NCBI GenBank assembly: GCA_945874155.1
Contig: CAMCFO010000001.1
Span: 62,001 to 126,000, forward strand
Reading direction: 5' to 3'
DNA: 64,000 nucleotides
Source: an uncultured Bacteroidales bacterium
Lineage (GTDB): Bacteria > Bacteroidota > Bacteroidia > Bacteroidales > UBA932
Under the pieces are notes generated by a model, which had not been told where the DNA came from, did no database searches, and saw only the letters and a program-made list of their open reading frames with translations. Of this stretch, positions 1 through 64,000 are shown in pieces. Within the stretch, counting starts at the first letter, position 1. Each line of letters starts with the position of its first letter. The translations under genes were made by a program, and so were the position numbers.

Positions 1-1182
1 AACAGTTCCCAGCTCTACGATATATATTCCTGCTATGCCAATATCTACGATGCCCTGGAGCAGATTGCCTGCGACAGCATACTGGCTGAAGAATATACCG
101 CCAACTACAATTCCTACCGGGACTCACTCCTGACCATCGACCCCGAAAATGTCTTCTTCCGCACCGGAATACTCGTGGACAAAGGCAGACTTGTTGAAGC
201 TCTACAGACGATGAAGCCCTACTGCGATAGCCTGGATGTAAATGACCCTATTATGGGAGCCTCCGCTTATGTGGTGTCCGGAATATACCGCGAGATGAAC
301 AAGACTTCCTTGGAAAAGGAATACCTCATCAAATCCTGCCATTCCGACCTTATGCACGCCAACCGTGAATATATCTCTCTCACCCGCCTTGCTGAAATAC
401 TCTACGAGGAAGGGGACATAGTCCGGGCATACAATTATCTGAACCGCTCCATCGAAGATGCCAGTTATTGCAAAGCCTTGCAGAGAATGGATATGGCAGC
501 GCCTATGCTCTCGATAGTCAATACGAGTTACAAGAGAATGAATTCAAGGTGGTTGAAGTCTCTCTCAGGCATCTCTCTGGTACTCCTGCTTATGGCCGTG
601 GCCCTGCTCGTGCTCATCCATTATCTCCGCGCCCAGAGGAAACGTCTGGCCATGGCCAACAGCGAACTCACCTCATCCCAGGAATTGCTCAAGTCCGCCA
701 ATGTCCAGATAAGGGAATCTTCCAACATCAAGAATACCTATATCACCCATCTAATGCTTGAGTGCATAGCCAGAATCGAAAGTCTGGAATCCTACCGCAA
801 AAACCTCAAGAAAATGGCTCTGGCTTCCGACTTGGATTCATTGAGAAAGGAACTCAAGTCCAACGATTTCTCAGAGGCAGAATGGAAATCATTCTATCGT
901 ACCTTCGACACCACCTTCCTTTCCCTCTTTCCGACTTTTGTGGATGATTTCAACAAGCTGTTCCCTCAGGAGTGTCAAATCCGCCATCTCCCCGGCAAGC
1001 CTCTCACTCCGGAACTCCGCATCTATGCCCTCATACGTCTTGGCATAGACTCCACCGAGAAGATAGCCTCCTTGCTCCGCTATTCCCGTGCGACCATCTA
1101 CGCCTACCGTTCCCGCACCCACCTCAAATCCTTCAATCCGGATACATTTGAGGACGAAGTGAGGAAAATTGCTTCGATTTAG
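1..1182 (+). CDS. TPR-containing membrane-anchored HTH regulator (DUF6377-like), 5' end cut by window edge
   Basis: Frame +1 is open from base 1 to the stop at 1182 (NSSQLYDIYSCYANIYDALEQ...). It has a TM segment SGISLVLLLMAVALLVLIHYL and a C-terminal HTH-like LRIYALIRLGIDSTEKIASLLRYSRATIYAYRSR. The tracked start at 175 is a GTG inside the ORF. Confidence 0.75.
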   Translation, partial: NSSQLYDIYSCYANIYDALEQIACDSILAEEYTANYNSYRDSLLTIDPENVFFRTGILVDKGRLVEALQTMKPYCDSLDVNDPIMGASAYVVSGIYREMNKTSLEKEYLIKSCHSDLMHANREYISLTRLAEILYEEGDIVRAYNYLNRSIEDASYCKALQRMDMAAPMLSIVNTSYKRMNSRWLKSLSGISLVLLLMAVALLVLIHYLRAQRKRLAMANSELTSSQELLKSANVQIRESSNIKNTYITHLMLECIARIESLESYRKNLKKMALASDLDSLRKELKSNDFSEAEWKSFYRTFDTTFLSLFPTFVDDFNKLFPQECQIRHLPGKPLTPELRIYALIRLGIDSTEKIASLLRYSRATIYAYRSRTHLKSFNPDTFEDEVRKIASI

Positions 1183-1281
1183 CCCTGCTATGTTTGTATT
1201 ATCAGGCGGGGCTTTAATACTTAAACCATTGATATTCAATGTAGAAATGTTCTAATATATCTATATTATCATTATATGCTA

Positions 1282-1312
1282 TTGCATTGGAGGTCACTTC
1301 CGGCTAATTTTG
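1282..1312 (+). promoter_or_regulatory. Bacteroidota-type promoter for susC: TTG (1282-1284), 20-nt spacer, TAATTTTG (1305-1312)
   Basis: Matches -33 TTTG/TTG and -7 TAnnTTTG. It implies translation starts downstream at 1364 or 1370 rather than at 1310. Confidence 0.5.
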
Positions 1313-1363
1313 CCATACAAATTTGTTTTCCGCACAATTGATAGCAGAAAAACTAACCTACAA

Positions 1364-4300
1364 ATGTATATGCTACACAAAAAATCTTTAACCATCAGAT
1401 TGGCTTTGGTGTTGGCACTCACCCTTCTGGGGGGGGGATTCTCTAAGAGCAATTCAGCCTTTGCCCAATCCAAGCCCATATCTGTAAGCGGTACTGTCAC
1501 AGACAGCGAAAAGGTCCCGCTCATCGGAGTGGGCGTTATGGTCCAGGGTACTACAATCGGTGCATCCACGGACATCGATGGACACTTCTACATTGACGTT
1601 CCTTCAAAGGAATCAGTCCTCGAAGTTTCCTATCTCGGTTTCAAAACCCAGGAAATCAAAGTGGGTTCGGAAATCAACTTCAAAATTGTCCTCCTCGAAG
1701 ACAGTTCGGAACTTGACGGAGTAGTGGTCACGGGTTACGGCCATCAGAAACGTCTCTCTGTCATAGGTTCAGTGGAGACCATCGACCCGGGTGAGCTCCA
1801 GACCGGTTCCACCCGTTCCCTCAGCAACAACCTCGCAGGTCAGCTGGCCGGAGTCATTGCCTTCAGGCCATCCGGTGAGCCGGGTTATGACAACTCCAAT
1901 TTCTGGATTCGCGGTATTGCTTCATTCAGCGGCAATACCTCGCCTCTGGTTCTGGTGGACGGAGTGGAGCGTAGCCTCAACGATATCGACCCTGCCGAAA
2001 TCGAGTCTTTCTCAGTCCTCAAGGATGCATCCGCAAGTGCTATGTATGGTGTGCGAGGTGCGAACGGTGTCATACTTATAAATACAAAGAGAGGTTCCGT
2101 GGCTCCTCCTTCAGTGGATCTGCGAGTGGAGCAGTCCGTTCAGACTCCGACCAAATTGCCGGAGTTCATCGGTGCTGCAGAGTATATGGACCTGCTGAAC
2201 TATCTGCAGCCGGACCCATACAAGAAGCCTTTCACCAAGGACCAGATTCTCAAGACATATTACGGCTACGACCCTGACCTTTATCCGGACACCGACTGGC
2301 TGGATGTAATCACAAAGGACTGTGCCCTCTCCACCAGGGCCAACCTCACGGTCAGCGGAGGTTCCGAGATTCTCAGATACTCCCTCACCGCCTCCTACTA
2401 TCACGAAGACGGCATAATGGCAAGGGACAATACTCTCGAATATGATACATCCACCAAACTCAACCGCTACAATATCAGGGCAAATGTGGATTTGGACATC
2501 ACCAAGACCACTACTTTGAGGATGAGTATAGGCGGCTATATGCAGCAACTCCGCAAATCAAACAGTGGTACTGATGAACTCTTCCGAGTTGCATTCGAGA
2601 CTCCGCCTTTCGTGCATCCGGCCATATATTCTGACGGTACCATACCTATTGCCAGCAAATACAGGTCAAACCCTTGGGCTATGAGTACCCAGAATGGATA
2701 TTACAGGAGCACCACCAGCAAACTCGAGTCCCTCTTCTCCCTTGAGCAGAATCTCAAGATGATCACTCCGGGCCTCAAGATGAAACTGGTCTTCGCTTTC
2801 GACACCTTCAACTCCAACTCCCTGACCAGAAGCAAGACTCCTGATTATTACAGCGTTGCAAAATCCAGAGATGACGAAGGCAATCTGCTGCACAGCATCA
2901 TCTCTTACGGTCAGGAATTCCTCGGCCACTCCTCAAGCGGAGAATACGGCAACAACAGCACCTATTTCGAGGCCAATGTCACCTACACCCAGTCTTTCGG
3001 CAATCACGATGTGGATGCCCTGCTGCTCTACAACCAGCGCAGCTACGACTGGGGAGATATACAGCCGAAGAGAACCCAGGGTATTGCCGGCCGTCTTTCC
3101 TACACCTATGACAGACGCTATGTGGGTGAGTTCAACTTCGGTTTCAACGGTTCCGAGAACTTTGCCAAGGGCCACAGGTTCGGATTTTTCCCTTCCATAG
3201 CCCTGGGATGGCTGCTCTCAGAGGAGCATTTTATGGAGCCCTACAAGCAGCAGCTCTCCAAGTTCAAGATCAGGGCTTCCGTAGGTTCTGTCGGAAATGA
3301 CGATATCGGTGGCAGCCGCCGTTTCGCGTACCTTACGACCATCAACTCCAATGCCCCAGGCTACAATTTCGGATACGAAGGGGGAACCTATTTCTCCGGA
3401 GTTCAGGAAGGCGAAGTGGGTGTTCAGGACCTTACCTGGGAACGCTCCCTCAAGGCCAACGTAGGTTTGGAAATGGGCCTGTTCAATGCCTTCGACCTCC
3501 AGTTCGACATATTCAAGGAGAGGCGCAGCAACATCTTTATGCAGAGAAATACCATCCCGACCCAGACCGGTTTCCTTGCCACACCTTATGCCAACTATGG
3601 AAAGGTGGACAACCAGGGTGTGGAATTGCAGATGAGCTACACCAAGAGGTTTGCAAACGACTTCTTTATGTCCCTGCGGGGCACCTTCACCTATGCCAAG
3701 AACAAGATTATCGAAATCGACGAGCCTGAGACAATCAAGAAGCAGTACCCATACCGCTCAATTACAGGCCGTTCCATCGGTACCCTCTGGGGACTCACAG
3801 CCGAAGGGCTCTACACAGCCGATGATTTCGATGCTTCCGGCAATCTCAAGCCAGGCCTTCCTGTCCCGGCTCTCGGAAACACTCCGCGCCCGGGTGACAT
3901 CAAGTACAGGGATATGAACAATGACGGCAAGATTACAGATGTGGACGAAGGCTATATCGATGGTACATCAATGCCACCTTGCGTTTACGGTTTCGGCGGA
4001 AACTTCGCGTGGAAGGGAGTGGATTTCAATTTCTTCTTCCAGGGTCAAGCTGATTGCTACCGTATTATCGGAGGAAACGACTACTTCATCCCGGGTTCCG
4101 GTCAGGGCGTGCTCGGAAACGTCTATTCCAACTACACCGACTGCTGGACGGAGGATAATCCTTCCCAGAATGTCTTCTGGCCGAGACTTTCCGAGTCCAC
4201 CAACACCCACAACAGCAAGGCTTCCACCTGGTGGAAAAAGGATATGTCCTTCCTCCGCTGCAAGACCATCGAGCTGGGTTACACCATTCCGCAGAAACTG

Positions 4301-4462
4301 ACAAAAAATGCCCACATCGAGACCGTGCGTTTCTATGTCAGCGGCAACAACCTCTTCTACTTTTCCGACTTCAAACTTTGGGACCCGGAGCTTGACACCA
4401 CTGACGGTCTCCGCTATCCGTCAATGCGTTCAGTTCTGTTCGGTATCAACATCAAGTTCTAA
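1364..4462 (+). CDS. SusC/RagA family TonB-linked outer membrane protein
   Basis: Signal peptide, carboxypeptidase-like regulatory domain (VSGTVTDSEKVPLIGVGVMVQG), plug motif (GVVVTGYG...SVETIDPGEL), LKDASASAMYGVRGANGVILI, and C-terminal NNLFYFSDFKLWDPE...GINIKF. The ORF track opens at 1310. Confidence 0.93.
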   Translation: MYMLHKKSLTIRLALVLALTLLGGGFSKSNSAFAQSKPISVSGTVTDSEKVPLIGVGVMVQGTTIGASTDIDGHFYIDVPSKESVLEVSYLGFKTQEIKVGSEINFKIVLLEDSSELDGVVVTGYGHQKRLSVIGSVETIDPGELQTGSTRSLSNNLAGQLAGVIAFRPSGEPGYDNSNFWIRGIASFSGNTSPLVLVDGVERSLNDIDPAEIESFSVLKDASASAMYGVRGANGVILINTKRGSVAPPSVDLRVEQSVQTPTKLPEFIGAAEYMDLLNYLQPDPYKKPFTKDQILKTYYGYDPDLYPDTDWLDVITKDCALSTRANLTVSGGSEILRYSLTASYYHEDGIMARDNTLEYDTSTKLNRYNIRANVDLDITKTTTLRMSIGGYMQQLRKSNSGTDELFRVAFETPPFVHPAIYSDGTIPIASKYRSNPWAMSTQNGYYRSTTSKLESLFSLEQNLKMITPGLKMKLVFAFDTFNSNSLTRSKTPDYYSVAKSRDDEGNLLHSIISYGQEFLGHSSSGEYGNNSTYFEANVTYTQSFGNHDVDALLLYNQRSYDWGDIQPKRTQGIAGRLSYTYDRRYVGEFNFGFNGSENFAKGHRFGFFPSIALGWLLSEEHFMEPYKQQLSKFKIRASVGSVGNDDIGGSRRFAYLTTINSNAPGYNFGYEGGTYFSGVQEGEVGVQDLTWERSLKANVGLEMGLFNAFDLQFDIFKERRSNIFMQRNTIPTQTGFLATPYANYGKVDNQGVELQMSYTKRFANDFFMSLRGTFTYAKNKIIEIDEPETIKKQYPYRSITGRSIGTLWGLTAEGLYTADDFDASGNLKPGLPVPALGNTPRPGDIKYRDMNNDGKITDVDEGYIDGTSMPPCVYGFGGNFAWKGVDFNFFFQGQADCYRIIGGNDYFIPGSGQGVLGNVYSNYTDCWTEDNPSQNVFWPRLSESTNTHNSKASTWWKKDMSFLRCKTIELGYTIPQKLTKNAHIETVRFYVSGNNLFYFSDFKLWDPELDTTDGLRYPSMRSVLFGINIKF

Positions 4463-4476
4463 AACCGGCATTAATT

Positions 4477-6336
4477 ATGAAAAAGATTACATACATATTT
4501 TTGAGCTTGGTCCTGTCGCTCGGAGCAGTTTCCTGCAACTGGCTCGACAAGGAGTCGGACACCGAGCTTACACTTGAAATGGTCTTTGCAGACAAGACCA
4601 GGGTCGAAGGCTGGCTGGGTAATGTCTATTCCGGTATTCCGGACCCTTATATGGGACACGGCCGCTACATCGGACAGGACATTCTGGGCGATGATATGTC
4701 CCCGTCAGAAAGATGGAGACAATGGAACTGGGACGTAATCCCTTTCATCCTCGGAGAATGGACCCCTTCTTCCAGCTGGGGCGGAAACTATTGGGCCTAT
4801 CTCCCTCAGCGAATCAGGGAAGCCTATATCTTCATCGAAAATGCAAAGCCTCTTCCGGACCAGAACCTTCCTTTGGAAGAGGTGGAGTATATGAAGGCCG
4901 AATGCCGTTTCCTCGCAGCCTATTACTGGTACCTGCTTACGGACACCTACGGAGCAATTCCTTACCGTCCGAATTTCATTGCCCCTTCGGATTCCGACCT
5001 GGCATCCCTCAAGGTGGGACAGAGTCCATATTATCAGATTATTGACGACCTCGACAGGGAGTTCCTGGAGGTTTCAAAACTGCTTCCGGCCACATATTCT
5101 GACGGAAGAAAATATGGACGTGCCACCTCTATTATGTGTCTTGCCATCAGGGCCAGAATGTTGGTTTTTGCTGCCAGTCCGCTCGTAAACGGCAATCCTG
5201 ATTATGCCAGCTTTGTAAACCGCTCAGGCGAGCAGCTTTTCAGCACAAGTTACGATCCGTCCCGTTGGACCAGGGCAAAACAAGCCTGCAAGGATCTCAT
5301 AGACGCAGCGGAGGCAGCTGGACACAAACTGTATGAGGTGAAGAATTCCGATGGCCGTATTGATCCTTTCGCGTCTGTCCAATATGCTATGCTTGCAAGG
5401 GCAGACCAGGGTAACAAGGAAATTCTATTCGCCCGTCCGGGAGGTTGTGATTACGGAGATTATGAAAAGCACTGCACCCCTGTTGTGGGCGGAGGTAACG
5501 GAGGTTGGGGAGTGACCCAGTCCCTTGTGGATGCCTTCTTTATGGAGAATGGTCTGCCTATCACCGACCCTGCCTCCGGATATGTGGAAAGCGGATTTTC
5601 CACTGCAGATGAAGTTAGGGGCTATGACTGGGAAGGGGAGTACAACGACGACAAAGTCACTGCTGCCGGTACCTACAATATGTACTGCCACAGGGAACCG
5701 CGTTTCTATACGACCATCAGTTTCAACAACGCGTGGTTCTGCAGTGAAAAACGCCGCTACGATTTCCTGATGAACGGTGCTGACAATCCTCATACCCACG
5801 ATGCTCCACAGAACGGCTACCTGTTGCGCAAGAAGGTTTCTCCGGAAAGCATCATCATTGAGAACAACATCAAATACCGTCCGGGCATCATCTGCCGCCT
5901 TGCCGAGGCTTATCTCAACTATGCCGAGGCTTTGGTAGAGTGCGGCGAGACCACTCAGGAAGTGCTGGACTATGTGAACAAAATACGCGTCCGTGCAGGT
6001 GTCCGCCCATATACCTTCGGAGCCACTGACGACAACAACATCCACGTGGATGCAGACCAGTCAGCCCTCCGCAAAATAATCCGTATGGAGAGAAGGGTGG
6101 AACTCTGCTGCGAAGGCCTGCGTTACAATGACTTGCGCCGTTGGAAAGAGGCTGAGACTGTCCTGAACGGACCATTTTATGGAATGAACTACAACGGCAC
6201 CAATGCCTCCACATTCTATCGGCGTACTGTTTATCAGACAAGGGTTTACCACAAGTCCTACTATTGGTTCCCGATCCACCAGAGCGAGCTTGACAAGAAT
6301 GAGAACCTGGTGCAGAATCCTTATTGGGCTGAATAA
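4477..6336 (+). CDS. RagB/SusD family nutrient-binding outer membrane lipoprotein
   Basis: Lipobox LGAVSC, C-terminal RICRLAEAYLNYAEALVECG...ERRVELCCEGLRYNDLRRWKEAE, and position directly after susC. Confidence 0.92.
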   Translation: MKKITYIFLSLVLSLGAVSCNWLDKESDTELTLEMVFADKTRVEGWLGNVYSGIPDPYMGHGRYIGQDILGDDMSPSERWRQWNWDVIPFILGEWTPSSSWGGNYWAYLPQRIREAYIFIENAKPLPDQNLPLEEVEYMKAECRFLAAYYWYLLTDTYGAIPYRPNFIAPSDSDLASLKVGQSPYYQIIDDLDREFLEVSKLLPATYSDGRKYGRATSIMCLAIRARMLVFAASPLVNGNPDYASFVNRSGEQLFSTSYDPSRWTRAKQACKDLIDAAEAAGHKLYEVKNSDGRIDPFASVQYAMLARADQGNKEILFARPGGCDYGDYEKHCTPVVGGGNGGWGVTQSLVDAFFMENGLPITDPASGYVESGFSTADEVRGYDWEGEYNDDKVTAAGTYNMYCHREPRFYTTISFNNAWFCSEKRRYDFLMNGADNPHTHDAPQNGYLLRKKVSPESIIIENNIKYRPGIICRLAEAYLNYAEALVECGETTQEVLDYVNKIRVRAGVRPYTFGATDDNNIHVDADQSALRKIIRMERRVELCCEGLRYNDLRRWKEAETVLNGPFYGMNYNGTNASTFYRRTVYQTRVYHKSYYWFPIHQSELDKNENLVQNPYWAE

Positions 6337-6341
6337 TCATA

Positions 6342-7724
6342 ATGAACACTCCAATGAAAAACATCATATCAAAATCTGCATTCTTCGTTGCAATGCTTTC
6401 TCTCCTGCTTTCCTGTGAGAAATCAGTGAGGTTTGATCTTCCCTCTCCGGAAGACCAGATGCATTTGAATGTCTCGAAAGAGTCTGTCGAAATCTCCTTC
6501 TTTTCAGAAGAGCAGGTGGCGGTTTCTTTTGCCTGGAACACCAGCGGTTATGCTGCTCAGGGAAGACCAGTCAACTACTCTTTCAAGATGGATATATCAG
6601 GAAACAATTTCGAGACATCTATTCCAAAGGTTGACGTTACTGGAGTCAACAGCATTTCATTTTCACCATCACAACTAAAGAGCTTTCTGGATGACTGGGG
6701 TGTCCAGGACGGTACCAAGGTGATGGTCGAGGCAGAGGTTATTGCATCCCTTGCCGAGACTGAATCCATTGAAACCCAAAAGTATGAGAAGCCGGAGGTG
6801 TCCAAGGTTACATTCGAGCTGACTTGTCTGCAGGAGGATATCCAAATCCAGACCGGGGGCAAGACTTATGTCTTCGTGAACAATATGGCCTTTATCGTGG
6901 TGGAGGATGCCTCAGATGTGAAATGTGTTTCAGGCTCTTTCTCCAAGACCATCTCTGTGCCGGAAAAGGGGCTGTGGTGGTTCGGTCTGGATTACGTAAA
7001 TCGCAATATCAACTTCTCAAGGCCTCAGATGTGGATGCTCGGAGATGCCGATGTCAACGGATGGTGGCTCGGCGGTATGCCTGAAATACCTGCCGCAGAT
7101 GATAGCGGAAAGATCAAGAAGTGGAATGGAATCCTCTTCCCCGGGGAAATGAAGTTTTCTCTGACTTTTGGCGGCGAAGATTTTACCCGCCCGTATCTTA
7201 TGCCTTTGGTTGAGAATGCACCGCTTTCCAATGCTGGCATACAGTATGTTCCGGCCGGGAATCCTGACTACAAATGGCGGGTCAGCGAATCGGATGCGGG
7301 AGAGTATAATATCACTCTGGACATAGAAAATATGACCATCAGCTTCGAGAAACTTCGCGATGCACTTCCTTACCGTGAAATCTGGATTTGCGGAAATGCC
7401 ACATCTGCCGGATGGGAATCAAATCCGTTCCCGCTTAAGTTGAACTATGACAGGAATGAAAAAGTTTTTGTCTTTGACGGCCATCTCTCTCCTGGAGAGT
7501 TCAAATTCCCGCTTGCGGAGCGTACATACGAGATACCTTTCCTTATGCCGACCGTAGTTGGCTCAGATGGGTTGATCCCAGTCGATTTCTTGGGTTGGAT
7601 TCACGGTATTGAGGTGGTAAACGGAGAATATGACCATAAATGGAAAGTTGAGGAAGGGGATCAGGGAGACTATATTCTTAAAGTTGATACCATAAACAAA
7701 CAAATGAGAGCCCAGAAGAAATGA
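6342..7724 (+). CDS. SusE/SusF-like outer membrane glycan-binding lipoprotein
   Basis: Lipobox LLLSC. SusE-like N-terminal pattern (VSKESVEISFFSEEQVAVSFAWN) and SusF/E-like repeats (EIWICGNATSAGWESNPFPLKLNYDRNEKVFVFDGHLSPGEFKFPL). Confidence 0.7.
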   Translation: MNTPMKNIISKSAFFVAMLSLLLSCEKSVRFDLPSPEDQMHLNVSKESVEISFFSEEQVAVSFAWNTSGYAAQGRPVNYSFKMDISGNNFETSIPKVDVTGVNSISFSPSQLKSFLDDWGVQDGTKVMVEAEVIASLAETESIETQKYEKPEVSKVTFELTCLQEDIQIQTGGKTYVFVNNMAFIVVEDASDVKCVSGSFSKTISVPEKGLWWFGLDYVNRNINFSRPQMWMLGDADVNGWWLGGMPEIPAADDSGKIKKWNGILFPGEMKFSLTFGGEDFTRPYLMPLVENAPLSNAGIQYVPAGNPDYKWRVSESDAGEYNITLDIENMTISFEKLRDALPYREIWICGNATSAGWESNPFPLKLNYDRNEKVFVFDGHLSPGEFKFPLAERTYEIPFLMPTVVGSDGLIPVDFLGWIHGIEVVNGEYDHKWKVEEGDQGDYILKVDTINKQMRAQKK

Positions 7725-9217
7725 TGTTCAGAAATTTCAAACAAACTGTTATGGCAGCTGCAATCCTCCTTGCAGCTGTCTCCTCCTGTGCAAAGGACAA
7801 GAAACCTGCATGGACCCCGGACGATTTCAGGGGCGGAAGTACGGAGTTGGTTCCTGTGGACGGCAAAATACACACCTATGCTCCGAAACTCTATTATTCC
7901 ATCTACGAATACTGTCGTGAGGCTGAAAAGAATACCAATGTTGCCATAAATATGACTGAGGCAGAGTGGCAGAGAACTATTGATTTTGTCGCCGAAAACC
8001 TCAAGCCATACGGTTACGATATGATTGTCACAGACGGGTTTATGGCAATGTGGTCAGACAACAGCCCCGAGTCCAAAGGGTATATGACCCACTATGGGGA
8101 GAATAAACTCACCCGTCTTGTGGAGATGTGTGCAGAGAAGGGACTTAAGCTCGGAATCTATGACAACCCGCTCTGGATTCACGGGGATGACAATTATTAT
8201 GTGGAGGGTACAGGCACAAAGTTCGGTGACCTCAAGTACAACAGTTCGGATAATGTTCTCAAGCCTGGAAGCACAGATTCCTTCCCTTGGGCAGTTCCTA
8301 GCCACAAGGGATGCAGGGAGTTCATCGACGGCTTCTTCAAGTATTACAAGAGCATAGGGGTGGATTATATACGAATGGACTTTATGTGTCTGTTCGAGAC
8401 AGGTGACGGAGCAGGCGGAATGCCCGGAAAGGGCTATGGAAGGGACGAATATGAACTTGCTCTCAAGTATATCTGTGAATCTGCCCAGAGATACGGGGTC
8501 TTTACATCCATAGTTATGCCGAATCTCACCAACTGCGGTTCCCTTGAACTTCAGAAGGTAAACGAGTTCCGTTTCAGTGCCGACACTTTCGACGGCGGAT
8601 GGGGACACGTTTCCAGTTGGGTATGGGGAGAAATCAACGGCTGGGACAGGGTGAAAGGAAGCTGGCCAAGCTGCCACAACATCTTTGAGGGATTCATTTT
8701 CTGGTCCCAGTTCACAGGACCTGACACTGCAATGCCGGACGGGGACTTCATCAGGCTCAATACACTCACCGAAGAGGAGTGCAGGACAGAAATCACCATT
8801 GACATAGTAGCCGGAGCAGGCCTCAAGCCTACAGACCGTCCTGAAATCATCCAGCAGGAGCAGCACAAAAACAAGCTCAAATACCTTCAGAACGAACAAG
8901 TTCTGGAAATACTCAAACAGCACTGCATCTGCAAACCGCTTTCCACAGACATCTGGAATGAGAAGTCCCAGATCTGGCATGGAGTGATGCCGGACGGCGA
9001 CCACATCCTTGCCCTCTTCAACAGGGAAGACGAGACCAAGTGGAGATACGCCTCATTCTCTGACCTGGGACTGGACCCTTCTTCCATAGAGGAGGTGAGG
9101 GACCTCTGGTGGGACTACAACTGCGGCTTCTATGACGAGGGCGCCAATGCCGAAAACGGAATCGGCTTCAATATCACGCCGCACGATGTGAAGCTGATGC
9201 GGATATACTTGAAGTAA
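7721..9217 (+). CDS. Putative glycoside hydrolase, clan GH-D-like (alpha-galactosidase/melibiase-like) lipoprotein
   Basis: Lipobox AVSSC, (beta/alpha)8-like strands YGYDMIVTDGFM, GLKLGIYDNPLW and GVDYIRMDF (candidate nucleophile). Overlaps the previous gene by 4 nt. Confidence 0.6.
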   Translation: MMFRNFKQTVMAAAILLAAVSSCAKDKKPAWTPDDFRGGSTELVPVDGKIHTYAPKLYYSIYEYCREAEKNTNVAINMTEAEWQRTIDFVAENLKPYGYDMIVTDGFMAMWSDNSPESKGYMTHYGENKLTRLVEMCAEKGLKLGIYDNPLWIHGDDNYYVEGTGTKFGDLKYNSSDNVLKPGSTDSFPWAVPSHKGCREFIDGFFKYYKSIGVDYIRMDFMCLFETGDGAGGMPGKGYGRDEYELALKYICESAQRYGVFTSIVMPNLTNCGSLELQKVNEFRFSADTFDGGWGHVSSWVWGEINGWDRVKGSWPSCHNIFEGFIFWSQFTGPDTAMPDGDFIRLNTLTEEECRTEITIDIVAGAGLKPTDRPEIIQQEQHKNKLKYLQNEQVLEILKQHCICKPLSTDIWNEKSQIWHGVMPDGDHILALFNREDETKWRYASFSDLGLDPSSIEEVRDLWWDYNCGFYDEGANAENGIGFNITPHDVKLMRIYLK

Positions 9218-9260
9218 TGTCTAAAAATATTATAACCAATTTTTTAATATTCATTTAATT

Positions 9261-9404
9261 ATGAGCAACAAACCTGTTTATTATTCACCTCTTGTCCGGA
9301 CACTGGACTTTCCGGTTGAGGCAGCTGTCGCTTTGAGCCAGACCACTAAGCAGAACAGCTTCTATGAAATCAACTATGGTGGTCAGGATAATGAATTCGC
9401 ATAA
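9261..9404 (+). CDS. 47-aa micro-ORF, MSNKPVYYSPLVRTLDFPVEAAVALSQTTKQNSFYEINYGGQDNEFA
   Basis: ATG-to-TAA ORF lying in the operon gap. It is below the length cutoff of the provided track. Confidence 0.5.
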   Translation: MSNKPVYYSPLVRTLDFPVEAAVALSQTTKQNSFYEINYGGQDNEFA

Positions 9405-9424
9405 CCTTTAATCCTTTGTGCACT

Positions 9425-11683
9425 ATGAAAACAAACAAACTTATTGCTGCAGCACTGCTGCCACTTATGTTCTCTTGCGCTAAGGAGAACATCAACCAAA
9501 ATGACATTACGACACAGGGAGGTTTTGATATTTCTATCACAGCCATTTCAGATGCTCCTTCAAAAGCCATATATGATGATGAAAAGGGTATTTTATGGGA
9601 TAATCCTCGTAAAGCAGGCTTAGTTAAGAAGGATGGTACAACCGCTGCCTTTTCTTCTTCTGAAATTGTTTCCGTATCTGATGACAAGCAGAAAGCAACT
9701 TTCTCATTTTCAGACATAACTACTGATTATTACAGATTGTATTATCCATATACAGATGATACTTATTATCGGAATATTAAGTTTGCTGTACCAAGAATTC
9801 AACATTCAACCCCCGGTTTCTCTTCTGACATAATTGCGGGTGTTGCATCTGAGGATGTCCATGTCCAAGAAAGTTATACCAATGATGCGACTGTCAAGTT
9901 TCTGACGGTAGGCTCATACATTAAATTTGCTGTTTATGGAAAACCTGGAGTTAAGGTGCACTCTATTCAAATAGAGGCTAATGAGGGGCTTGGCGGATAC
10001 TATATGGTAGATCCTAACAAGGATGAAAAAAATGAGATATACTATACTGATATAAAGCATTATGACAAAACTCTTGTTGTGGAAGTGTCTGGCGGTTATT
10101 CAATTTCTGAAAATAAAGACAACGCCAAGGGTATATATGCCAGTGTACTTCCAGGCACTTATACCAATCTGGTTTACAAAGTGATAACAGATGAGGGAGA
10201 CTACTATACATTCAAACCTACGCTAACAAACTCATTTGAAGAGGGAACTATAAAACAAGTTAATTTGAATCTTTCTCACGAAAAGTGTGAGATTTCATCT
10301 GTTCCTTCCAAACTATATCTCTTCGGAGGAGCTACATTGGCGGGCTGGAATCAGTATAACCCAATCCCTATGACTTATGATTCGAAGACTAACTCTTTCT
10401 CTGCAAATGTTTATCTTGAGAAAGAACTCAATGGTAATGATACAGATGGATTCAAATTCCTCACCCGACAAGGATTCTATGAGGGAGTTTATGTGAATGA
10501 TGGAGAAGGAAAGATGAAGTATTATGAGATTGTCCCTGATGCTGATGATATAAAATTCACAGCGCCTGCAAATGGTTATTATACTGTGACGGCAAATTTC
10601 AATGATATGTCTGTTTCTGTTGTTCCGGCAGTACCTGAAAAAATTTACCTTGTTGGAGGTAGTGATACGGATTATTCTTGGACGCCGAGCAGTGCTATTG
10701 AAATGACCAAAGAGGGAAATATTTTCAAAGCTAAAGCATACCTTATACCTACAAGTAAAACTTCAACAAATGGTTACAAGTTTTTGACATCATCAGATAG
10801 CTGGACCGGATGTTATGTTAATGATGGAAAGTACAAAGCCAAATATTATTCGAGTCCTTCCACTGGTTATGATATTAAGTTCACTGTTCAGGATGCTGGA
10901 TGGTACGATGTTACTTTGAATCTGGATCCCGCAAGTCAGGACTATGGACAAGTTCTGAATGCTAATCGTGCAGATCCAATTGTGCTTTCGAATAATGGTG
11001 AGTCGTATACTATGCTGCCAACCGGGAAGAATGTATTCACAACTTCAAAACTGATTCCGGCAGGTTCAGGTAAACATGATTTCAGTATTAAAAATGGAGA
11101 TAAGTATTATTACACATCTGCTGGAGGTTGGCTTGGGGTTTCTTTTGACAAAAGTGAAAAAGATAAGAGTTCTTCATATATAAAAGAAGTTACTTGTAAT
11201 TATGTAACACCTGATCAAAATAGAGGCTGGTATATTGTTGATGAATACGATAATCTGAACTACAAATTTACTTTGGATTTGAATTCCGATACAGAGCCAA
11301 AACTTACTCTTGAAATGATTCCTGGTACTGAATATTGGCTTGTTGGTCAGTTTAATGAAGGCAACAAAAAAGATGAGTACAAAGGAAATATAATTAATGA
11401 AGGGTTAGTTACTTGGGAAATTACAACCACTGTTTCCGGGGATTGGTTTTATATATTGGGGGCTTCTACTGAGGACGAAAAATATTTCTCTACCAATAGG
11501 AAAAAAGCTGATGGAAGTGATGATTTATTCAGCTTTAATGACAATTGGCCAGCAGGATGGGGAAGTGATCTTGGCGTATGTTTTAATTCCTCAGGTCAAA
11601 GTTGGAGGTTAGATACAACAGGTAATTTCAAGATTACATTTGATTTCAAAAATCTAAAAATAAAGGTAGAAAAGCAGCAATAA
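9425..11683 (+). CDS. SusF-like outer membrane lipoprotein with two tandem glycan-binding-like modules
   Basis: Lipobox PLMFSC. Internal repeat KLYLFGGATLAGWNQYNPIPM...FKFLTRQGFYEGVYVNDGEGKMKYYE versus KIYLVGGSDTDYSWTPSSAIEM...YKFLTSSDSWTGCYVNDGKYKAKYYS. The tracked start is 9416; the ATG at 9425 (MKTNKLIAAALL) is more plausible. Confidence 0.6.
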   Translation: MKTNKLIAAALLPLMFSCAKENINQNDITTQGGFDISITAISDAPSKAIYDDEKGILWDNPRKAGLVKKDGTTAAFSSSEIVSVSDDKQKATFSFSDITTDYYRLYYPYTDDTYYRNIKFAVPRIQHSTPGFSSDIIAGVASEDVHVQESYTNDATVKFLTVGSYIKFAVYGKPGVKVHSIQIEANEGLGGYYMVDPNKDEKNEIYYTDIKHYDKTLVVEVSGGYSISENKDNAKGIYASVLPGTYTNLVYKVITDEGDYYTFKPTLTNSFEEGTIKQVNLNLSHEKCEISSVPSKLYLFGGATLAGWNQYNPIPMTYDSKTNSFSANVYLEKELNGNDTDGFKFLTRQGFYEGVYVNDGEGKMKYYEIVPDADDIKFTAPANGYYTVTANFNDMSVSVVPAVPEKIYLVGGSDTDYSWTPSSAIEMTKEGNIFKAKAYLIPTSKTSTNGYKFLTSSDSWTGCYVNDGKYKAKYYSSPSTGYDIKFTVQDAGWYDVTLNLDPASQDYGQVLNANRADPIVLSNNGESYTMLPTGKNVFTTSKLIPAGSGKHDFSIKNGDKYYYTSAGGWLGVSFDKSEKDKSSSYIKEVTCNYVTPDQNRGWYIVDEYDNLNYKFTLDLNSDTEPKLTLEMIPGTEYWLVGQFNEGNKKDEYKGNIINEGLVTWEITTTVSGDWFYILGASTEDEKYFSTNRKKADGSDDLFSFNDNWPAGWGSDLGVCFNSSGQSWRLDTTGNFKITFDFKNLKIKVEKQQ

Positions 11684-11716
11684 GATGGCATTTTAATCAG
11701 GTTGGCCATCTATAGA

Positions 11717-11751
11717 GGAGGGACCGGAAAGCCAGACTTTCCGGCCCCTCT
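11717..11751. terminator. Stem-loop after the PUL-like locus
   Basis: CCGGAAAG (11724-11731), loop CCAGA, CTTTCCGG (11737-11744), extended by GAGGG/CCCTC-type pairing. It lies between convergent genes; no strong T tract. Confidence 0.55.
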
Positions 11752-11765
11752 GTTCTTCACCCCAG

Positions 11766-11786
11766 ACGCCCGATCAGGTCGGGCGT
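11766..11786. repeat. REP-like hairpin ACGCCCGA-TCAGG-TCGGGCGT
   Basis: Perfect 8-bp stem with 5-nt loop in a convergent intergenic region. Confidence 0.5.
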
Positions 11787-11835
11787 GACGTGTCCTGCCA
11801 TACGTTCAATCCGTTAGGCGTGACATACTTCCGTC

Positions 11836-11856
11836 ATTGCCGGCTTGACCGGCAAT
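11836..11856. repeat. REP-like hairpin ATTGCCGG-CTTGA-CCGGCAAT
   Basis: Perfect 8-bp stem with 5-nt loop, ending 4 nt before the phoH stop codon. Confidence 0.5.
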
Positions 11857-11859
11857 CCC

Positions 11860-12798
11860 CTATTTAATTGAGTCAAAAGCCTTGACGATGCGGGTGACGA
11901 GCGGGTGGCGTACGATGTCCGCATTGCTGAACTCTATGGTGGCAATGCCCGGGATGCCTTTGAGAAGGTTCATTCCGCGTATCAGGCCGCTGTCCGCCTT
12001 GTTGGGCAGGTCAATCTGGGTGGCATCTCCGGTCACGATGAACTTGGCATCCCGCCCCATTCTGGTGAGAAACATCTTCAACTGCCCGAGGTTGGTGTTC
12101 TGCGCCTCGTCCAGGATTACGCACGCGCGGTCCAGGGTTCGTCCCCTCATATAGGCCAGAGGCGCAATCTGAATTGTGCCGTCAGTGATGAATTCCTGCA
12201 ATTTTTTCGGGGGAATCATATCCCCGAGCGCATCGTAAAGCGGCTGCAGATAAGGGTCCAGCTTGTCCTTGAGGTCCCCGGGCAGAAAGCCCAGCCTCTC
12301 TCCGGCCTCCACTGCGGGCCTTGTTAGTATGATTCTCTTCACCTCCCTCAGTTTCAGGGCCCTCACAGCCAGGGCAATTGCCACATAAGTCTTGCCCGTA
12401 CCCGCAGGCCCGATGGCAAAGGTCAGGTCATTCTCGAAATAGGCTCTCACCATCCTTTCCTGGGTGGCATTGCGGGCCTTCACCGGCTTGCCCTCGTTGT
12501 TGTGGACGATAATCTGCGCCCCGTCCGCAAACGCCTGTTCCTGACTGATTCCCTCGTCGAACAGAGCCTCCACGTCATAGCGGCTCAGGCTCCTCTTGTG
12601 CATCCTCTTCTCGACCAGCTGGTCCAGCTTGGCATTGAAAGCTGTCACATCGGCCTGGCTCCCGTCCAGAAGAAGTTCATTACCCCTGGCAACCACCTTG
12701 AGTTCAGGAAACCTGCCGCACATAATCTCCAGCAGCTTGTTGGCTGGTCCATAAATCTCAACCGGGTCAATTGCTTCAAGGATAATCTTTTTCTTCAT
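11860..12798 (-). CDS. phoH: PhoH family ATPase
   Basis: Walker A FAIGPAGTGKTYVAIALAV, RPAVEAGERLGFLPGDLKDKLDPYLQPLYDAL, VILDEAQN, GDATQIDLP. Confidence 0.92.
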   Translation of the reverse strand: MKKKIILEAIDPVEIYGPANKLLEIMCGRFPELKVVARGNELLLDGSQADVTAFNAKLDQLVEKRMHKRSLSRYDVEALFDEGISQEQAFADGAQIIVHNNEGKPVKARNATQERMVRAYFENDLTFAIGPAGTGKTYVAIALAVRALKLREVKRIILTRPAVEAGERLGFLPGDLKDKLDPYLQPLYDALGDMIPPKKLQEFITDGTIQIAPLAYMRGRTLDRACVILDEAQNTNLGQLKMFLTRMGRDAKFIVTGDATQIDLPNKADSGLIRGMNLLKGIPGIATIEFSNADIVRHPLVTRIVKAFDSIK

Positions 12799-12799
12799 A

Positions 12800-14188
12800 C
12801 TATTTATTTTTTCTTGATTTTGCAGGTGCCGGATCAGGGGCAGGTGCCACCTCCACTAAGTCGATATTTTCGTGGTTCAATCTGATGGTCAGCCACTTAT
12901 GGAACTTTTCCTTCTCCACCTCGTCCATCTTCGACTTGGTGTGCGCAATCACGGTGAGACCCCTTTCCACATTCAGACTGTCAGTGCTTACAGCTGCACC
13001 GTCGCCTATGCTCAATTTTTCGATTTCCGGCCAGGAGTTCACAGCCTCCCTTGCCACCTGTGCATAAGGAATTTCGTTCTTGCGTATGAGTTCCAGTTCT
13101 GACTCCAGACGCTTGATTTCGCTGTCGCGGCGGTTGATTTCGCTGTCTGTACGGGAATAGATGCCCTGAATCAGCTCCTTCTCCACCTTGCCCTGCCCGT
13201 TGGTGTGCTCATTGATTATCAGCTGTCCGTTTTTCATTCCGGCTGCAAGGGCATTGTCGTAGAGCTTGTTCCTCTGGCTTGCACTGAGCTCCTCTCCGCT
13301 TATGAAAATTTCCAGCCTGCCTCCGTCCTCGTGGCTGATGCTGTAGTCATAAATGATTGAGTTCCCAAGGCTTCTGTTTTCTTTCACGAAACCGTTAGCC
13401 TTGTCCTCAAAGTTGTTGTTCTGGATCATCACCACTGCGGACCAGATGCTCGGCACTATGAAAATGAGCATCAGTATGGTCAATATCCATTTGGTTCTCT
13501 TCTCGATTTTGGCATCGGTGAAGGATTTGGCCCTGAAATGCAGGAGCTTGGCGGCTATATAGGTGGCCAGGGCTATGAACACGCAATTGATGAAGAAAAG
13601 ATACAGTGCTCCGAAGAAATAGTGCAGGTTGCCGTTTGCAAGACCATAGCCGGCCGTACACATAGGAGGCATAAGGGCCGTCGCTATCGCCACACCCGAA
13701 AATACCGTTCCCTTTTCCTTGCGGCACTGCTCGAAGATGCCTGCGCTTCCTCCGAAAAGTGCAATCAGCACGTCGTAAATCGTGGGGTTGGTTCTGGCGA
13801 GGAGCTCGGTCGGATTGCTCAGGTTGAGCGGGGTGATCAGAAAGTAGAGACAGGAGGCGAAAAGTGAAATCGCCATCATTGTCAGCAGGTTCTTGCCCGC
13901 CTCTTTGAGCAAGTCTATATCATTGATTCCCAAGGACATTCCTATTCCGAAGATAGGACCCATCAGAGGGGATATGAGCATCGCTCCGATAATGACCGGT
14001 ATGGAATTGATGTTCAGTCCTATGGATGCGATGATGATGGAAAAGCTTAGAATCCAGGCGTTGGGACCCTTGAAATAGATGTTGGACCTTATGGACTGCT
14101 CTGCAGCTGCCGTGTCTATGTGGTCGGAAAGGTTCACTATGCCCTTGACATAACTTCCGACATTGGAGAAAAATTTCATATCTGACAA
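12800..14188 (-). CDS. DUF389 (TIGR00341-like) integral membrane protein
   Basis: Multi-TM protein with IGLNINSIPVIIGAMLISPLMGPIFGIGMSLGINDIDLL and ALMPPMCTAGYGLA. Confidence 0.8.
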   Translation of the reverse strand: MSDMKFFSNVGSYVKGIVNLSDHIDTAAAEQSIRSNIYFKGPNAWILSFSIIIASIGLNINSIPVIIGAMLISPLMGPIFGIGMSLGINDIDLLKEAGKNLLTMMAISLFASCLYFLITPLNLSNPTELLARTNPTIYDVLIALFGGSAGIFEQCRKEKGTVFSGVAIATALMPPMCTAGYGLANGNLHYFFGALYLFFINCVFIALATYIAAKLLHFRAKSFTDAKIEKRTKWILTILMLIFIVPSIWSAVVMIQNNNFEDKANGFVKENRSLGNSIIYDYSISHEDGGRLEIFISGEELSASQRNKLYDNALAAGMKNGQLIINEHTNGQGKVEKELIQGIYSRTDSEINRRDSEIKRLESELELIRKNEIPYAQVAREAVNSWPEIEKLSIGDGAAVSTDSLNVERGLTVIAHTKSKMDEVEKEKFHKWLTIRLNHENIDLVEVAPAPDPAPAKSRKNK

Positions 14189-14271
14189 ATTACATATTGT
14201 TCAACCTTACGGTCACAGACTGCAAAGATATGATTTTTTCTTATTAACTTTGCAGATTACGATTGTAAAGT

Positions 14272-14778
14272 ATGAAAAGAACTGTATTGATAATGCTTTT
14301 GCTCTGCTCCCTGGTCCTGTCAGGCTGCGATTTCTTCCGTGCACTGGCCGGCCGTCCCCTCAGTGCGGAGATAGAGGCAAAGCGCGAATTGATAGAAAGA
14401 CAGCTCCGTGAAAAGGAGCAGCGCAGGCTGGATTCGCTCAACACCGTGCACCGGATTGAGGCGGATTCCCTTGCTGCACTCTCCAGACTTTCTGAACTCT
14501 CTGCCGTAATCCTCGAAGCGCAGAGTCTCGGAGGACTTGTGGAGGAGACAGCTCCCGGCTACAGCATAGTCGTGGGCTCATTCAAGAATGACTCCAACGC
14601 GGAAAAGCTGGCGGCAAGGATAGGGGAGGACTTCGGTGCATCTGTGAAGGCATTCAACAACGGAATGTTTGCCGTGACGGTGTGCAACTGCTTCAGCATC
14701 AAGCGTCTGGCTGAGTCATACGAAATGGTTTTGAACGAAAAATTCTGTCCGAGTGATGTCTGGATTCTCAAAAACTAG
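14272..14778 (+). CDS. SPOR-domain lipoprotein
   Basis: Lipobox LVLSGC. C-terminal YSIVVGSFKNDSNAEKLAARIGEDFGASVKAFNNGMFAVTV resembles a SPOR domain. Confidence 0.65.
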   Translation: MKRTVLIMLLLCSLVLSGCDFFRALAGRPLSAEIEAKRELIERQLREKEQRRLDSLNTVHRIEADSLAALSRLSELSAVILEAQSLGGLVEETAPGYSIVVGSFKNDSNAEKLAARIGEDFGASVKAFNNGMFAVTVCNCFSIKRLAESYEMVLNEKFCPSDVWILKN

Positions 14779-16132
14779 CTTGGCCTCAGTACTTCTGTCA
14801 ACGGCCCTGATATTCAATGCATCAGCCCAATACCGCGACTCTGCTGGCTATGACGACCTTTTCGACAGCGAAACCGCATCCGCACTTCGTGCCCACGTGC
14901 GCAACCTCAGTGCAGCCTCTCTTGAAGGCCGTGCGGCAGGTTCTCAGGGGGAAGCGGAGGCAGCCTCATATCTTGAGCAAACTTTCAAGGATTACGGCAT
15001 AGACCTTCTCGAATTCAATTCCGGCAACATTTTCGGCATCAACAACGGCAGCGACACCCTCACCTCCCGCAATGTGGTAGGATTCATCCAGGGCAGCGAC
15101 CCCAAGCTTGCAGACCGCTACATAGTGGTGGGAGCCCGTATGGACAACAGAGGCAGCGACAGTTACAGCATCGACGGCAGGAGCGTGGAGAGAATCTACA
15201 GCGGGGCCAACGGCAATGCTTCCGGTATGGCGCTTATGCTCGAACTTGCCCGTATGCTCGGTACCAACGCCATAGCTCTCGGCAGATCAGTGCTTTTCGT
15301 GGGTTTCGGAGCATCTTCCCAATCCTATGCCGGAGCCTGGTATTTCCTAAACAGGCAATTCTCCGACTCCGACCGTATTGACGCAATGGTGAACCTGGAC
15401 TGCGTGGGTACACTCTACAATGGTTTCTATGCCTATACGGCTTCCAACAACGACCTCAATACCGTCCTGCGCTCCCTTGAGGGCGAACTTCTGCCCCTGA
15501 GACCCGAGGTGGTCTCTTTTGAGACATATCCTTCGGACCACCGGGCCTTTTACGCCAGGGAAATCCCGAGCATCAGCTTCAGTACCGGCAAGTTTGCCGA
15601 ATACAACACAGAGCGCGACACCGGCAGCATCATCGACTACAGCGGAATGGAAAAGGAACTGGAATATGTCTATGCTTGCGTGGTCCGGCTTTCCAGGCTG
15701 GGTGCTTCGCCGCTTTTCCATAATGCACTGCCTGATGACAAGGGTAGGGAATCTGCGGTCATACCTTATTATGAATGTGACGTGAAACCGACCTTCCTCA
15801 ATAGCAGCGACCCCCGACAGTTCCTCACCAAATGGGTCTATGCCTATCTGAAATATCCCCGTGAGGCTGTCGAAAACGGCATCCAGGGCACCGTGATGGT
15901 GGAATTCATCATCGGGGCAGACGGCAAGGTCAGGGATGCCAGAGTGGTCAGGTCCGTTAGCGAGCTGCTTGATGCCGAGGCTCTCAAGGTGGTGAGCGCA
16001 TCGCCCAAGTGGAAACCCGGCAAGGTCAAGGGGGTGAAGGTGCCGTGCTCAATGACACTCCCTGTTGAATTCAGGCTGGAAAAGTCCCGCAAAGGCAGTT
16101 TCGGCATTAATGATATCATTGTAACTAAATAA
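14756..16132 (+). CDS. Secreted M28-like peptidase fused to a TonB C-terminal-like domain
   Basis: N-terminal signal peptide; M28-like region [14 protein letters not shown]...[19 protein letters not shown]...[12 protein letters not shown]-terminal [60 protein letters not shown] resembles TonB_C. The tracked start 14753 is a GTG one codon upstream. Confidence 0.75.
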
Positions 16133-16140
16133 CTTACGAT

Positions 16141-18912
16141 ATGAATACAGACTACAATTTCAGAGAAATTGAAGCGAAATGGCAGTCTTGGTGGGCAGAA
16201 CACCAGACTTTCAAGACGGTTGAGGATCCTTCCCGACCGAAATATTATGTTCTGGATATGTTCCCCTACCCTTCGGGAGCGGGACTTCACGTGGGCCATC
16301 CTCTCGGCTATATAGCCAGCGACATCTACAGCCGCTACAAGAGGCTCCGCGGATTCAACGTCCTGCATCCTATGGGTTACGATGCCTTCGGTCTGCCTGC
16401 AGAGCAGTATGCCATCCAGACCGGCCAGCACCCCGAGAAGACAACCAACGACAATATAGCCCGTTACCGCAGGCAGCTGGACCGCATAGGTTTCTCCTAC
16501 GACTGGTCCCGCGAAATCCGCACCTGCGACCCTGAATATTACAAATGGACCCAGTGGGCATTCCTCAAAATGTTCGGCTGCTGGTACGACAATGATGCGC
16601 AGAAAGCCCGTCCTATCGAAGAACTGGAAAGCGCATTTGCACAGGGCGGCAGTTCTGCGGTGAATGCAGCCTGCACCGAGCACGAGGCCTTCACGGCAGA
16701 GCAGTGGGCCGGATTCGACTCCCTCAAGAAAGAGGAAGTGCTTATGAACTATCGTATTGCATATCGTGGGGAGACTTCCGTCAACTGGTGCCCGAAGTTG
16801 GGAACCGTGCTCGCCAACGACGAGGTCAAGGAAGGTTATTCGGTGCGCGGAGGCCATCCGGTGGAGCAGAAGAAGATGACCCAGTGGCAGCTCAGGGTTT
16901 CCGCCTATGCAGGGAGGCTGCTGGACGACCTTGATGCCCTTGACTGGACTGATTCACTGAAAGATATGCAGCGCAACTGGATAGGACGCAGCCAGGGTTG
17001 CGAAATGGTGTTCAAGACAGTGAATGGTAGTGAGGAATATGATGTTACCATTTTCACCACACGTGCCGACACCGTGTTCGGAGTCACCTTCCTCGTGCTG
17101 GCTCCGGAAAGCGACTGGGTGGAGAAACTGACCTCTGCTGACCGCAAGGCCGAAGTGGAAGAATATCTCAGCCAGGTGCGCAAGAAGACTGAGCGCGAGA
17201 GGATTTCCCAGACCAGGAATGTGACAGGAGTATTCTCCGGCTCGTATGCCATCAACCCTCTCACCGGGGACAAGGTGCCTGTCTGGATTTCGGAATATGT
17301 GCTCGCGGGTTACGGTACCGGCGCAATTATGGCTGTTCCGGCACACGACAGCCGTGACTATGCATTTGCCAAGACTTTCAATCTGCCTATAATACCCCTT
17401 ATCGAGGGTTGCGACGTGAGCAGTGAAAGTTTCGATGCCAAGGACGGCATAATGTGCAATTCCGGTTTTCTGAACGGACTCACTGTGAAGGAGGCAATCC
17501 CGGCTGCCATTGACTATGTGGAGCAGCACGGACTGGGACGGCGGAAAATCAATTACCGTCTGCGCGATGCCATCTTCTCCCGTCAGAGATATTGGGGAGA
17601 GCCTTTCCCGATTTGCTACAAGGATGGCCGGGTTATTCCGATTCCTTTCGACAAACTGCCTCTGGAACTGCCTGAAATCAGCACTTTCCTGCCTACGGAG
17701 AGCGGAGAGCCGCCTCTTGCAAGGGCAGAGGGCTGGGAATATGAGGGCTGCCCGATTGAGACCTGCACAATGCCCGGCTTTGCAGGCAGCAGCGCCTATT
17801 ATCTCCGCTATATGGACCCTCACAATCAGGATGCCCTGGTGAGCCGGGAAGCGGATGAATACTGGCGCAACGTGGACCTTTACATAGGAGGTACCGAGCA
17901 CGCCACCGGCCACCTCATCTACTCCCGCTTCTGGAACAAGTTCCTCTACGACCTGGGCTATGTCTGCGAGAAGGAGCCTTTCCGCAAGCTTATCAACCAG
18001 GGTATGATCCAAGGCCGCTCCAGCTTCGTGTACCGCATCATAGGCACCAACACCTTCGTTTCCTTCGGACTGAAGGACCAGTACAAGACCACAGAAATCC
18101 ATGCGGACATAAGCCTGGTGCACAACGACCGTCTCGACACGGAGGCTTTCAAAAAATGGATGCCTGAATATGCTGACGCGGAGTTCATACTTGAGAACGG
18201 GGAATACATTTGCGGCAGTGCAGTGGAGAAGATGAGCAAGTCTATGTTCAACGTGGTGAATCCGGACAATGTATGCGACACCTACGGAGCCGACACTCTC
18301 CGCCTCTACGAAATGTTCCTGGGCCCTCTGGAGCAGAGCAAGCCGTGGGACACCAAGGGAATAGACGGTGTGCACCGTTTCCTCAAGAAGGTGTGGAGGC
18401 TGTTCTACGACCGTGACGGCTTGATACTCAATGATGAAAAGGCCAGTCCTGCGGAACTCAAGTCCCTGCACAAACTTATAGGCAAGGTGACAGCAGACAT
18501 CGAGGCCTTCTCTTACAACACAGCCGTTGCAGCATTTATGATAGCCCTGAATGAACTCACCGAACTCAAATGTTCCAAGAGGGAGATTCTGGAGCCTCTC
18601 ATCATCCTGCTCAGCCCGTTTGCTCCTCACATCGCGGAGGAACTCTGGCACGCAGCCGGCCACGAGGACACCATCACCTTTGCACAGTGGCCTCAGTACA
18701 ATGAAGCTCTCACCGTTGAGGACAGTTGCACCTACGCGGTTTCCTTCAACGGCAAGACCCGCTTCACTGTCGATCTCTCCAAGTCCCTGGGCAAGGAGGA
18801 GGTCGAAGCCATCGTGCGTGAGCATTCCCTGACTGCGAAATATGTGGGTGACGGCAAAATAGTCAAGATGATTGTCGTTCCCGGAAAGATCGTGAATGTG
18901 GTTGTAAAATAA
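16141..18912 (+). CDS. leuS: Leucyl-tRNA synthetase
   Basis: [23 protein letters not shown] (HIGH region), [31 protein letters not shown] (KMSKS). Confidence 0.96.
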
Positions 18913-18918
18913 CTTGTT

Positions 18919-19827
18919 ATGAAAGCGTTGCAGAAAAACAAAGTGCTTCCGGTTCTTTGGGATTATGTGATTCTGACTTTCGGCTCTTTCGCATACTGTC
19001 TTGCCTGGACTTCTCTCCTGCTGCCTAACAAAATCGCCAGCGGAGGTCTCACCGGTCTTTGCGCCATCATCCAGTATGCCACGACCGGGGCAATCCCTAT
19101 GTCCTATTCCTTCTTCGTGCTCAACACCCTGCTGGTAATAGGCGGAACGCTGATTATGGGCAAGGGTTTCGGTTTCAGGACCATCTACGTCTATGTGATG
19201 TCCTCAATTTTCCTGCTGATACTGCCGCATTTCGACCCTTGGCTTGCCCTGCATTTGGATGAAAAGATGTTCGCGGCCCTGCTTGGAGGAGCTATGGAGG
19301 CCTTCGGCATAGGCTTCGTGCTGAACAGGGGAGGAAGTACGGGAGGAACCGACATCATTGCAGTTTGCGTGAACAAATTCTGGCCGGTGTCTTTGGGCAA
19401 GGTTTATCTTTTCTCTGACCTGTTCATCATATTCACGGTGGTCTTCCTGCCGGATATGACCTTTGTGGACGTGCTCTACGGTTACGTGGCAATGGTTTCA
19501 TTCTCCATAGCCATAGATTTCTTCACTATGGGCCCGAAATCCACGGTGCAGATACTCATCTTCTCGCGCAATTACGAGGAGATTGCCAACCGGCTCATCG
19601 CAATGGACAGGGGAGTGACTGCCCTGAATTCCGTGGGCTGGTATAGCGGCGAGGAGAGCAAGGTGCTGCTGGTCATCGTGCGCAAGGCATTTATGCAGGA
19701 TGTCGTGAACCTCGTAAAGGAATTGGACCACAAGGCTTTCGTTTCCGTTTCCAATGCGTCGAGCGTGTATGGTGAAGGGTTCGAGGAAATCAAGTCAGGT
19801 CTGAAAACGAAAAAGAAAAAGGACTGA
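18919..19827 (+). CDS. YitT family membrane protein
   Basis: LLPNKIASGGLTGLCAIIQYAT, GGSTGGTDIIAVCVNK, C-terminal DUF2179-like region. Confidence 0.8.
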   Translation: MKALQKNKVLPVLWDYVILTFGSFAYCLAWTSLLLPNKIASGGLTGLCAIIQYATTGAIPMSYSFFVLNTLLVIGGTLIMGKGFGFRTIYVYVMSSIFLLILPHFDPWLALHLDEKMFAALLGGAMEAFGIGFVLNRGGSTGGTDIIAVCVNKFWPVSLGKVYLFSDLFIIFTVVFLPDMTFVDVLYGYVAMVSFSIAIDFFTMGPKSTVQILIFSRNYEEIANRLIAMDRGVTALNSVGWYSGEESKVLLVIVRKAFMQDVVNLVKELDHKAFVSVSNASSVYGEGFEEIKSGLKTKKKKD

Positions 19828-19828
19828 A

Positions 19829-20776
19829 ATGACAGTGAATTTCAAAAACAGGTTCTGGGTGGGGGTGAAGGAATATGCGATAATGTCGCTGGGCCTGCTG
19901 CTCTATGCCCTCGGTTGGACAATTTTCCTCTTGCCCAACAATCTTCCCGGCGGCGGAGTCTCGGGTATTTCCGCCATTATCCAATATGCAACTCAGGGTG
20001 CCATACCTATGGGCTGGAGTTATTTCGTAATCAACCTTGTGCTGGTGGTCATAGGTATTTCCATTTTGGGAAGGGGCTTCGGGTGGAAGACCATCTATGC
20101 GATTATCTACACCTCCCTGCTGCTCAATCTGCTTCCAAGCCAGATTCCTGCAACGTTCATCAGTGCCTTTTCCACCGCAAACGGGCCTTTGCTCTGCACT
20201 GTGCTGGGCGGTGTGCTCTCGGGAGTCGGAATTGGGGCTAGTATGTCTCAGGGAGGCTCCAGCGGCGGAACGGACATAGTGGCGCTTTGCATCAACAAAT
20301 ACAAGAACATCAGTCCCGGCAAACTCATACTTATGATGGATGTGGTCATCATCTCATCTTCACTTTTATGCCCATCATTCAGGAGCGATGGTACACAGGT
20401 GGATATGATCACCAAGATTGCCAATGCCGCCTACGGTCTGATACTCATCACTGTCAACAGCTACACCATAGACCTCTATCTTTCCGGTTCAAAGCAGTCA
20501 GTGCAGGTGTTCATCTTTTCCAGGAAATATGAGCAGATTGCCGATGCCTTGGCCTATGATATGAAGAGGGGAGTGACCCTTTTCCATTCTATGGGATGGT
20601 ACAGCAAGAAGGAGAGCAGTGTGCTGATGGTCGTGGCCCGCAAAACTGACCTGAGTCTGCTGCTGAGGTATATCAAGAGCATAGACCCGGATGCCTTCCT
20701 GTCGGTTTCCACGGTTATGGGCGTGTTCGGGCAGGGTTTTGAAGAGTATAAAGGCAAAAAAATCACCTCCAAATGA
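19829..20776 (+). CDS. YitT family membrane protein (tandem paralogue)
   Basis: LLPNNLPGGGVSGISAIIQYAT, GGSSGGTDIVALCINK; directly follows its paralogue. Confidence 0.8.
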   Translation: MTVNFKNRFWVGVKEYAIMSLGLLLYALGWTIFLLPNNLPGGGVSGISAIIQYATQGAIPMGWSYFVINLVLVVIGISILGRGFGWKTIYAIIYTSLLLNLLPSQIPATFISAFSTANGPLLCTVLGGVLSGVGIGASMSQGGSSGGTDIVALCINKYKNISPGKLILMMDVVIISSSLLCPSFRSDGTQVDMITKIANAAYGLILITVNSYTIDLYLSGSKQSVQVFIFSRKYEQIADALAYDMKRGVTLFHSMGWYSKKESSVLMVVARKTDLSLLLRYIKSIDPDAFLSVSTVMGVFGQGFEEYKGKKITSK

Positions 20777-20790
20777 GAGGTGATTTTTTT
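20757..20790. terminator. Bidirectional intrinsic terminator overlapping the end of the second yitT-like gene
   Basis: AAAAATCACCTC / GAGGTGATTTTTTTT stem with poly-A and poly-T flanks; the left arm encodes the last residues (KKITS) before the TGA at 20774-20776. Confidence 0.85.
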
Positions 20791-20810
20791 TGCCCTTGTA
20801 CTGGGACATC

Positions 20811-22487
20811 CTACTCAGTAAGTTTCTTGTACTTGAAACGCTTGGGCTCGTCGGTGCCGAGGCGGCGCTTTCGGTTTTCCTCGTATTCGGAGTAACTGCC
20901 CTCGAAGAAATAGACGCTGGAATCTCCCTCGAATGCCAGTATATGCGTGGCTATACGGTCCAGGAACCAACGGTCGTGAGAGATGACCACTGCACATCCG
21001 GCGAAATTCTCAAGTCCTTCCTCCAGAGCCCGTATGGTGTTCACATCCACATCGTTGGTAGGCTCGTCCAGCAGAAGCACATTGCCCTCGTCCTTGAGTG
21101 TGAGAGCCAGGTGCAGCCTGTTCCTTTCACCTCCGGAAAGTATGCCGCAGAGTTTTTCCTGATCTGCTCCTGCAAAGTTGAAGCGTGAGACATAGGCCCT
21201 TGCAGGCACCTCCCGCTTGCCCAGCTTCACGAAATCTGAATCCTGAGCAATGGTTTGATATACAGTCTTTTCCGGGTCTATGCTCTTGTGCTGCTGGTCC
21301 ACATAGGCAATCTTCACGGTTTCCCCTATGCTGATGTCACCGCTGTCCGGAGTATCTATGCCCATAATGAGCCTGAATAGAGTTGTCTTTCCGGCACCGT
21401 TAGGACCGATGACACCCACAATGCCCGCAGGCGGAAGTACGAAGGAAAGATGTTCGAAGAGCAACTTCTCCCCGTAGGCCTTGGACACGTCGTTGAACTC
21501 AATGACCTTGTTGCCCAGCCTCGGACCGTTAGGGATATATATTTCCAGATTTGCCTCCTTCTCCTTCCCGTCTTCAGCTGAGAGTTTCTCATATGCTCCC
21601 AGACGGGCCTTGGACTTGGCGTGACGTGCTTTCGGAGCCATCCTGACCCATTCCAACTCCCTTTCCAGAGTTTTGCGCCGCTTGCTCTCCTGCTTTTCTT
21701 CCATTGCCAGCCTCTTGGTTTTCTGGTCCAGCCAGGACGAATAATTACCCTTCCACGGAATGCCTTCTCCACGGTCGAGTTCCAGTATCCATCCCGCCAC
21801 ATTGTCCAGGAAGTAACGGTCGTGAGTAACTGCTATGACTGTGCCCTTGTACTGGCGCAGATGTTCCTCCAGCCACTGTATGGACTCGGCATCGAGGTGG
21901 TTGGTGGGCTCGTCCAGAAGCAGTACGTCCGGCTGCTTGAGCAGGAGACGGCAGAGAGCCACCCTGCGCCGTTCACCTCCGGAGAGTGTACCCACTTTTG
22001 CATCTGAAGGTGGGCACTGAAGTGCGTCCATTGCCCTTTCCAGCTTTGCGTCGATTTCCCAGCCTCCGAGGTGTTCAATCTTCTCTGTGAGTTCTCCCTG
22101 TCTCTCTATCAGGGCCGCCATTTCGTCGTCCGACATAGGCTCGCAGAACTTGAGGTTAACCTGTTCATATTCCTGAAGGGCATCCACCACTTCCTGTACG
22201 CCTTCCTGCACCACCTCCAGCACAGTCTTGTCCGCATCCATCTGAGGTTCCTGCTCCAGATAGCCCACTGTGTAGCCCGGAGCCCATACGACCTCTCCCT
22301 GATATTGTTTTTCCACTCCGGCGATGATTTTCATCAGTGTGGATTTTCCGGAACCGTTCAAACCTATGATGCCGATTTTGGCTCCGTAGAAAAAGGACAG
22401 ATAGATGTCCTTGAGTATTACCTTATTGTTGTGGGGAAGAATTTTTCCCACCCCGTTCATTGAGAAAATTATCTTCTCGTCTGCCAT
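20811..22487 (-). CDS. ettA: ABC-F ATPase, EttA-type
   Basis: Two ABC cassettes (GLNGSGKSTLMKIIAG, GPNGAGKTTLFRLIMG; GTLSGGERRRVALCRLL, GILSGGERNRLHLALTL). The start at MADEKIIFSMNG (22487) is preferred over the tracked 22559. Confidence 0.9.
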   Translation of the reverse strand: MADEKIIFSMNGVGKILPHNNKVILKDIYLSFFYGAKIGIIGLNGSGKSTLMKIIAGVEKQYQGEVVWAPGYTVGYLEQEPQMDADKTVLEVVQEGVQEVVDALQEYEQVNLKFCEPMSDDEMAALIERQGELTEKIEHLGGWEIDAKLERAMDALQCPPSDAKVGTLSGGERRRVALCRLLLKQPDVLLLDEPTNHLDAESIQWLEEHLRQYKGTVIAVTHDRYFLDNVAGWILELDRGEGIPWKGNYSSWLDQKTKRLAMEEKQESKRRKTLERELEWVRMAPKARHAKSKARLGAYEKLSAEDGKEKEANLEIYIPNGPRLGNKVIEFNDVSKAYGEKLLFEHLSFVLPPAGIVGVIGPNGAGKTTLFRLIMGIDTPDSGDISIGETVKIAYVDQQHKSIDPEKTVYQTIAQDSDFVKLGKREVPARAYVSRFNFAGADQEKLCGILSGGERNRLHLALTLKDEGNVLLLDEPTNDVDVNTIRALEEGLENFAGCAVVISHDRWFLDRIATHILAFEGDSSVYFFEGSYSEYEENRKRRLGTDEPKRFKYKKLTE

Positions 22488-22555
22488 ATACCTTATATTT
22501 AATGGTGAGTAATCCGGAGACTGCCCGGAATTTCGGCAAAGATACGGCAGGAAAG

Positions 22556-23671
22556 TCAATTCTGCAAAACTGCTTCAACATCCGGGCTTGCTGCCGCTCC
22601 GATTTTCTTGAAATTGCGCCTTGCCCAGTCGGATGGGGCCTCTCCGGTGTATCTGCGGAAGGCCGAGTTGAAGGAAGCCTGGGTCTTGAACCCGCTCATA
22701 TAGGCAAGTTCGCTTATTTTCAGCTTGGGGTTACGTCTCATACATTCGATGGAGTAGCGTATTCTGTAGGTGTTCACGAACTGGCAGAAGTTCATTCCGC
22801 TGTATTCGCTTATGGCCTTGGAGACATAGACCTTGTTGGTAAAAACCTGTTCTGCGAGTTTGACCAGAGTAAAATTGTCGTCCAAGAACGGCATCTTGTC
22901 CTCAAAATACTGCTGCACCCGTTTGAATACGGCCTCATAGACGATCAGCTTCTGGTCGTAGTCCAGTTTCCTCTCACTGAGCAGGTCAATGTAGGGGGCG
23001 GTGATTTTCCTGGCAAACTTGTGAATTACCACGAAGGGTTCCGCTGAAGCAAATCTTATGAGGCTCAGGACGAAAATTATGCAGGAGCTGATTGTGAGGC
23101 CTATTCCGAAAACCGGTTCAAGTGCCTGCAGCCTGAAAGTGGTGGTCGAGAATCCCATAAGCCCGAAGCAGAGTATGAGATAGATGCAATCGGAGAAGAT
23201 TTCTGTAATTCCTATTCTGCAGCTGTATTCCGGATTGCACTTTTTCCGCCTTTTGGTGTGGTTGGCTAAGATTGCCATACAGTAGATGATGGCCAAAATG
23301 GAAAATGTGCCCGCAAGCTCGTGGCCGTTTTCCGTAAACAGAAATAGAATGCTCACAATCAGGGAGATTATTTCCAATATCAGCAGGGAAATGAAGTCCC
23401 TGTTCTCCATTCCCCGGTGCAGCATCACAAGACTCAGGGCAGCAGTCACTATGTCGCAGGTCACTTTCTCCTCCACTCCTGAGAATTCATCCAGGATTGC
23501 GGCAAAGAATGACAGCCCAATAATTATGGCCGGCAGCACTGGAATCCGGATTTTTAAGGATCCGGGGAGCAGCTCCGGTTTTATTGTGCACAGCAGTGTC
23601 AGCAGCATTGTGGAAAGGATGATGAGCATTGCTGCGGGCTCACTCATCGCCGGGAATGACAGACTTATCAT
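22556..23671 (-). CDS. AraC-type transcriptional regulator with N-terminal multi-TM domain
   Basis: C-terminal MNFCQFVNTYRIRYSIECMRRNPKLKISELAYMSGFKTQASFNSAFRRYTGEAPSDWAR; hydrophobic N-terminal half. Confidence 0.85.
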   Translation of the reverse strand: MISLSFPAMSEPAAMLIILSTMLLTLLCTIKPELLPGSLKIRIPVLPAIIIGLSFFAAILDEFSGVEEKVTCDIVTAALSLVMLHRGMENRDFISLLILEIISLIVSILFLFTENGHELAGTFSILAIIYCMAILANHTKRRKKCNPEYSCRIGITEIFSDCIYLILCFGLMGFSTTTFRLQALEPVFGIGLTISSCIIFVLSLIRFASAEPFVVIHKFARKITAPYIDLLSERKLDYDQKLIVYEAVFKRVQQYFEDKMPFLDDNFTLVKLAEQVFTNKVYVSKAISEYSGMNFCQFVNTYRIRYSIECMRRNPKLKISELAYMSGFKTQASFNSAFRRYTGEAPSDWARRNFKKIGAAASPDVEAVLQN

Positions 23672-23703
23672 ACTTATCTAATTGGCTTACCCCAAGCACG
23701 GGT

Positions 23704-23711
23704 GCAAATAT
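23704..23711 (-). promoter_or_regulatory. Candidate -7 box TATATTTG for the AraC-type gene
   Basis: The minus strand reads TATATTTGC, about 33 nt upstream of the start codon. No clean -33 TTTG is seen. Confidence 0.35.
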
Positions 23712-23732
23712 AGTCTGTAGAAAGCTGTCTGT

Positions 23733-23773
23733 AAAGTAACAAAATGTTGCGGTCCGCAACATTTTGTTACTTT
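23733..23773. promoter_or_regulatory. 41-nt perfect inverted repeat AAAGTAACAAAATGTTGCGG-T-CCGCAACATTTTGTTACTTT
   Basis: 20-bp arms around one central base, placed upstream of the AraC-type gene's -7 box. Candidate operator. Confidence 0.6.
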
Positions 23774-23798
23774 TATTATTGGAAAAAATTTTTATGTG

Positions 23799-23813
23799 AA
23801 TCCCTTCGGGATT
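23799..23813 (-). terminator. prfB terminator candidate
   Basis: AATCCC-TTC-GGGATT stem-loop 21 nt past the prfB stop; the minus strand continues into AAAAATTTTTT. Confidence 0.45.
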
Positions 23814-23833
23814 TGTAATGACTCAGCGGGGAA

Positions 23834-24943
23834 TCAGTTGGTCATAAGGAAGGACTTCATAAAGTCGTTGAGGTCCCCGTCAAGCACAGCCTGGGTGTCG
23901 GAAGTCTCGTAACCGGTGCGCAGGTCCTTGACCATCTTGTAAGGATGGAGCACATAACTCCTGATTTGCGAGCCCCATTCAATCTTCTTCTTCTGTCCCT
24001 CAAGTTCAGCCTGTTTTTCCTGGCGTTTCTTCAGTTCAAGGTCGTAGAGACGGGACTTGAGGATGCGCAGGGCATTGTTGCGGTTGTCCAGCTGGGAACG
24101 GGTCTCGGTGTTCTCTACCACAATTCCGGTGGGTATGTGCCTGACTCTCACTCCGGTCTCCACCTTGTTCACGTTCTGTCCGCCTGCACCGCTGGAACGG
24201 TAGGTGTCCCACTCCAAGTCTGCCGGGTTGATCTCGATTTCAATGGTGTCGTCCACGAGGGGATAGACAAAGACTGAGGAGAAGGTGGTCTGCCTCTTGC
24301 CCTGGGCATTGAAAGGGGAGATTCTCACGAGCCTGTGCACTCCGCTTTCAGCCTTGAGGTAACCGAAGGCGTAGTCTCCCTCCACCTGAATGGTGGTGGA
24401 CTTGATGCCTGCCTCCTCGCCTTCCACCAGGTCGGTGACGGTGGTCTTGTAGCCGTTGCGTTCAGCCCATCGCAGGTACATTCTCATAAGCATAGCACTC
24501 CAGTCGTTGGCTTCCGTGCCTCCGGCTCCTGAATTTATGGTCAGCACTGCTCCAAGAGAGTCACCTTCCTCTCCCAGCATATTCCTCAGCTCCAGTTCTT
24601 CAATTGCCTTGGCCGCTTCTGTATATGCCTGGGCGAGTTCTTTCTCTTCTTCGCTCTCGGCACTGTCGTCCTCCCTTCCCTCAGCAGCTTCTCTGGCAAA
24701 TTCATACAGCACATCCAAATCGTCTATGGACGAAGATGCCTTGTCACAGCCGTCCACCCAGAACTTCAGCCCTGCCGTTTCCTTGAGAAAGCTTTCGGCG
24801 GCCTTGGGGTCGTTCCAGAAATCAGGTTCCGCAGCTTTCTGCTGGCGTTCTGCGACCTGAGCCCGTTTGTCTTCAACCTTTACACATTCACCCAGGACCT
24901 TGACTCTGTCCCGCAGTTCTTTAATCTGTTCTATTGAAATCAT
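23834..24943 (-). CDS. prfB: Peptide chain release factor 2
   Basis: GGQ motif TYRSSGAGGQNVNKVETGVRVRHIPTG; ADLEWDTYRSSGAGGQ context. Confidence 0.93.
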   Translation of the reverse strand: MISIEQIKELRDRVKVLGECVKVEDKRAQVAERQQKAAEPDFWNDPKAAESFLKETAGLKFWVDGCDKASSSIDDLDVLYEFAREAAEGREDDSAESEEEKELAQAYTEAAKAIEELELRNMLGEEGDSLGAVLTINSGAGGTEANDWSAMLMRMYLRWAERNGYKTTVTDLVEGEEAGIKSTTIQVEGDYAFGYLKAESGVHRLVRISPFNAQGKRQTTFSSVFVYPLVDDTIEIEINPADLEWDTYRSSGAGGQNVNKVETGVRVRHIPTGIVVENTETRSQLDNRNNALRILKSRLYDLELKKRQEKQAELEGQKKKIEWGSQIRSYVLHPYKMVKDLRTGYETSDTQAVLDGDLNDFMKSFLMTN

Positions 24944-25500
24944 AAGTGGGTTGCATAATTCTCCCGATGCTTGCCTTGGAGGTGCATCGCTTCGTAAATT
25001 TCCTGTATTCTCTTTGTGTCGGCCACCGGGTCATCTGTGAGCTCAAACTTCTGCCCTCTGCCGATGCGCTTTGTGCCCCAGTCGAAATAGCCCAGATAGA
25101 CCGGACAGCCCACGGCCGTTGCAATTTTATGATAGCCTGTTTTCCATCTTCCGACCTTTTTGCGGGTGCCTTCAGGAGCCAAAGCCAGGTGCATCTTTTG
25201 CGCCTTGTTCATTTCGTGTACCACACTCAGCACCACCTTGGCACCATTGCTCCTGTCCACGGGTACGCCACCGAGTTTGCGGAGTATCCATCCCAATGGT
25301 CCCCAAAAGAATTCTTTCTTAATCATACAATAGGCCTTCCCTCCCACTGAGGTGTAGTAGAGCAGGGAAATGGGAAAGTCCCAAACACTGGTATGAGGAA
25401 CTCCGAGTATTACGCACTTCTCTTCCGGGACAGGCGGATCCACCGCAGTCCAGCCCAGAGCCTTTAGTGCAAAAGCACAGAATTTCTGTGAAAATGACAT
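24940..25500 (-). CDS. PlsC-like 1-acylglycerol-3-phosphate acyltransferase family protein
   Basis: PHTSVWDFPISLLY (H-x4-D), LALAPEGTRKKVGRWKTGYHKIA. Confidence 0.8.
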   Translation of the reverse strand: MSFSQKFCAFALKALGWTAVDPPVPEEKCVILGVPHTSVWDFPISLLYYTSVGGKAYCMIKKEFFWGPLGWILRKLGGVPVDRSNGAKVVLSVVHEMNKAQKMHLALAPEGTRKKVGRWKTGYHKIATAVGCPVYLGYFDWGTKRIGRGQKFELTDDPVADTKRIQEIYEAMHLQGKHRENYATHL

Positions 25501-25511
25501 AGTTTTATGTA

Positions 25512-27455
25512 TTAGATGTTTACGTCTTCCAATTCCACCTCGCTGCGCAAATTCCCCCTTATGAAGGTTTGCCGTTCGATGGTGTTGTCTCCCATATAGA
25601 ACTCCATAATCTCGGCAATGGACTCCTCGTCGCTCAAAGTCACCGGATCCAGTCTCATCGCTTCTCCGATGAAGGATTTGAACTCGTCGGAAGAAATCTC
25701 ACCCAATCCTTTGAAGCGGGTGGTTTCGGAATTCTTGAGTTTTTTCAGGGCTGAGAGCTTTTCGGTGCTGTCGAAACAATAGAGGGTTTCCTTCTTGTTG
25801 CGTACCCTGAACAAAGGTGTCTGGAGTATGTACACGTGTCCGTTGCGTATGAGTTCGGGGTAGTATTTCATAAAGAAGGTCAGCACCAGCATCCTGATGT
25901 GCATTCCGTCATCATCGGCATCGGTTGCGACTATGATGCGGTTGTAGCGCAGGTTGGCAATGTCGTCCTCCACTCCAAGGGCATTCAGAAGCAGGTTCAA
26001 CTCCTCATTCTCAGCCACTTTCTTGCGGCTTTCCTTGTAGCAGTTGATAGGCTTTCCCCTAAGGCTGAAAACTGCTTGGGTCTGTGCGTTGCGCGCCTTG
26101 GTGATGGTTCCGGACGCGGAATCTCCCTCGGTGATGAAAATGCTGGTGAGTTCAATCTCGTCTCTGTTCTTTTCGGTCACCTTGTCCGTAAGGTGCAGCT
26201 TGCAGTCGCGTAACTTCTTGTTGTAGATATTGTTGCGCTTGTTCTTCTCGCGGGTCTTCTTCTGTATGCCGGAAATTTCCTTGCGCTCCGTTTCGGATGC
26301 AATGATCTTCGCCTGAAGCACCGGCACAATCTCCTTGTGGATGTGCAGGTAGTTGTCCAGATTGGTCTTTATGAAGTCGTTCACGAAGGCCCTGATGGTC
26401 GGGCCCCTGTCTATTTTCGTGGCTCCGTTTTCGTCCTTGACCGGATTGCCTTCCTCATCCAGAACTTCTGTCTCGTAGGTGTAGGTGGAACCGAGCTTGG
26501 TCTTGGTCTGGCCTTCGAAATTAGGCTCCTGGATTCTGATGCTTATGGCTCCGATTACTCCCTGCCTTATGTCCTCGGGCGCATAATCTTTCTTGAAGAA
26601 TTCCTTGAGTGTCTTGGCTATGGCTTCCCTGAATGCCGCAAGGTGGGTGCCTCCGTCGCGGGTGTTCTGGCCGTTTACGAATGAGGCTATGTTCTCGCCG
26701 TAGTCGTTGCCGTGGGTGAGGACTATCTCTATGTCTTCACCGCTCAGGTGCACAGGCGGATAAAGCGGCTCTTCGGAAAGATTGTCGGTCACAATGTCCA
26801 GCAGACCGTTTTTGGAAATGTAGGCAGTCCCGTTGAGGTTGATTGTCAGTCCCTTGTTCAGATAACAGTAGTTCTTGACCATCTTCTCGACGTATTCCAT
26901 ATTGAAACGGAACTTGCCGAACATATCCGGGTCCGGGGTGAAACGCACGAGGGTCCCGTTCTTTTCTTTGGTGGCAACATTTTCAGCATCAGTGACTTCC
27001 GCTTTGAGTCTTCCTCTCTCGAAACTTGCGCTCGCCATCTTCCCGTCTCTGTAGGACTCTATGTGAAAGCGCTCTGAGAGGGCATTTACTGCCTTGGTAC
27101 CCACACCGTTCAGTCCCACCGATTTCTGGAAGACCTTGGTGTCGTACTTTGCTCCCGTGTTCAGCTTGCTAACCGCGAGAGTCAGTTTCCCCAGCGGAAT
27201 GCCTCGTCCGAAGTCCCTCACACAGACCTCTCCGTCTTCGCCGACCTTCACTATGACATTCTTGCCATAGCCCATCGCGAACTCGTCTATGCAGTTGTCT
27301 ATGACCTCCTTGAGCAGCACATAGATACCGTCTCCGGCGTTGCTTCCGTCCCCGAGGCGGCCTATGTACATTCCCGGCCTTTTGCGGATATGCACCACGT
27401 CCTCAAGGGTCTTGATGCTGTCTTCGTTGTAGTTTGTAACTGTTTCTGTTGCCAT
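25512..27455 (-). CDS. parE: Type IIA DNA topoisomerase B subunit, ParE-type
   Basis: EVIDNCIDEF, RKRPGMYIG, GLNGVGTKAVNALS, ITEGDSASGTITKARNAQTQAVFSLRGKPIN, TDADDDGMHI. Confidence 0.88.
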   Translation of the reverse strand: MATETVTNYNEDSIKTLEDVVHIRKRPGMYIGRLGDGSNAGDGIYVLLKEVIDNCIDEFAMGYGKNVIVKVGEDGEVCVRDFGRGIPLGKLTLAVSKLNTGAKYDTKVFQKSVGLNGVGTKAVNALSERFHIESYRDGKMASASFERGRLKAEVTDAENVATKEKNGTLVRFTPDPDMFGKFRFNMEYVEKMVKNYCYLNKGLTINLNGTAYISKNGLLDIVTDNLSEEPLYPPVHLSGEDIEIVLTHGNDYGENIASFVNGQNTRDGGTHLAAFREAIAKTLKEFFKKDYAPEDIRQGVIGAISIRIQEPNFEGQTKTKLGSTYTYETEVLDEEGNPVKDENGATKIDRGPTIRAFVNDFIKTNLDNYLHIHKEIVPVLQAKIIASETERKEISGIQKKTREKNKRNNIYNKKLRDCKLHLTDKVTEKNRDEIELTSIFITEGDSASGTITKARNAQTQAVFSLRGKPINCYKESRKKVAENEELNLLLNALGVEDDIANLRYNRIIVATDADDDGMHIRMLVLTFFMKYYPELIRNGHVYILQTPLFRVRNKKETLYCFDSTEKLSALKKLKNSETTRFKGLGEISSDEFKSFIGEAMRLDPVTLSDEESIAEIMEFYMGDNTIERQTFIRGNLRSEVELEDVNI

Positions 27456-27470
27456 ATTCCTTTCCTGATT

Positions 27471-28397
27471 TTACTGAGCCTGAGGATAGTTGTCCGGGTC
27501 GAGAGGATCCCATCCGCCTCCCGTGCCCTTGTCGTTCACGGAGAAGAAGATTTTCATCCCCGGTTTCCAGGTGAATTTGTGGATGACGAAACTCTTGTCG
27601 GAACGCACCCCGTCAAAGGCTGCGATTGCAGTGTAGTATGTGTGTTCTTCCTCGAACTCGGTACTTGTGGTGCCGTCCCCGTAACCGTCATTCTTGTGGG
27701 CGTAGATGCCGTAGAAAACGTTGGCTGATTGCTGGGCCACCTGCTCGTTGAACATCTTGTCGAAGTATTCTCCCGGTACACGGCTTCCGGCCTCTCTGAT
27801 CGTGAGGCTGTCCGCCGTCGCTCCCACCCAAGGTACATCCGCCATAAGTTTCTTGCCGTCAATGCTTTTCGGATAGACATAGTCCCATTTTCCCTCGATG
27901 CGGTATTCGAATGCCATTTCTATGTCGCTTTCGGCCTTGGTCTTCACAGTCGTTATGTTCAAATCACCTATGGGCCGGTTGCTCTCCGGGTCCACAGCGA
28001 AGCTATAGAGCCAGTATTCCGTGTCGGGCCGGAGATATTTGAAATAGTGGTCCTGCTCGCCGTACTTGAGGCTGTGGTTGGCGAAGGAGGCTATGTACGG
28101 GGCACCATTGTATAGGAGTTCATACCTCCAGTTGATATATTCCTTGTAGGCATAGTCAAGCGCGAGGTTCATAAACTGGCTGCTGTTCTTCACGGGGTCG
28201 AAATCGGTTCTGACCGGATCCATAGCTATGTAATAGTAGGCATCCTTATTGGTCTTGAATGCAACCTCGCAGAAACCGCACTGTGTCTGAATCACTTCCA
28301 TCTGAATTTTTACCCGCTTGACGTAAAAATTGGCTTCAGGATTACAGGCAACCGCTGCAATCAGGCTCAGGGCCGATAATATGTGTTTCGCTTTCAT
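27471..28397 (-). CDS. Hypothetical lipoprotein
   Basis: Lipobox IAAVAC at the N-terminus; no recognised domain. Confidence 0.55.
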   Translation of the reverse strand: MKAKHILSALSLIAAVACNPEANFYVKRVKIQMEVIQTQCGFCEVAFKTNKDAYYYIAMDPVRTDFDPVKNSSQFMNLALDYAYKEYINWRYELLYNGAPYIASFANHSLKYGEQDHYFKYLRPDTEYWLYSFAVDPESNRPIGDLNITTVKTKAESDIEMAFEYRIEGKWDYVYPKSIDGKKLMADVPWVGATADSLTIREAGSRVPGEYFDKMFNEQVAQQSANVFYGIYAHKNDGYGDGTTSTEFEEEHTYYTAIAAFDGVRSDKSFVIHKFTWKPGMKIFFSVNDKGTGGGWDPLDPDNYPQAQ

Positions 28398-28400
28398 ATA

Positions 28401-29693
28401 TCAGTTGTCGCTGTTTTCTTTCTGTGCATTCTCAAGATAGGACTTCACGGACGAAACGAACCTCAGGGCCGTGGCTATATGGGTGCCGTAGTGGCCGAAG
28501 TTGTAGGTGATGTTGCCGTTTTCCCATTTGCTCCTGGCCTTTGCCGCATTGATGAACGGCACCGTGTCGTCGTCTATGGAATGAATCATATAGACAGGGG
28601 CTTTAGGAGTCCAGTTGTAGGACAGCAGGGAATTTTCGCTCATAGCCTGATAGAGCCTTGCCACCGGTTCGCTGGTCGGGTCCATACCCATATCGGTGAG
28701 CAGGTCGGAAGTGGTCGTGGTGCCTATGAGGGAGTTCATCTGCGCGGTGGAGTATTTCTTGGAATTTATCCATTCGTCCATTTTCTCATAGAGCCACGGT
28801 TCCAGTATTTCCCTGGGGTCGATGTCCAGATTGTTGCCCCTTATCATACCTTGGATGACCATAGGCACGGCGCAGCAGATGCTGGCGTGGTTGGTGGTGA
28901 TGAAGTTGTTGTAGGTCTCCCGCACATCGTACGGACCTCCTCCGGCAAAGACGCAGCGGACCTTTGTCTTGAATTCCGGAATCATATCGCTTTGGTCGAA
29001 GCCGTTGGTCTCGAGGAACCAGTCAAAACCCATTGCTGTGGCACCTCCCTGGGAATAGCCCATAATGTAGATGTCGTCGAATTCCGGTGCATATTCCGTG
29101 TTTGCAAGCATCTTTCTGACAGCGAGATACATCATCCATACGTCGAATGCGGTCTGTTCGAGCATAAGGTATGGATGTATCCTGTCTGCCGTCACTCCAT
29201 AGCCACAGTAGTCGGGGCAGATCAGCGCGTACCCGAGGCTGCAGAGCACTCCCTCTATCGGAAAGCAGTTTGAAGGGGCCTCGGCATTGGAGCCTATGGT
29301 CCAATGGCAGGAAACTATATACCTCTTCGGCTTGCGGTTTTTGGGCAGGAGCACTTTCCCGGAGAGTTTTATTTCCTCATAGCCGTCGCTACTGTCAAAG
29401 GATGAATAAACCCCGGCGATTTCCAGCACCTTGCTCTGGTTGCCGTATTCCAGCAAGTCTGCAAGAAGGACATTGGCCGTAACTGATGTGGCTTTCGTAA
29501 CTCCTTCTTCTGTGGGTATATAACAATCGTCAGGGAGGCCTTTTGAGAGGTCGGTGTCCCCTATGGAAGTGATTTGGAACAGGCTCTGGTCGGCTGCGCT
29601 GAGGTTGAAATCGGCAGTCAGCACCTTCTCCCTCGTGCAGGAAACAAGGGCGGCCAGACTCAGGCTCAGTAATATATATTTTCTCATAATCAT
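28401..29693 (-). CDS. Alpha/beta-hydrolase lipoprotein (secretory lipase/prolyl oligopeptidase-like)
   Basis: Lipobox AALVSC, nucleophile elbow IMGYSQGGATAM, IHSIDDDTVPF. Start may be the ATG at 29687. Confidence 0.7.
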   Translation of the reverse strand: MIMRKYILLSLSLAALVSCTREKVLTADFNLSAADQSLFQITSIGDTDLSKGLPDDCYIPTEEGVTKATSVTANVLLADLLEYGNQSKVLEIAGVYSSFDSSDGYEEIKLSGKVLLPKNRKPKRYIVSCHWTIGSNAEAPSNCFPIEGVLCSLGYALICPDYCGYGVTADRIHPYLMLEQTAFDVWMMYLAVRKMLANTEYAPEFDDIYIMGYSQGGATAMGFDWFLETNGFDQSDMIPEFKTKVRCVFAGGGPYDVRETYNNFITTNHASICCAVPMVIQGMIRGNNLDIDPREILEPWLYEKMDEWINSKKYSTAQMNSLIGTTTTSDLLTDMGMDPTSEPVARLYQAMSENSLLSYNWTPKAPVYMIHSIDDDTVPFINAAKARSKWENGNITYNFGHYGTHIATALRFVSSVKSYLENAQKENSDN

Positions 29694-30379
29694 CAGAATT
29701 TATACGAAACTCCAAGGTCTATCATTTTGGAGAAAGCCATAAAGATGGTGTTCTTGTCTTTGAGTGAAGTGAGGCCGCCGAGCTCCAGACTCACGCCCCA
29801 GTTTCCTACGCTATATTCTAAAGACACCAGCCTGAGGTCCACTGCAACTCCCGCTATGACTTTCCTGCCCCAAGGGTCTTTTTCCGTGCCTCCGTTGATG
29901 TTCACTCCCACTCCGAGTCCGGTGTACATTCCTATGCTCATATTTTCTGCAACCGGGACGGTGAACCAGTCGAAGCGCACTGTGGGCATTATGGTGAGGT
30001 TGGCGAAGATGCGGTTCTTCGTGCGGGAAACTTCAACTCCGGCACCATTGCGTGTCACATCGTCCCACAGGCAGGCGCTGCCGTCGATGAGGGCTCCCAA
30101 ACTGAACCAGGAGTTGACTCTCCATTGGTATTCGGCAGCCCAGTGCATGGTGTAGCGGTAATGCTCCTTGTAGGTTTCCCTGTAGGATTCGGGCATAGTA
30201 TTGACGATTTTCTGCGGATTCTGCCAGATGAGGCTTTCAAAAAACTGGTCCCCCACAGACAGCCTGAGGCTGTGTCCTGTGCGGAGCGTGTCTGGTTCCC
30301 GCGCCGATGCTGTCAGGCTCAGAAAAAGGGTCGCCGCCATCAGAATGCTTAAGCGGAATTTGCGGGGTAGTGTTGCCAT
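29693..30379 (-). CDS. Putative outer-membrane beta-barrel protein
   Basis: Signal peptide FRLSILMAATLFLSLTASA; alternating aromatic/hydrophobic strands and a terminal F (LGVSYKF). Start chosen at MATLPRKF; the track opens at 30415. Confidence 0.55.
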   Translation of the reverse strand: MATLPRKFRLSILMAATLFLSLTASAREPDTLRTGHSLRLSVGDQFFESLIWQNPQKIVNTMPESYRETYKEHYRYTMHWAAEYQWRVNSWFSLGALIDGSACLWDDVTRNGAGVEVSRTKNRIFANLTIMPTVRFDWFTVPVAENMSIGMYTGLGVGVNINGGTEKDPWGRKVIAGVAVDLRLVSLEYSVGNWGVSLELGGLTSLKDKNTIFMAFSKMIDLGVSYKF

Positions 30380-30450
30380 AAAATCTAATTTCGTGTTGTC
30401 GCGACAATCCCGCAAATATACAAAAACTTATGGCATTTCCCAAGCGGAAA

Positions 30451-32565
30451 CTATGCGGGATCTACATCTGCGGCTATGTTTCCTGCATATTTCTCCTCTT
30501 TGCAGAAACTGTCCAGCACATTTTTCAGTTTTTCCTTGTTGGAGTGAAGGCATGAATCTCTCGGCAGAGTCACCCTGATTGTGCGAAGATACTCGTCTTT
30601 GACCTTGTCCACCGCCGGGGCGAATGCGGCGCTCACCTGCACTCCCTTGCCCGGAAAAATGCCTTCGCTGCGGAGCATAAGTGACAGTTTGGAGGACAGG
30701 CGGGTGATGCGTACGAGGTTGCGGTCTTTGAACAGCAGGTTGATGATGCGGGTGTAGGGCGGGTAGTCAAAATCCTTCCTCTCCTGCATAAGAGAGCTCT
30801 TCTGGAGTTGGGGTTCTCCGCTGACGAGCATTTTGTAAACGGGGTGGTCGGGCTGAGCTGTCTGGATTGCAAATATGCCCTTCTGGCCCCTGCGGGCGCA
30901 TCTTCCCCGGAACTGTTCGAGCAGTTGGACAGCCTTTTCGTCCGCCCTGAAATCCTGCTGTCCCAAAAGGGAATCCGCCCCAAGCACGGCCACCAGTCTG
31001 AGCTTGTCGAAATCGAAGCCCTTGGTGAGCATCTGGGTGCCTACGAGTATGTCCGTTTCGCCTGCCGAGAATTTTCTCAGCACTTCCTTCAGCCTCGCCG
31101 GACCTGCGCTCACTTCGGAATCCAACCTGTCCACTCTCAGTTCCGGGAAAATGGAAGCGATTTCCTCCTCAATCTTTTCTGTACCAGCCCCTAAAGTGGT
31201 GAGCAGTCCGTTGCAGCTTCCGCCTTCCGGTCCGGGGTGGGGAAGGTGGTCCGACCAGGGAGCGGAGTAGCCGCAGTGGTTGCAGACCAGTCTGCCTCCC
31301 GATTTGCTGTAGGTGAGGCTTACATTGCAGCGAGGACATTTGAGTATGTGGCCGCAGAGACTGCACTGTATGGCAGTTGCATAGGATTTCCTGCCCCTCA
31401 GCACCATCACTTGACCGCCTTCGGATACGGTCTGTTTGATGAGGGCTATGAGTTCGCGGGATATTGAACCGACCATTCCGTTGCGGCGCTTTTCCCGTTT
31501 GGTGTCTATGATTATGGTCTCGGTGTCTGATTGCCCGTGGTAGGGTTTGTCCAGGTGAATCTCGGCGTACCTTCCCGTGGCACAGTTGTAGGTGCTTTCG
31601 AATGAGGGGGTTGCGGAACCTGTGACTATGGGACAGCCGTGGATGGAGGCAAGCAGGGCGGCAGTATCGCGTCCGTTGTAGCGGGGAGCGGGGGAGTCCT
31701 GCTTATAGGAACGGTCGTGTTCTTCGTCCACAATCACGAGTCCGAGTTGCCTGAATGGCAGGAAAACCGCCGACCTTGTGCCGAGGACTATCCAGCCGTC
31801 AGACTGCCGCAGTTTGTCGCATACTTTTTCTTTGGCCGCTGTCGTGATACCGGAATGGAAACACAGAAGTTTGTCTCCGAAATAGCGTCTGAGGCGTTCC
31901 TCCAGTTGGCGGCTCAGGGCGATTTCCGGCACCAGATAGAGCACGCTGCTGTGGGATCCCGGCTCTGCAACTCCTCCGATGGCCCCGCTTTCTATGGCTC
32001 CGTTTCCGATGGCCCCGCCACCAATGGCTTCCAGGGCCAGTTTAATGTATATTTCAGTTTTCCCGGCCCCTGTGACCCCGTTCAGCAGCACCGGTTTGCC
32101 GACTTCGAAGGCTTTGCAGATTTCATTATATGCCCTCTTCTGATCCTCGGACAATTCTGGTGCCTTGCTTATGTTTTCACCCGGAACATCCTCGTTTTTC
32201 CGCCTTTTCGATATCACGGCTTTTTCTTCCTTTTGAGTGCGCAGACCAGGGTAGGCAGCCTTGTACACTTCGCCAACCGTACACATATAATACGATGCTA
32301 CTGCTCTCCAGAGGCTTATTTCCTTTTCCGAGACCTTCGGCAATGCGGACGGGGCCTCGATCGGGTTCACTTTAATGGGCTTGTCTCCTGTCATGACCTC
32401 TGCCTGCCGTGGAAAGCCGCTGACCACCCCAATATACTTCTTGCCGGCAAACAGTACCTCCACCCGGGAGCCCTTTTCCAACGCATATTCCTCGTTTGCG
32501 CTGTAATATGGTTCCCAGTCCAGTTTGAGGGGAAGAATCACCGATATGAGCATCTGTCCAGTCAT
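30451..32565 (-). CDS. priA: Primosomal replication protein N' (helicase PriA)
   Basis: LLNGVTGAGKTEIYIKLALEAI, LVIVDEEHDRSYKQ, zinc-binding CSLCGHILKCPRCNVSLTYSKSGGRLVCNHCGY, GTQMLTKGFDFDKLRLVAVLGAD. Start at 32565 or 32553 (track opens at 32607). Confidence 0.92.
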   Translation of the reverse strand: MTGQMLISVILPLKLDWEPYYSANEEYALEKGSRVEVLFAGKKYIGVVSGFPRQAEVMTGDKPIKVNPIEAPSALPKVSEKEISLWRAVASYYMCTVGEVYKAAYPGLRTQKEEKAVISKRRKNEDVPGENISKAPELSEDQKRAYNEICKAFEVGKPVLLNGVTGAGKTEIYIKLALEAIGGGAIGNGAIESGAIGGVAEPGSHSSVLYLVPEIALSRQLEERLRRYFGDKLLCFHSGITTAAKEKVCDKLRQSDGWIVLGTRSAVFLPFRQLGLVIVDEEHDRSYKQDSPAPRYNGRDTAALLASIHGCPIVTGSATPSFESTYNCATGRYAEIHLDKPYHGQSDTETIIIDTKREKRRNGMVGSISRELIALIKQTVSEGGQVMVLRGRKSYATAIQCSLCGHILKCPRCNVSLTYSKSGGRLVCNHCGYSAPWSDHLPHPGPEGGSCNGLLTTLGAGTEKIEEEIASIFPELRVDRLDSEVSAGPARLKEVLRKFSAGETDILVGTQMLTKGFDFDKLRLVAVLGADSLLGQQDFRADEKAVQLLEQFRGRCARRGQKGIFAIQTAQPDHPVYKMLVSGEPQLQKSSLMQERKDFDYPPYTRIINLLFKDRNLVRITRLSSKLSLMLRSEGIFPGKGVQVSAAFAPAVDKVKDEYLRTIRVTLPRDSCLHSNKEKLKNVLDSFCKEEKYAGNIAADVDPA

Positions 32566-32603
32566 TTTTGCAACCGTACTTGAATGTTTCAAAGCAAGGC
32601 TCC

Positions 32604-32642
32604 GCAAAGGTAGGATTTAATTGGAAAAATACCTACCTTTGC
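32604..32642. promoter_or_regulatory. Symmetric divergent promoter: two TACCTTTG -7 boxes inside an 11-bp inverted repeat
   Basis: GCAAAGGTAGG (32604-32614) ... CCTACCTTTGC (32632-32642). Each arm carries a TAnnTTTG box on opposite strands, for priA (-) and the DUF4301-like gene (+). Confidence 0.55.
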
Positions 32643-32739
32643 AAGAATATGAATGCTTCTGAATATTGTTTCCGGGCTTATTTTGCCGGGCATATTAAGA
32701 AGCACTCTTGCTGCGGAAACCACATAAAATTCAACTAAT

Positions 32740-34311
32740 ATGCTTAACGACAAAGACTTGAAACAGATTGAGGCGCGCGGTGCATCCGCTGCCACAGTCA
32801 GGGCGCAGGTGGAACGCTTCAAGACAGGCTTCCCTTGGATGAATATAGAAGGTCCGGCAGTTCCGGGACACGGAATCCAGGTGCTGGACGAAAAACAGTT
32901 GGAAGAGGCTTCGGCCTATGTTGAAACGGCTCAGGTGAATGGCAAATGCAAATTCGTGCCGGCATCCGGAGCCGCTTCCCGTATGTTCAAGGACCTGTTC
33001 AGCGGACTTGAGAAACTTTCTGCGGGTGAGGCTATTGCTGATGACTCACCGGCTGCGAAATTCGTGTCTGCAATCGAAAAGTTTGCCTTCTATGACGAAT
33101 CTTTGTTCGGCAAACCTGAAAACACTTCTGCAAGCCGTCGCGAAATTCTTGCCAAGACCCTTACCGACGAGGGCCTGGGCTATGGGTCCAAGCCTAAGGG
33201 CGTGCTGAAATTCCACAAATATAAGGGCGAAACCAGAACTGCATTTGCCGAGCATCTCGTTGAGGCTCAGGACTATATGAGGAATGCTGACGGCAGCGCC
33301 AATCTCGTGGTGACTGTTTCTCCGGAGCATAGGGCACTTTTCGAAGCTGCTCTTGAAGAGGTTAAGTCTCTGTATGAGGAGCGTTATGGAGTGAAGTATT
33401 CCGTGGAGTTCACATATCAGGACAAAGCAACTGACACCGTTGCAGTTACACCTGAGAATGAGCCTTTCCGCACAGAGACCGGGGAATTGCTTTTCCGTCC
33501 TGCCGGACACGGCGCACTCATCCACAATCTCAACGCTCTTTCCGACGAGTTGGTTTCTATCAAAAATATCGACAATGTGGCTGTGGAGAGGCTTCTCCCG
33601 ATTACCGCGAAGTACAAGAAAGCCCTTATGGGCAAGGCTCTCGAGTTGAGGGACACCATTTTCGGCTATCTCCATCTGCTTGACAGGATGTTCCCTGTGG
33701 ATGTGTACAAGGACATTAAGATTCCTGGCTACAACAATACTGTGGGCGACCTGGACGTTTATAATTCAGAGGAGTGCAGAACTCTTTGCGAGGACATCGA
33801 ATCCTTCCTTGCGGAGCAGCTTTGCATCACTTTGCCTGTGGCTTCCAATACCGTCGAGAGAGTGGAGCAGCTGCGTAAGGTACTCGACAGACCTATACGT
33901 GTCTGCGGTATGGTGAAGAACCTCGGTGAACCGGGCGGCGGTCCATTCATAATCAGGGAAAAGGACGGCAGCACCTCCCTCCAGATTCTGGAAGGCGTTC
34001 AGATCAATCCTTCTGATGCAAATGCTGTTGCCTGCCTCAAGGCTGCCACTCACTTCAATCCTGTGGACCTTGTCTGCTGCCTTCACAATTACAAGGGCGA
34101 GAAATTCGACCTGCTCCAGTATGTGGATGAAGAGGCTGGATTCATCAGTTCAAAGAGTTACAAGGGACGCGAACTCAAGGCCCTTGAGCTTCCGGGTCTG
34201 TGGAACGGTTCTATGAGCAGGTGGAACACTATGTTCGTGGAGGTTCCTGTGGAAACATTCAATCCGGTGAAAGTGGTGCTCGACCTTCTCCGTCCTGCCC
34301 ATATTGCATAA
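32740..34311 (+). CDS. DUF4301-like family protein
   Basis: The 523-aa translation matches the remembered pattern of this Bacteroidota family (KFVPASGAASRMFKDLFS, GHGALIHNLNAL, GEPGGGPFIIREKDGSTSLQI). Confidence 0.7.
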   Translation: MLNDKDLKQIEARGASAATVRAQVERFKTGFPWMNIEGPAVPGHGIQVLDEKQLEEASAYVETAQVNGKCKFVPASGAASRMFKDLFSGLEKLSAGEAIADDSPAAKFVSAIEKFAFYDESLFGKPENTSASRREILAKTLTDEGLGYGSKPKGVLKFHKYKGETRTAFAEHLVEAQDYMRNADGSANLVVTVSPEHRALFEAALEEVKSLYEERYGVKYSVEFTYQDKATDTVAVTPENEPFRTETGELLFRPAGHGALIHNLNALSDELVSIKNIDNVAVERLLPITAKYKKALMGKALELRDTIFGYLHLLDRMFPVDVYKDIKIPGYNNTVGDLDVYNSEECRTLCEDIESFLAEQLCITLPVASNTVERVEQLRKVLDRPIRVCGMVKNLGEPGGGPFIIREKDGSTSLQILEGVQINPSDANAVACLKAATHFNPVDLVCCLHNYKGEKFDLLQYVDEEAGFISSKSYKGRELKALELPGLWNGSMSRWNTMFVEVPVETFNPVKVVLDLLRPAHIA

Positions 34312-34335
34312 TCCCGGTATCATAAAATTCAAGAA

Positions 34336-35199
34336 ATGTTCAAGATTGTAAAGAAAGAAATGATGACTCCGACTATCTGCAGGATGGTCGTTGAGGCTCC
34401 GAGACTTGCGGCATCTGCGCTCCCGGGGCAGTTCCTGATTATCAGGGCAGATGAACAGAGTGAAAGGATTCCTCTGACAATCAGCGATTTCGATGCTGAG
34501 GCAGGGACCGTTACCATAGTCACTCAACAAATCGGAGCATCCACCTCGGAAATTTGTTCATATAATGAGGGCGACTGCTTCGCTGATGTGGTGGGGCCTC
34601 TCGGCAACCCTTCAGATTTCGTGACTATGAGCGATGAGGAACTCTCCGGCAAGGCCTATGTCTTCATAGCCGGCGGAGTGGGCACGGCTCCAGTTTATCC
34701 TCAGGTGAAATGGCTGAGGGAAAAAGGAGCCAAGGTGGATGTCATCATAGGAGCCAAGACAAAGGATCTCATTATATACAGGGAGGAAATGGAGGCAGTC
34801 TGCGACAATCTCTACCTCTGCACTGATGACGGCTCGGAAGGCTTCCACGGACTTGTGACAGGGCTGCTCGAAAAACTCGTCACTGAGGATGGGAAGCAGT
34901 ACAATCAGGCTGTGGCCATAGGTCCTATGATTATGATGAAGTTCGCCACCCTCACCTGCAAGAAGCTGAATCTGCCGGTTATTGTGAGCCTCAACACCCT
35001 TATGGTGGACGGTACGGGAATGTGCGGAGCCTGCAGGGTGACTGTTGGGGGCAAGGTGCGTTTCGCTTGCGTGGAAGGCCCTGAATTCGACGGTTGGCAG
35101 GTGGACTTCGACGAGGCTATGCGCCGTCAGAGGATGTACAATACTGAAGAGAAAGAGGCTGCCGAGCATCACGTATGCCGTATTGGTCGCGGAAAATAA
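34336..35199 (+). CDS. FAD/NAD(P)-binding ferredoxin-NADP reductase-like subunit (NfnA/PyrK-like)
   Basis: PGQFLIIRADEQSERIPLTISDFD, AGGVGTAPVYPQVKWL, Cys-rich DGTGMCGACRVTVGGKVRFACVEGPEFDG. Confidence 0.85.
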   Translation: MFKIVKKEMMTPTICRMVVEAPRLAASALPGQFLIIRADEQSERIPLTISDFDAEAGTVTIVTQQIGASTSEICSYNEGDCFADVVGPLGNPSDFVTMSDEELSGKAYVFIAGGVGTAPVYPQVKWLREKGAKVDVIIGAKTKDLIIYREEMEAVCDNLYLCTDDGSEGFHGLVTGLLEKLVTEDGKQYNQAVAIGPMIMMKFATLTCKKLNLPVIVSLNTLMVDGTGMCGACRVTVGGKVRFACVEGPEFDGWQVDFDEAMRRQRMYNTEEKEAAEHHVCRIGRGK

Positions 35200-35213
35200 T
35201 AAGGAGAACGAAT

Positions 35214-36599
35214 ATGGCAAACAGAATACCAAGGGTCGCTGCCAGGGCGCAGGACCCGAAAGTCAGAGCGACAAATTTTGAAGAGGTATCTTATGGCTAT
35301 AATGCCGAAGAGGCGCAGCTGGAGGCTTCGAGATGTCTCAACTGTAAAAATCCGCGCTGCGTGGGTGCCTGTCCTGTGAACGTGAAGATTCCTCAGTTCA
35401 TCTCCAAGGTAGCAGCCGGGGATTTCGCCGGAGCGGCCGCAGTGATTGCCGAGGATTCATCCCTGCCTGCAATCTGCGGAAGGGTGTGTCCTCAGGAAAA
35501 CCAGTGCGAGGGCAGCTGTGTGCTGGGAGTGAAGTTCGAGCCTGTGGCAATCGGAAACCTCGAGCGCTTCGTGGGTGACTGGTCTCTGGAAAACGGTGGC
35601 ATAGAAGCAACGGTGGCTCCTTCCAACGGTCACAAGGTGGCAATCATAGGCAGTGGTCCTTCAGGGCTTGCCTGTGCGTCAGACCTTGCCAAGATGGGTT
35701 ATGAAGTGACCATTTTCGAGGCCTTGCACCGTCCGGGCGGAGTCTTGGAATATGGTATTCCGGAGTTCCGTCTGCCGAAGAGCAAGGTGGTGGCAAGAGA
35801 AATCGAAAAGGTGAAGGCTCTGGGAGTGAAGTTCGAAACTGACGTGATTGCAGGACGTACCATCACTGTGGACAGCCTTCTGGACAAGGAGGGCTTCGAG
35901 GCAGTGTTCATTGGTTCCGGAGCTGGTCTTCCGAGATTTATGAACATCCCGGGCGAGCAGCTCAACGGAGTCTTCTCCGCAAACGAATTCCTCACCCGCA
36001 ACAACCTGATGAAGGCATATCGCGACGATTATGACACTCCTATTCACGCAGGACGCAAACTCGTGGTAGTGGGAGGCGGAAACGTGGCTATGGACGCAGC
36101 CCGCACAGCCCTGAGGCTCGGAGCAGAAACCACCATAGTTTACCGCCGCACCGAGAAAGAACTTCCTGCACGTAAGGAAGAAGTGCACCACGCAATGGAG
36201 GAAGGCATCAAGTTCGAGATGCTCACCAACCCTGTGGAAATCCTGGGCGACGAGAAAGGCTGGGTAACAGGCATCAAGTGCATAAGGATGGAACTTGGAG
36301 AACCGGACGCTTCCGGAAGGCGCGCACCGGTGGAGGTTCCGAGTTCAGAGTTCGTCATTGAGACAGATTCCGTGATTATGGCTCTGGGAACTTCTCCTAA
36401 CCCTCTCATTTCCCGCACGACAGAAGGTCTGGAAATCAACCGCCGCGGATGTATAGTGGCCGACGAGGTGGGCCAGACTTCCCGCAAGGGCGTGTTTGCA
36501 GGCGGAGATGCCGTGACAGGTGCCGCAACCGTCATACTCGCAATGGGTGCCGGACGCAAGGCAGCTGCCGCAATTGACACTTATATCAAGTCGAAGTAG
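35214..36599 (+). CDS. gltA: NADPH-dependent glutamate synthase small-subunit-like protein (GltA/NfnB-like)
   Basis: CLNCKNPRCVGACPVNVKIPQF, CGRVCPQENQCEGSC, IIGSGPSGLACASDLAKMGYEVTIFE. Start at MANRIPRV after AAGGAGAACG; the track opens at 35175. Confidence 0.88.
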   Translation: MANRIPRVAARAQDPKVRATNFEEVSYGYNAEEAQLEASRCLNCKNPRCVGACPVNVKIPQFISKVAAGDFAGAAAVIAEDSSLPAICGRVCPQENQCEGSCVLGVKFEPVAIGNLERFVGDWSLENGGIEATVAPSNGHKVAIIGSGPSGLACASDLAKMGYEVTIFEALHRPGGVLEYGIPEFRLPKSKVVAREIEKVKALGVKFETDVIAGRTITVDSLLDKEGFEAVFIGSGAGLPRFMNIPGEQLNGVFSANEFLTRNNLMKAYRDDYDTPIHAGRKLVVVGGGNVAMDAARTALRLGAETTIVYRRTEKELPARKEEVHHAMEEGIKFEMLTNPVEILGDEKGWVTGIKCIRMELGEPDASGRRAPVEVPSSEFVIETDSVIMALGTSPNPLISRTTEGLEINRRGCIVADEVGQTSRKGVFAGGDAVTGAATVILAMGAGRKAAAAIDTYIKSK

Positions 36600-36610
36600 T
36601 TCTATTGTAG

Positions 36611-36832
36611 GTGAAGGAGAATTTTTTCAGGAGGGTGGCTCTTTTCTATTATGAAGGGTTCAAATCGATGACTGTAGGCAAAACGCTGTGGGTCATTGTG
36701 TTGATAAAACTCTTCATAATGTTTGCCATCCTCCGGGTATTCTTCTTTCAACCTGTGCTCAAGGGCAGCGATGAACAGAATGCCCAGACGGTCAGGAGCA
36801 ATCTCATAGAAATTTCCACTGACGCAAATTGA
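36611..36832 (+). CDS. DUF4492-like single-TM small protein
   Basis: 73 aa (RRVALFYYEGFKSMTVGKTLWVIVLIKLFIMFAILRVFFF), directly upstream of cydA. Confidence 0.65.
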   Translation: MKENFFRRVALFYYEGFKSMTVGKTLWVIVLIKLFIMFAILRVFFFQPVLKGSDEQNAQTVRSNLIEISTDAN

Positions 36833-36873
36833 CCGACGTTGCGCCTAAAGACTAATCTAATAACCTAAACATA

Positions 36874-38433
36874 ATGGAATCGGTAATCACACTCTCACGG
36901 GCGCAATTCGCTCTTACTGCATTCTACCATTGGATGTTCGTTCCCCTCACTCTGGGCCTGGGCATCTTCGTGGCCATCCTGGAGACCATCTGGTACCGCA
37001 AACGCAAACAGGAGTGGATGGACCTCTGCAAATTCTGGATGAAACTCTTCGGCATCAACTTCGCCATAGGAGTTGCAACGGGCATTATTCTGGAATTCGA
37101 ATTCGGGACCAACTGGAGCAACTATTCGTGGTTTGTCGGAGACATCTTCGGCGCGCCTCTCGCAATAGAGGGCATATTCGCATTCTTCTGCGAAAGCACC
37201 TTCTTTGCAGTGATGATGTTCGGCTGGAAAAAGTTCTCCCCGCGCAGTCATCTGGCAGCCACCTGGCTTACCATCATTGGCGCCACTTTCTCCGCCTGGT
37301 GGATACTCGTTGCCAACTCCTGGATGCAACACCCTGTCGGAATGGAATTCAACCCGGACCAGATGCGCAATGTAATGACTGATTTCTGGGCCGTTGCATT
37401 CTCTCCGGTTGCAGTTAACAAATTCTGCCACACCGTGTTTTCCTCCTGGAGCCTCGGCGGCGTGTTCGTACTGGGTGTAAGTGCTTGGTATCTTCTCAAG
37501 GGCCAGCATATTGACTTTGCACTCAAGTCCATAAAAATAGGTGGTATCGTTGGTATTACCGGCATATTGCTCACCATTTTCACAGGTGACGGTTCCGCAG
37601 TTCAGGTTACTAAAGTCCAACCTATGAAACTCGCCGCAATGGAAGGCCTGTACGAGGGTCAGGAAGGGACTCCGCTCATCGGATTCGGGATTGTGAATCC
37701 TGATAAGACCTACGACAACGATGAAGACCCTATGCTCTTTGAAATATCCATCCCCAAAGGCCTTTCTGTGCTCGGAAGGCACGACCTCAACGCATTCATT
37801 CCCGGAATCAAGGACATAATTGACGGCAAGGATGTGATTGACGGGGAAATTGTCAATACCGTACCATACTCAGAGAGGATTGAAAGGGGCAAAATCGCCC
37901 AGGCGGCATTGCGGGATTATGACAACGCCAGAAAGAGTGGAGACTCAGAGGCTCTATCGCTGGCTGACAGTACGCTCAAGGCCAATTATCCATATTTCGG
38001 CTACGGTTATTTCAACAAAGTGGATGAGGCGATTCCGAATGTGCAGTTGGTGTTCTACACCTTCCATCTGATGGTTATTATCGGAGGATATTTGCTCATC
38101 TATCTCCTCATAGCCTTGATTCTTGCATACAGAAAGCCGCATTTGCTCTCGGCAAAGTGGAAAAAGATTCCGGTGTTCCCACTTATCGCGCTTGTTTCCA
38201 TCCCTCTAGTCTGGATTTGCCACCAGTGCGGATGGGCAGTGGCGGAAGTCGGAAGACAACCCTGGACCATTCAGGACATACTTCCGGTCGGGGCCGCCAT
38301 TTCCAGCGTATCTGAGGCTCAGGTGCTTACCACCTTCATAATCTTCGCAGTGCTCTTCACCGTGCTTCTCATTGCCGAACTCAGCATAATGGTCAAGCAG
38401 ATCAAGAAGGGACCTGCAGAAAGCATCGATTAA
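36874..38433 (+). CDS. cydA: Cytochrome bd ubiquinol oxidase subunit I
   Basis: SRAQFALTAFYHWMFVPLTLGLG, GVATGIILEFEFGTNWSNYSWFVGDIFGAPLAIEG, GRQPWTIQDILPV. Confidence 0.94.
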   Translation: MESVITLSRAQFALTAFYHWMFVPLTLGLGIFVAILETIWYRKRKQEWMDLCKFWMKLFGINFAIGVATGIILEFEFGTNWSNYSWFVGDIFGAPLAIEGIFAFFCESTFFAVMMFGWKKFSPRSHLAATWLTIIGATFSAWWILVANSWMQHPVGMEFNPDQMRNVMTDFWAVAFSPVAVNKFCHTVFSSWSLGGVFVLGVSAWYLLKGQHIDFALKSIKIGGIVGITGILLTIFTGDGSAVQVTKVQPMKLAAMEGLYEGQEGTPLIGFGIVNPDKTYDNDEDPMLFEISIPKGLSVLGRHDLNAFIPGIKDIIDGKDVIDGEIVNTVPYSERIERGKIAQAALRDYDNARKSGDSEALSLADSTLKANYPYFGYGYFNKVDEAIPNVQLVFYTFHLMVIIGGYLLIYLLIALILAYRKPHLLSAKWKKIPVFPLIALVSIPLVWICHQCGWAVAEVGRQPWTIQDILPVGAAISSVSEAQVLTTFIIFAVLFTVLLIAELSIMVKQIKKGPAESID

Positions 38434-38517
38434 TGAATTTATGTTTTGCGGGTCTTTACAATGAGCTTGAAATCAAATAATTAAGACTTGCAAACCTGGG
38501 TTAATGAAACTATAACT

Positions 38518-39606
38518 ATGGATTATACTTTCTTTCAAGAATATTGGTGGTTCCTGATAAGTGTTTTGGGAGCCGTTCTCGTTTTCCTGCTCTTCGTCCA
38601 AGGTGCCCAGTCTATGTTCCTTCAGAAAATGCCTGAGCAGCAGAGGGAGAGCCTCGTGGGGGCAGTGGCACATCGTTGGGAACTGACATTCACCACCCTG
38701 GTCGTCTTCGGAGGTGCATTTTTCGCTTCCTTTCCGCTTTTCTATTCCACCAGTTTCGGAGGAGCCTACTGGGTGTGGATGCTCATTCTTCTGGGCTTCG
38801 TGGTGCAGGCAGTAAGTTATAAATACCGCAGTTGCGAAGGCAACATCCTGGGCCGTAAGACCTACGATATCTTCCTTTTCCTCAACGGAGTCATTGCACC
38901 GGTCCTTCTGGGCGGAGCCGTGTCCACCTTCTTCTTCGGCAGCGACTTCACCATCTCCCGTTCCAACATAGTGGGAGACAGCGGCATCATATCCCAATGG
39001 GGCCCGTGGCACGGTCTTGAAGTGCTTGCCGACTGGAGAGTGGTCGTCTTCGGTCTGATGGTGCTCTTCCTCTCCCGTGTGATAGCTAACCTATGGTATA
39101 TCAATCAGATAGATGATGAGGGGACACGAAAGTGGAACAGACACCAACTCCTTGTCAACGGGGCGGTCTTCGTTTGTCTTTACCTTGTGGTTCTGGCTGT
39201 TCTGCTCACTGCAACCGGCTATGAAACTGTCGGTGAACACGAATTCAGACTCGTGGAATACAAATATCTCCACAATATCTGCGGCAACTGGTGGGTTCTC
39301 ACCGTTCTGCTTGCCGGCACAGTAGCAGTCTTGGCTGGGATAATCGTGAGCCTCGTCCGCCCTTCGTTCACAAAAGGAATATGGTTTGCCGGAGCGGGGA
39401 CAGTCCTGGTGGTTATGGCACTGTTCTGGGCAGCCGGCTATTTCGCCACCCCATATTATCCTTCCTCCACGGATTTGTCCTCATCCCTGACAATCTACAA
39501 TTCCTCGTCTTCCGAGTTCACTCTCAAGGTGATGAGCATTGTGAGCCTGTTCCTGCCCGTGGTTGCCGCTTACATCGGCTGGGTGTGGTACAAGTTCGCC
39601 AAATGA
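38518..39606 (+). CDS. cydB: Cytochrome bd ubiquinol oxidase subunit II
   Basis: Multi-TM protein adjacent to cydA; WWFLISVLGAVLVFLLFVQGAQSMF, YKYRSCEGNILGRKTYD. The track opens at 38488. Confidence 0.88.
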   Translation: MDYTFFQEYWWFLISVLGAVLVFLLFVQGAQSMFLQKMPEQQRESLVGAVAHRWELTFTTLVVFGGAFFASFPLFYSTSFGGAYWVWMLILLGFVVQAVSYKYRSCEGNILGRKTYDIFLFLNGVIAPVLLGGAVSTFFFGSDFTISRSNIVGDSGIISQWGPWHGLEVLADWRVVVFGLMVLFLSRVIANLWYINQIDDEGTRKWNRHQLLVNGAVFVCLYLVVLAVLLTATGYETVGEHEFRLVEYKYLHNICGNWWVLTVLLAGTVAVLAGIIVSLVRPSFTKGIWFAGAGTVLVVMALFWAAGYFATPYYPSSTDLSSSLTIYNSSSSEFTLKVMSIVSLFLPVVAAYIGWVWYKFAK

Positions 39607-39658
39607 TTAGCTATTGCATTTTTTACCGAAGGATTGGATGAAATAGAATCAACAACTT

Positions 39659-39689
39659 TTTGAATGCTTGTCAAGTTTGCATATCTTTG
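39659..39689 (+). promoter_or_regulatory. Promoter TTTG-N19-TATCTTTG upstream of the AAA/PD-(D/E)XK gene
   Basis: TTTG 39659-39662, TATCTTTG 39682-39689, 19-nt spacer. Confidence 0.6.
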
Positions 39690-39713
39690 CCAATGAGATA
39701 AAACCGATGTGTT

Positions 39714-41264
39714 ATGTTGTACCCGATAGGCATACAGAATTTTGAGGATTTGCGCAGAAGCGAATACGTTTATGTGGACAAGACAGCTCTCATATATCGT
39801 TTGGTTTCTACTGGCAAATATTATTTCCTCAGCCGCCCGCGCAGGTTCGGCAAGAGCCTGCTCATATCCACTATGGATGCTTATTTCTCCGGCAAGAAGG
39901 TGCTGTTCAAAGGCCTGGCTATAGAGCAATTGGAGAAGGACTGGATTGAATATCCTGTGCTTCATTTGGATTTGAACAGCAGCAAATATATTAATCCAGT
40001 AGATTTGGATGTCGTGCTGGATCAGCAACTTAACAACTGGGAAGCAGAATACGGAATTGCACGTAAGTATGATGACTGTTCAGCCAGAATGAACGATGTC
40101 ATCGATGCTGCCTGCCGCAAGACCGGCCGAAAGGTGGTCATTCTTATTGACGAGTATGACAAGCCTATTGTGAACAATCTGGGCAATGAAGCACTGGTTG
40201 ATTATTACCGCAAGACCCTCCAGGGATTCTACAGCGTATTGAAGGCAAAGGACGGACAAATCAAGTTCGGTTTTCTGACAGGCGTGTCCAAGATTGGCAA
40301 ATTGAGCGTATTCAGCAGCCTTAACAACTTGACTGACATATCTATGAATACAGACTTTTCTGATATCTGCGGCATATCAGAGAGTGAGTTGAAAGACTAT
40401 TTTGATGATAGCGTGAGCGACCTTGCTTTGCAAAATGCTATGACCAAGGATGATTGTTATGCCCGACTTAAAAAAATGTACGACGGATATTACTTCGACA
40501 GAAGTATGACGGTCGGTGTATATAATCCGTTCAGCATTCTGAATACATTCTATTCCAAGGATTTCGGGGAGTATTGGTTTGAGACAGGCACTCCGACGCT
40601 CCTGGTCAATGTTATGAAGAAGACATTGTTCGATGTGCCTACTTTATCTGACAAAGTCGTAGTGTCGGCGGATGATTTGAGCGGTATGCAAGATATCATC
40701 AATAACCCAATTCCTCTATTCTATCAGACAGGATATCTGACAATCAAGGGATACGATAAGGAATTTAAGGAATATACCCTCGGATTTCCGAATGATGAGG
40801 TCAAAACCGGTTTTCTGAAGTTTATTTACTCCTATTATGTCCCCGCTAACCCGTCAGAAGGCAAAACAATGACTTCAAAAATGGCGAGAGCGCTCAGAGG
40901 TGGCGACCCTTATTCGTTTATGAGGAGTTTGGAGGCATTGTTTGCAAATACCACCTACCAGATTCAGGGCGATGCCGAGAAGAATTTCCAGTATGCGATG
41001 TACATCATAATGGAACTCCTCGGAGAATATGTCCAGGCAGAACGCAGCACCAGCAACGGCCGGATTGACCTGCTGCTCCAGACCAAGGACTACATCTACA
41101 TTGTCGAACTGAAAATCGACAACTCTGCCGAAGCCGCCCTGCAGCAGATTGAGGACAAGGGCTATGCAAAGCCATTTGTGGACGACCCGAGAAAACTCTT
41201 CAAAATCGGCGTAAGTTTCTCCACCGCCAACAGAAGGATTGAGGACTGGAAAGTTTCCGAATAA
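39714..41264 (+). CDS. AAA-ATPase-like protein with C-terminal PD-(D/E)XK nuclease-like domain
   Basis: N-terminal YPIGIQNFEDLRRSEYVYVDKTALIYRLVSTGKYYFLSRPRRFGKSLLISTMDAYF; VVILIDEYDKPIVNN; C-terminal GRIDLLLQTKDYIYIVELKIDNSAEAALQQI. Confidence 0.88.
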   Translation: MLYPIGIQNFEDLRRSEYVYVDKTALIYRLVSTGKYYFLSRPRRFGKSLLISTMDAYFSGKKVLFKGLAIEQLEKDWIEYPVLHLDLNSSKYINPVDLDVVLDQQLNNWEAEYGIARKYDDCSARMNDVIDAACRKTGRKVVILIDEYDKPIVNNLGNEALVDYYRKTLQGFYSVLKAKDGQIKFGFLTGVSKIGKLSVFSSLNNLTDISMNTDFSDICGISESELKDYFDDSVSDLALQNAMTKDDCYARLKKMYDGYYFDRSMTVGVYNPFSILNTFYSKDFGEYWFETGTPTLLVNVMKKTLFDVPTLSDKVVVSADDLSGMQDIINNPIPLFYQTGYLTIKGYDKEFKEYTLGFPNDEVKTGFLKFIYSYYVPANPSEGKTMTSKMARALRGGDPYSFMRSLEALFANTTYQIQGDAEKNFQYAMYIIMELLGEYVQAERSTSNGRIDLLLQTKDYIYIVELKIDNSAEAALQQIEDKGYAKPFVDDPRKLFKIGVSFSTANRRIEDWKVSE

Positions 41265-41279
41265 GCGAACACAGCACTA

Positions 41280-41582
41280 ATGTTCATCCCGGCCGTGAAG
41301 GAAGCCGAATCCCGCCTGAAATGCACTTCAGACGTGAATTACAGAGAATCCATAGAAGAGAACAATTTCCTGCCGCTTCTGAGTGACAGGGAGAAGGATG
41401 TGTTGATATGTGTGGCCAAGGGTATGAGCAACAAGGAAATAGCCGAACAGCTCTATGTCTCGGTCAATACTGTTTCAACCCATCGCCGCAACATTTCCTC
41501 CAAACTGGACATCCACACTTCCGCCGGCTTTGTCATCTATGCTCTGGCGCACAAGCTGGTGCTGCTGGAGGACATAAAATAA
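41280..41582 (+). CDS. LuxR-type HTH protein, probably the C-terminal remnant of a larger regulator
   Basis: LSDREKDVLICVAKGMSNKEIAEQLYVSVNTVSTHRRNISSKLDIHTSAGFVIYALAHKLVLLEDIK is a canonical LuxR HTH. No receiver domain precedes it; only ~35 aa upstream. Confidence 0.75.
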   Translation: MFIPAVKEAESRLKCTSDVNYRESIEENNFLPLLSDREKDVLICVAKGMSNKEIAEQLYVSVNTVSTHRRNISSKLDIHTSAGFVIYALAHKLVLLEDIK

Positions 41583-41591
41583 TGGCGGCAA
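41538..41591 (+). repeat. Direct repeat copy 1: 3' end of the luxR-type gene
   Basis: TATGCTCTGGCGCACAAGCTGGTGCTGCTGGAGGACATAAAATAATGGCGGCAA. Confidence 0.9.
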
Positions 41592-41927
41592 TTACGCTTC
41601 AGGATCAGAGAGATATATTGATCTTTCCTGTTGGGGAAGCATATAACTGTGAACAACTGAAGAAGTCGGCTGAATTATGGCCTCTCCCAAGACTTTGGTG
41701 ATTTTGGCTATAGTCGCTATCGTGAAGTTATGTGTCCCGGACAACCATCGGCTTACCTCCGTTTCTGTCTTTCCCATCATCCGGGCCAAATCTTTCTGAG
41801 TCATATTTCTTTGTTCAAGACACTCGTAAATCCTGTTGGCAATTGAAACCGACAATTCAGTCTGAATTATCATTTCAGGCATCATAGTCTTTCTGATTTC
41901 ATCCATTATTTGATTTGTCCTTTTCAT
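41592..41927 (-). CDS. XRE-family HTH protein, antitoxin-like
   Basis: RIYECLEQRNMTQKDLARMMGKTETEVSRWLSGTHNFTIATIAKITKVLG; overlaps the upstream gene by ATGA (41924-41927). Confidence 0.75.
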   Translation of the reverse strand: MKRTNQIMDEIRKTMMPEMIIQTELSVSIANRIYECLEQRNMTQKDLARMMGKTETEVSRWLSGTHNFTIATIAKITKVLGEAIIQPTSSVVHSYMLPQQERSIYLSDPEA

Positions 41928-42403
41928 ATCTCTATTGTAAATGAAAGTTCTCCAAGCAACTTAGACCCCTTAATTATTATTTCTCTGCACACTTCCTTAT
42001 TACGTATTTGTATATCAATTTTTTGAAGGACCTCAACGCATCCTTTTAGAACTGAGTCTTCTTCATAAGTTCTGGTTGTCTTCAATCCTCCATTACCAAG
42101 AATTAATATCTTTGATTCAATGTTCAGTAAATATACTCGCAACTTAGAAGTTTCCAAATATGAGGGAAGAGCCATTACCCGATCTGAACGTTTTCCCTCA
42201 TATCGAAAATGTCTGTCTGCTGCCCCGTCTCTTTTGACTATATCCAAGCGATATACAATCTGTGCGATATCCGATGGATAATCGTCTTTAAAGTCCAAAA
42301 GAAATTTTTCAAATTCAGTATATTCTTCTCCTGAAAAACGTGGTGAATAAAGGCTGACTTTATCACCTTCCTCCAACAATTCAATCAATAGATCACGCCT
42401 CAT
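41924..42403 (-). CDS. RelE-superfamily-like putative toxin
   Basis: Start chosen at MRRDLLIELLEEG (42403); the tracked ORF to 42553 runs backward into repeat copy 2. YLETSKLRVYLLNIESKILILGNGGLKTTRTYEEDSVLKGCV is RelE/HigB-like; the order toxin then XRE antitoxin is HigBA-like. Confidence 0.5.
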   Translation of the reverse strand: MRRDLLIELLEEGDKVSLYSPRFSGEEYTEFEKFLLDFKDDYPSDIAQIVYRLDIVKRDGAADRHFRYEGKRSDRVMALPSYLETSKLRVYLLNIESKILILGNGGLKTTRTYEEDSVLKGCVEVLQKIDIQIRNKEVCREIIIKGSKLLGELSFTIEI

Positions 42404-42418
42404 GTCTTCAATTTTTTG

Positions 42419-42450
42419 CAAAAATAAACATATAAGTTGATTATTGCAAA
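42419..42450 (-). promoter_or_regulatory. Cassette-internal promoter: TTTG (42450-42447), 20-nt spacer, TATTTTTG (42426-42419), minus strand
   Basis: Matches the Bacteroidota promoter pattern and supports the start at 42403. Confidence 0.6.
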
Positions 42451-42499
42451 TTTTACACTCAGCATTTATCACACAATTCTCGTCATTTTTATCCGGCCT

Positions 42500-42553
42500 T
42501 ATGCTCTGGCGCACAAGCTGGTGCTGCTGGAGGACATCAAATAATGGCGGCAA
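42500..42553 (+). repeat. Direct repeat copy 2 of the luxR 3' end
   Basis: 53/54 identical to copy 1 (ACATAAAA to ACATCAAA). Confidence 0.9.
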
Positions 42554-42571
42554 CCTCTCAGCCTGCCGCCT

Positions 42572-42829
42572 TCAGAGATGAACAAAAGGCTTTTGGTCAT
42601 CCCCTATATTCTTTGTTGAAACCTTCTTTAGAAAAACGGCAAAAGGAATATGAATGATTCCTTCCCATTTTGATGAATCCATATAAGGTGTCATAGATAT
42701 GACGTATTTGGGGTAGTTGTCTTTGACAGACCCGGCGGCTGCCGACTTAATTTTGTTGTTTATACTAAACAAATTAAAATATTTTTGCAGTTTGTTCATT
42801 ATAATACTTATGACTTTTTGTCCGCTCAT
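42572..42829 (-). CDS. Small ORF of unknown function inside the second cassette
   Basis: 85 aa; an alternative start at MNKLQKYFNLFS. No family recognised. Confidence 0.3.
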   Translation of the reverse strand: MSGQKVISIIMNKLQKYFNLFSINNKIKSAAAGSVKDNYPKYVISMTPYMDSSKWEGIIHIPFAVFLKKVSTKNIGDDQKPFVHL

Positions 42830-42916
42830 TGATAGCGAGGCTACCAGAGAAACGTCAAAAAGGCAATGAATAAGGTCTATGCAAAAGCTGGGGAGAATTC
42901 TTCAGAAAGGGCTTCA

Positions 42917-42951
42917 TGGTGCTGCTTGAGGACATAAAATAATGGCGGCAA
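42917..42951 (+). repeat. Direct repeat copy 3 (35 nt) of the luxR 3' end
   Basis: TGGTGCTGCTTGAGGACATAAAATAATGGCGGCAA, 34/35 identical to copy 1. Confidence 0.88.
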
Positions 42952-42970
42952 ACTGTCCGCCTGCCGCCAT
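42942..42970. terminator. Bidirectional terminator-like hairpin of tyrS and the repeat unit
   Basis: ATGGCGGCA ... TGCCGCCAT inverted repeat; the minus-strand tail is TTATTTTATG. Confidence 0.6.
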
Positions 42971-42997
42971 CGGGTTTGGATGGTTAAGTTTCTCAGC

Positions 42998-44287
42998 TTA
43001 CTCCACCTTTATAATATAATAGTTCTTCTTTCCACGCTGGGCAAGTATGTATTTGCCGTCGAGTATGGACTCTTCACCTATTGCGGCGTTGATGTCGGTG
43101 ACTTTTTCCTTGTTTATGCTCACTCCGCCGCCCTGAATCATTTTGCGGCATTCGCCCTTGGAAGGGAATACGGAGGTCTCGACAGCCAGCAGTTCAAGTA
43201 TGTTGCAAGGCAGTTTGTCCCTGGAAACAGTGAAGGTGTCCACTCCGTCGAACACATCCAGGAAGGTTTTTTCGTCAAGAGACCTGAGCTGCTCGGAGGT
43301 CGCGTTGCCGAAAAGTATTGCGGAGGCTGAGACGGCATTGTTGTACTCGGCTTCTCCGTGCACCATAACGGTCACTTCCCTGGCGAGGAGTTTCTGGAGG
43401 CTGCGTGCGCCCGGATTTTCCCTGTGGGCGGCGATTGCGCCTTCGATGGTCTCCCTGTCGAGGAGGGTGAATATCTTGATGTATCTCTCTGCATCTTCAT
43501 CACTTACGTTGAGCCAGAACTGGTAGAAGCGGTAAGGTGAAGTCCTCTGAGGGTCCAGCCAGATATTGCCTTTCTCCGTCTTGCCGAACTTGGTGCCGTC
43601 AGCCTTGGTTATGAGCGGGCAGGTGAGTGCGTAGGCTTCCTTGCCGAGCATTCTGCGTATGAGTTCGGAACCTGTGGTGATGTTGCCCCACTGGTCTGCT
43701 CCGCCCATCTGGAGAACGCAACCCTTGTGCTCGTAAAGGTAGAGGAAGTCATAGCCCTGAAGGAGCTGGTAGGTGAATTCGGTAAAGGACATTCCTTCGC
43801 GGGACTCGCTGGAGAGGCGTTTTTTGACGCTGTCCTTGGCCATCATATAGTTCACCGTGATGTGCTTGCCTATGTCGCGGGTGAAGTCGAGGAAACTCCA
43901 GCCTTTCATCCAGTCGTAGTTGTTGACGAGTTCGGCACAGTTGCCGGCTCCGGATTCGAAATCGAGGAAGCGGGAGAGTTGCTCCCTGATGCAGGAGACA
44001 TTGTGGCTGAGGGTCTGCTCGTCCAGAAGGTTCCTTTCCTGGGATTTCATAGAAGGGTCGCCAATCATTCCCGTTGCACCTCCTACCAGAGCTATGGGTT
44101 TGTGTCCGCACTCCTGAAAATGCTTGAGAATCATAATGCTGACCATATGTCCGATGTGGAGGGAGTCGGCAGTCGGGTCAATCCCCACATAGGCAGCCGT
44201 CGGTCCTTCCATAAGTTTCTCCTCTGTGCCGGGCATAATGTCCTGAATCATACCCCTCCATTTGAGTTCTTCTACGAAATTCTTCAT
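42998..44287 (-). CDS. tyrS: Tyrosyl-tRNA synthetase
   Basis: [58 protein letters not shown]4-like C-terminus. Confidence 0.95.
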
Positions 44288-44363
44288 ATCTTTTGTTTTT
44301 TCATTTTCGTTTGAGCCCGCAAATATACAAAAACTTCATCTGAAACGGAACAATGAAAATAAA

Positions 44364-44395
44364 TTGTCAAAATCCAAAACAGATTGCTAAATTTG
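44364..44395 (+). promoter_or_regulatory. Candidate tpiA promoter: TTG-N21-TAAATTTG
   Basis: TTG 44364-44366 and TAAATTTG 44388-44395. Confidence 0.5.
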
Positions 44396-44490
44396 CAAAG
44401 ATTTGCCATCGGCGATGACTGCTCCATTAAAAAGGAGGTCGCAGATGCAGCATTCAGAAGATTACTAAACAATTAATTCATTGATAGATT

Positions 44491-45243
44491 ATGAGAAAAC
44501 ACATTGTAGCAGGCAACTGGAAAATGAACACCACAGTGCCTGAAGGCGTAGAACTCGCAAAAGCAGTTGTGGCTAAGGCCGCTGAAGTTCCATCAGATGT
44601 AAAACTTATCATAGCCCCTCCTTTCACCCACCTTGCACCCGTAGCTGAAGTGGTGAAGGGAACTGCTGTAGGACTTTCAGCACAGAATTGCGCAGACAAG
44701 ACCAAGGGCGCTTACACCGGAGAGGTGTCTGTGGATATGCTCAAGTCAGTATCCTGCGAATACACCATCCTCGGACACTCTGAGCGCAGACAGTACTATG
44801 GTGAGACAGATGCAAAGCTCGTGGAGAAAATCCACCTTGCACTTGCTGCAGGCCTTTCCCCAATCTTCTGCATCGGCGAAAACCTCGACGAGCGTGAGGC
44901 AGGCAAGCATTTCGATGTTGTCACTGAACAGATCAAGAACGTGCTCTACACCCTCACTCCTGAGGAGATGGCAAATGTCATCGTGGCTTACGAGCCTGTT
45001 TGGGCCATCGGTACAGGCAAGACTGCAACAGCAGAGCAGGCACAGGAAATCCACGCTTGCTGCCGTAAGGTGCTCGCAGAGAAATTCGGTGCACTTGCAG
45101 AGGAAATCACCATTCTCTACGGCGGAAGCTGCAAGCCTTCAAATGCCAAGGAACTTTTCGCACAGCCTGACATTGACGGCGGTCTTATAGGAGGCGCTGC
45201 TCTCAAGGCAGAGGACTTCATCGGAATCGCAACCTCCTTCTAA
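44491..45243 (+). CDS. tpiA: Triose-phosphate isomerase
   Basis: [60 protein letters not shown]. Confidence 0.97.
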
Positions 45244-45286
45244 TCGCACTGCAACTTTTTACAAAGACCCCTAATAATCAATCCAA

Positions 45287-47320
45287 ATGAATTCCATAGC
45301 GAATATGAACAGGGCTGCCGACAATATCAGGTTGTTGGCAGCCTCTATGGTCGAAAAGGCCAAATCAGGGCATCCGGGTGGTGCAATGGGTGGAGCTGAC
45401 TTCATCAATGTGCTGTTTTCCGAATACCTTGTCTATGATCCGGAAAATCCTTTCTGGGATGGACGTGACCGTTTCTTCCTGGATCCCGGACATATGAGCA
45501 GTATGCTCTATTCTGTGCTTTCTTTCACGGGCAAATTCACTATGGAGGAACTCGCCTCTTTCCGCCAGTGGGGCAGTCCTACGCCGGGACATCCGGAGCG
45601 CTGCGTGGAAAGGGGGATTGAAAACACCTCAGGCCCTCTCGGACAGGGGCATACCTTCGCGGTGGGCGCAGCCATAGCAGCCAAATTCCTGCAGGCCCGT
45701 CTGGGGGATGTTATGGGGCAGAGGATATATGCCTACATTTCTGACGGAGGAATTCAGGAGGAAATTTCCCAGGGTGCAGGTCGCATTGCAGGTACGCTGG
45801 GACTTGACAACCTGACGATGTTCTATGATTCCAACGGAATACAGCTCTCCACCACCACGGAAGTGGTTGACACAGAGGATGTGGCCGCAAAATACCGCGC
45901 CTGGGGATGGCATATCATTGAAATAGACGGAAATGACGTGGCTCAGATACGCGCTGCACTGGATGAGGCCATAGCCTTCAAGGGCCAGCCTACTCTCATT
46001 ATCGGCCACACCGTTATGGGCAAGGGAGCCCTCCGTGCAGATGGCAGCAGCTATGAGAACTGTTGCGCCACTCACGGTGCACCTCTCGGCGGAGATGCCT
46101 ATCTGAACACAGTCAAGGCCCTGGGCGGAGATCCTCAAAATCCTTTCACCATCTTCCCTGAAACGGCCGAAATTTATGCTTCCCGCAAGGCCGAGCTCCA
46201 GCAGATTATAGCTCAGAAGAAGGCTTTCGAGGCATCCTGGGCAGCTGCAAATCCGGAACTGGCAGCAAAGAAGGCGGAATGGTTCAGCGGCAAGGCACCG
46301 GAGATTGACTGGTCTGCAGTTCAGCAGAAACGGGACGATTCCACAAGGGGCGCATCAGCGGCAGTGCTTTCTCAACTTGCTCAGCAGGTGGGCAATATGA
46401 TAGTTTCTTCGGCCGACTTGAGCAATTCCGACAAGACTGACGGCTTCCTCAAGAAGACCACCGAACTGCGCAAAGGCGATTTTTCCGGAGCATTCTTCCA
46501 GGCCGGAGTTGCAGAGCTCACAATGGCCTGCTGCTGCATAGGAATGGCACTTCACGGAGGAGTCATACCTGCCTGTGCAACCTTCTTCGTGTTCTCCGAC
46601 TATATGAAACCTGCCGTGAGGATGGCGGCGCTTATGGAGGTGCCTGTCAAATTCATCTGGTCCCACGATGCATTCCGTGTGGGCGAGGACGGACCTACTC
46701 ACGAGCCAGTGGAGCAGGAGGCCCAAATCAGGCTGATGGAGAAACTCAAGAACCATCACGGACGCAATTCTATGCTGGTGCTCAGACCGGCTGATTCTGA
46801 GGAATGTACTCAGAGCTGGAGGCTCGCGATGGAGAATGTGTCCACTCCTACTGCCCTCATACTTTCCCGTCAGAATATCAAGAGCCTGCCAGAAGGAAAC
46901 CCTTATGCTGATGTGGCAAAGGGAGCCTATATAGTGGCCGGTTCCGACAGATTGGATGATTTCGGACTCGGAATGAATGAAGTGGTGCTGCTTGCTTCAG
47001 GTTCTGAGGTTTCCACCCTCATTGCGGGAGCTGAACTGCTTCGCGAAAAAGGAGTGAAATGCCGTATAGTTTCCGTTCCTTCTGAGGGTCTATTCCGTAG
47101 CCAAAGCCCTGAATATCAGGAGGAAGTTATTCCTTCAGGGGCAAATGTTTTCGGTCTCACCGCGGGGCTTCCTGTAAATCTACAGGGCCTTGTGGGTTCC
47201 AACGGAGTTGTTTTCGGGCTTGAGAGCTTCGGCTTTTCCGCTCCATACAAGGTGCTTGACGAAAAGTTGGGCTTCACAGCTGAAAATGTATTCGCACAAG
47301 TAATGGATATGCTCATTTGA
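45287..47320 (+). CDS. tkt: Transketolase
   Basis: KSGHPGGAMGGADF, DRFFLDPGHMSSMLYS, HDAFRVGEDGPTHEPVEQ, GLQGLVGS-type C-terminus. Confidence 0.95.
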   Translation: MNSIANMNRAADNIRLLAASMVEKAKSGHPGGAMGGADFINVLFSEYLVYDPENPFWDGRDRFFLDPGHMSSMLYSVLSFTGKFTMEELASFRQWGSPTPGHPERCVERGIENTSGPLGQGHTFAVGAAIAAKFLQARLGDVMGQRIYAYISDGGIQEEISQGAGRIAGTLGLDNLTMFYDSNGIQLSTTTEVVDTEDVAAKYRAWGWHIIEIDGNDVAQIRAALDEAIAFKGQPTLIIGHTVMGKGALRADGSSYENCCATHGAPLGGDAYLNTVKALGGDPQNPFTIFPETAEIYASRKAELQQIIAQKKAFEASWAAANPELAAKKAEWFSGKAPEIDWSAVQQKRDDSTRGASAAVLSQLAQQVGNMIVSSADLSNSDKTDGFLKKTTELRKGDFSGAFFQAGVAELTMACCCIGMALHGGVIPACATFFVFSDYMKPAVRMAALMEVPVKFIWSHDAFRVGEDGPTHEPVEQEAQIRLMEKLKNHHGRNSMLVLRPADSEECTQSWRLAMENVSTPTALILSRQNIKSLPEGNPYADVAKGAYIVAGSDRLDDFGLGMNEVVLLASGSEVSTLIAGAELLREKGVKCRIVSVPSEGLFRSQSPEYQEEVIPSGANVFGLTAGLPVNLQGLVGSNGVVFGLESFGFSAPYKVLDEKLGFTAENVFAQVMDMLI

Positions 47321-47424
47321 TGATAAATAATATTGTCAGAAAAATAGTCGTTCTTGCAGTCTCTCTGGCTGCGGGGGCGGCTTTCTTCGTTTCTTATGGC
47401 TTTGGTCCCTTTGGGACTTTTTAG
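47320..47424 (+). CDS. 34-aa single-TM micro-ORF MINNIVRKIVVLAVSLAAGAAFFVSYGFGPFGTF
   Basis: ATG overlaps the tkt stop by one base; hydrophobic core; stop TAG at 47422-47424. Confidence 0.4.
   Translation: MINNIVRKIVVLAVSLAAGAAFFVSYGFGPFGTF
47405..47422 (+). terminator. Intrinsic terminator GTCCC-TTT-GGGAC-TTTTT after tkt
   Basis: Stem-loop followed by a T tract, overlapping the end of the 34-aa ORF. Confidence 0.65.
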
Positions 47425-47436
47425 TCACCCACTTAT

Positions 47437-48099
47437 TCATACAAGCGAATTGAAAAACCGGGGAGTGTTTGAAGAAATCCGCACAAGACGATGGGTGACG
47501 GGGTGAATGAAACTGAGCCCGTTTGCGTGGAGGCAAAGCCTTTTGGCGGATTTCCCGTTCCCGTATTTGGAATCCCCCGACACCGGACATCCCAGATGAG
47601 TGGCTGTCTGCACCCTTATCTGGTTCTTGCGGCCGGTTTCAAGATTGAAAGCCACCAATGAATGTGCCCCGTTGGACTTGAGCACCTCGTAGTTGGTGAC
47701 CGCATATTCCCCTCCGTTGTCCACAGGCGAAGAAGACACCATAAAATTCCTGTCATTCTCGGTGAGCCAGCTCTCAATCCTTCCCTTGCTCTCAGCCGGA
47801 ACACCGTCCAGCACAGCAACATAGCGCCTCTCCCTGATGTTCCCGTTCCAATTGTCGGTCATAGCCCTTTTGGTCTGGAAATCCTTTGCGAACAGCAGAA
47901 TCCCGGAGGTGTCCCTGTCAAGCCTGTGCATCACGTGAGCCCTTTTCCGCCCGTTGTATTTGTGCACAATATAGTCATTCACCAGGGAATAGGCAGTCTC
48001 AACCCCCTGACGGTTCCCCGCCACGCTCATCAGCCCCGAAGGCTTGTCAATAGCCACCATCCACTGGTCCTCAAATAATATGTCCAAAGTTTTTTTCAT
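47437..48099 (-). CDS. RluA-family pseudouridine synthase
   Basis: DKPSGLMSV, MHRLDRDTSGILLFAK, TGRKNQIRVQTATHLGCPVSGDSKYGN. Start at MKKTLDILFEDQW (48099), with TATATTTG upstream; the track opens at 48282. Confidence 0.9.
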   Translation of the reverse strand: MKKTLDILFEDQWMVAIDKPSGLMSVAGNRQGVETAYSLVNDYIVHKYNGRKRAHVMHRLDRDTSGILLFAKDFQTKRAMTDNWNGNIRERRYVAVLDGVPAESKGRIESWLTENDRNFMVSSSPVDNGGEYAVTNYEVLKSNGAHSLVAFNLETGRKNQIRVQTATHLGCPVSGDSKYGNGKSAKRLCLHANGLSFIHPVTHRLVRISSNTPRFFNSLV

Positions 48100-48139
48100 C
48101 TTGCAAATATAGGGATAAAAAGGTATTTTTGCCACGATT

Positions 48140-48535
48140 ATGGAACAGCAGATTTGGGACCCTTTGAGACGCAAGATGGTCTCGCTTACTCCGGAAGAGC
48201 AGGTGAGACAGTGGTTTATAGGGGTTTTGAGGGATTTCTGCGGTGTCCCGGAGCATCTTATGGGTTCCGAGGTAGCGCTCAAACTCGGTCAGAAAAGCCA
48301 GAGGGCAGACATCGTGGTGTTCGGAAGAGATGCATCGCCGGTGGCTGTGGTGGAATGCAAGAGGCCGGATGTGGACATTGACGAAAGTGTGTTGATGCAG
48401 GCGGCCCGCTACAATCTTTGTCTCGGGGTGCGCTGGGTGTTTTTGACCAATGGAAAACGGACGGTCGTGCTAAAAAGGGGAGAGGAAGGCGGACTCAAGA
48501 GCGTGGAGACATTGCCCCATTACTCCCGGATGTAA
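48140..48535 (+). CDS. Stand-alone type I restriction enzyme R protein N-terminal-like domain (HSDR_N-like)
   Basis: MVSLTPEEQVRQWFIGVL, QRADIVVFGRDASPVAVVECKRPDVDID (PD-(D/E)XK-like core). Confidence 0.75.
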   Translation: MEQQIWDPLRRKMVSLTPEEQVRQWFIGVLRDFCGVPEHLMGSEVALKLGQKSQRADIVVFGRDASPVAVVECKRPDVDIDESVLMQAARYNLCLGVRWVFLTNGKRTVVLKRGEEGGLKSVETLPHYSRM

Positions 48536-48584
48536 GGCCCAAAGTCCCGGAATCCGGCAGCTTGCTGTTCAGAAGTGAAGAAAT

Positions 48585-50066
48585 ATGGATAATTACGCAA
48601 AATATTTGAAGAATCCCGTATTCGGAATTTTCTCCGAGGTGGCGGAACAATATGATTTCAAGGCCTTTGTAATAGGTGGTTACGTAAGGGACTGTTTCCT
48701 GGGTCGTTCCAGTGATGATATTGATGTGGTGGTTGAGGGCAGCGGAGTGGATTTTGCCAACAAGGTTGCCGCCCGCCTTGAGGAAATCGAATATTCACAA
48801 CATAAGACCCGCCACAAAATCAATGTGAGCGAATTCAAGACCTATGGTACGGCTATGATAAAGTACCGCGGACTCGAACTCGAATTCGTGGGAGCCAGAA
48901 AGGAAAGTTACCGCAAGGAATCCCGCAATCCCATAGTGGAAAACGGCAGCCTCACCGACGACCAGCTGCGCAGGGATTTCACCATCAATGCTATGGCATT
49001 CAGCCTGTGCAAAGAGGATTTCGGTGCCCTGGTGGACCCTTTCGGCGGCCTCTCGGATTTGGAAAGGGGCATTATTCGCACCCCTCAGGACCCGGATATC
49101 ACCTTCAGCGATGATCCGCTCAGGATGTTGCGTGCAGTGAGGTTTGCCACGAAACTCTCCACCCCTCAGCTTCAGTTCTGCATCACCCCCGAGTGTATGG
49201 AAGCGATGCGCCGCAACCGGAACCGCCTTCAAATCCTCACCCGCGAAAGGATAGCAGAAGAACTGAACAAGATGCTGGTAGTCCGCAAACCGTCCAAAGC
49301 CTTCCGCCTTATGGATGAAGCCGGACTTCTCGATCTCATACTCCCTTCACTCACAGCTCTAAAAGGAGTGAATGTGATGGACGGCAAGGGACACAAGGAC
49401 AATTTCGACCATACTCTCCAGGTTCTCGACAATGTCGCCGAACTGGAAATGGAGTCGAGACCGGAACCGAATGTATGGCTTCGCTGGGCCGCACTGTTGC
49501 ACGATGTGGGCAAGGCCAGGACCAGGAGATATGATCCTTCAGTGGGTTGGACCTTCCACGGGCACGAGGTTGTGGGCGGACGTATGGTCCCGAAGATTTT
49601 CTCCTCCCTCAAACTTCCGCTAAACGAGAAGATGGAATATGTTAAGAAACTCGTGGAACTGCATCTGAGGCCTATAGCCCTTGTTACTGAAGAAGTTACG
49701 GACTCTGCTGTGAGGCGTTTGCTCTTCGAGGCGGGAGACGACATAGACGATTTGATGATACTTTGCCACGGGGATATCACTTCCAAGAACCTGCGCAAGG
49801 TGGAAAGACTGCACGCCAATTTCGAACTCGTGCAGCGCAAACTCGTGGAGGTGGAGGAAAAGGATGCAATACGCAATTTCAAGAATCCTATTGACGGGGA
49901 CTATATTATGAAACTCTTCGGCATTGAGCCCTGCAGGACCATCGGAGAGCTCAAGGAATATGTCAAGGAGGCCATTCTCAACGGGGATATTCCTAATGAA
50001 TTCGAGGCGGCGGATGCGCTTATGCGTGGTCGGGCTGCGGAACTTGGACTGGTGCCCAGGGAATGA
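48585..50066 (+). CDS. cca: CCA tRNA nucleotidyltransferase / HD-domain protein
   Basis: FVIGGYVRDCFLGRSSDDIDVVVEG, RRDFTINAMAFSL, LRWAALLHDVGKARTRR (HD). Confidence 0.9.
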   Translation: MDNYAKYLKNPVFGIFSEVAEQYDFKAFVIGGYVRDCFLGRSSDDIDVVVEGSGVDFANKVAARLEEIEYSQHKTRHKINVSEFKTYGTAMIKYRGLELEFVGARKESYRKESRNPIVENGSLTDDQLRRDFTINAMAFSLCKEDFGALVDPFGGLSDLERGIIRTPQDPDITFSDDPLRMLRAVRFATKLSTPQLQFCITPECMEAMRRNRNRLQILTRERIAEELNKMLVVRKPSKAFRLMDEAGLLDLILPSLTALKGVNVMDGKGHKDNFDHTLQVLDNVAELEMESRPEPNVWLRWAALLHDVGKARTRRYDPSVGWTFHGHEVVGGRMVPKIFSSLKLPLNEKMEYVKKLVELHLRPIALVTEEVTDSAVRRLLFEAGDDIDDLMILCHGDITSKNLRKVERLHANFELVQRKLVEVEEKDAIRNFKNPIDGDYIMKLFGIEPCRTIGELKEYVKEAILNGDIPNEFEAADALMRGRAAELGLVPRE

Positions 50067-51139
50067 TACCAAAGAATGATACCGGGGTAATGATGAACAA
50101 GATGGATAGGGACGGCAACAACAGCAGCGGATTGGAAGCCCTGGTGGAGCAATTCCTTATCAGAGCAAAAAGTGTAAGGCGTTATTCATCACGAACTTGT
50201 GAACTGTACGCCGATGCTCTGAGGAGGTTTTGTGACTATCTTGGGGGAGGTACGTCCCAAAGCATCACCTCCCGAGTCATCCGCGACTATGAAGTCCATC
50301 TTCTCGAAGACTGCGATATGCAGCCCAAGACCGTCAACCTGCACCTGAGTGTGCTGAGCTCATTCTGTGCCTTCCTTATGCTCTCCGGCGAACTCAAGTC
50401 CAATCCCGTCAAGACCGTACGCAGGCCCAAGGTCCCAAACCGTCTGCCGGATTTCTACCGCAGCGAACAGATGCAGACTTATTTTTCCGGGACGGAAATC
50501 TATGCTTCCGAGGAATTTCTCGAAACTTTCCGTCAGAACCTGGCTCTTTCCGCAACTTCCGACAATGGCAAGGACTGTCTGAAGGCAGCGAAGGAGCTGT
50601 ACGGCAAACGTCTGGAGAGAGTCATCATCAGCACCCTGGCTATGCTCGGAATACGTCGCAGCGAACTCATAGGCCTGAATGTCGGCGACTTGGACATATC
50701 CCGTAAAGTGATGACAGTCAGGGGAAAGGGAGATAAAATGCGAGAAATTCCGGTTTTGGATGCACTATGTCAGGAAATATTGCTATATTTGAAAGCAGTT
50801 GAGGCTTTGAAGGGAGGGAAAAGAACTGCAGAGGAGCCTATGTTTGTGACCTGGGACGGGAAAAGGATTTATCCGGTACTCGTGGACAGGACGGTGAAAG
50901 GGCGTTTCGCCGATGTTTCCGGGGTAACCGGAAGGCGTTCACCCCACGTGCTCAGACATACTCTCGCAACGGGTCTGCTGGACCGGGGCACGGATTTGAA
51001 TTCCATCAAGGAAATGCTCGGACACTCATCCCTCGCGGCGACGCAGGTCTATACCCACAACTCCATCGCCAAACTGAAACAGGTTTATAAATCAGCCCAT
51101 CCGAGGGCCAAGAACAAAGGAGGTAATTATGGAGATTAG
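50063..51139 (+). CDS. Tyrosine-type site-specific recombinase, XerC/XerD-like
   Basis: MLGIRRSELIGLNVGDLDI, SPHVLRHTLATGLLDRGTDLNSIKEMLGHSSLAATQVYTHNSI (R...HxLRH...H...Y). Confidence 0.9.
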   Translation: MIPKNDTGVMMNKMDRDGNNSSGLEALVEQFLIRAKSVRRYSSRTCELYADALRRFCDYLGGGTSQSITSRVIRDYEVHLLEDCDMQPKTVNLHLSVLSSFCAFLMLSGELKSNPVKTVRRPKVPNRLPDFYRSEQMQTYFSGTEIYASEEFLETFRQNLALSATSDNGKDCLKAAKELYGKRLERVIISTLAMLGIRRSELIGLNVGDLDISRKVMTVRGKGDKMREIPVLDALCQEILLYLKAVEALKGGKRTAEEPMFVTWDGKRIYPVLVDRTVKGRFADVSGVTGRRSPHVLRHTLATGLLDRGTDLNSIKEMLGHSSLAATQVYTHNSIAKLKQVYKSAHPRAKNKGGNYGD

Positions 51140-51419
51140 AGTTCAGTCCATCCGTTTCGACGCAGATCAGAAACTTCTGGATTTCATTGACAAGAAATTG
51201 GGAAAGCTCTCCAAGTACTACGATGCCGTAATCGGTGCAGAGGTAAGATTGTCTCTTCTGCAGGAGCACGACAACAAGAATGTGTGGATTAGAGTTCAGG
51301 TACCCGGAAATGACATTGTGGTGGAAAGAAACGCCGCCAAATTCGAGGATGCAATCGTGGACTGCGCAGACATCCTCAAAGAAAAATTGACGAGAGTCAA
51401 GGAGAAACAGATCAGATAA
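51129..51419 (+). CDS. hpf: Ribosome hibernation-promoting factor / RaiA
   Basis: MEIRVQSIRFDADQKLLDFIDKKLGKLSKYYDAVIGAEVRL...DAIVDCADILKEKL. Confidence 0.88.
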   Translation: MEIRVQSIRFDADQKLLDFIDKKLGKLSKYYDAVIGAEVRLSLLQEHDNKNVWIRVQVPGNDIVVERNAAKFEDAIVDCADILKEKLTRVKEKQIR

Positions 51420-52460
51420 ATGGCAAAGGCATTTGAGGAGTTAGACAAAGTTTGCTCACAGATTGTTTCAGACACGGAAGCGAAGAAATTTGCTCCCGTG
51501 TATCTTCTTATGGGTGACGAGGACTATTATGTGGACCTCGTTTGCAATGCCGTGATTTCCAACGCCTTCGATGACGACAGCGAAAGGGACTTCAACCAGA
51601 TGATATACTATGGGTCGGATGTGGATGCCGACGAGGTGGTCACAGCCGCAAGGCGTTACCCTATGTTTGCGGAACGCCAGCTTGTGGTGGTGAAGGAAGC
51701 CCAGATGATGAAGACTCTGGAAAATCTGGCGGTCTATTGCGAAAATCCTCTTGAAAGCACAGTGCTGGTGATTGCTATGCACGGGGCTTCGGCAGACAAG
51801 CGCAAGGCCCTCTACAAGTCTGTGTCCAAGAAAGGCATAGTGGTGGAATCCAAGGAGTTGCGGGACTATGAAATGCCTCAGTGGATAAGCGGATACTATA
51901 GGTCCCGCGGTCTGGAAATAGCCCCCGATGCCGCCGCAATTCTGGCGGAATATGCGGGTGTGGATATGTCCAGGATTGCCGTAGAGACAGAGAAGATGCT
52001 CAAGAACCTGCCCTCAGGGACTGTGAAGGTGACTGCTGCGGATATAGAGAAGAACGTGGGCATAAGCCGTGAATACAGCATTTTCGAGCTCACAAGGGAA
52101 CTCTCGGCCAAGAATGCTCCCAAGGCACTGAAAATAGCCGCATATATCGGTGACGGGGCCAAATTTGCTCTGCCTATGGCAACATCTGCTCTATTCACGC
52201 ATTTTTATAGAATATTGAAATATCACGCCCTTCAGAGGTCCAAGCCGGGTGCAAGTTCCGGGGAAAAGGCCTCGTTGCTGGGGGTGAATCCTTATTTCCT
52301 TAGGGAGTATGATGCGGCTTTGCGGAATTATCCTTTGGGAAAATGTATGTCCGCGATTGCGCTTATCAGGGACTACGACTTCAAGGGCAAGGGTGGAGAC
52401 ACGGGGGAAGCCAGCCCTGGGGAATTGTTCACGGAACTTGTGCTCAAACTCTTGGCATAA
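51420..52460 (+). CDS. holA: DNA polymerase III subunit delta
   Basis: FAPVYLLMGDEDYYVDLVCNAVI, NQMIYYGSDVDADEVVTAARRYPMFAERQLVVVKEAQ. Confidence 0.85.
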   Translation: MAKAFEELDKVCSQIVSDTEAKKFAPVYLLMGDEDYYVDLVCNAVISNAFDDDSERDFNQMIYYGSDVDADEVVTAARRYPMFAERQLVVVKEAQMMKTLENLAVYCENPLESTVLVIAMHGASADKRKALYKSVSKKGIVVESKELRDYEMPQWISGYYRSRGLEIAPDAAAILAEYAGVDMSRIAVETEKMLKNLPSGTVKVTAADIEKNVGISREYSIFELTRELSAKNAPKALKIAAYIGDGAKFALPMATSALFTHFYRILKYHALQRSKPGASSGEKASLLGVNPYFLREYDAALRNYPLGKCMSAIALIRDYDFKGKGGDTGEASPGELFTELVLKLLA

Positions 52461-52497
52461 GCTCCGGGAAGGGAGGAATAGATAAATTTATAAATAT

Positions 52498-53421
52498 ATG
52501 AAATTGATTGAATGTAAAGAGGTCAGCAAAACTTTCGGTGAGAAAGTGGCTTTGGACAAGGTCAGCGTCTCATTCGAAAAGGGGCACATCTTCGGTTTGC
52601 TCGGACCCAACGGAGCCGGAAAGACGACCCTGATCCGAATCATCAACCGCATAGCCATTCCGAGCGGAGGAGAAGTGCTTTTCGATGGCAGGCCCATCAC
52701 CCAGAACGATGTGGAGAAAATCGGCTATATGCCTGAGGAAAGGGGACTTTACCGCAAGATGAAGGTCGGAGAGCAGGCTATGTTCCTGGCCCGTCTCAAG
52801 GGTATGTCCTCATCCGCAGCTGAACACGAACTCAAGACCTGGTTTGTCAAGTTCGGCATAGAATCCTGGTGGAACAAAAAGGTGGAGGAACTCTCCAAGG
52901 GTATGGCGCAGAAAGTCCAGTTCATCACGACCGTGGTGCACAAGCCGTCCCTGCTCATACTCGACGAGCCGTTCAGCGGTTTCGATCCGGTGAACACTAT
53001 GCTCATCCGCAACGAAATCCTCTCTCTCAGGGATGCCGGTGCCACAATTGTCCTCTCCACTCACAATATGGAATCGGTGGAGGAACTATGTGACGACATT
53101 GCTCTGATCAACAAGTCCCGTCTCGTGGTGTCCGGTCAGTTGGACGAGGTGCGCCGCCGTTATGGCAACAACAATGTGGAAGTGGTCTATACCGCTGAAA
53201 ATCAATTGAAACCGGTTGAAGGTCTGTTCAGCATACTCAGCGACGAGGACCAGAACGGAATGAGGGTGGCCGTGCTCACACTTGCAGAAGGGGCCGAGAG
53301 CAATGACGTGCTTGCAGCCCTGATTTCCTCTGTCAAGCTGCGCTCCTTCAAGGAACTTGTGCCGAGGATGAACGACATATTCATCGACCTGGTCAGCAAA
53401 GATGGAAATAAGGACGAATAA
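52498..53421 (+). CDS. ABC transporter ATP-binding protein (NatA-like)
   Basis: LLGPNGAGKTTLIRIIN, VEELSKGMAQKVQFITTVVHKPSLLILDEPFSGFDPVN. Confidence 0.92.
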   Translation: MKLIECKEVSKTFGEKVALDKVSVSFEKGHIFGLLGPNGAGKTTLIRIINRIAIPSGGEVLFDGRPITQNDVEKIGYMPEERGLYRKMKVGEQAMFLARLKGMSSSAAEHELKTWFVKFGIESWWNKKVEELSKGMAQKVQFITTVVHKPSLLILDEPFSGFDPVNTMLIRNEILSLRDAGATIVLSTHNMESVEELCDDIALINKSRLVVSGQLDEVRRRYGNNNVEVVYTAENQLKPVEGLFSILSDEDQNGMRVAVLTLAEGAESNDVLAALISSVKLRSFKELVPRMNDIFIDLVSKDGNKDE

Positions 53422-53433
53422 TTACTTAAGACT

Positions 53434-54777
53434 ATGAATTTCAGAAATATAGGTATCGTCATATCAAGGGAGTTCATGACGAGGGTGAGGAAAAAGTCTT
53501 TTCTCATCATTACTTTCCTGGGCCCGATTCTCTTCGCGGCCATCGCAGTGATTCCGTCGCTCATAATGTTCCTTGCAGAGGACAAGGGCAAAAATATAGC
53601 AGTCGTGGATGAATCCGGCATAGCAATGTCCGAGTTTGTCTCCAACGAGTCCTACACCTTCACCGACTGCAGTTCCCAGCCTCTGGATTCCCTCAAGACC
53701 AAACTTTCCTCAGAGGGCTTTGATGTACTGGTCCATATATCCCCGGTCATAGATTCCACCAAAAGCGTGAACGTGGTCACCTATTCCGACAAGGCGCTGA
53801 GTATGGACTTGAAGGAAGCCATAGCATCCCGTGTGGACAATGCGGTGGAAGACTATAGGATTGCTTGCAGCGGCATCTCTGACCTGAAGGAGATAATGGA
53901 CCAAGTGAAGTCCGACGTGAGCATAACTACCTACACCATAGACGATTCCGGAAAGGCGAAACTGGATTCTGCGGAATTGAAGATGATAGTCTCGATGCTT
54001 CTGGGTATGGTGATATATATGTTCATCGCAATGTTCTCCGGTATGGTGATGTCTTCTGTCATCGAAGAAAAGGCCAGCAGAGTGGTCGAGGTGCTGATTT
54101 CCAGCGTCAAGGCGACTGAACTGATGTTCGGAAAGATTATAGGAGTGGCTTGCGTGGCCCTCACTCAGTTCCTGCTCTGGGTGGTGCTCACCCTGGCCAT
54201 AATGACAGTGGCAGGCAGCGTTATGGGCTTCGACCAGATTGCCCAGAGCCAGAGCGGGATGATGCCGGGCACGGAAATGGCGGGAATGGACCCGGAGGCT
54301 ATGATGAATACCCTCGATGCTGAGGACACATCCGTCATTGCGGCTCTTATGGATTTGAACTACAGCCAGATAATTGTTTCGTTCCTGGTCTTCTTCGTAC
54401 TGGGATACCTCCTCTACGCATCCCTTTTCGCTGCCATAGGTTCGGCTGTGGAAAATGAGGCTGACAGCAGCCAGCTCCAACTCCCGATTACCATTCCTCT
54501 GCTCATAGGATTCTTCATCGCAATCTATTCCTTCAAGTCTCCGGACAGTGCGATTGCAGTTTGGGGCTCCCTCATTCCGTTCACCTCACCTATAGTGATG
54601 CTTGCAAGAATACCTTTCGGAGTGCCGGTATGGCAGCTGGTTCTTTCTATTGTCCTGCTTCTGGTGACATTCGTGGCCTGTGCCTGGATTTCCGCAAAAA
54701 TCTATCGGGCCGGCATACTTACCTTCGGCAAGAAATCCACTTGGAAGGATTTGTGGAAATGGCTTAAAATGAAATAG
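53434..54777 (+). CDS. ABC-2 type permease (NatB-like)
   Basis: SREFMTRVRKKSFLIITFLGPILF, EEKASRVVEVLISSVKATELMFGKIIGV; multiple TMs. Confidence 0.88.
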   Translation: MNFRNIGIVISREFMTRVRKKSFLIITFLGPILFAAIAVIPSLIMFLAEDKGKNIAVVDESGIAMSEFVSNESYTFTDCSSQPLDSLKTKLSSEGFDVLVHISPVIDSTKSVNVVTYSDKALSMDLKEAIASRVDNAVEDYRIACSGISDLKEIMDQVKSDVSITTYTIDDSGKAKLDSAELKMIVSMLLGMVIYMFIAMFSGMVMSSVIEEKASRVVEVLISSVKATELMFGKIIGVACVALTQFLLWVVLTLAIMTVAGSVMGFDQIAQSQSGMMPGTEMAGMDPEAMMNTLDAEDTSVIAALMDLNYSQIIVSFLVFFVLGYLLYASLFAAIGSAVENEADSSQLQLPITIPLLIGFFIAIYSFKSPDSAIAVWGSLIPFTSPIVMLARIPFGVPVWQLVLSIVLLLVTFVACAWISAKIYRAGILTFGKKSTWKDLWKWLKMK

Positions 54778-54779
54778 AT

Positions 54780-55619
54780 ATGAATAGAATTCTGGTTCAT
54801 TTGACAATATCGGCCCTGCTCCTGTGCCCTATCCTTTGCGATGCCCAGGCGAAGGTCAAATCCTGGACTATATCTTCAATGGACGGTTCCCGCACTGGGG
54901 CCACATCGCCTTCAGCCGACAATGTGGAGCAAACTCTCGGAGTGGTCAGGAATGGCAATTATGAGGCGCCGAACGGAAGGTGTTTCCCTAAGGGCAGTGC
55001 AACGGCGAAGGTGGCTTCCCATCTTATAGGCGTACAGCCCAGGATGGCGGCAGTCAAGGCAGTAATAGGTCACAGCACCCGTGAAATGGTGGCATACGCG
55101 CCTCAGTCAGAACTCTCCAACTGGTTTATTGACACCATTATGGAAGGTGTGGAACAGCTCTCGGGCAAGAAGGTGGATTTCGGAGTGGGCAATTTCGGAG
55201 GCATACGTACCTCAATGCCGGAAGGGCCGGTTATTCTGGACGACCTTATGTCTATGTTCCCGTTCAAGAACCAGGTGGTCTATCTTGAGCTTCAGGGTAG
55301 GGAAATCAGGTCCATATTGGAATCGATGCTTCAGAGGCGCATTCAGGTGTTGGGCGGATGCAAGCTGGTGGTTGATGGCGGCAAACTGGTGTCCGTGGAA
55401 CTGGCTGGAGCACCGCTGGACGATGAAAGATGGTATTCCGTGGCCACGATTTCCTTCCTTCTGGACGGGGGAGACAACCTCTATATGGCCCGTAATTCCC
55501 GCAACCTGGTGAGCTACGACGTGGACATCATAGACATTATGCTGGACAAGGTGAAAAGTCTCACCAAAGCTGGGCAACCGATTGAATATCATACTGATGA
55601 CAGAATTGTTGTGCTATAA
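54780..55619 (+). CDS. 5'-nucleotidase C-terminal-domain protein
   Basis: DFGVGNFGGIRTSMPEGPVILDDLMSMFPFKNQVVYLELQGREIRSILE resembles the UshA C-terminal domain. Confidence 0.85.
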   Translation: MNRILVHLTISALLLCPILCDAQAKVKSWTISSMDGSRTGATSPSADNVEQTLGVVRNGNYEAPNGRCFPKGSATAKVASHLIGVQPRMAAVKAVIGHSTREMVAYAPQSELSNWFIDTIMEGVEQLSGKKVDFGVGNFGGIRTSMPEGPVILDDLMSMFPFKNQVVYLELQGREIRSILESMLQRRIQVLGGCKLVVDGGKLVSVELAGAPLDDERWYSVATISFLLDGGDNLYMARNSRNLVSYDVDIIDIMLDKVKSLTKAGQPIEYHTDDRIVVL

Positions 55620-55631
55620 AACTTTCGAGTT

Positions 55632-56477
55632 ATGAAGAAATTGACATTGTCGGTCGCTGCGGCGCTTGCGTTTCTTTCGGCATCAGCCCAGGACCTCACC
55701 ATACTCCATCTGAACGACACTCACAGCCACAATGACCCCGAACGGGCGACTTCCATCTATGGCCGGGGCGGGGTGATTGAGCAGGCTGCATATATCGACA
55801 GCGTGCGCACAGCCGACGGTTGCCGGAACGTGCTGCTGCTCCACGCAGGCGATTTCGGACAGGGTACTTCCTATTTCACCGTTCTTGAAGGGGAAATCGA
55901 GATTGACTTCCTGAACGACCTCGGTTTCGATGCCGTTGCCATTGGAAATCACGAGTTTGACAATGGTATCGAGGCCCTGGCAAGACGTTTGAAAAGGCTT
56001 AAAATGCCTGTCGTTTGTGCAGATTATGATTTCTCTGACACTCCTCTCGGGAAATATGTCAAACCCTACACCATCGTCAAAAAAGCCGGAATGAAAATCG
56101 GCATCATAGGCCTTACTACTGATGTCCGTCCAGTTGTGGATGCCGCAATTGCGAAACAACTCAAGTACGAGGACCCGGCCGAGGTGACCAACCGTCTTGC
56201 ACTTATGCTCAAGTCGAAGAAGAAATGCGACCTGGTCATCTGTCTCACCCATCTGGGTTTTGACGGCAAGCCTGACGAGTTCACTGACCAGGTGCTCGTG
56301 TCAAGGACCAGAAATGTGGACCTGGTGGTCGGTGGACACTCCCACACCTATCTCAAGGAGGTCTTCTATAAGGAGAATCTTGACGGACAACCGGTTCCGA
56401 TAGTGCAGAACTGGTGCTGGGGTTTGAATATGGCAAATCTCAAGCTGGAGAAGCCGGATTCCCATAACGGAAAGTAG
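55632..56477 (+). CDS. Metallophosphoesterase (UshA-like N-terminal domain)
   Basis: TILHLNDTHSHNDPER, LLLHAGDFGQGTSY, AIGNHEFDNGIE, VVGGHSHTYL. Confidence 0.9.
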   Translation: MKKLTLSVAAALAFLSASAQDLTILHLNDTHSHNDPERATSIYGRGGVIEQAAYIDSVRTADGCRNVLLLHAGDFGQGTSYFTVLEGEIEIDFLNDLGFDAVAIGNHEFDNGIEALARRLKRLKMPVVCADYDFSDTPLGKYVKPYTIVKKAGMKIGIIGLTTDVRPVVDAAIAKQLKYEDPAEVTNRLALMLKSKKKCDLVICLTHLGFDGKPDEFTDQVLVSRTRNVDLVVGGHSHTYLKEVFYKENLDGQPVPIVQNWCWGLNMANLKLEKPDSHNGK

Positions 56478-56486
56478 CCTTCCTTT

Positions 56487-56517
56487 TTTGAAAATAGGCC
56501 GCAAAGATTTATCTTTG
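56487..56517 (+). promoter_or_regulatory. Promoter TTTG-N19-TATCTTTG upstream of the C1 peptidase gene
   Basis: TTTG 56487-56490 and TATCTTTG 56510-56517. Confidence 0.6.
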
Positions 56518-56548
56518 CACGATTTTGAAAAAATATAAACAATATATT

Positions 56549-57718
56549 ATGAAAAGAAGTTTATTTGCCCTTGCGGCGATTATGTTGAGCTTAAGTGCAG
56601 TTGCTCAAGAAGTAAAACAAGATAAACCGGAATTCACAGTGGTGAAACAGGCCCCTGTGACAAGTGTCAAGAACCAGTACAGATCCGGAACCTGCTGGTG
56701 TTATTCCGCCCTTTCTTTCGTGGAGTCCGAAATTATCCGCCAGAAGGGGATTGAGGTGGACCTCAGCGAGATGTTTGTGGTCAATCACGCCTATTTCGAC
56801 AGGGCTGTCAAATACATCAGGCTCGACGGCAAACTCGGTTTTTCTGCTGGAAGTTCATTCGGCGATGTGTTTGAGGTAATCAAGAGCTATGGCATTGTGC
56901 CTCAGGATGTTTATTCAGGAATGAATTACGGCACCGAACTGCCTGTACAGGGAGAACTTGACGCAGTGCTTGAGGGTTTCGTGAAGGCTCTCGTGACCAA
57001 TCCCAACCGCAAGCTCACCCCGGCTTGGAAGCCTGCATTCCAGGGCATACTGGATGCCTATCTCGGCGAAATCCCTGCCACATTCAAGGCTGAAGAGAAG
57101 GCTTTCAACCCTCTGACCTACAGGGATTATCTGGGCATCAACACCGACGACTACATCAATCTGACTTCATTCACCCATCATCCTTTCTACGAGCCTTTCA
57201 TAATCGAGGTCTGCGACAACTGGAGATGGGGCAGCGCATACAATCTTCCTATCGAAGAATTGATGGAAGTAATGTACAATGCAGTTGAGAACGGCTACAC
57301 CATTGCCTGGGGTGCCGACGTGAGCGAGAAAGGCTTCACCCGCAGCGGCATCGCAACCGTGCCTGATTTCGAGAATAAGGTGACAGCAGGCTCAGACCAG
57401 GAAAGATGGGTGGGCAAATCCGAGACAGGCAAGGAAGAGAGCGCTCCTGCTGAAGAAAAGGTCATCACTCAGGAAATGCGCCAGATTGCCTATGACAACA
57501 AGGAGACCACCGACGACCACGGGATGCATATCTATGGCCTTGCAAAGGACCAGAACGGCAATCCTTACTTCATCGTCAAGAATTCCTGGGGCAAAGCAGG
57601 AGACTATGAGGGAATATGGTATGCTTCAGATGCCTATGTGCGCTACAAGACCCTCAACATAGTGGTTCATAAGGATGCTCTTCCGAAATCGATAAAGAAA
57701 AAGCTCTGCATAAAGTAA
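56549..57718 (+). CDS. Secreted C1-family (PepC/bleomycin hydrolase-like) aminopeptidase
   Basis: Signal peptide; QYRSGTCWCYSALSFVESEI (catalytic Cys), DDHGMHIYGLAKDQNGNPYFIVKNSWG (His/Asn). The track opens at 56525. Confidence 0.88.
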   Translation: MKRSLFALAAIMLSLSAVAQEVKQDKPEFTVVKQAPVTSVKNQYRSGTCWCYSALSFVESEIIRQKGIEVDLSEMFVVNHAYFDRAVKYIRLDGKLGFSAGSSFGDVFEVIKSYGIVPQDVYSGMNYGTELPVQGELDAVLEGFVKALVTNPNRKLTPAWKPAFQGILDAYLGEIPATFKAEEKAFNPLTYRDYLGINTDDYINLTSFTHHPFYEPFIIEVCDNWRWGSAYNLPIEELMEVMYNAVENGYTIAWGADVSEKGFTRSGIATVPDFENKVTAGSDQERWVGKSETGKEESAPAEEKVITQEMRQIAYDNKETTDDHGMHIYGLAKDQNGNPYFIVKNSWGKAGDYEGIWYASDAYVRYKTLNIVVHKDALPKSIKKKLCIK

Positions 57719-57719
57719 T

Positions 57720-58478
57720 ATGAGCCCAATCGTAAAACATATCCCCAATACTATCACATCAATGAACCTGCTCTGTGGTGTGCTGGGGATATTGTGCTCC
57801 TTCGAAGGCCAGTTTCCGCTGGCTTTCTGCTTTATGCTGGGGGCTGCAGTCTGCGATTTCTGCGACGGTCTCTCGGCGCGTCTGCTCAAGGCCTATTCTC
57901 CTATAGGTAAGGAACTTGACTCACTTGCAGACGTGGTGAGTTTCGGAGTGCTTCCTGCTCTGATGATGTGTCTTTTCATCAAGACTGACATTGTGGCGGA
58001 CAGCCTGGGATGGAGCAGCAGAATAGCGGTTTACGCCCCTTTGCTCATAGCCGTGTTCTCGGCCCTGCGATTGGCGAAATTCAATGTGGATGACCGTCAG
58101 ACCGACAATTTCATCGGTATGGCAACCCCGACTTGCGCTATGCTGGTGGGGTCTATGGTATGTTATGCATCCCTTTACGATGCGTCTGCGCTCTGGCTCA
58201 GACCTTCGTTTGTGGCTGTGGCATCGCCTCTGATTTCGGTGGTGCTCTCCCTGCTGCTCGTAAGTGAAATTCCTATGTTCGGAATGAAGATAAAGAAGGG
58301 TGCCAGACTGTTCGATGGAATCGCGGGTAAGTTGAGGATAGCTTTTCTTGCCGGGGCAGCTGTGGCTGTGGTAGTTGTGATTTGTTTCCATCTTCACTTC
58401 TCCGCTGCGTTTTTCCTGATTTTCTCCTACTATGTCCTTCTGAATATTTTTGCCTATCCCTGGACCAGAAAGAAATGA
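57720..58478 (+). CDS. pssA: CDP-diacylglycerol-serine O-phosphatidyltransferase
   Basis: CDP-alcohol phosphatidyltransferase motif DFCDGLSARLLKAYSPIGKELDSLADVVSFGVLPA; multi-TM. Confidence 0.9.
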   Translation: MSPIVKHIPNTITSMNLLCGVLGILCSFEGQFPLAFCFMLGAAVCDFCDGLSARLLKAYSPIGKELDSLADVVSFGVLPALMMCLFIKTDIVADSLGWSSRIAVYAPLLIAVFSALRLAKFNVDDRQTDNFIGMATPTCAMLVGSMVCYASLYDASALWLRPSFVAVASPLISVVLSLLLVSEIPMFGMKIKKGARLFDGIAGKLRIAFLAGAAVAVVVVICFHLHFSAAFFLIFSYYVLLNIFAYPWTRKK

Positions 58479-59713
58479 AAAAGCTGTTTAACATAATTCT
58501 GTTAGCATCGGCTCTTACCGCTTGTGACAACCGGGACAATGATCAGGCCCAGGTGCTGCCCTATCTGGACAGGTCTCTCAATGACACATCCTTTGTAGGC
58601 TATCACTGTCTTGCGGATTATTCGCCGGATCAGATTCACGCGGGCATAGCGGTTTTGGGGGATTTCCAGACATCTTCTGATCTCACTGAACTTTTCGTAG
58701 CTTCAGATTTCTTCGACAATATCAACGGCCGAGAGAAACCGGACGAACTGCACGATTTTGCAGGAGAAACAATACTCCCGGTGCTGGACCTTGCCAATGC
58801 CCCTTATGAAGGCTACCTTGAGGCAGAGAATCCGGATGCTATCCGTGAAACAGCTGTGGCAATGGCTGTTGCATCACTCGGCAAGCATTGTTATTCGAAT
58901 ATGTATGAGGAAGGGATGGGGGCTGAAAGACTGCCGTCAAAGGCCATTGTCATAGCGTCCCCTTATCTGTGCGCCTATGCATTTTCCGACATTTGCCAGC
59001 TCTTCCATTCCGATCCTCCGGTGATTTCCGCAGTGGACCGTATGTTCATTTCCGGACTCGACTCGATCCAAGGGAACGGAGCGGTGCTTATGGCTCCGCA
59101 GGAGGAACTGGACAGGGGCATTTACCGCAAAGTCTGGGACAGACTCTCCTGTGGTGAAGAAAAACTTGCTGACTATGCAGAGGTACCAGTGCTGGAGGAG
59201 GGCCTGAGGGCTTCTTTCTTTGCTCTGCTGGATTCCTGCTACGTGTCCGGACGTAGTCTCAGGAGGCTTATGTATGTGCCTTCAGAGGTGCTCAGCCACA
59301 ATGGATTGGAGAAATTGCTGGAGGAGGTGCGCACTTCGCCCGGCATTGAAATGGAGAATTACCGTTCGGTGCTTGCGCCGGATTTCACTTTTGTGGATGC
59401 CTACAGGGAGGCTGTGAAGGCGACTTATCTGCTTCTGAGGGAGCGAAATCTCTTCACGCACCGCATTGCCTATCCTCAGGTGCAAGCCTTTGTGACTGTC
59501 CCGGCCAACGATATACCTTTGGAGAGCAACGATTTCGGAGGGCGCATAGCATTGAAATACAAATACAATCATCCGGCAGATGCCAATGTGGAAGTGTTCA
59601 GGACAGTTGCACTGAGCAGGCTCTATATACCGGAAAAGGAGTTTAAGAGAATTGACCAATTGTCTGAAACGGTGTTGCTTAACATTTACAGGCTGACTGG
59701 TGAAAAATATTGA
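58475..59713 (+). CDS. Hypothetical lipoprotein
   Basis: Start MKKLFNIILLASALTAC overlaps pssA by ATGA; the track opens at 58382. Confidence 0.6.
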   Translation: MKKLFNIILLASALTACDNRDNDQAQVLPYLDRSLNDTSFVGYHCLADYSPDQIHAGIAVLGDFQTSSDLTELFVASDFFDNINGREKPDELHDFAGETILPVLDLANAPYEGYLEAENPDAIRETAVAMAVASLGKHCYSNMYEEGMGAERLPSKAIVIASPYLCAYAFSDICQLFHSDPPVISAVDRMFISGLDSIQGNGAVLMAPQEELDRGIYRKVWDRLSCGEEKLADYAEVPVLEEGLRASFFALLDSCYVSGRSLRRLMYVPSEVLSHNGLEKLLEEVRTSPGIEMENYRSVLAPDFTFVDAYREAVKATYLLLRERNLFTHRIAYPQVQAFVTVPANDIPLESNDFGGRIALKYKYNHPADANVEVFRTVALSRLYIPEKEFKRIDQLSETVLLNIYRLTGEKY

Positions 59714-60354
59714 AAGTGCAGGACAACAATTTCATAGAAAGAGTTTCTCCGGAGGTGATTGAAGCGCTCCCGCTTGGAGTGTTTCCTGGTGAAATCGTAG
59801 TGATAGAGAGTTTCGGGGAGGAGTACAGGGCAGCGATACGCTATCTCAGGCGGCAGCGTGTCCTCGGCTTCGATACCGAGACCAAGCCTTGCTTCACACC
59901 TCACACTCCCCAGCCCGGAGTGGCCCTTTTGCAATTGTCCGGACCATCGAAGGCATTTCTGTTCAGGGTTAAGTCGCTGGGAATGTTGCGAGAACTTTGT
60001 AACATACTTTCAAATCCGAAGATAGTGAAGGTGGGAGCTGCTACCACCGATGACGTGAGGGGCCTACAGCGCTATCGCCGTTTCGCTCCACAGTCCTTTG
60101 TGGATCTCCAGCACCTGGTTGCTGATTGGGGAATCCGGGACAAGAGTGTGAAGAAAATGGCTGCCATCATAATGGAGGTGAAAATCTCCAAAGCTCAGCA
60201 GCTGTCCAACTGGGAGGCTGAAAATTTGAGCGACCAACAGCAGAAATATGCGGCTACAGATGCCTGGATATGTCGTGAGATGTATCTTAAGTTGATGAAT
60301 ACCAAGCAGAAGCCATTGCCTCCTATGGTTCCTTCAAGTGCTGAAATCAAATAA
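59710..60354 (+). CDS. 3'-5' exonuclease, RNase D/DnaQ-like
   Basis: VLGFDTETKPCFTPHTPQPGVALLQLSGPSKAFLFRV, FVDLQHLVADWGIRDKSVKKMA. TTG or downstream GTG start. Confidence 0.85.
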   Translation: MKVQDNNFIERVSPEVIEALPLGVFPGEIVVIESFGEEYRAAIRYLRRQRVLGFDTETKPCFTPHTPQPGVALLQLSGPSKAFLFRVKSLGMLRELCNILSNPKIVKVGAATTDDVRGLQRYRRFAPQSFVDLQHLVADWGIRDKSVKKMAAIIMEVKISKAQQLSNWEAENLSDQQQKYAATDAWICREMYLKLMNTKQKPLPPMVPSSAEIK

Positions 60355-60376
60355 TTACGACTTGCGAAACTTGAAT

Positions 60377-61582
60377 ATGGTAAAAGTGTTTTTGAGAAAG
60401 GGACGCGACGAGTCAGTAAGACGTTTCCATCCCTGGGTGTTTTCAGGTTCAATAGCAAATGTGCAGGGAAGCCCGGAAGAAGGGGATGTGGTGGCTGTCT
60501 ATGCCTCCGACGGTTCGTTCCTGGCCTGCGGACATTGGCAGGTGGGATCGATTGCGGTGCGCATCCTGAGTTTTGATTCCGATGTGCTGGCACCTGATTT
60601 CTGGGAAACGATGCTCAGACGTGCTCTTCAGGTAAGGAAGGCAGCCGGGCTGGTGAACGACCCGGACACGGATTGCTATCGTCTGATCCACGGTGAAGGC
60701 GATAATCTTCCGGGTTTGGTAATAGACTGGTATAATGGAGTTTGCGTTATGCAGGCACATTCGGTGGGAATGTTCCGTTCCAGGAAACAGATTTGTTCTG
60801 CCCTGGTCTCTGTCTATGGAGACTCGCTCAAAGCGGTCTATGACAAGAGTTCAGGAACAGCACCCTTCAAGGCGGGGCTGGAGCTCATTGACGGCTATAT
60901 GTACAAGCATCCTGATTTCCGGGATGATGAACAATTGGTACACGAGCACGGCCACAAGTTTCTCGTGAACTGGACAGATGGACAGAAGACCGGATTTTTC
61001 CTCGACCAGAGGGAAAACCGTGCGCTGGTGGGGAAATATGCCCGTGGACGCAATGTTCTCAATCTGTTCTGCTACACAGGAGGTTTTTCTATTTATGCGC
61101 TTGCTGGAGGGGCCTTGCACGTGGATTCTGTGGACAGTTCCTCAAGGGCTATGGCTATGGTGGAGAAGAATGTGGTTTTGAACGGGTTCACGACTGGCTC
61201 TCCACAGGCTCAGCACTATGGATTGTGCTGTGATGCAATCGACTATGTGAAGAATATACCCGAGGGCAAGTATGACCTTATAATTGTGGATCCTCCTGCA
61301 TTTGCAAAGCATCGTGGGGTCCGTGACAATGCCTTGAGGGCTTATCAGAGGCTTAATGCCGCAGCAATTTCGAAGGTTGCACCGGGCGGTCTGGTGTTTA
61401 CCTACAGCTGCTCTCAGGTGGTGGACAAGGAGGCATTTGCACTTGCAGTTTTTTCCGCAGCCGCCCAGACCGGCCGGAGCGTGCGCATACTTGACCGACT
61501 GAATCAGCCTGCCGACCACTCAGTAAACATATATCACCCCGAAGGTGAATATCTTAAAGGTTTGCTCCTGTACGTGGAATAG
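60377..61582 (+). CDS. Class I SAM-dependent rRNA methyltransferase, RlmI-like
   Basis: PUA-like N-terminus GRDESVRRFHPWVFSGSI; FLDQRENRALVGKYARGRNVLNLFCYTGGFSIYAL; YDLIIVDPPAFAKH. Confidence 0.9.
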   Translation: MVKVFLRKGRDESVRRFHPWVFSGSIANVQGSPEEGDVVAVYASDGSFLACGHWQVGSIAVRILSFDSDVLAPDFWETMLRRALQVRKAAGLVNDPDTDCYRLIHGEGDNLPGLVIDWYNGVCVMQAHSVGMFRSRKQICSALVSVYGDSLKAVYDKSSGTAPFKAGLELIDGYMYKHPDFRDDEQLVHEHGHKFLVNWTDGQKTGFFLDQRENRALVGKYARGRNVLNLFCYTGGFSIYALAGGALHVDSVDSSSRAMAMVEKNVVLNGFTTGSPQAQHYGLCCDAIDYVKNIPEGKYDLIIVDPPAFAKHRGVRDNALRAYQRLNAAAISKVAPGGLVFTYSCSQVVDKEAFALAVFSAAAQTGRSVRILDRLNQPADHSVNIYHPEGEYLKGLLLYVE

Positions 61583-61622
61583 TTCCCGGCTAGCCACCCA
61601 CAACAAAAAATGCCTGCAAGAA

Positions 61623-61653
61623 TTGCCTATATGAAATTAAAAGCATAAATTTG
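61623..61653 (+). promoter_or_regulatory. Candidate corA promoter TTG-N20-TAAATTTG
   Basis: TTG 61623-61625 and TAAATTTG 61646-61653. Confidence 0.5.
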
Positions 61654-61672
61654 CGGGCTTAACTCCAAGGCT

Positions 61673-62626
61673 ATGGTGGAAATCTTCTACAGATTGAACG
61701 GACAAATGACCGTCTCGAGATCAGAGGCGGATTTGGACGCCATTAATCTCCAGGATGTAATCTGGATTGACCTCCTTTCTCCCACCGGGGATGAGAAGAG
61801 GGCCGTTGAGGCGTATCTTGGAACTGTAATCCAGAGCCGTGCCACAGCTGAGGAAATCGAGTCCTCATCGCGTTTCAGTGAGACCGATGCAGCCCTTTTC
61901 GCCAACACCAATTTCGTCATTCCAGGGCCTGAGTCCTATGTTATGGAGACGGTTTCCTTCATTATCAAGGGCACGACCCTCACCACCTTGCGAGAAGTCC
62001 AGCTCCGCAGTTTCACCGAGCTCCAGCGCCGTCTGATGGTTTTTCCCAAAATGTACGCCAGCGGCTATTCGGTCTTCACAAGCATACTTGAGCAGCGTAT
62101 CGACTCCGATGCGGATATGATAGAGATTTTGTCCAAGGAAATAGAGCAATACAACCACAAGGTTGGCTTAGAGGAAGATATAAACGAGGAGTTCCTCTTG
62201 GATATAAACCAGTTGCAGGAAAACACAATGCTCCTCCGCGAGACCATAGTGGACAAGCAGCGTGTGATTTCCAGCATCCTCAAATCCCCGAAATGCCCCA
62301 AGAGCATACAGAACAAACTGAATGTGATGCTAAAGGATATTTCATCACTTGTAAACCATACCAACTTCAGTTTCGAGCGTCTGGAGTACTTGCAGAACAC
62401 CGTTCTAGGTATTATCAACCTGGACCAGAACAAAATTATGAAGGTCTTCACCCTCATTTCCCTGCTCCTGATGCCTCCGACTTTGATAGCCTCCTTCTAC
62501 GGAATGAACGTCGCCCTTCCCATCATACCTTGCGACAGCCCGTGGAACTGGGTCATTATCATAAGTATGATGATTATTTCGGTGCTCATAGTCTTCTTCC
62601 TTCTCAAACGAAAGAAATTGCTGTGA
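61673..62626 (+). CDS. corA: CorA-family magnesium transporter
   Basis: Two C-terminal TMs with signature YGMNVALP (CorA GMN motif); coiled-coil middle region. Confidence 0.92.
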   Translation: MVEIFYRLNGQMTVSRSEADLDAINLQDVIWIDLLSPTGDEKRAVEAYLGTVIQSRATAEEIESSSRFSETDAALFANTNFVIPGPESYVMETVSFIIKGTTLTTLREVQLRSFTELQRRLMVFPKMYASGYSVFTSILEQRIDSDADMIEILSKEIEQYNHKVGLEEDINEEFLLDINQLQENTMLLRETIVDKQRVISSILKSPKCPKSIQNKLNVMLKDISSLVNHTNFSFERLEYLQNTVLGIINLDQNKIMKVFTLISLLLMPPTLIASFYGMNVALPIIPCDSPWNWVIIISMMIISVLIVFFLLKRKKLL

Positions 62627-62641
62627 ATGTCTATCTGAAGT

Positions 62642-62791
62642 AAGTCAACTAATGCAAACTCTACATCATATGATAAGCCTAACGGTCGATATCTTTGGTC
62701 CGGTGGAAAAGAACGCAGTTATGTGAAGTTCTATAGAAAATCATCAGATGCCAGCACCTACCTCTCCAAAATCGAAGTAACCTACAAATAG
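62642..62791 (+). pseudogene. Orphan C-terminal fragment of a secreted protein
   Basis: Open frame with no ATG: KSTNANSTSYDKPNGRYLWSGGKERSYVKFYRKSSDASTYLSKIEVTYK*, starting just after an in-frame TGA. Confidence 0.45.
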
Positions 62792-62852
62792 TTATTGTTA
62801 ATCCTGTGAAAAACATTCAAACAGACAATTAACAACTACTTAATAAATACAA

Positions 62853-64000
62853 ATGAATTTGAAAAACATCAAGTATCTGAGCCTGTTGGCATTCCCGGCA
62901 GTGCTCTTTTCCTGTGCCAAAGAGCAACAACCTGACACCCCTTCCGATGAAACAGTCGAAGTGAGCCTTACCCTCGAAAACGGCCGCTTGTGGAAGGAAG
63001 CAGATGAAGTGATCGTAAACGGAGTCAACCATACTGTCGAAACCGACGGCAAATCTTCCACCATCACCCTATCCAATGTTCGGAAGGCAGACAGCTACAA
63101 TGCAGCCTACGATTTCGGTGGAGGCATCTGCGAGGGGCAACTTCTCACTCTCAACCTCCCTTCCGTGGTTTCTACTGCGAGTGATAATTTCCAGCCTATG
63201 GTGGCATACAACACCGCCCCGGTGCTCAGCCTCAAGAATGTTACCGGAAAACTCAGATTGAAGCTGACCGGTTCCGCAGACATTGCCAGACTGGTCCTCA
63301 CCGCTGCCGGAGGTGAAAAGATTTCAGGCGATGCAAGCATTGCTCTTAAGTTCAGCGGAGCACCATCCATAAAGGTGGACGGTGCCGAGACCTATTCCAA
63401 TATAACACTTATCCAGTCTTCTCCGGTGGCACTGCCTGCAAGTTTCGATTTCACACTGCCGGCAGCGGTCTATGAGGGCTTTTTCCTCACAGCTTACGAT
63501 GCAGATGGCAATGCTATGACTGCCAAGCCTTTGGCTGTGGATGCAATACGCCGTGGTGAAACCACAGAAGTCGAGGCTGAATATGTGCAGGATGAGGGCG
63601 ATCCGGTTTATCTCACAGTAACTGCCCAGGAGGATGCCTTAGGCGTGGCTGCACAATGGACCTCGGCTTCCCAGCTCTATGTGAACGGTGTTCCGGCCCA
63701 GCTCTTTTCCGGAGCCGGTGAAACTACAGCTCAGTTCGGTCCTGTTGCCGAGGCTGAAACCTACTGTCTCTCAACATCGAACGGTTCGGCTGCGGGAGTG
63801 AGCGGAAATGTTATGAGAGTAAATCTGCCTTCACGCCAGTCCAATGAAACGGCCCTGTGCTTCAGGAATCCGGCAGTGGCTGCAACAACTTCTCTTTCCG
63901 CTGAATTGAAATATCTTGGAGCAGTTGCAAAGGTGCATCTGAAGGGCCAGCACATAATCACTTCAGCCGAACTTACAAGCCTCACTACAGGTGCAAGGAT
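62853..64000 (+). CDS. Hypothetical lipoprotein (fimbrillin/BACON-like secreted type), cut by right window edge
   Basis: MNLKNIKYLSLLAFPAVLFSCAKEQQPD lipobox. Frame open to the last base, hence absent from the ORF track. Confidence 0.6.
   Translation, partial: MNLKNIKYLSLLAFPAVLFSCAKEQQPDTPSDETVEVSLTLENGRLWKEADEVIVNGVNHTVETDGKSSTITLSNVRKADSYNAAYDFGGGICEGQLLTLNLPSVVSTASDNFQPMVAYNTAPVLSLKNVTGKLRLKLTGSADIARLVLTAAGGEKISGDASIALKFSGAPSIKVDGAETYSNITLIQSSPVALPASFDFTLPAAVYEGFFLTAYDADGNAMTAKPLAVDAIRRGETTEVEAEYVQDEGDPVYLTVTAQEDALGVAAQWTSASQLYVNGVPAQLFSGAGETTAQFGPVAEAETYCLSTSNGSAAGVSGNVMRVNLPSRQSNETALCFRNPAVAATTSLSAELKYLGAVAKVHLKGQHIITSAELTSLTTGAR

Follow-up and report, generated by a model that had tools for sequence, protein, structure and literature searches.

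Repeated gene 3' ends flank small, recombinase-free modules whose order differs between sister Bacteroidales species

CIMEs are att-flanked stretches of DNA without a recombinase that form tandem arrays on a common gene-tail att site and can be mobilised by a helper integrase; they have been reviewed together with the tandem accretion of ICEs and IMEs at gene 3' ends (PMC5704250). The array described here, at the 3' end of a luxR-type gene of an uncultured Bacteroidales bacterium, resembles CIMEs. Specifically, related attL/attR-like direct repeats flank its modules, and the one or two genes identified in each module include no recombinase, integration or transfer gene. Unlike CIMEs, modules of this kind are ~0.8–1.6 kb long, carry one or two genes and occupy the ends of many different genes; a parent ICE or IME with a matching att site was not found here. 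The ssrA islands of Dehalococcoides are likewise tandem, with a direct repeat of the gene 3' end between islands, and some have no integration module (PMC3146451); however, they use a single target and many contain serine recombinase genes, whereas here the targets vary and the modules, with one or two genes, have no recombinase. In tDNA islands mapped by Islander (PMC4383910), as here, a restored target gene lies on one side and a displaced fragment on the other, and one of our repeats begins in the anticodon loop of a tRNA-Ala gene. Islander requires an integrase gene, while no integrase is present inside the modules described here, and their targets are mostly protein genes. Like integron cassettes, the modules are small, arrayed and reorderable, with a repeated hairpin-bearing recombination site between them. 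Unlike in integrons, no integron integrase was found, no attC appears to be common to the different sites, the target is a gene tail, and the genes of the modules run in either direction with respect to the target gene. We found no description of minimal ATPase or M64 elements of this kind in the open literature, which is weak evidence of novelty.

The locus lies in a 64-kb stretch of DNA, hereinafter designated the window, and contains the following features.

39714–41264, plus strand: gene for a 516-aa protein with AAA-ATPase_like and PDDEXK_9 domains, next to the luxR remnant on its upstream side (Pfam PF09820, PF08011)
41280–41582, plus strand: 3' remnant of a luxR-type regulator gene, GerE domain, 5' part missing (PF00196)
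41538–41591, plus strand: tail copy 1, at the luxR/M64 junction, without the right hairpin arm (repeat comparison)
41592–41927, minus strand: M64 module, Cro/C1-type HTH protein, antitoxin-like, 111 aa (PF01381; PADLOC PDC-M64C/B, E 5.7e-27)
41924–42412, minus strand: M64 module, 162-aa partner, putative effector or toxin (PADLOC PDC-M64B, E 5.4e-40; no Pfam match)
42500–42553, plus strand: tail copy 2, at the M64/ATPase junction, hairpin extending to 42570 (repeat comparison)
42572–42916, minus strand: remains of a PDC-S01 module, AAA_14-DUF4143 ATPase (aligned with the intact 407-aa genes of sister genomes G146 and G230)
42917–42973, plus strand: tail copy 3, at the junction of the ATPase with the tyrS side, 57 bp including the hairpin and ATCGG (repeat comparison)
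42998–44287, minus strand: host gene tyrS, convergent on the array, right border (PF00579; 97% identity in G146 and G230)
50063–51139, plus strand: Xer-type tyrosine recombinase gene outside the element (best match TIGR02224, XerC family, below the equivalog cut-off)

Repeat comparison agrees with the original prediction that the 54-nt luxR tail occurs three times, at 41538–41591, 42500–42553 (53/54 identical) and 42917–42951 (34/35). Across the window there is no second direct repeat of at least 30 bp within 8 kb, and a search of the 2.59-Mb genome for the 35-nt core, allowing up to 3 mismatches, gives exactly three sites, all at the luxR array. The repeats are thus confirmed as real and far beyond chance similarity, and the suggested source of recombining luxR tails elsewhere in the genome is not supported, because the core is confined to the array locus. 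The repeated unit consists of the final luxR-type codons, the stop codon and a terminator-like hairpin, GGCGGCA...TGCCGCC, for which 0 occurrences are expected by chance. As had been described, the hairpin is retained in copies 2 and 3 (42546–42570 and 42944–42968), while copy 1 ends at 41591, abutting the stop codon of the HTH gene, and the right hairpin arm is missing. With its hairpin, copy 3 measures 57 bp and matches the homologous copies in the sister genomes. Single-strand folds of the tail copies show no gain in stability over shuffled sequence, so support for a terminator role comes from sequence symmetry. The hairpin is found at the luxR array locus only, ruling out a dispersed palindromic repeat, and an Rfam search of 41–43.3 kb gave no match.

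The tail is indeed that of a luxR-type gene, but the gene in the window proves to be a 5'-truncated remnant. Its 311 nt (41281–41591) are 97.7% identical to the longer luxR of G230 (at least 171 codons), and its ORF start falls inside the N-terminal domain. Two minus-strand modules lie between the tails, as proposed. In the first, the HTH protein adjoins its partner protein, the pairing of PDC-M64. The AlphaFold model of the partner is poor (pLDDT 43), and its profile retrieved no convincing relative from the PDB. In the second, ORF85 (42572–42829) is spurious: a 407-aa ATPase gene has suffered an internal deletion, which fuses its C-terminal end (42572–42731) to the upstream region (42749–42916). 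The ATPase belongs to AAA_14-DUF4143 (PADLOC PDC-S01, E 1.4e-129). By their PADLOC assignments, PDC-M64 and PDC-S01 are candidate defence families, with a putative anti-phage function.

Among 400 genomes of the same genus scanned for the core, with one genome per species, the core is present, besides the window genome, in only two sister species, G146 and G230, corresponding to the MAGs Rikenellaceae bacterium SUG662 and SUG550. The genomes compared are assemblies, several of them fragmented MAGs, and contig ends cut several sites. Genes flanking the array share 93–97% DNA identity among the window, G146 and G230. The order in the window is cydB, PDDEXK gene, luxR remnant, tail, M64 pair, tail, ATPase remnant, tail and tyrS. 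In the same orientation, G146 has cydB, umuDC, luxR remnant (85 nt), tail, intact ATPase, tail, M64 with its effector gene mostly deleted, tail and tyrS. G230 has a Fic gene, the longer luxR, tail, intact ATPase and tail, with no M64; a SusC/SusD operon and a peptidase gene separate this array from tyrS on the same contig. The order of the M64 and ATPase modules is thus reversed between the window and G146, and content, order and number differ among relatives, as the search for sites with other cassettes had been meant to reveal.

All eight junctions in the three genomes fall within the 35-nt core GGTGCTGCTKGAGGACATMAAATAAWGGCGGCAA, one decayed copy having a few extra point differences. The right end of M64 is always the identical 54-nt tail and that of the ATPase is always the 35-nt tail plus hairpin, which indicates that each module travels as a unit with its tail.

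Using ATPase relatives from the genus, we compared upstream with downstream flanks at a repeat score of at least 16. A flanking direct repeat is present at 10 of 47 ATPase loci, compared with 8 of 2162 mismatched flank pairs; none was found at 29 tyrS loci or at 27 luxR loci, and other luxR genes are therefore rejected as hotspots. The remaining 37 ATPase loci, and most M64 loci, have no flanking repeat. Two of the ten repeats are of other kinds (IS-like, CRISPR-like), two are the luxR site and the rest are gene ends. At hflX and at the DAHP synthase-chorismate mutase gene, an intact ORF end lies on one side and a tail fragment beyond the ATPase module. The tRNA-Ala site has a 54-bp repeat, with two tail copies, and its contig has no complete tRNA joined to either. 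A 57-bp gene-tail repeat surrounds another ATPase locus, at a gene with no assigned identity, and the locus in G177 has a short gene-tail repeat. In G431, a lipoprotein gene tail occurs three times around two modules, an array resembling that of the window. When match ends replaced ORF ends for the ATPase paralogues in three genomes, the luxR site alone was recovered.

A PDDEXK_9 gene on contig C139 of G230, 69% identical to that of the window, lies antisense at the 3' end of carB, where a 100-bp tail repeat (93%) likewise leaves an intact ORF end on one side and a tail fragment on the other. A restored gene with a displaced 3' fragment is thus seen at hflX, DAHP-CM and carB. The carB case is the only one with a flanking repeat among 17 PDDEXK_9 loci, and PDDEXK_9 genes in general were rejected as carriers of the pattern. 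A tRNA gene lies within 600 bp of the ATPase at 6 of 49 loci, where ~0.5 would be expected assuming 45 tRNAs per genome of this size, and its 3' end faces the module in all six. Displaced tRNA tails are present at just one tRNA-associated ATPase locus, and none was found within 5 kb beyond the other tRNA-adjacent modules. The sequence of the repeated tail differs from site to site, and the surveyed loci include none with an empty carB, hflX or DAHP-CM site. Together, these comparisons support a tail-restoring pattern that generalises beyond luxR.

Several loci were set apart because their flanking repeats are not gene tails. L225 has an IS/MITE-like 25-mer, and L218 and L301 have CRISPR-like repeats. 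An ATPase relative in L301 (G436), at ~9.2–10.8 kb, has a gene tail (KPYxxIVDSI...) on one side and the CRISPR-like repeats CACAGAGCCACTTCCACTACAACAAGGATTAAGAC on the other; a CRISPR-like array is also present at 1.7–2.4 kb. L246 and L257 have dispersed intergenic repeats: M64 pairs lie between intergenic repeats in L257 and L310 (G291) and in L246 (G232), with repeats of 131 bp and 43 bp. L309 (G113) has an intergenic palindrome, a 44-bp palindromic direct repeat (95%) at 9129–9172 and 12197–12240, around an ATPase and a lipoprotein gene, ~3 kb. In L298 (G285), an ATPase followed by a barstar-like gene (9626–11231) has a diverged intergenic repeat of ~128 bp on both sides.

Differences between the two tail copies are mainly synonymous. 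Specifically, 16 of 27 differences in the coding part at non-luxR sites are synonymous versus 5.7 expected (P about 1.6e-5), in a small sample whose frames were picked knowing that the tails were gene ends. This bias suggests that both tails were once functional gene ends in separate alleles and, by the same sequence comparison, that one tail was probably supplied by the module while the other is the displaced native tail. Such allele-like divergence fits integrating islands, where the split target gene is made whole again and a displaced piece remains (PMC4383910), and is unlike local duplication.

The Xer-type gene ~7 kb from the array does exist, but it is not linked to the array site, because in both G146 and G230 its orthologues sit on contigs other than that of the array; it was rejected as the agent. 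None of the PF00589 matches in G000, G146 and G230 adjoins the array. An NCBIfam scan of part of these matches, three recombinases (two accessory tyrosine recombinases and the Xer of the window), gave 57–79 bits against the TIGR02249 cut-off of 265. With module genes in both orientations and a target that varies between sites, this speaks against the integron-like array that had been offered as one reading. A search covering tyrosine recombinases found them in 2 of 20 extended ATPase-module regions, at distances of ~2 and 6 kb. The core does not turn up beside a recombinase: it is missing from the other genomes among the 400 of the genus and from the GTDB and viral contigs searched. A search of viral contigs also gave no ATPase.

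The array looks like a recombination site where small recombinase-free packages enter, leave and swap places. We favour, with a probability of about 55%, integrase-less att-flanked mini-elements that form a tandem array at a gene 3' end, use a recombinase in trans and are CIME-like. Each module bears at one end the last ~35–57 bp of the target gene, with the stop codon and often the terminator. Recombination between module tail and resident tail would insert the module with one tail on each side, like attL and attR, and successive insertions would stack modules in tandem in an order that may change. A site-specific recombinase from another element, probably a tyrosine recombinase, would act in trans, presumably on circular intermediates. 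The att-like insertion at a gene tail that the original prediction put forward is borne out by the varying order and number in the sister species, the junctions within the core and the recurrence of the pattern at other genes. The variation of the target between sites is hard to square with one integrase, and with no empty site or circular junction found it leaves homologous recombination or a novel insertion mechanism viable as well. Repeats of 35–57 bp suffice for low-level homologous recombination. RecA could act between these tails, by excision and reinsertion of circles or by transformation with module-plus-tail DNA, and no dedicated recombinase would be needed, in agreement with the lack of a recombinase near the array and with the differing repeat extents (54 bp at M64 junctions versus 57 bp at ATPase junctions). 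We consider this possible but doubtful: it does not account for how modules at numerous unrelated genes first came by a tail of their target, or for why the 3' ends of genes and tRNAs are preferred.

That repeats at unrelated sites are alike in length (57, 54, 57 and 54 bp) and that two AAA-PDDEXK families, DUF4143 and PDDEXK_9, show the pattern would also be expected from a long target-site duplication of ~55 bp, possibly made by AAA-plus-PD-(D/E)XK proteins, with survival of gene-preserving insertions only. The remaining gene-tail repeats, however, span 23–100 bp, mainly synonymous tail differences are not expected from local duplication and drift, and M64, which has no AAA-PDDEXK protein, shows the pattern at luxR; such duplication is therefore unlikely. 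Each genome here has several to many AAA-ATPase/PD-(D/E)XK genes (DUF4143, PDDEXK_9). That these genes are themselves mobile, inserting at gene or tRNA 3' ends and supplying a replacement tail with no classical recombinase, while M64-like modules hitchhike at the repeats, seems improbable to us. That all three copies lie inside 1.4 kb would also fit chance similarity or the simple tandem duplication of a longer stretch, but we give these next to no weight: the segments between copies are unrelated and swapped between species, which excludes simple tandem duplication, and the window has no other direct repeat of such length within 8 kb. If mini-elements using a recombinase in trans are the right reading, single-gene candidate defence packages would spread and reshuffle in gut Bacteroidales via gene 3' ends with no recombinase of their own, which would help to account for the abundance of AAA-PDDEXK genes in such genomes. 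The signature of a restored gene end, a module and a displaced tail would then find very small mobile units missed by island finders that require an integrase.

The 5' truncation of luxR differs among the three genomes, with ~311 nt left in the window, 85 in G146 and 520 in G230. The neighbour at the truncation differs as well (PDDEXK gene, umuDC and Fic gene, respectively), which may reflect repeated replacement of the luxR 5' side. The M64 partner is also present on three predicted viral contigs in IMG/VR (L332:5001–5908, L330 and L331); in L332, an HTH gene comes after the partner gene. The M64 of G059 is nearly identical to that of G146 (97% DNA identity, versus 76% for tyrS), pointing to horizontal transfer of M64 or, as the G059 contig is 3.6 kb long, to a binning error. 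In both (G146 L097:7017–7454 and G059 L204:1–359), the M64 effector is deleted at the identical joint and the HTH gene is retained. The effector-less M64 could be a travelling antitoxin-only module with an anti-addiction role.
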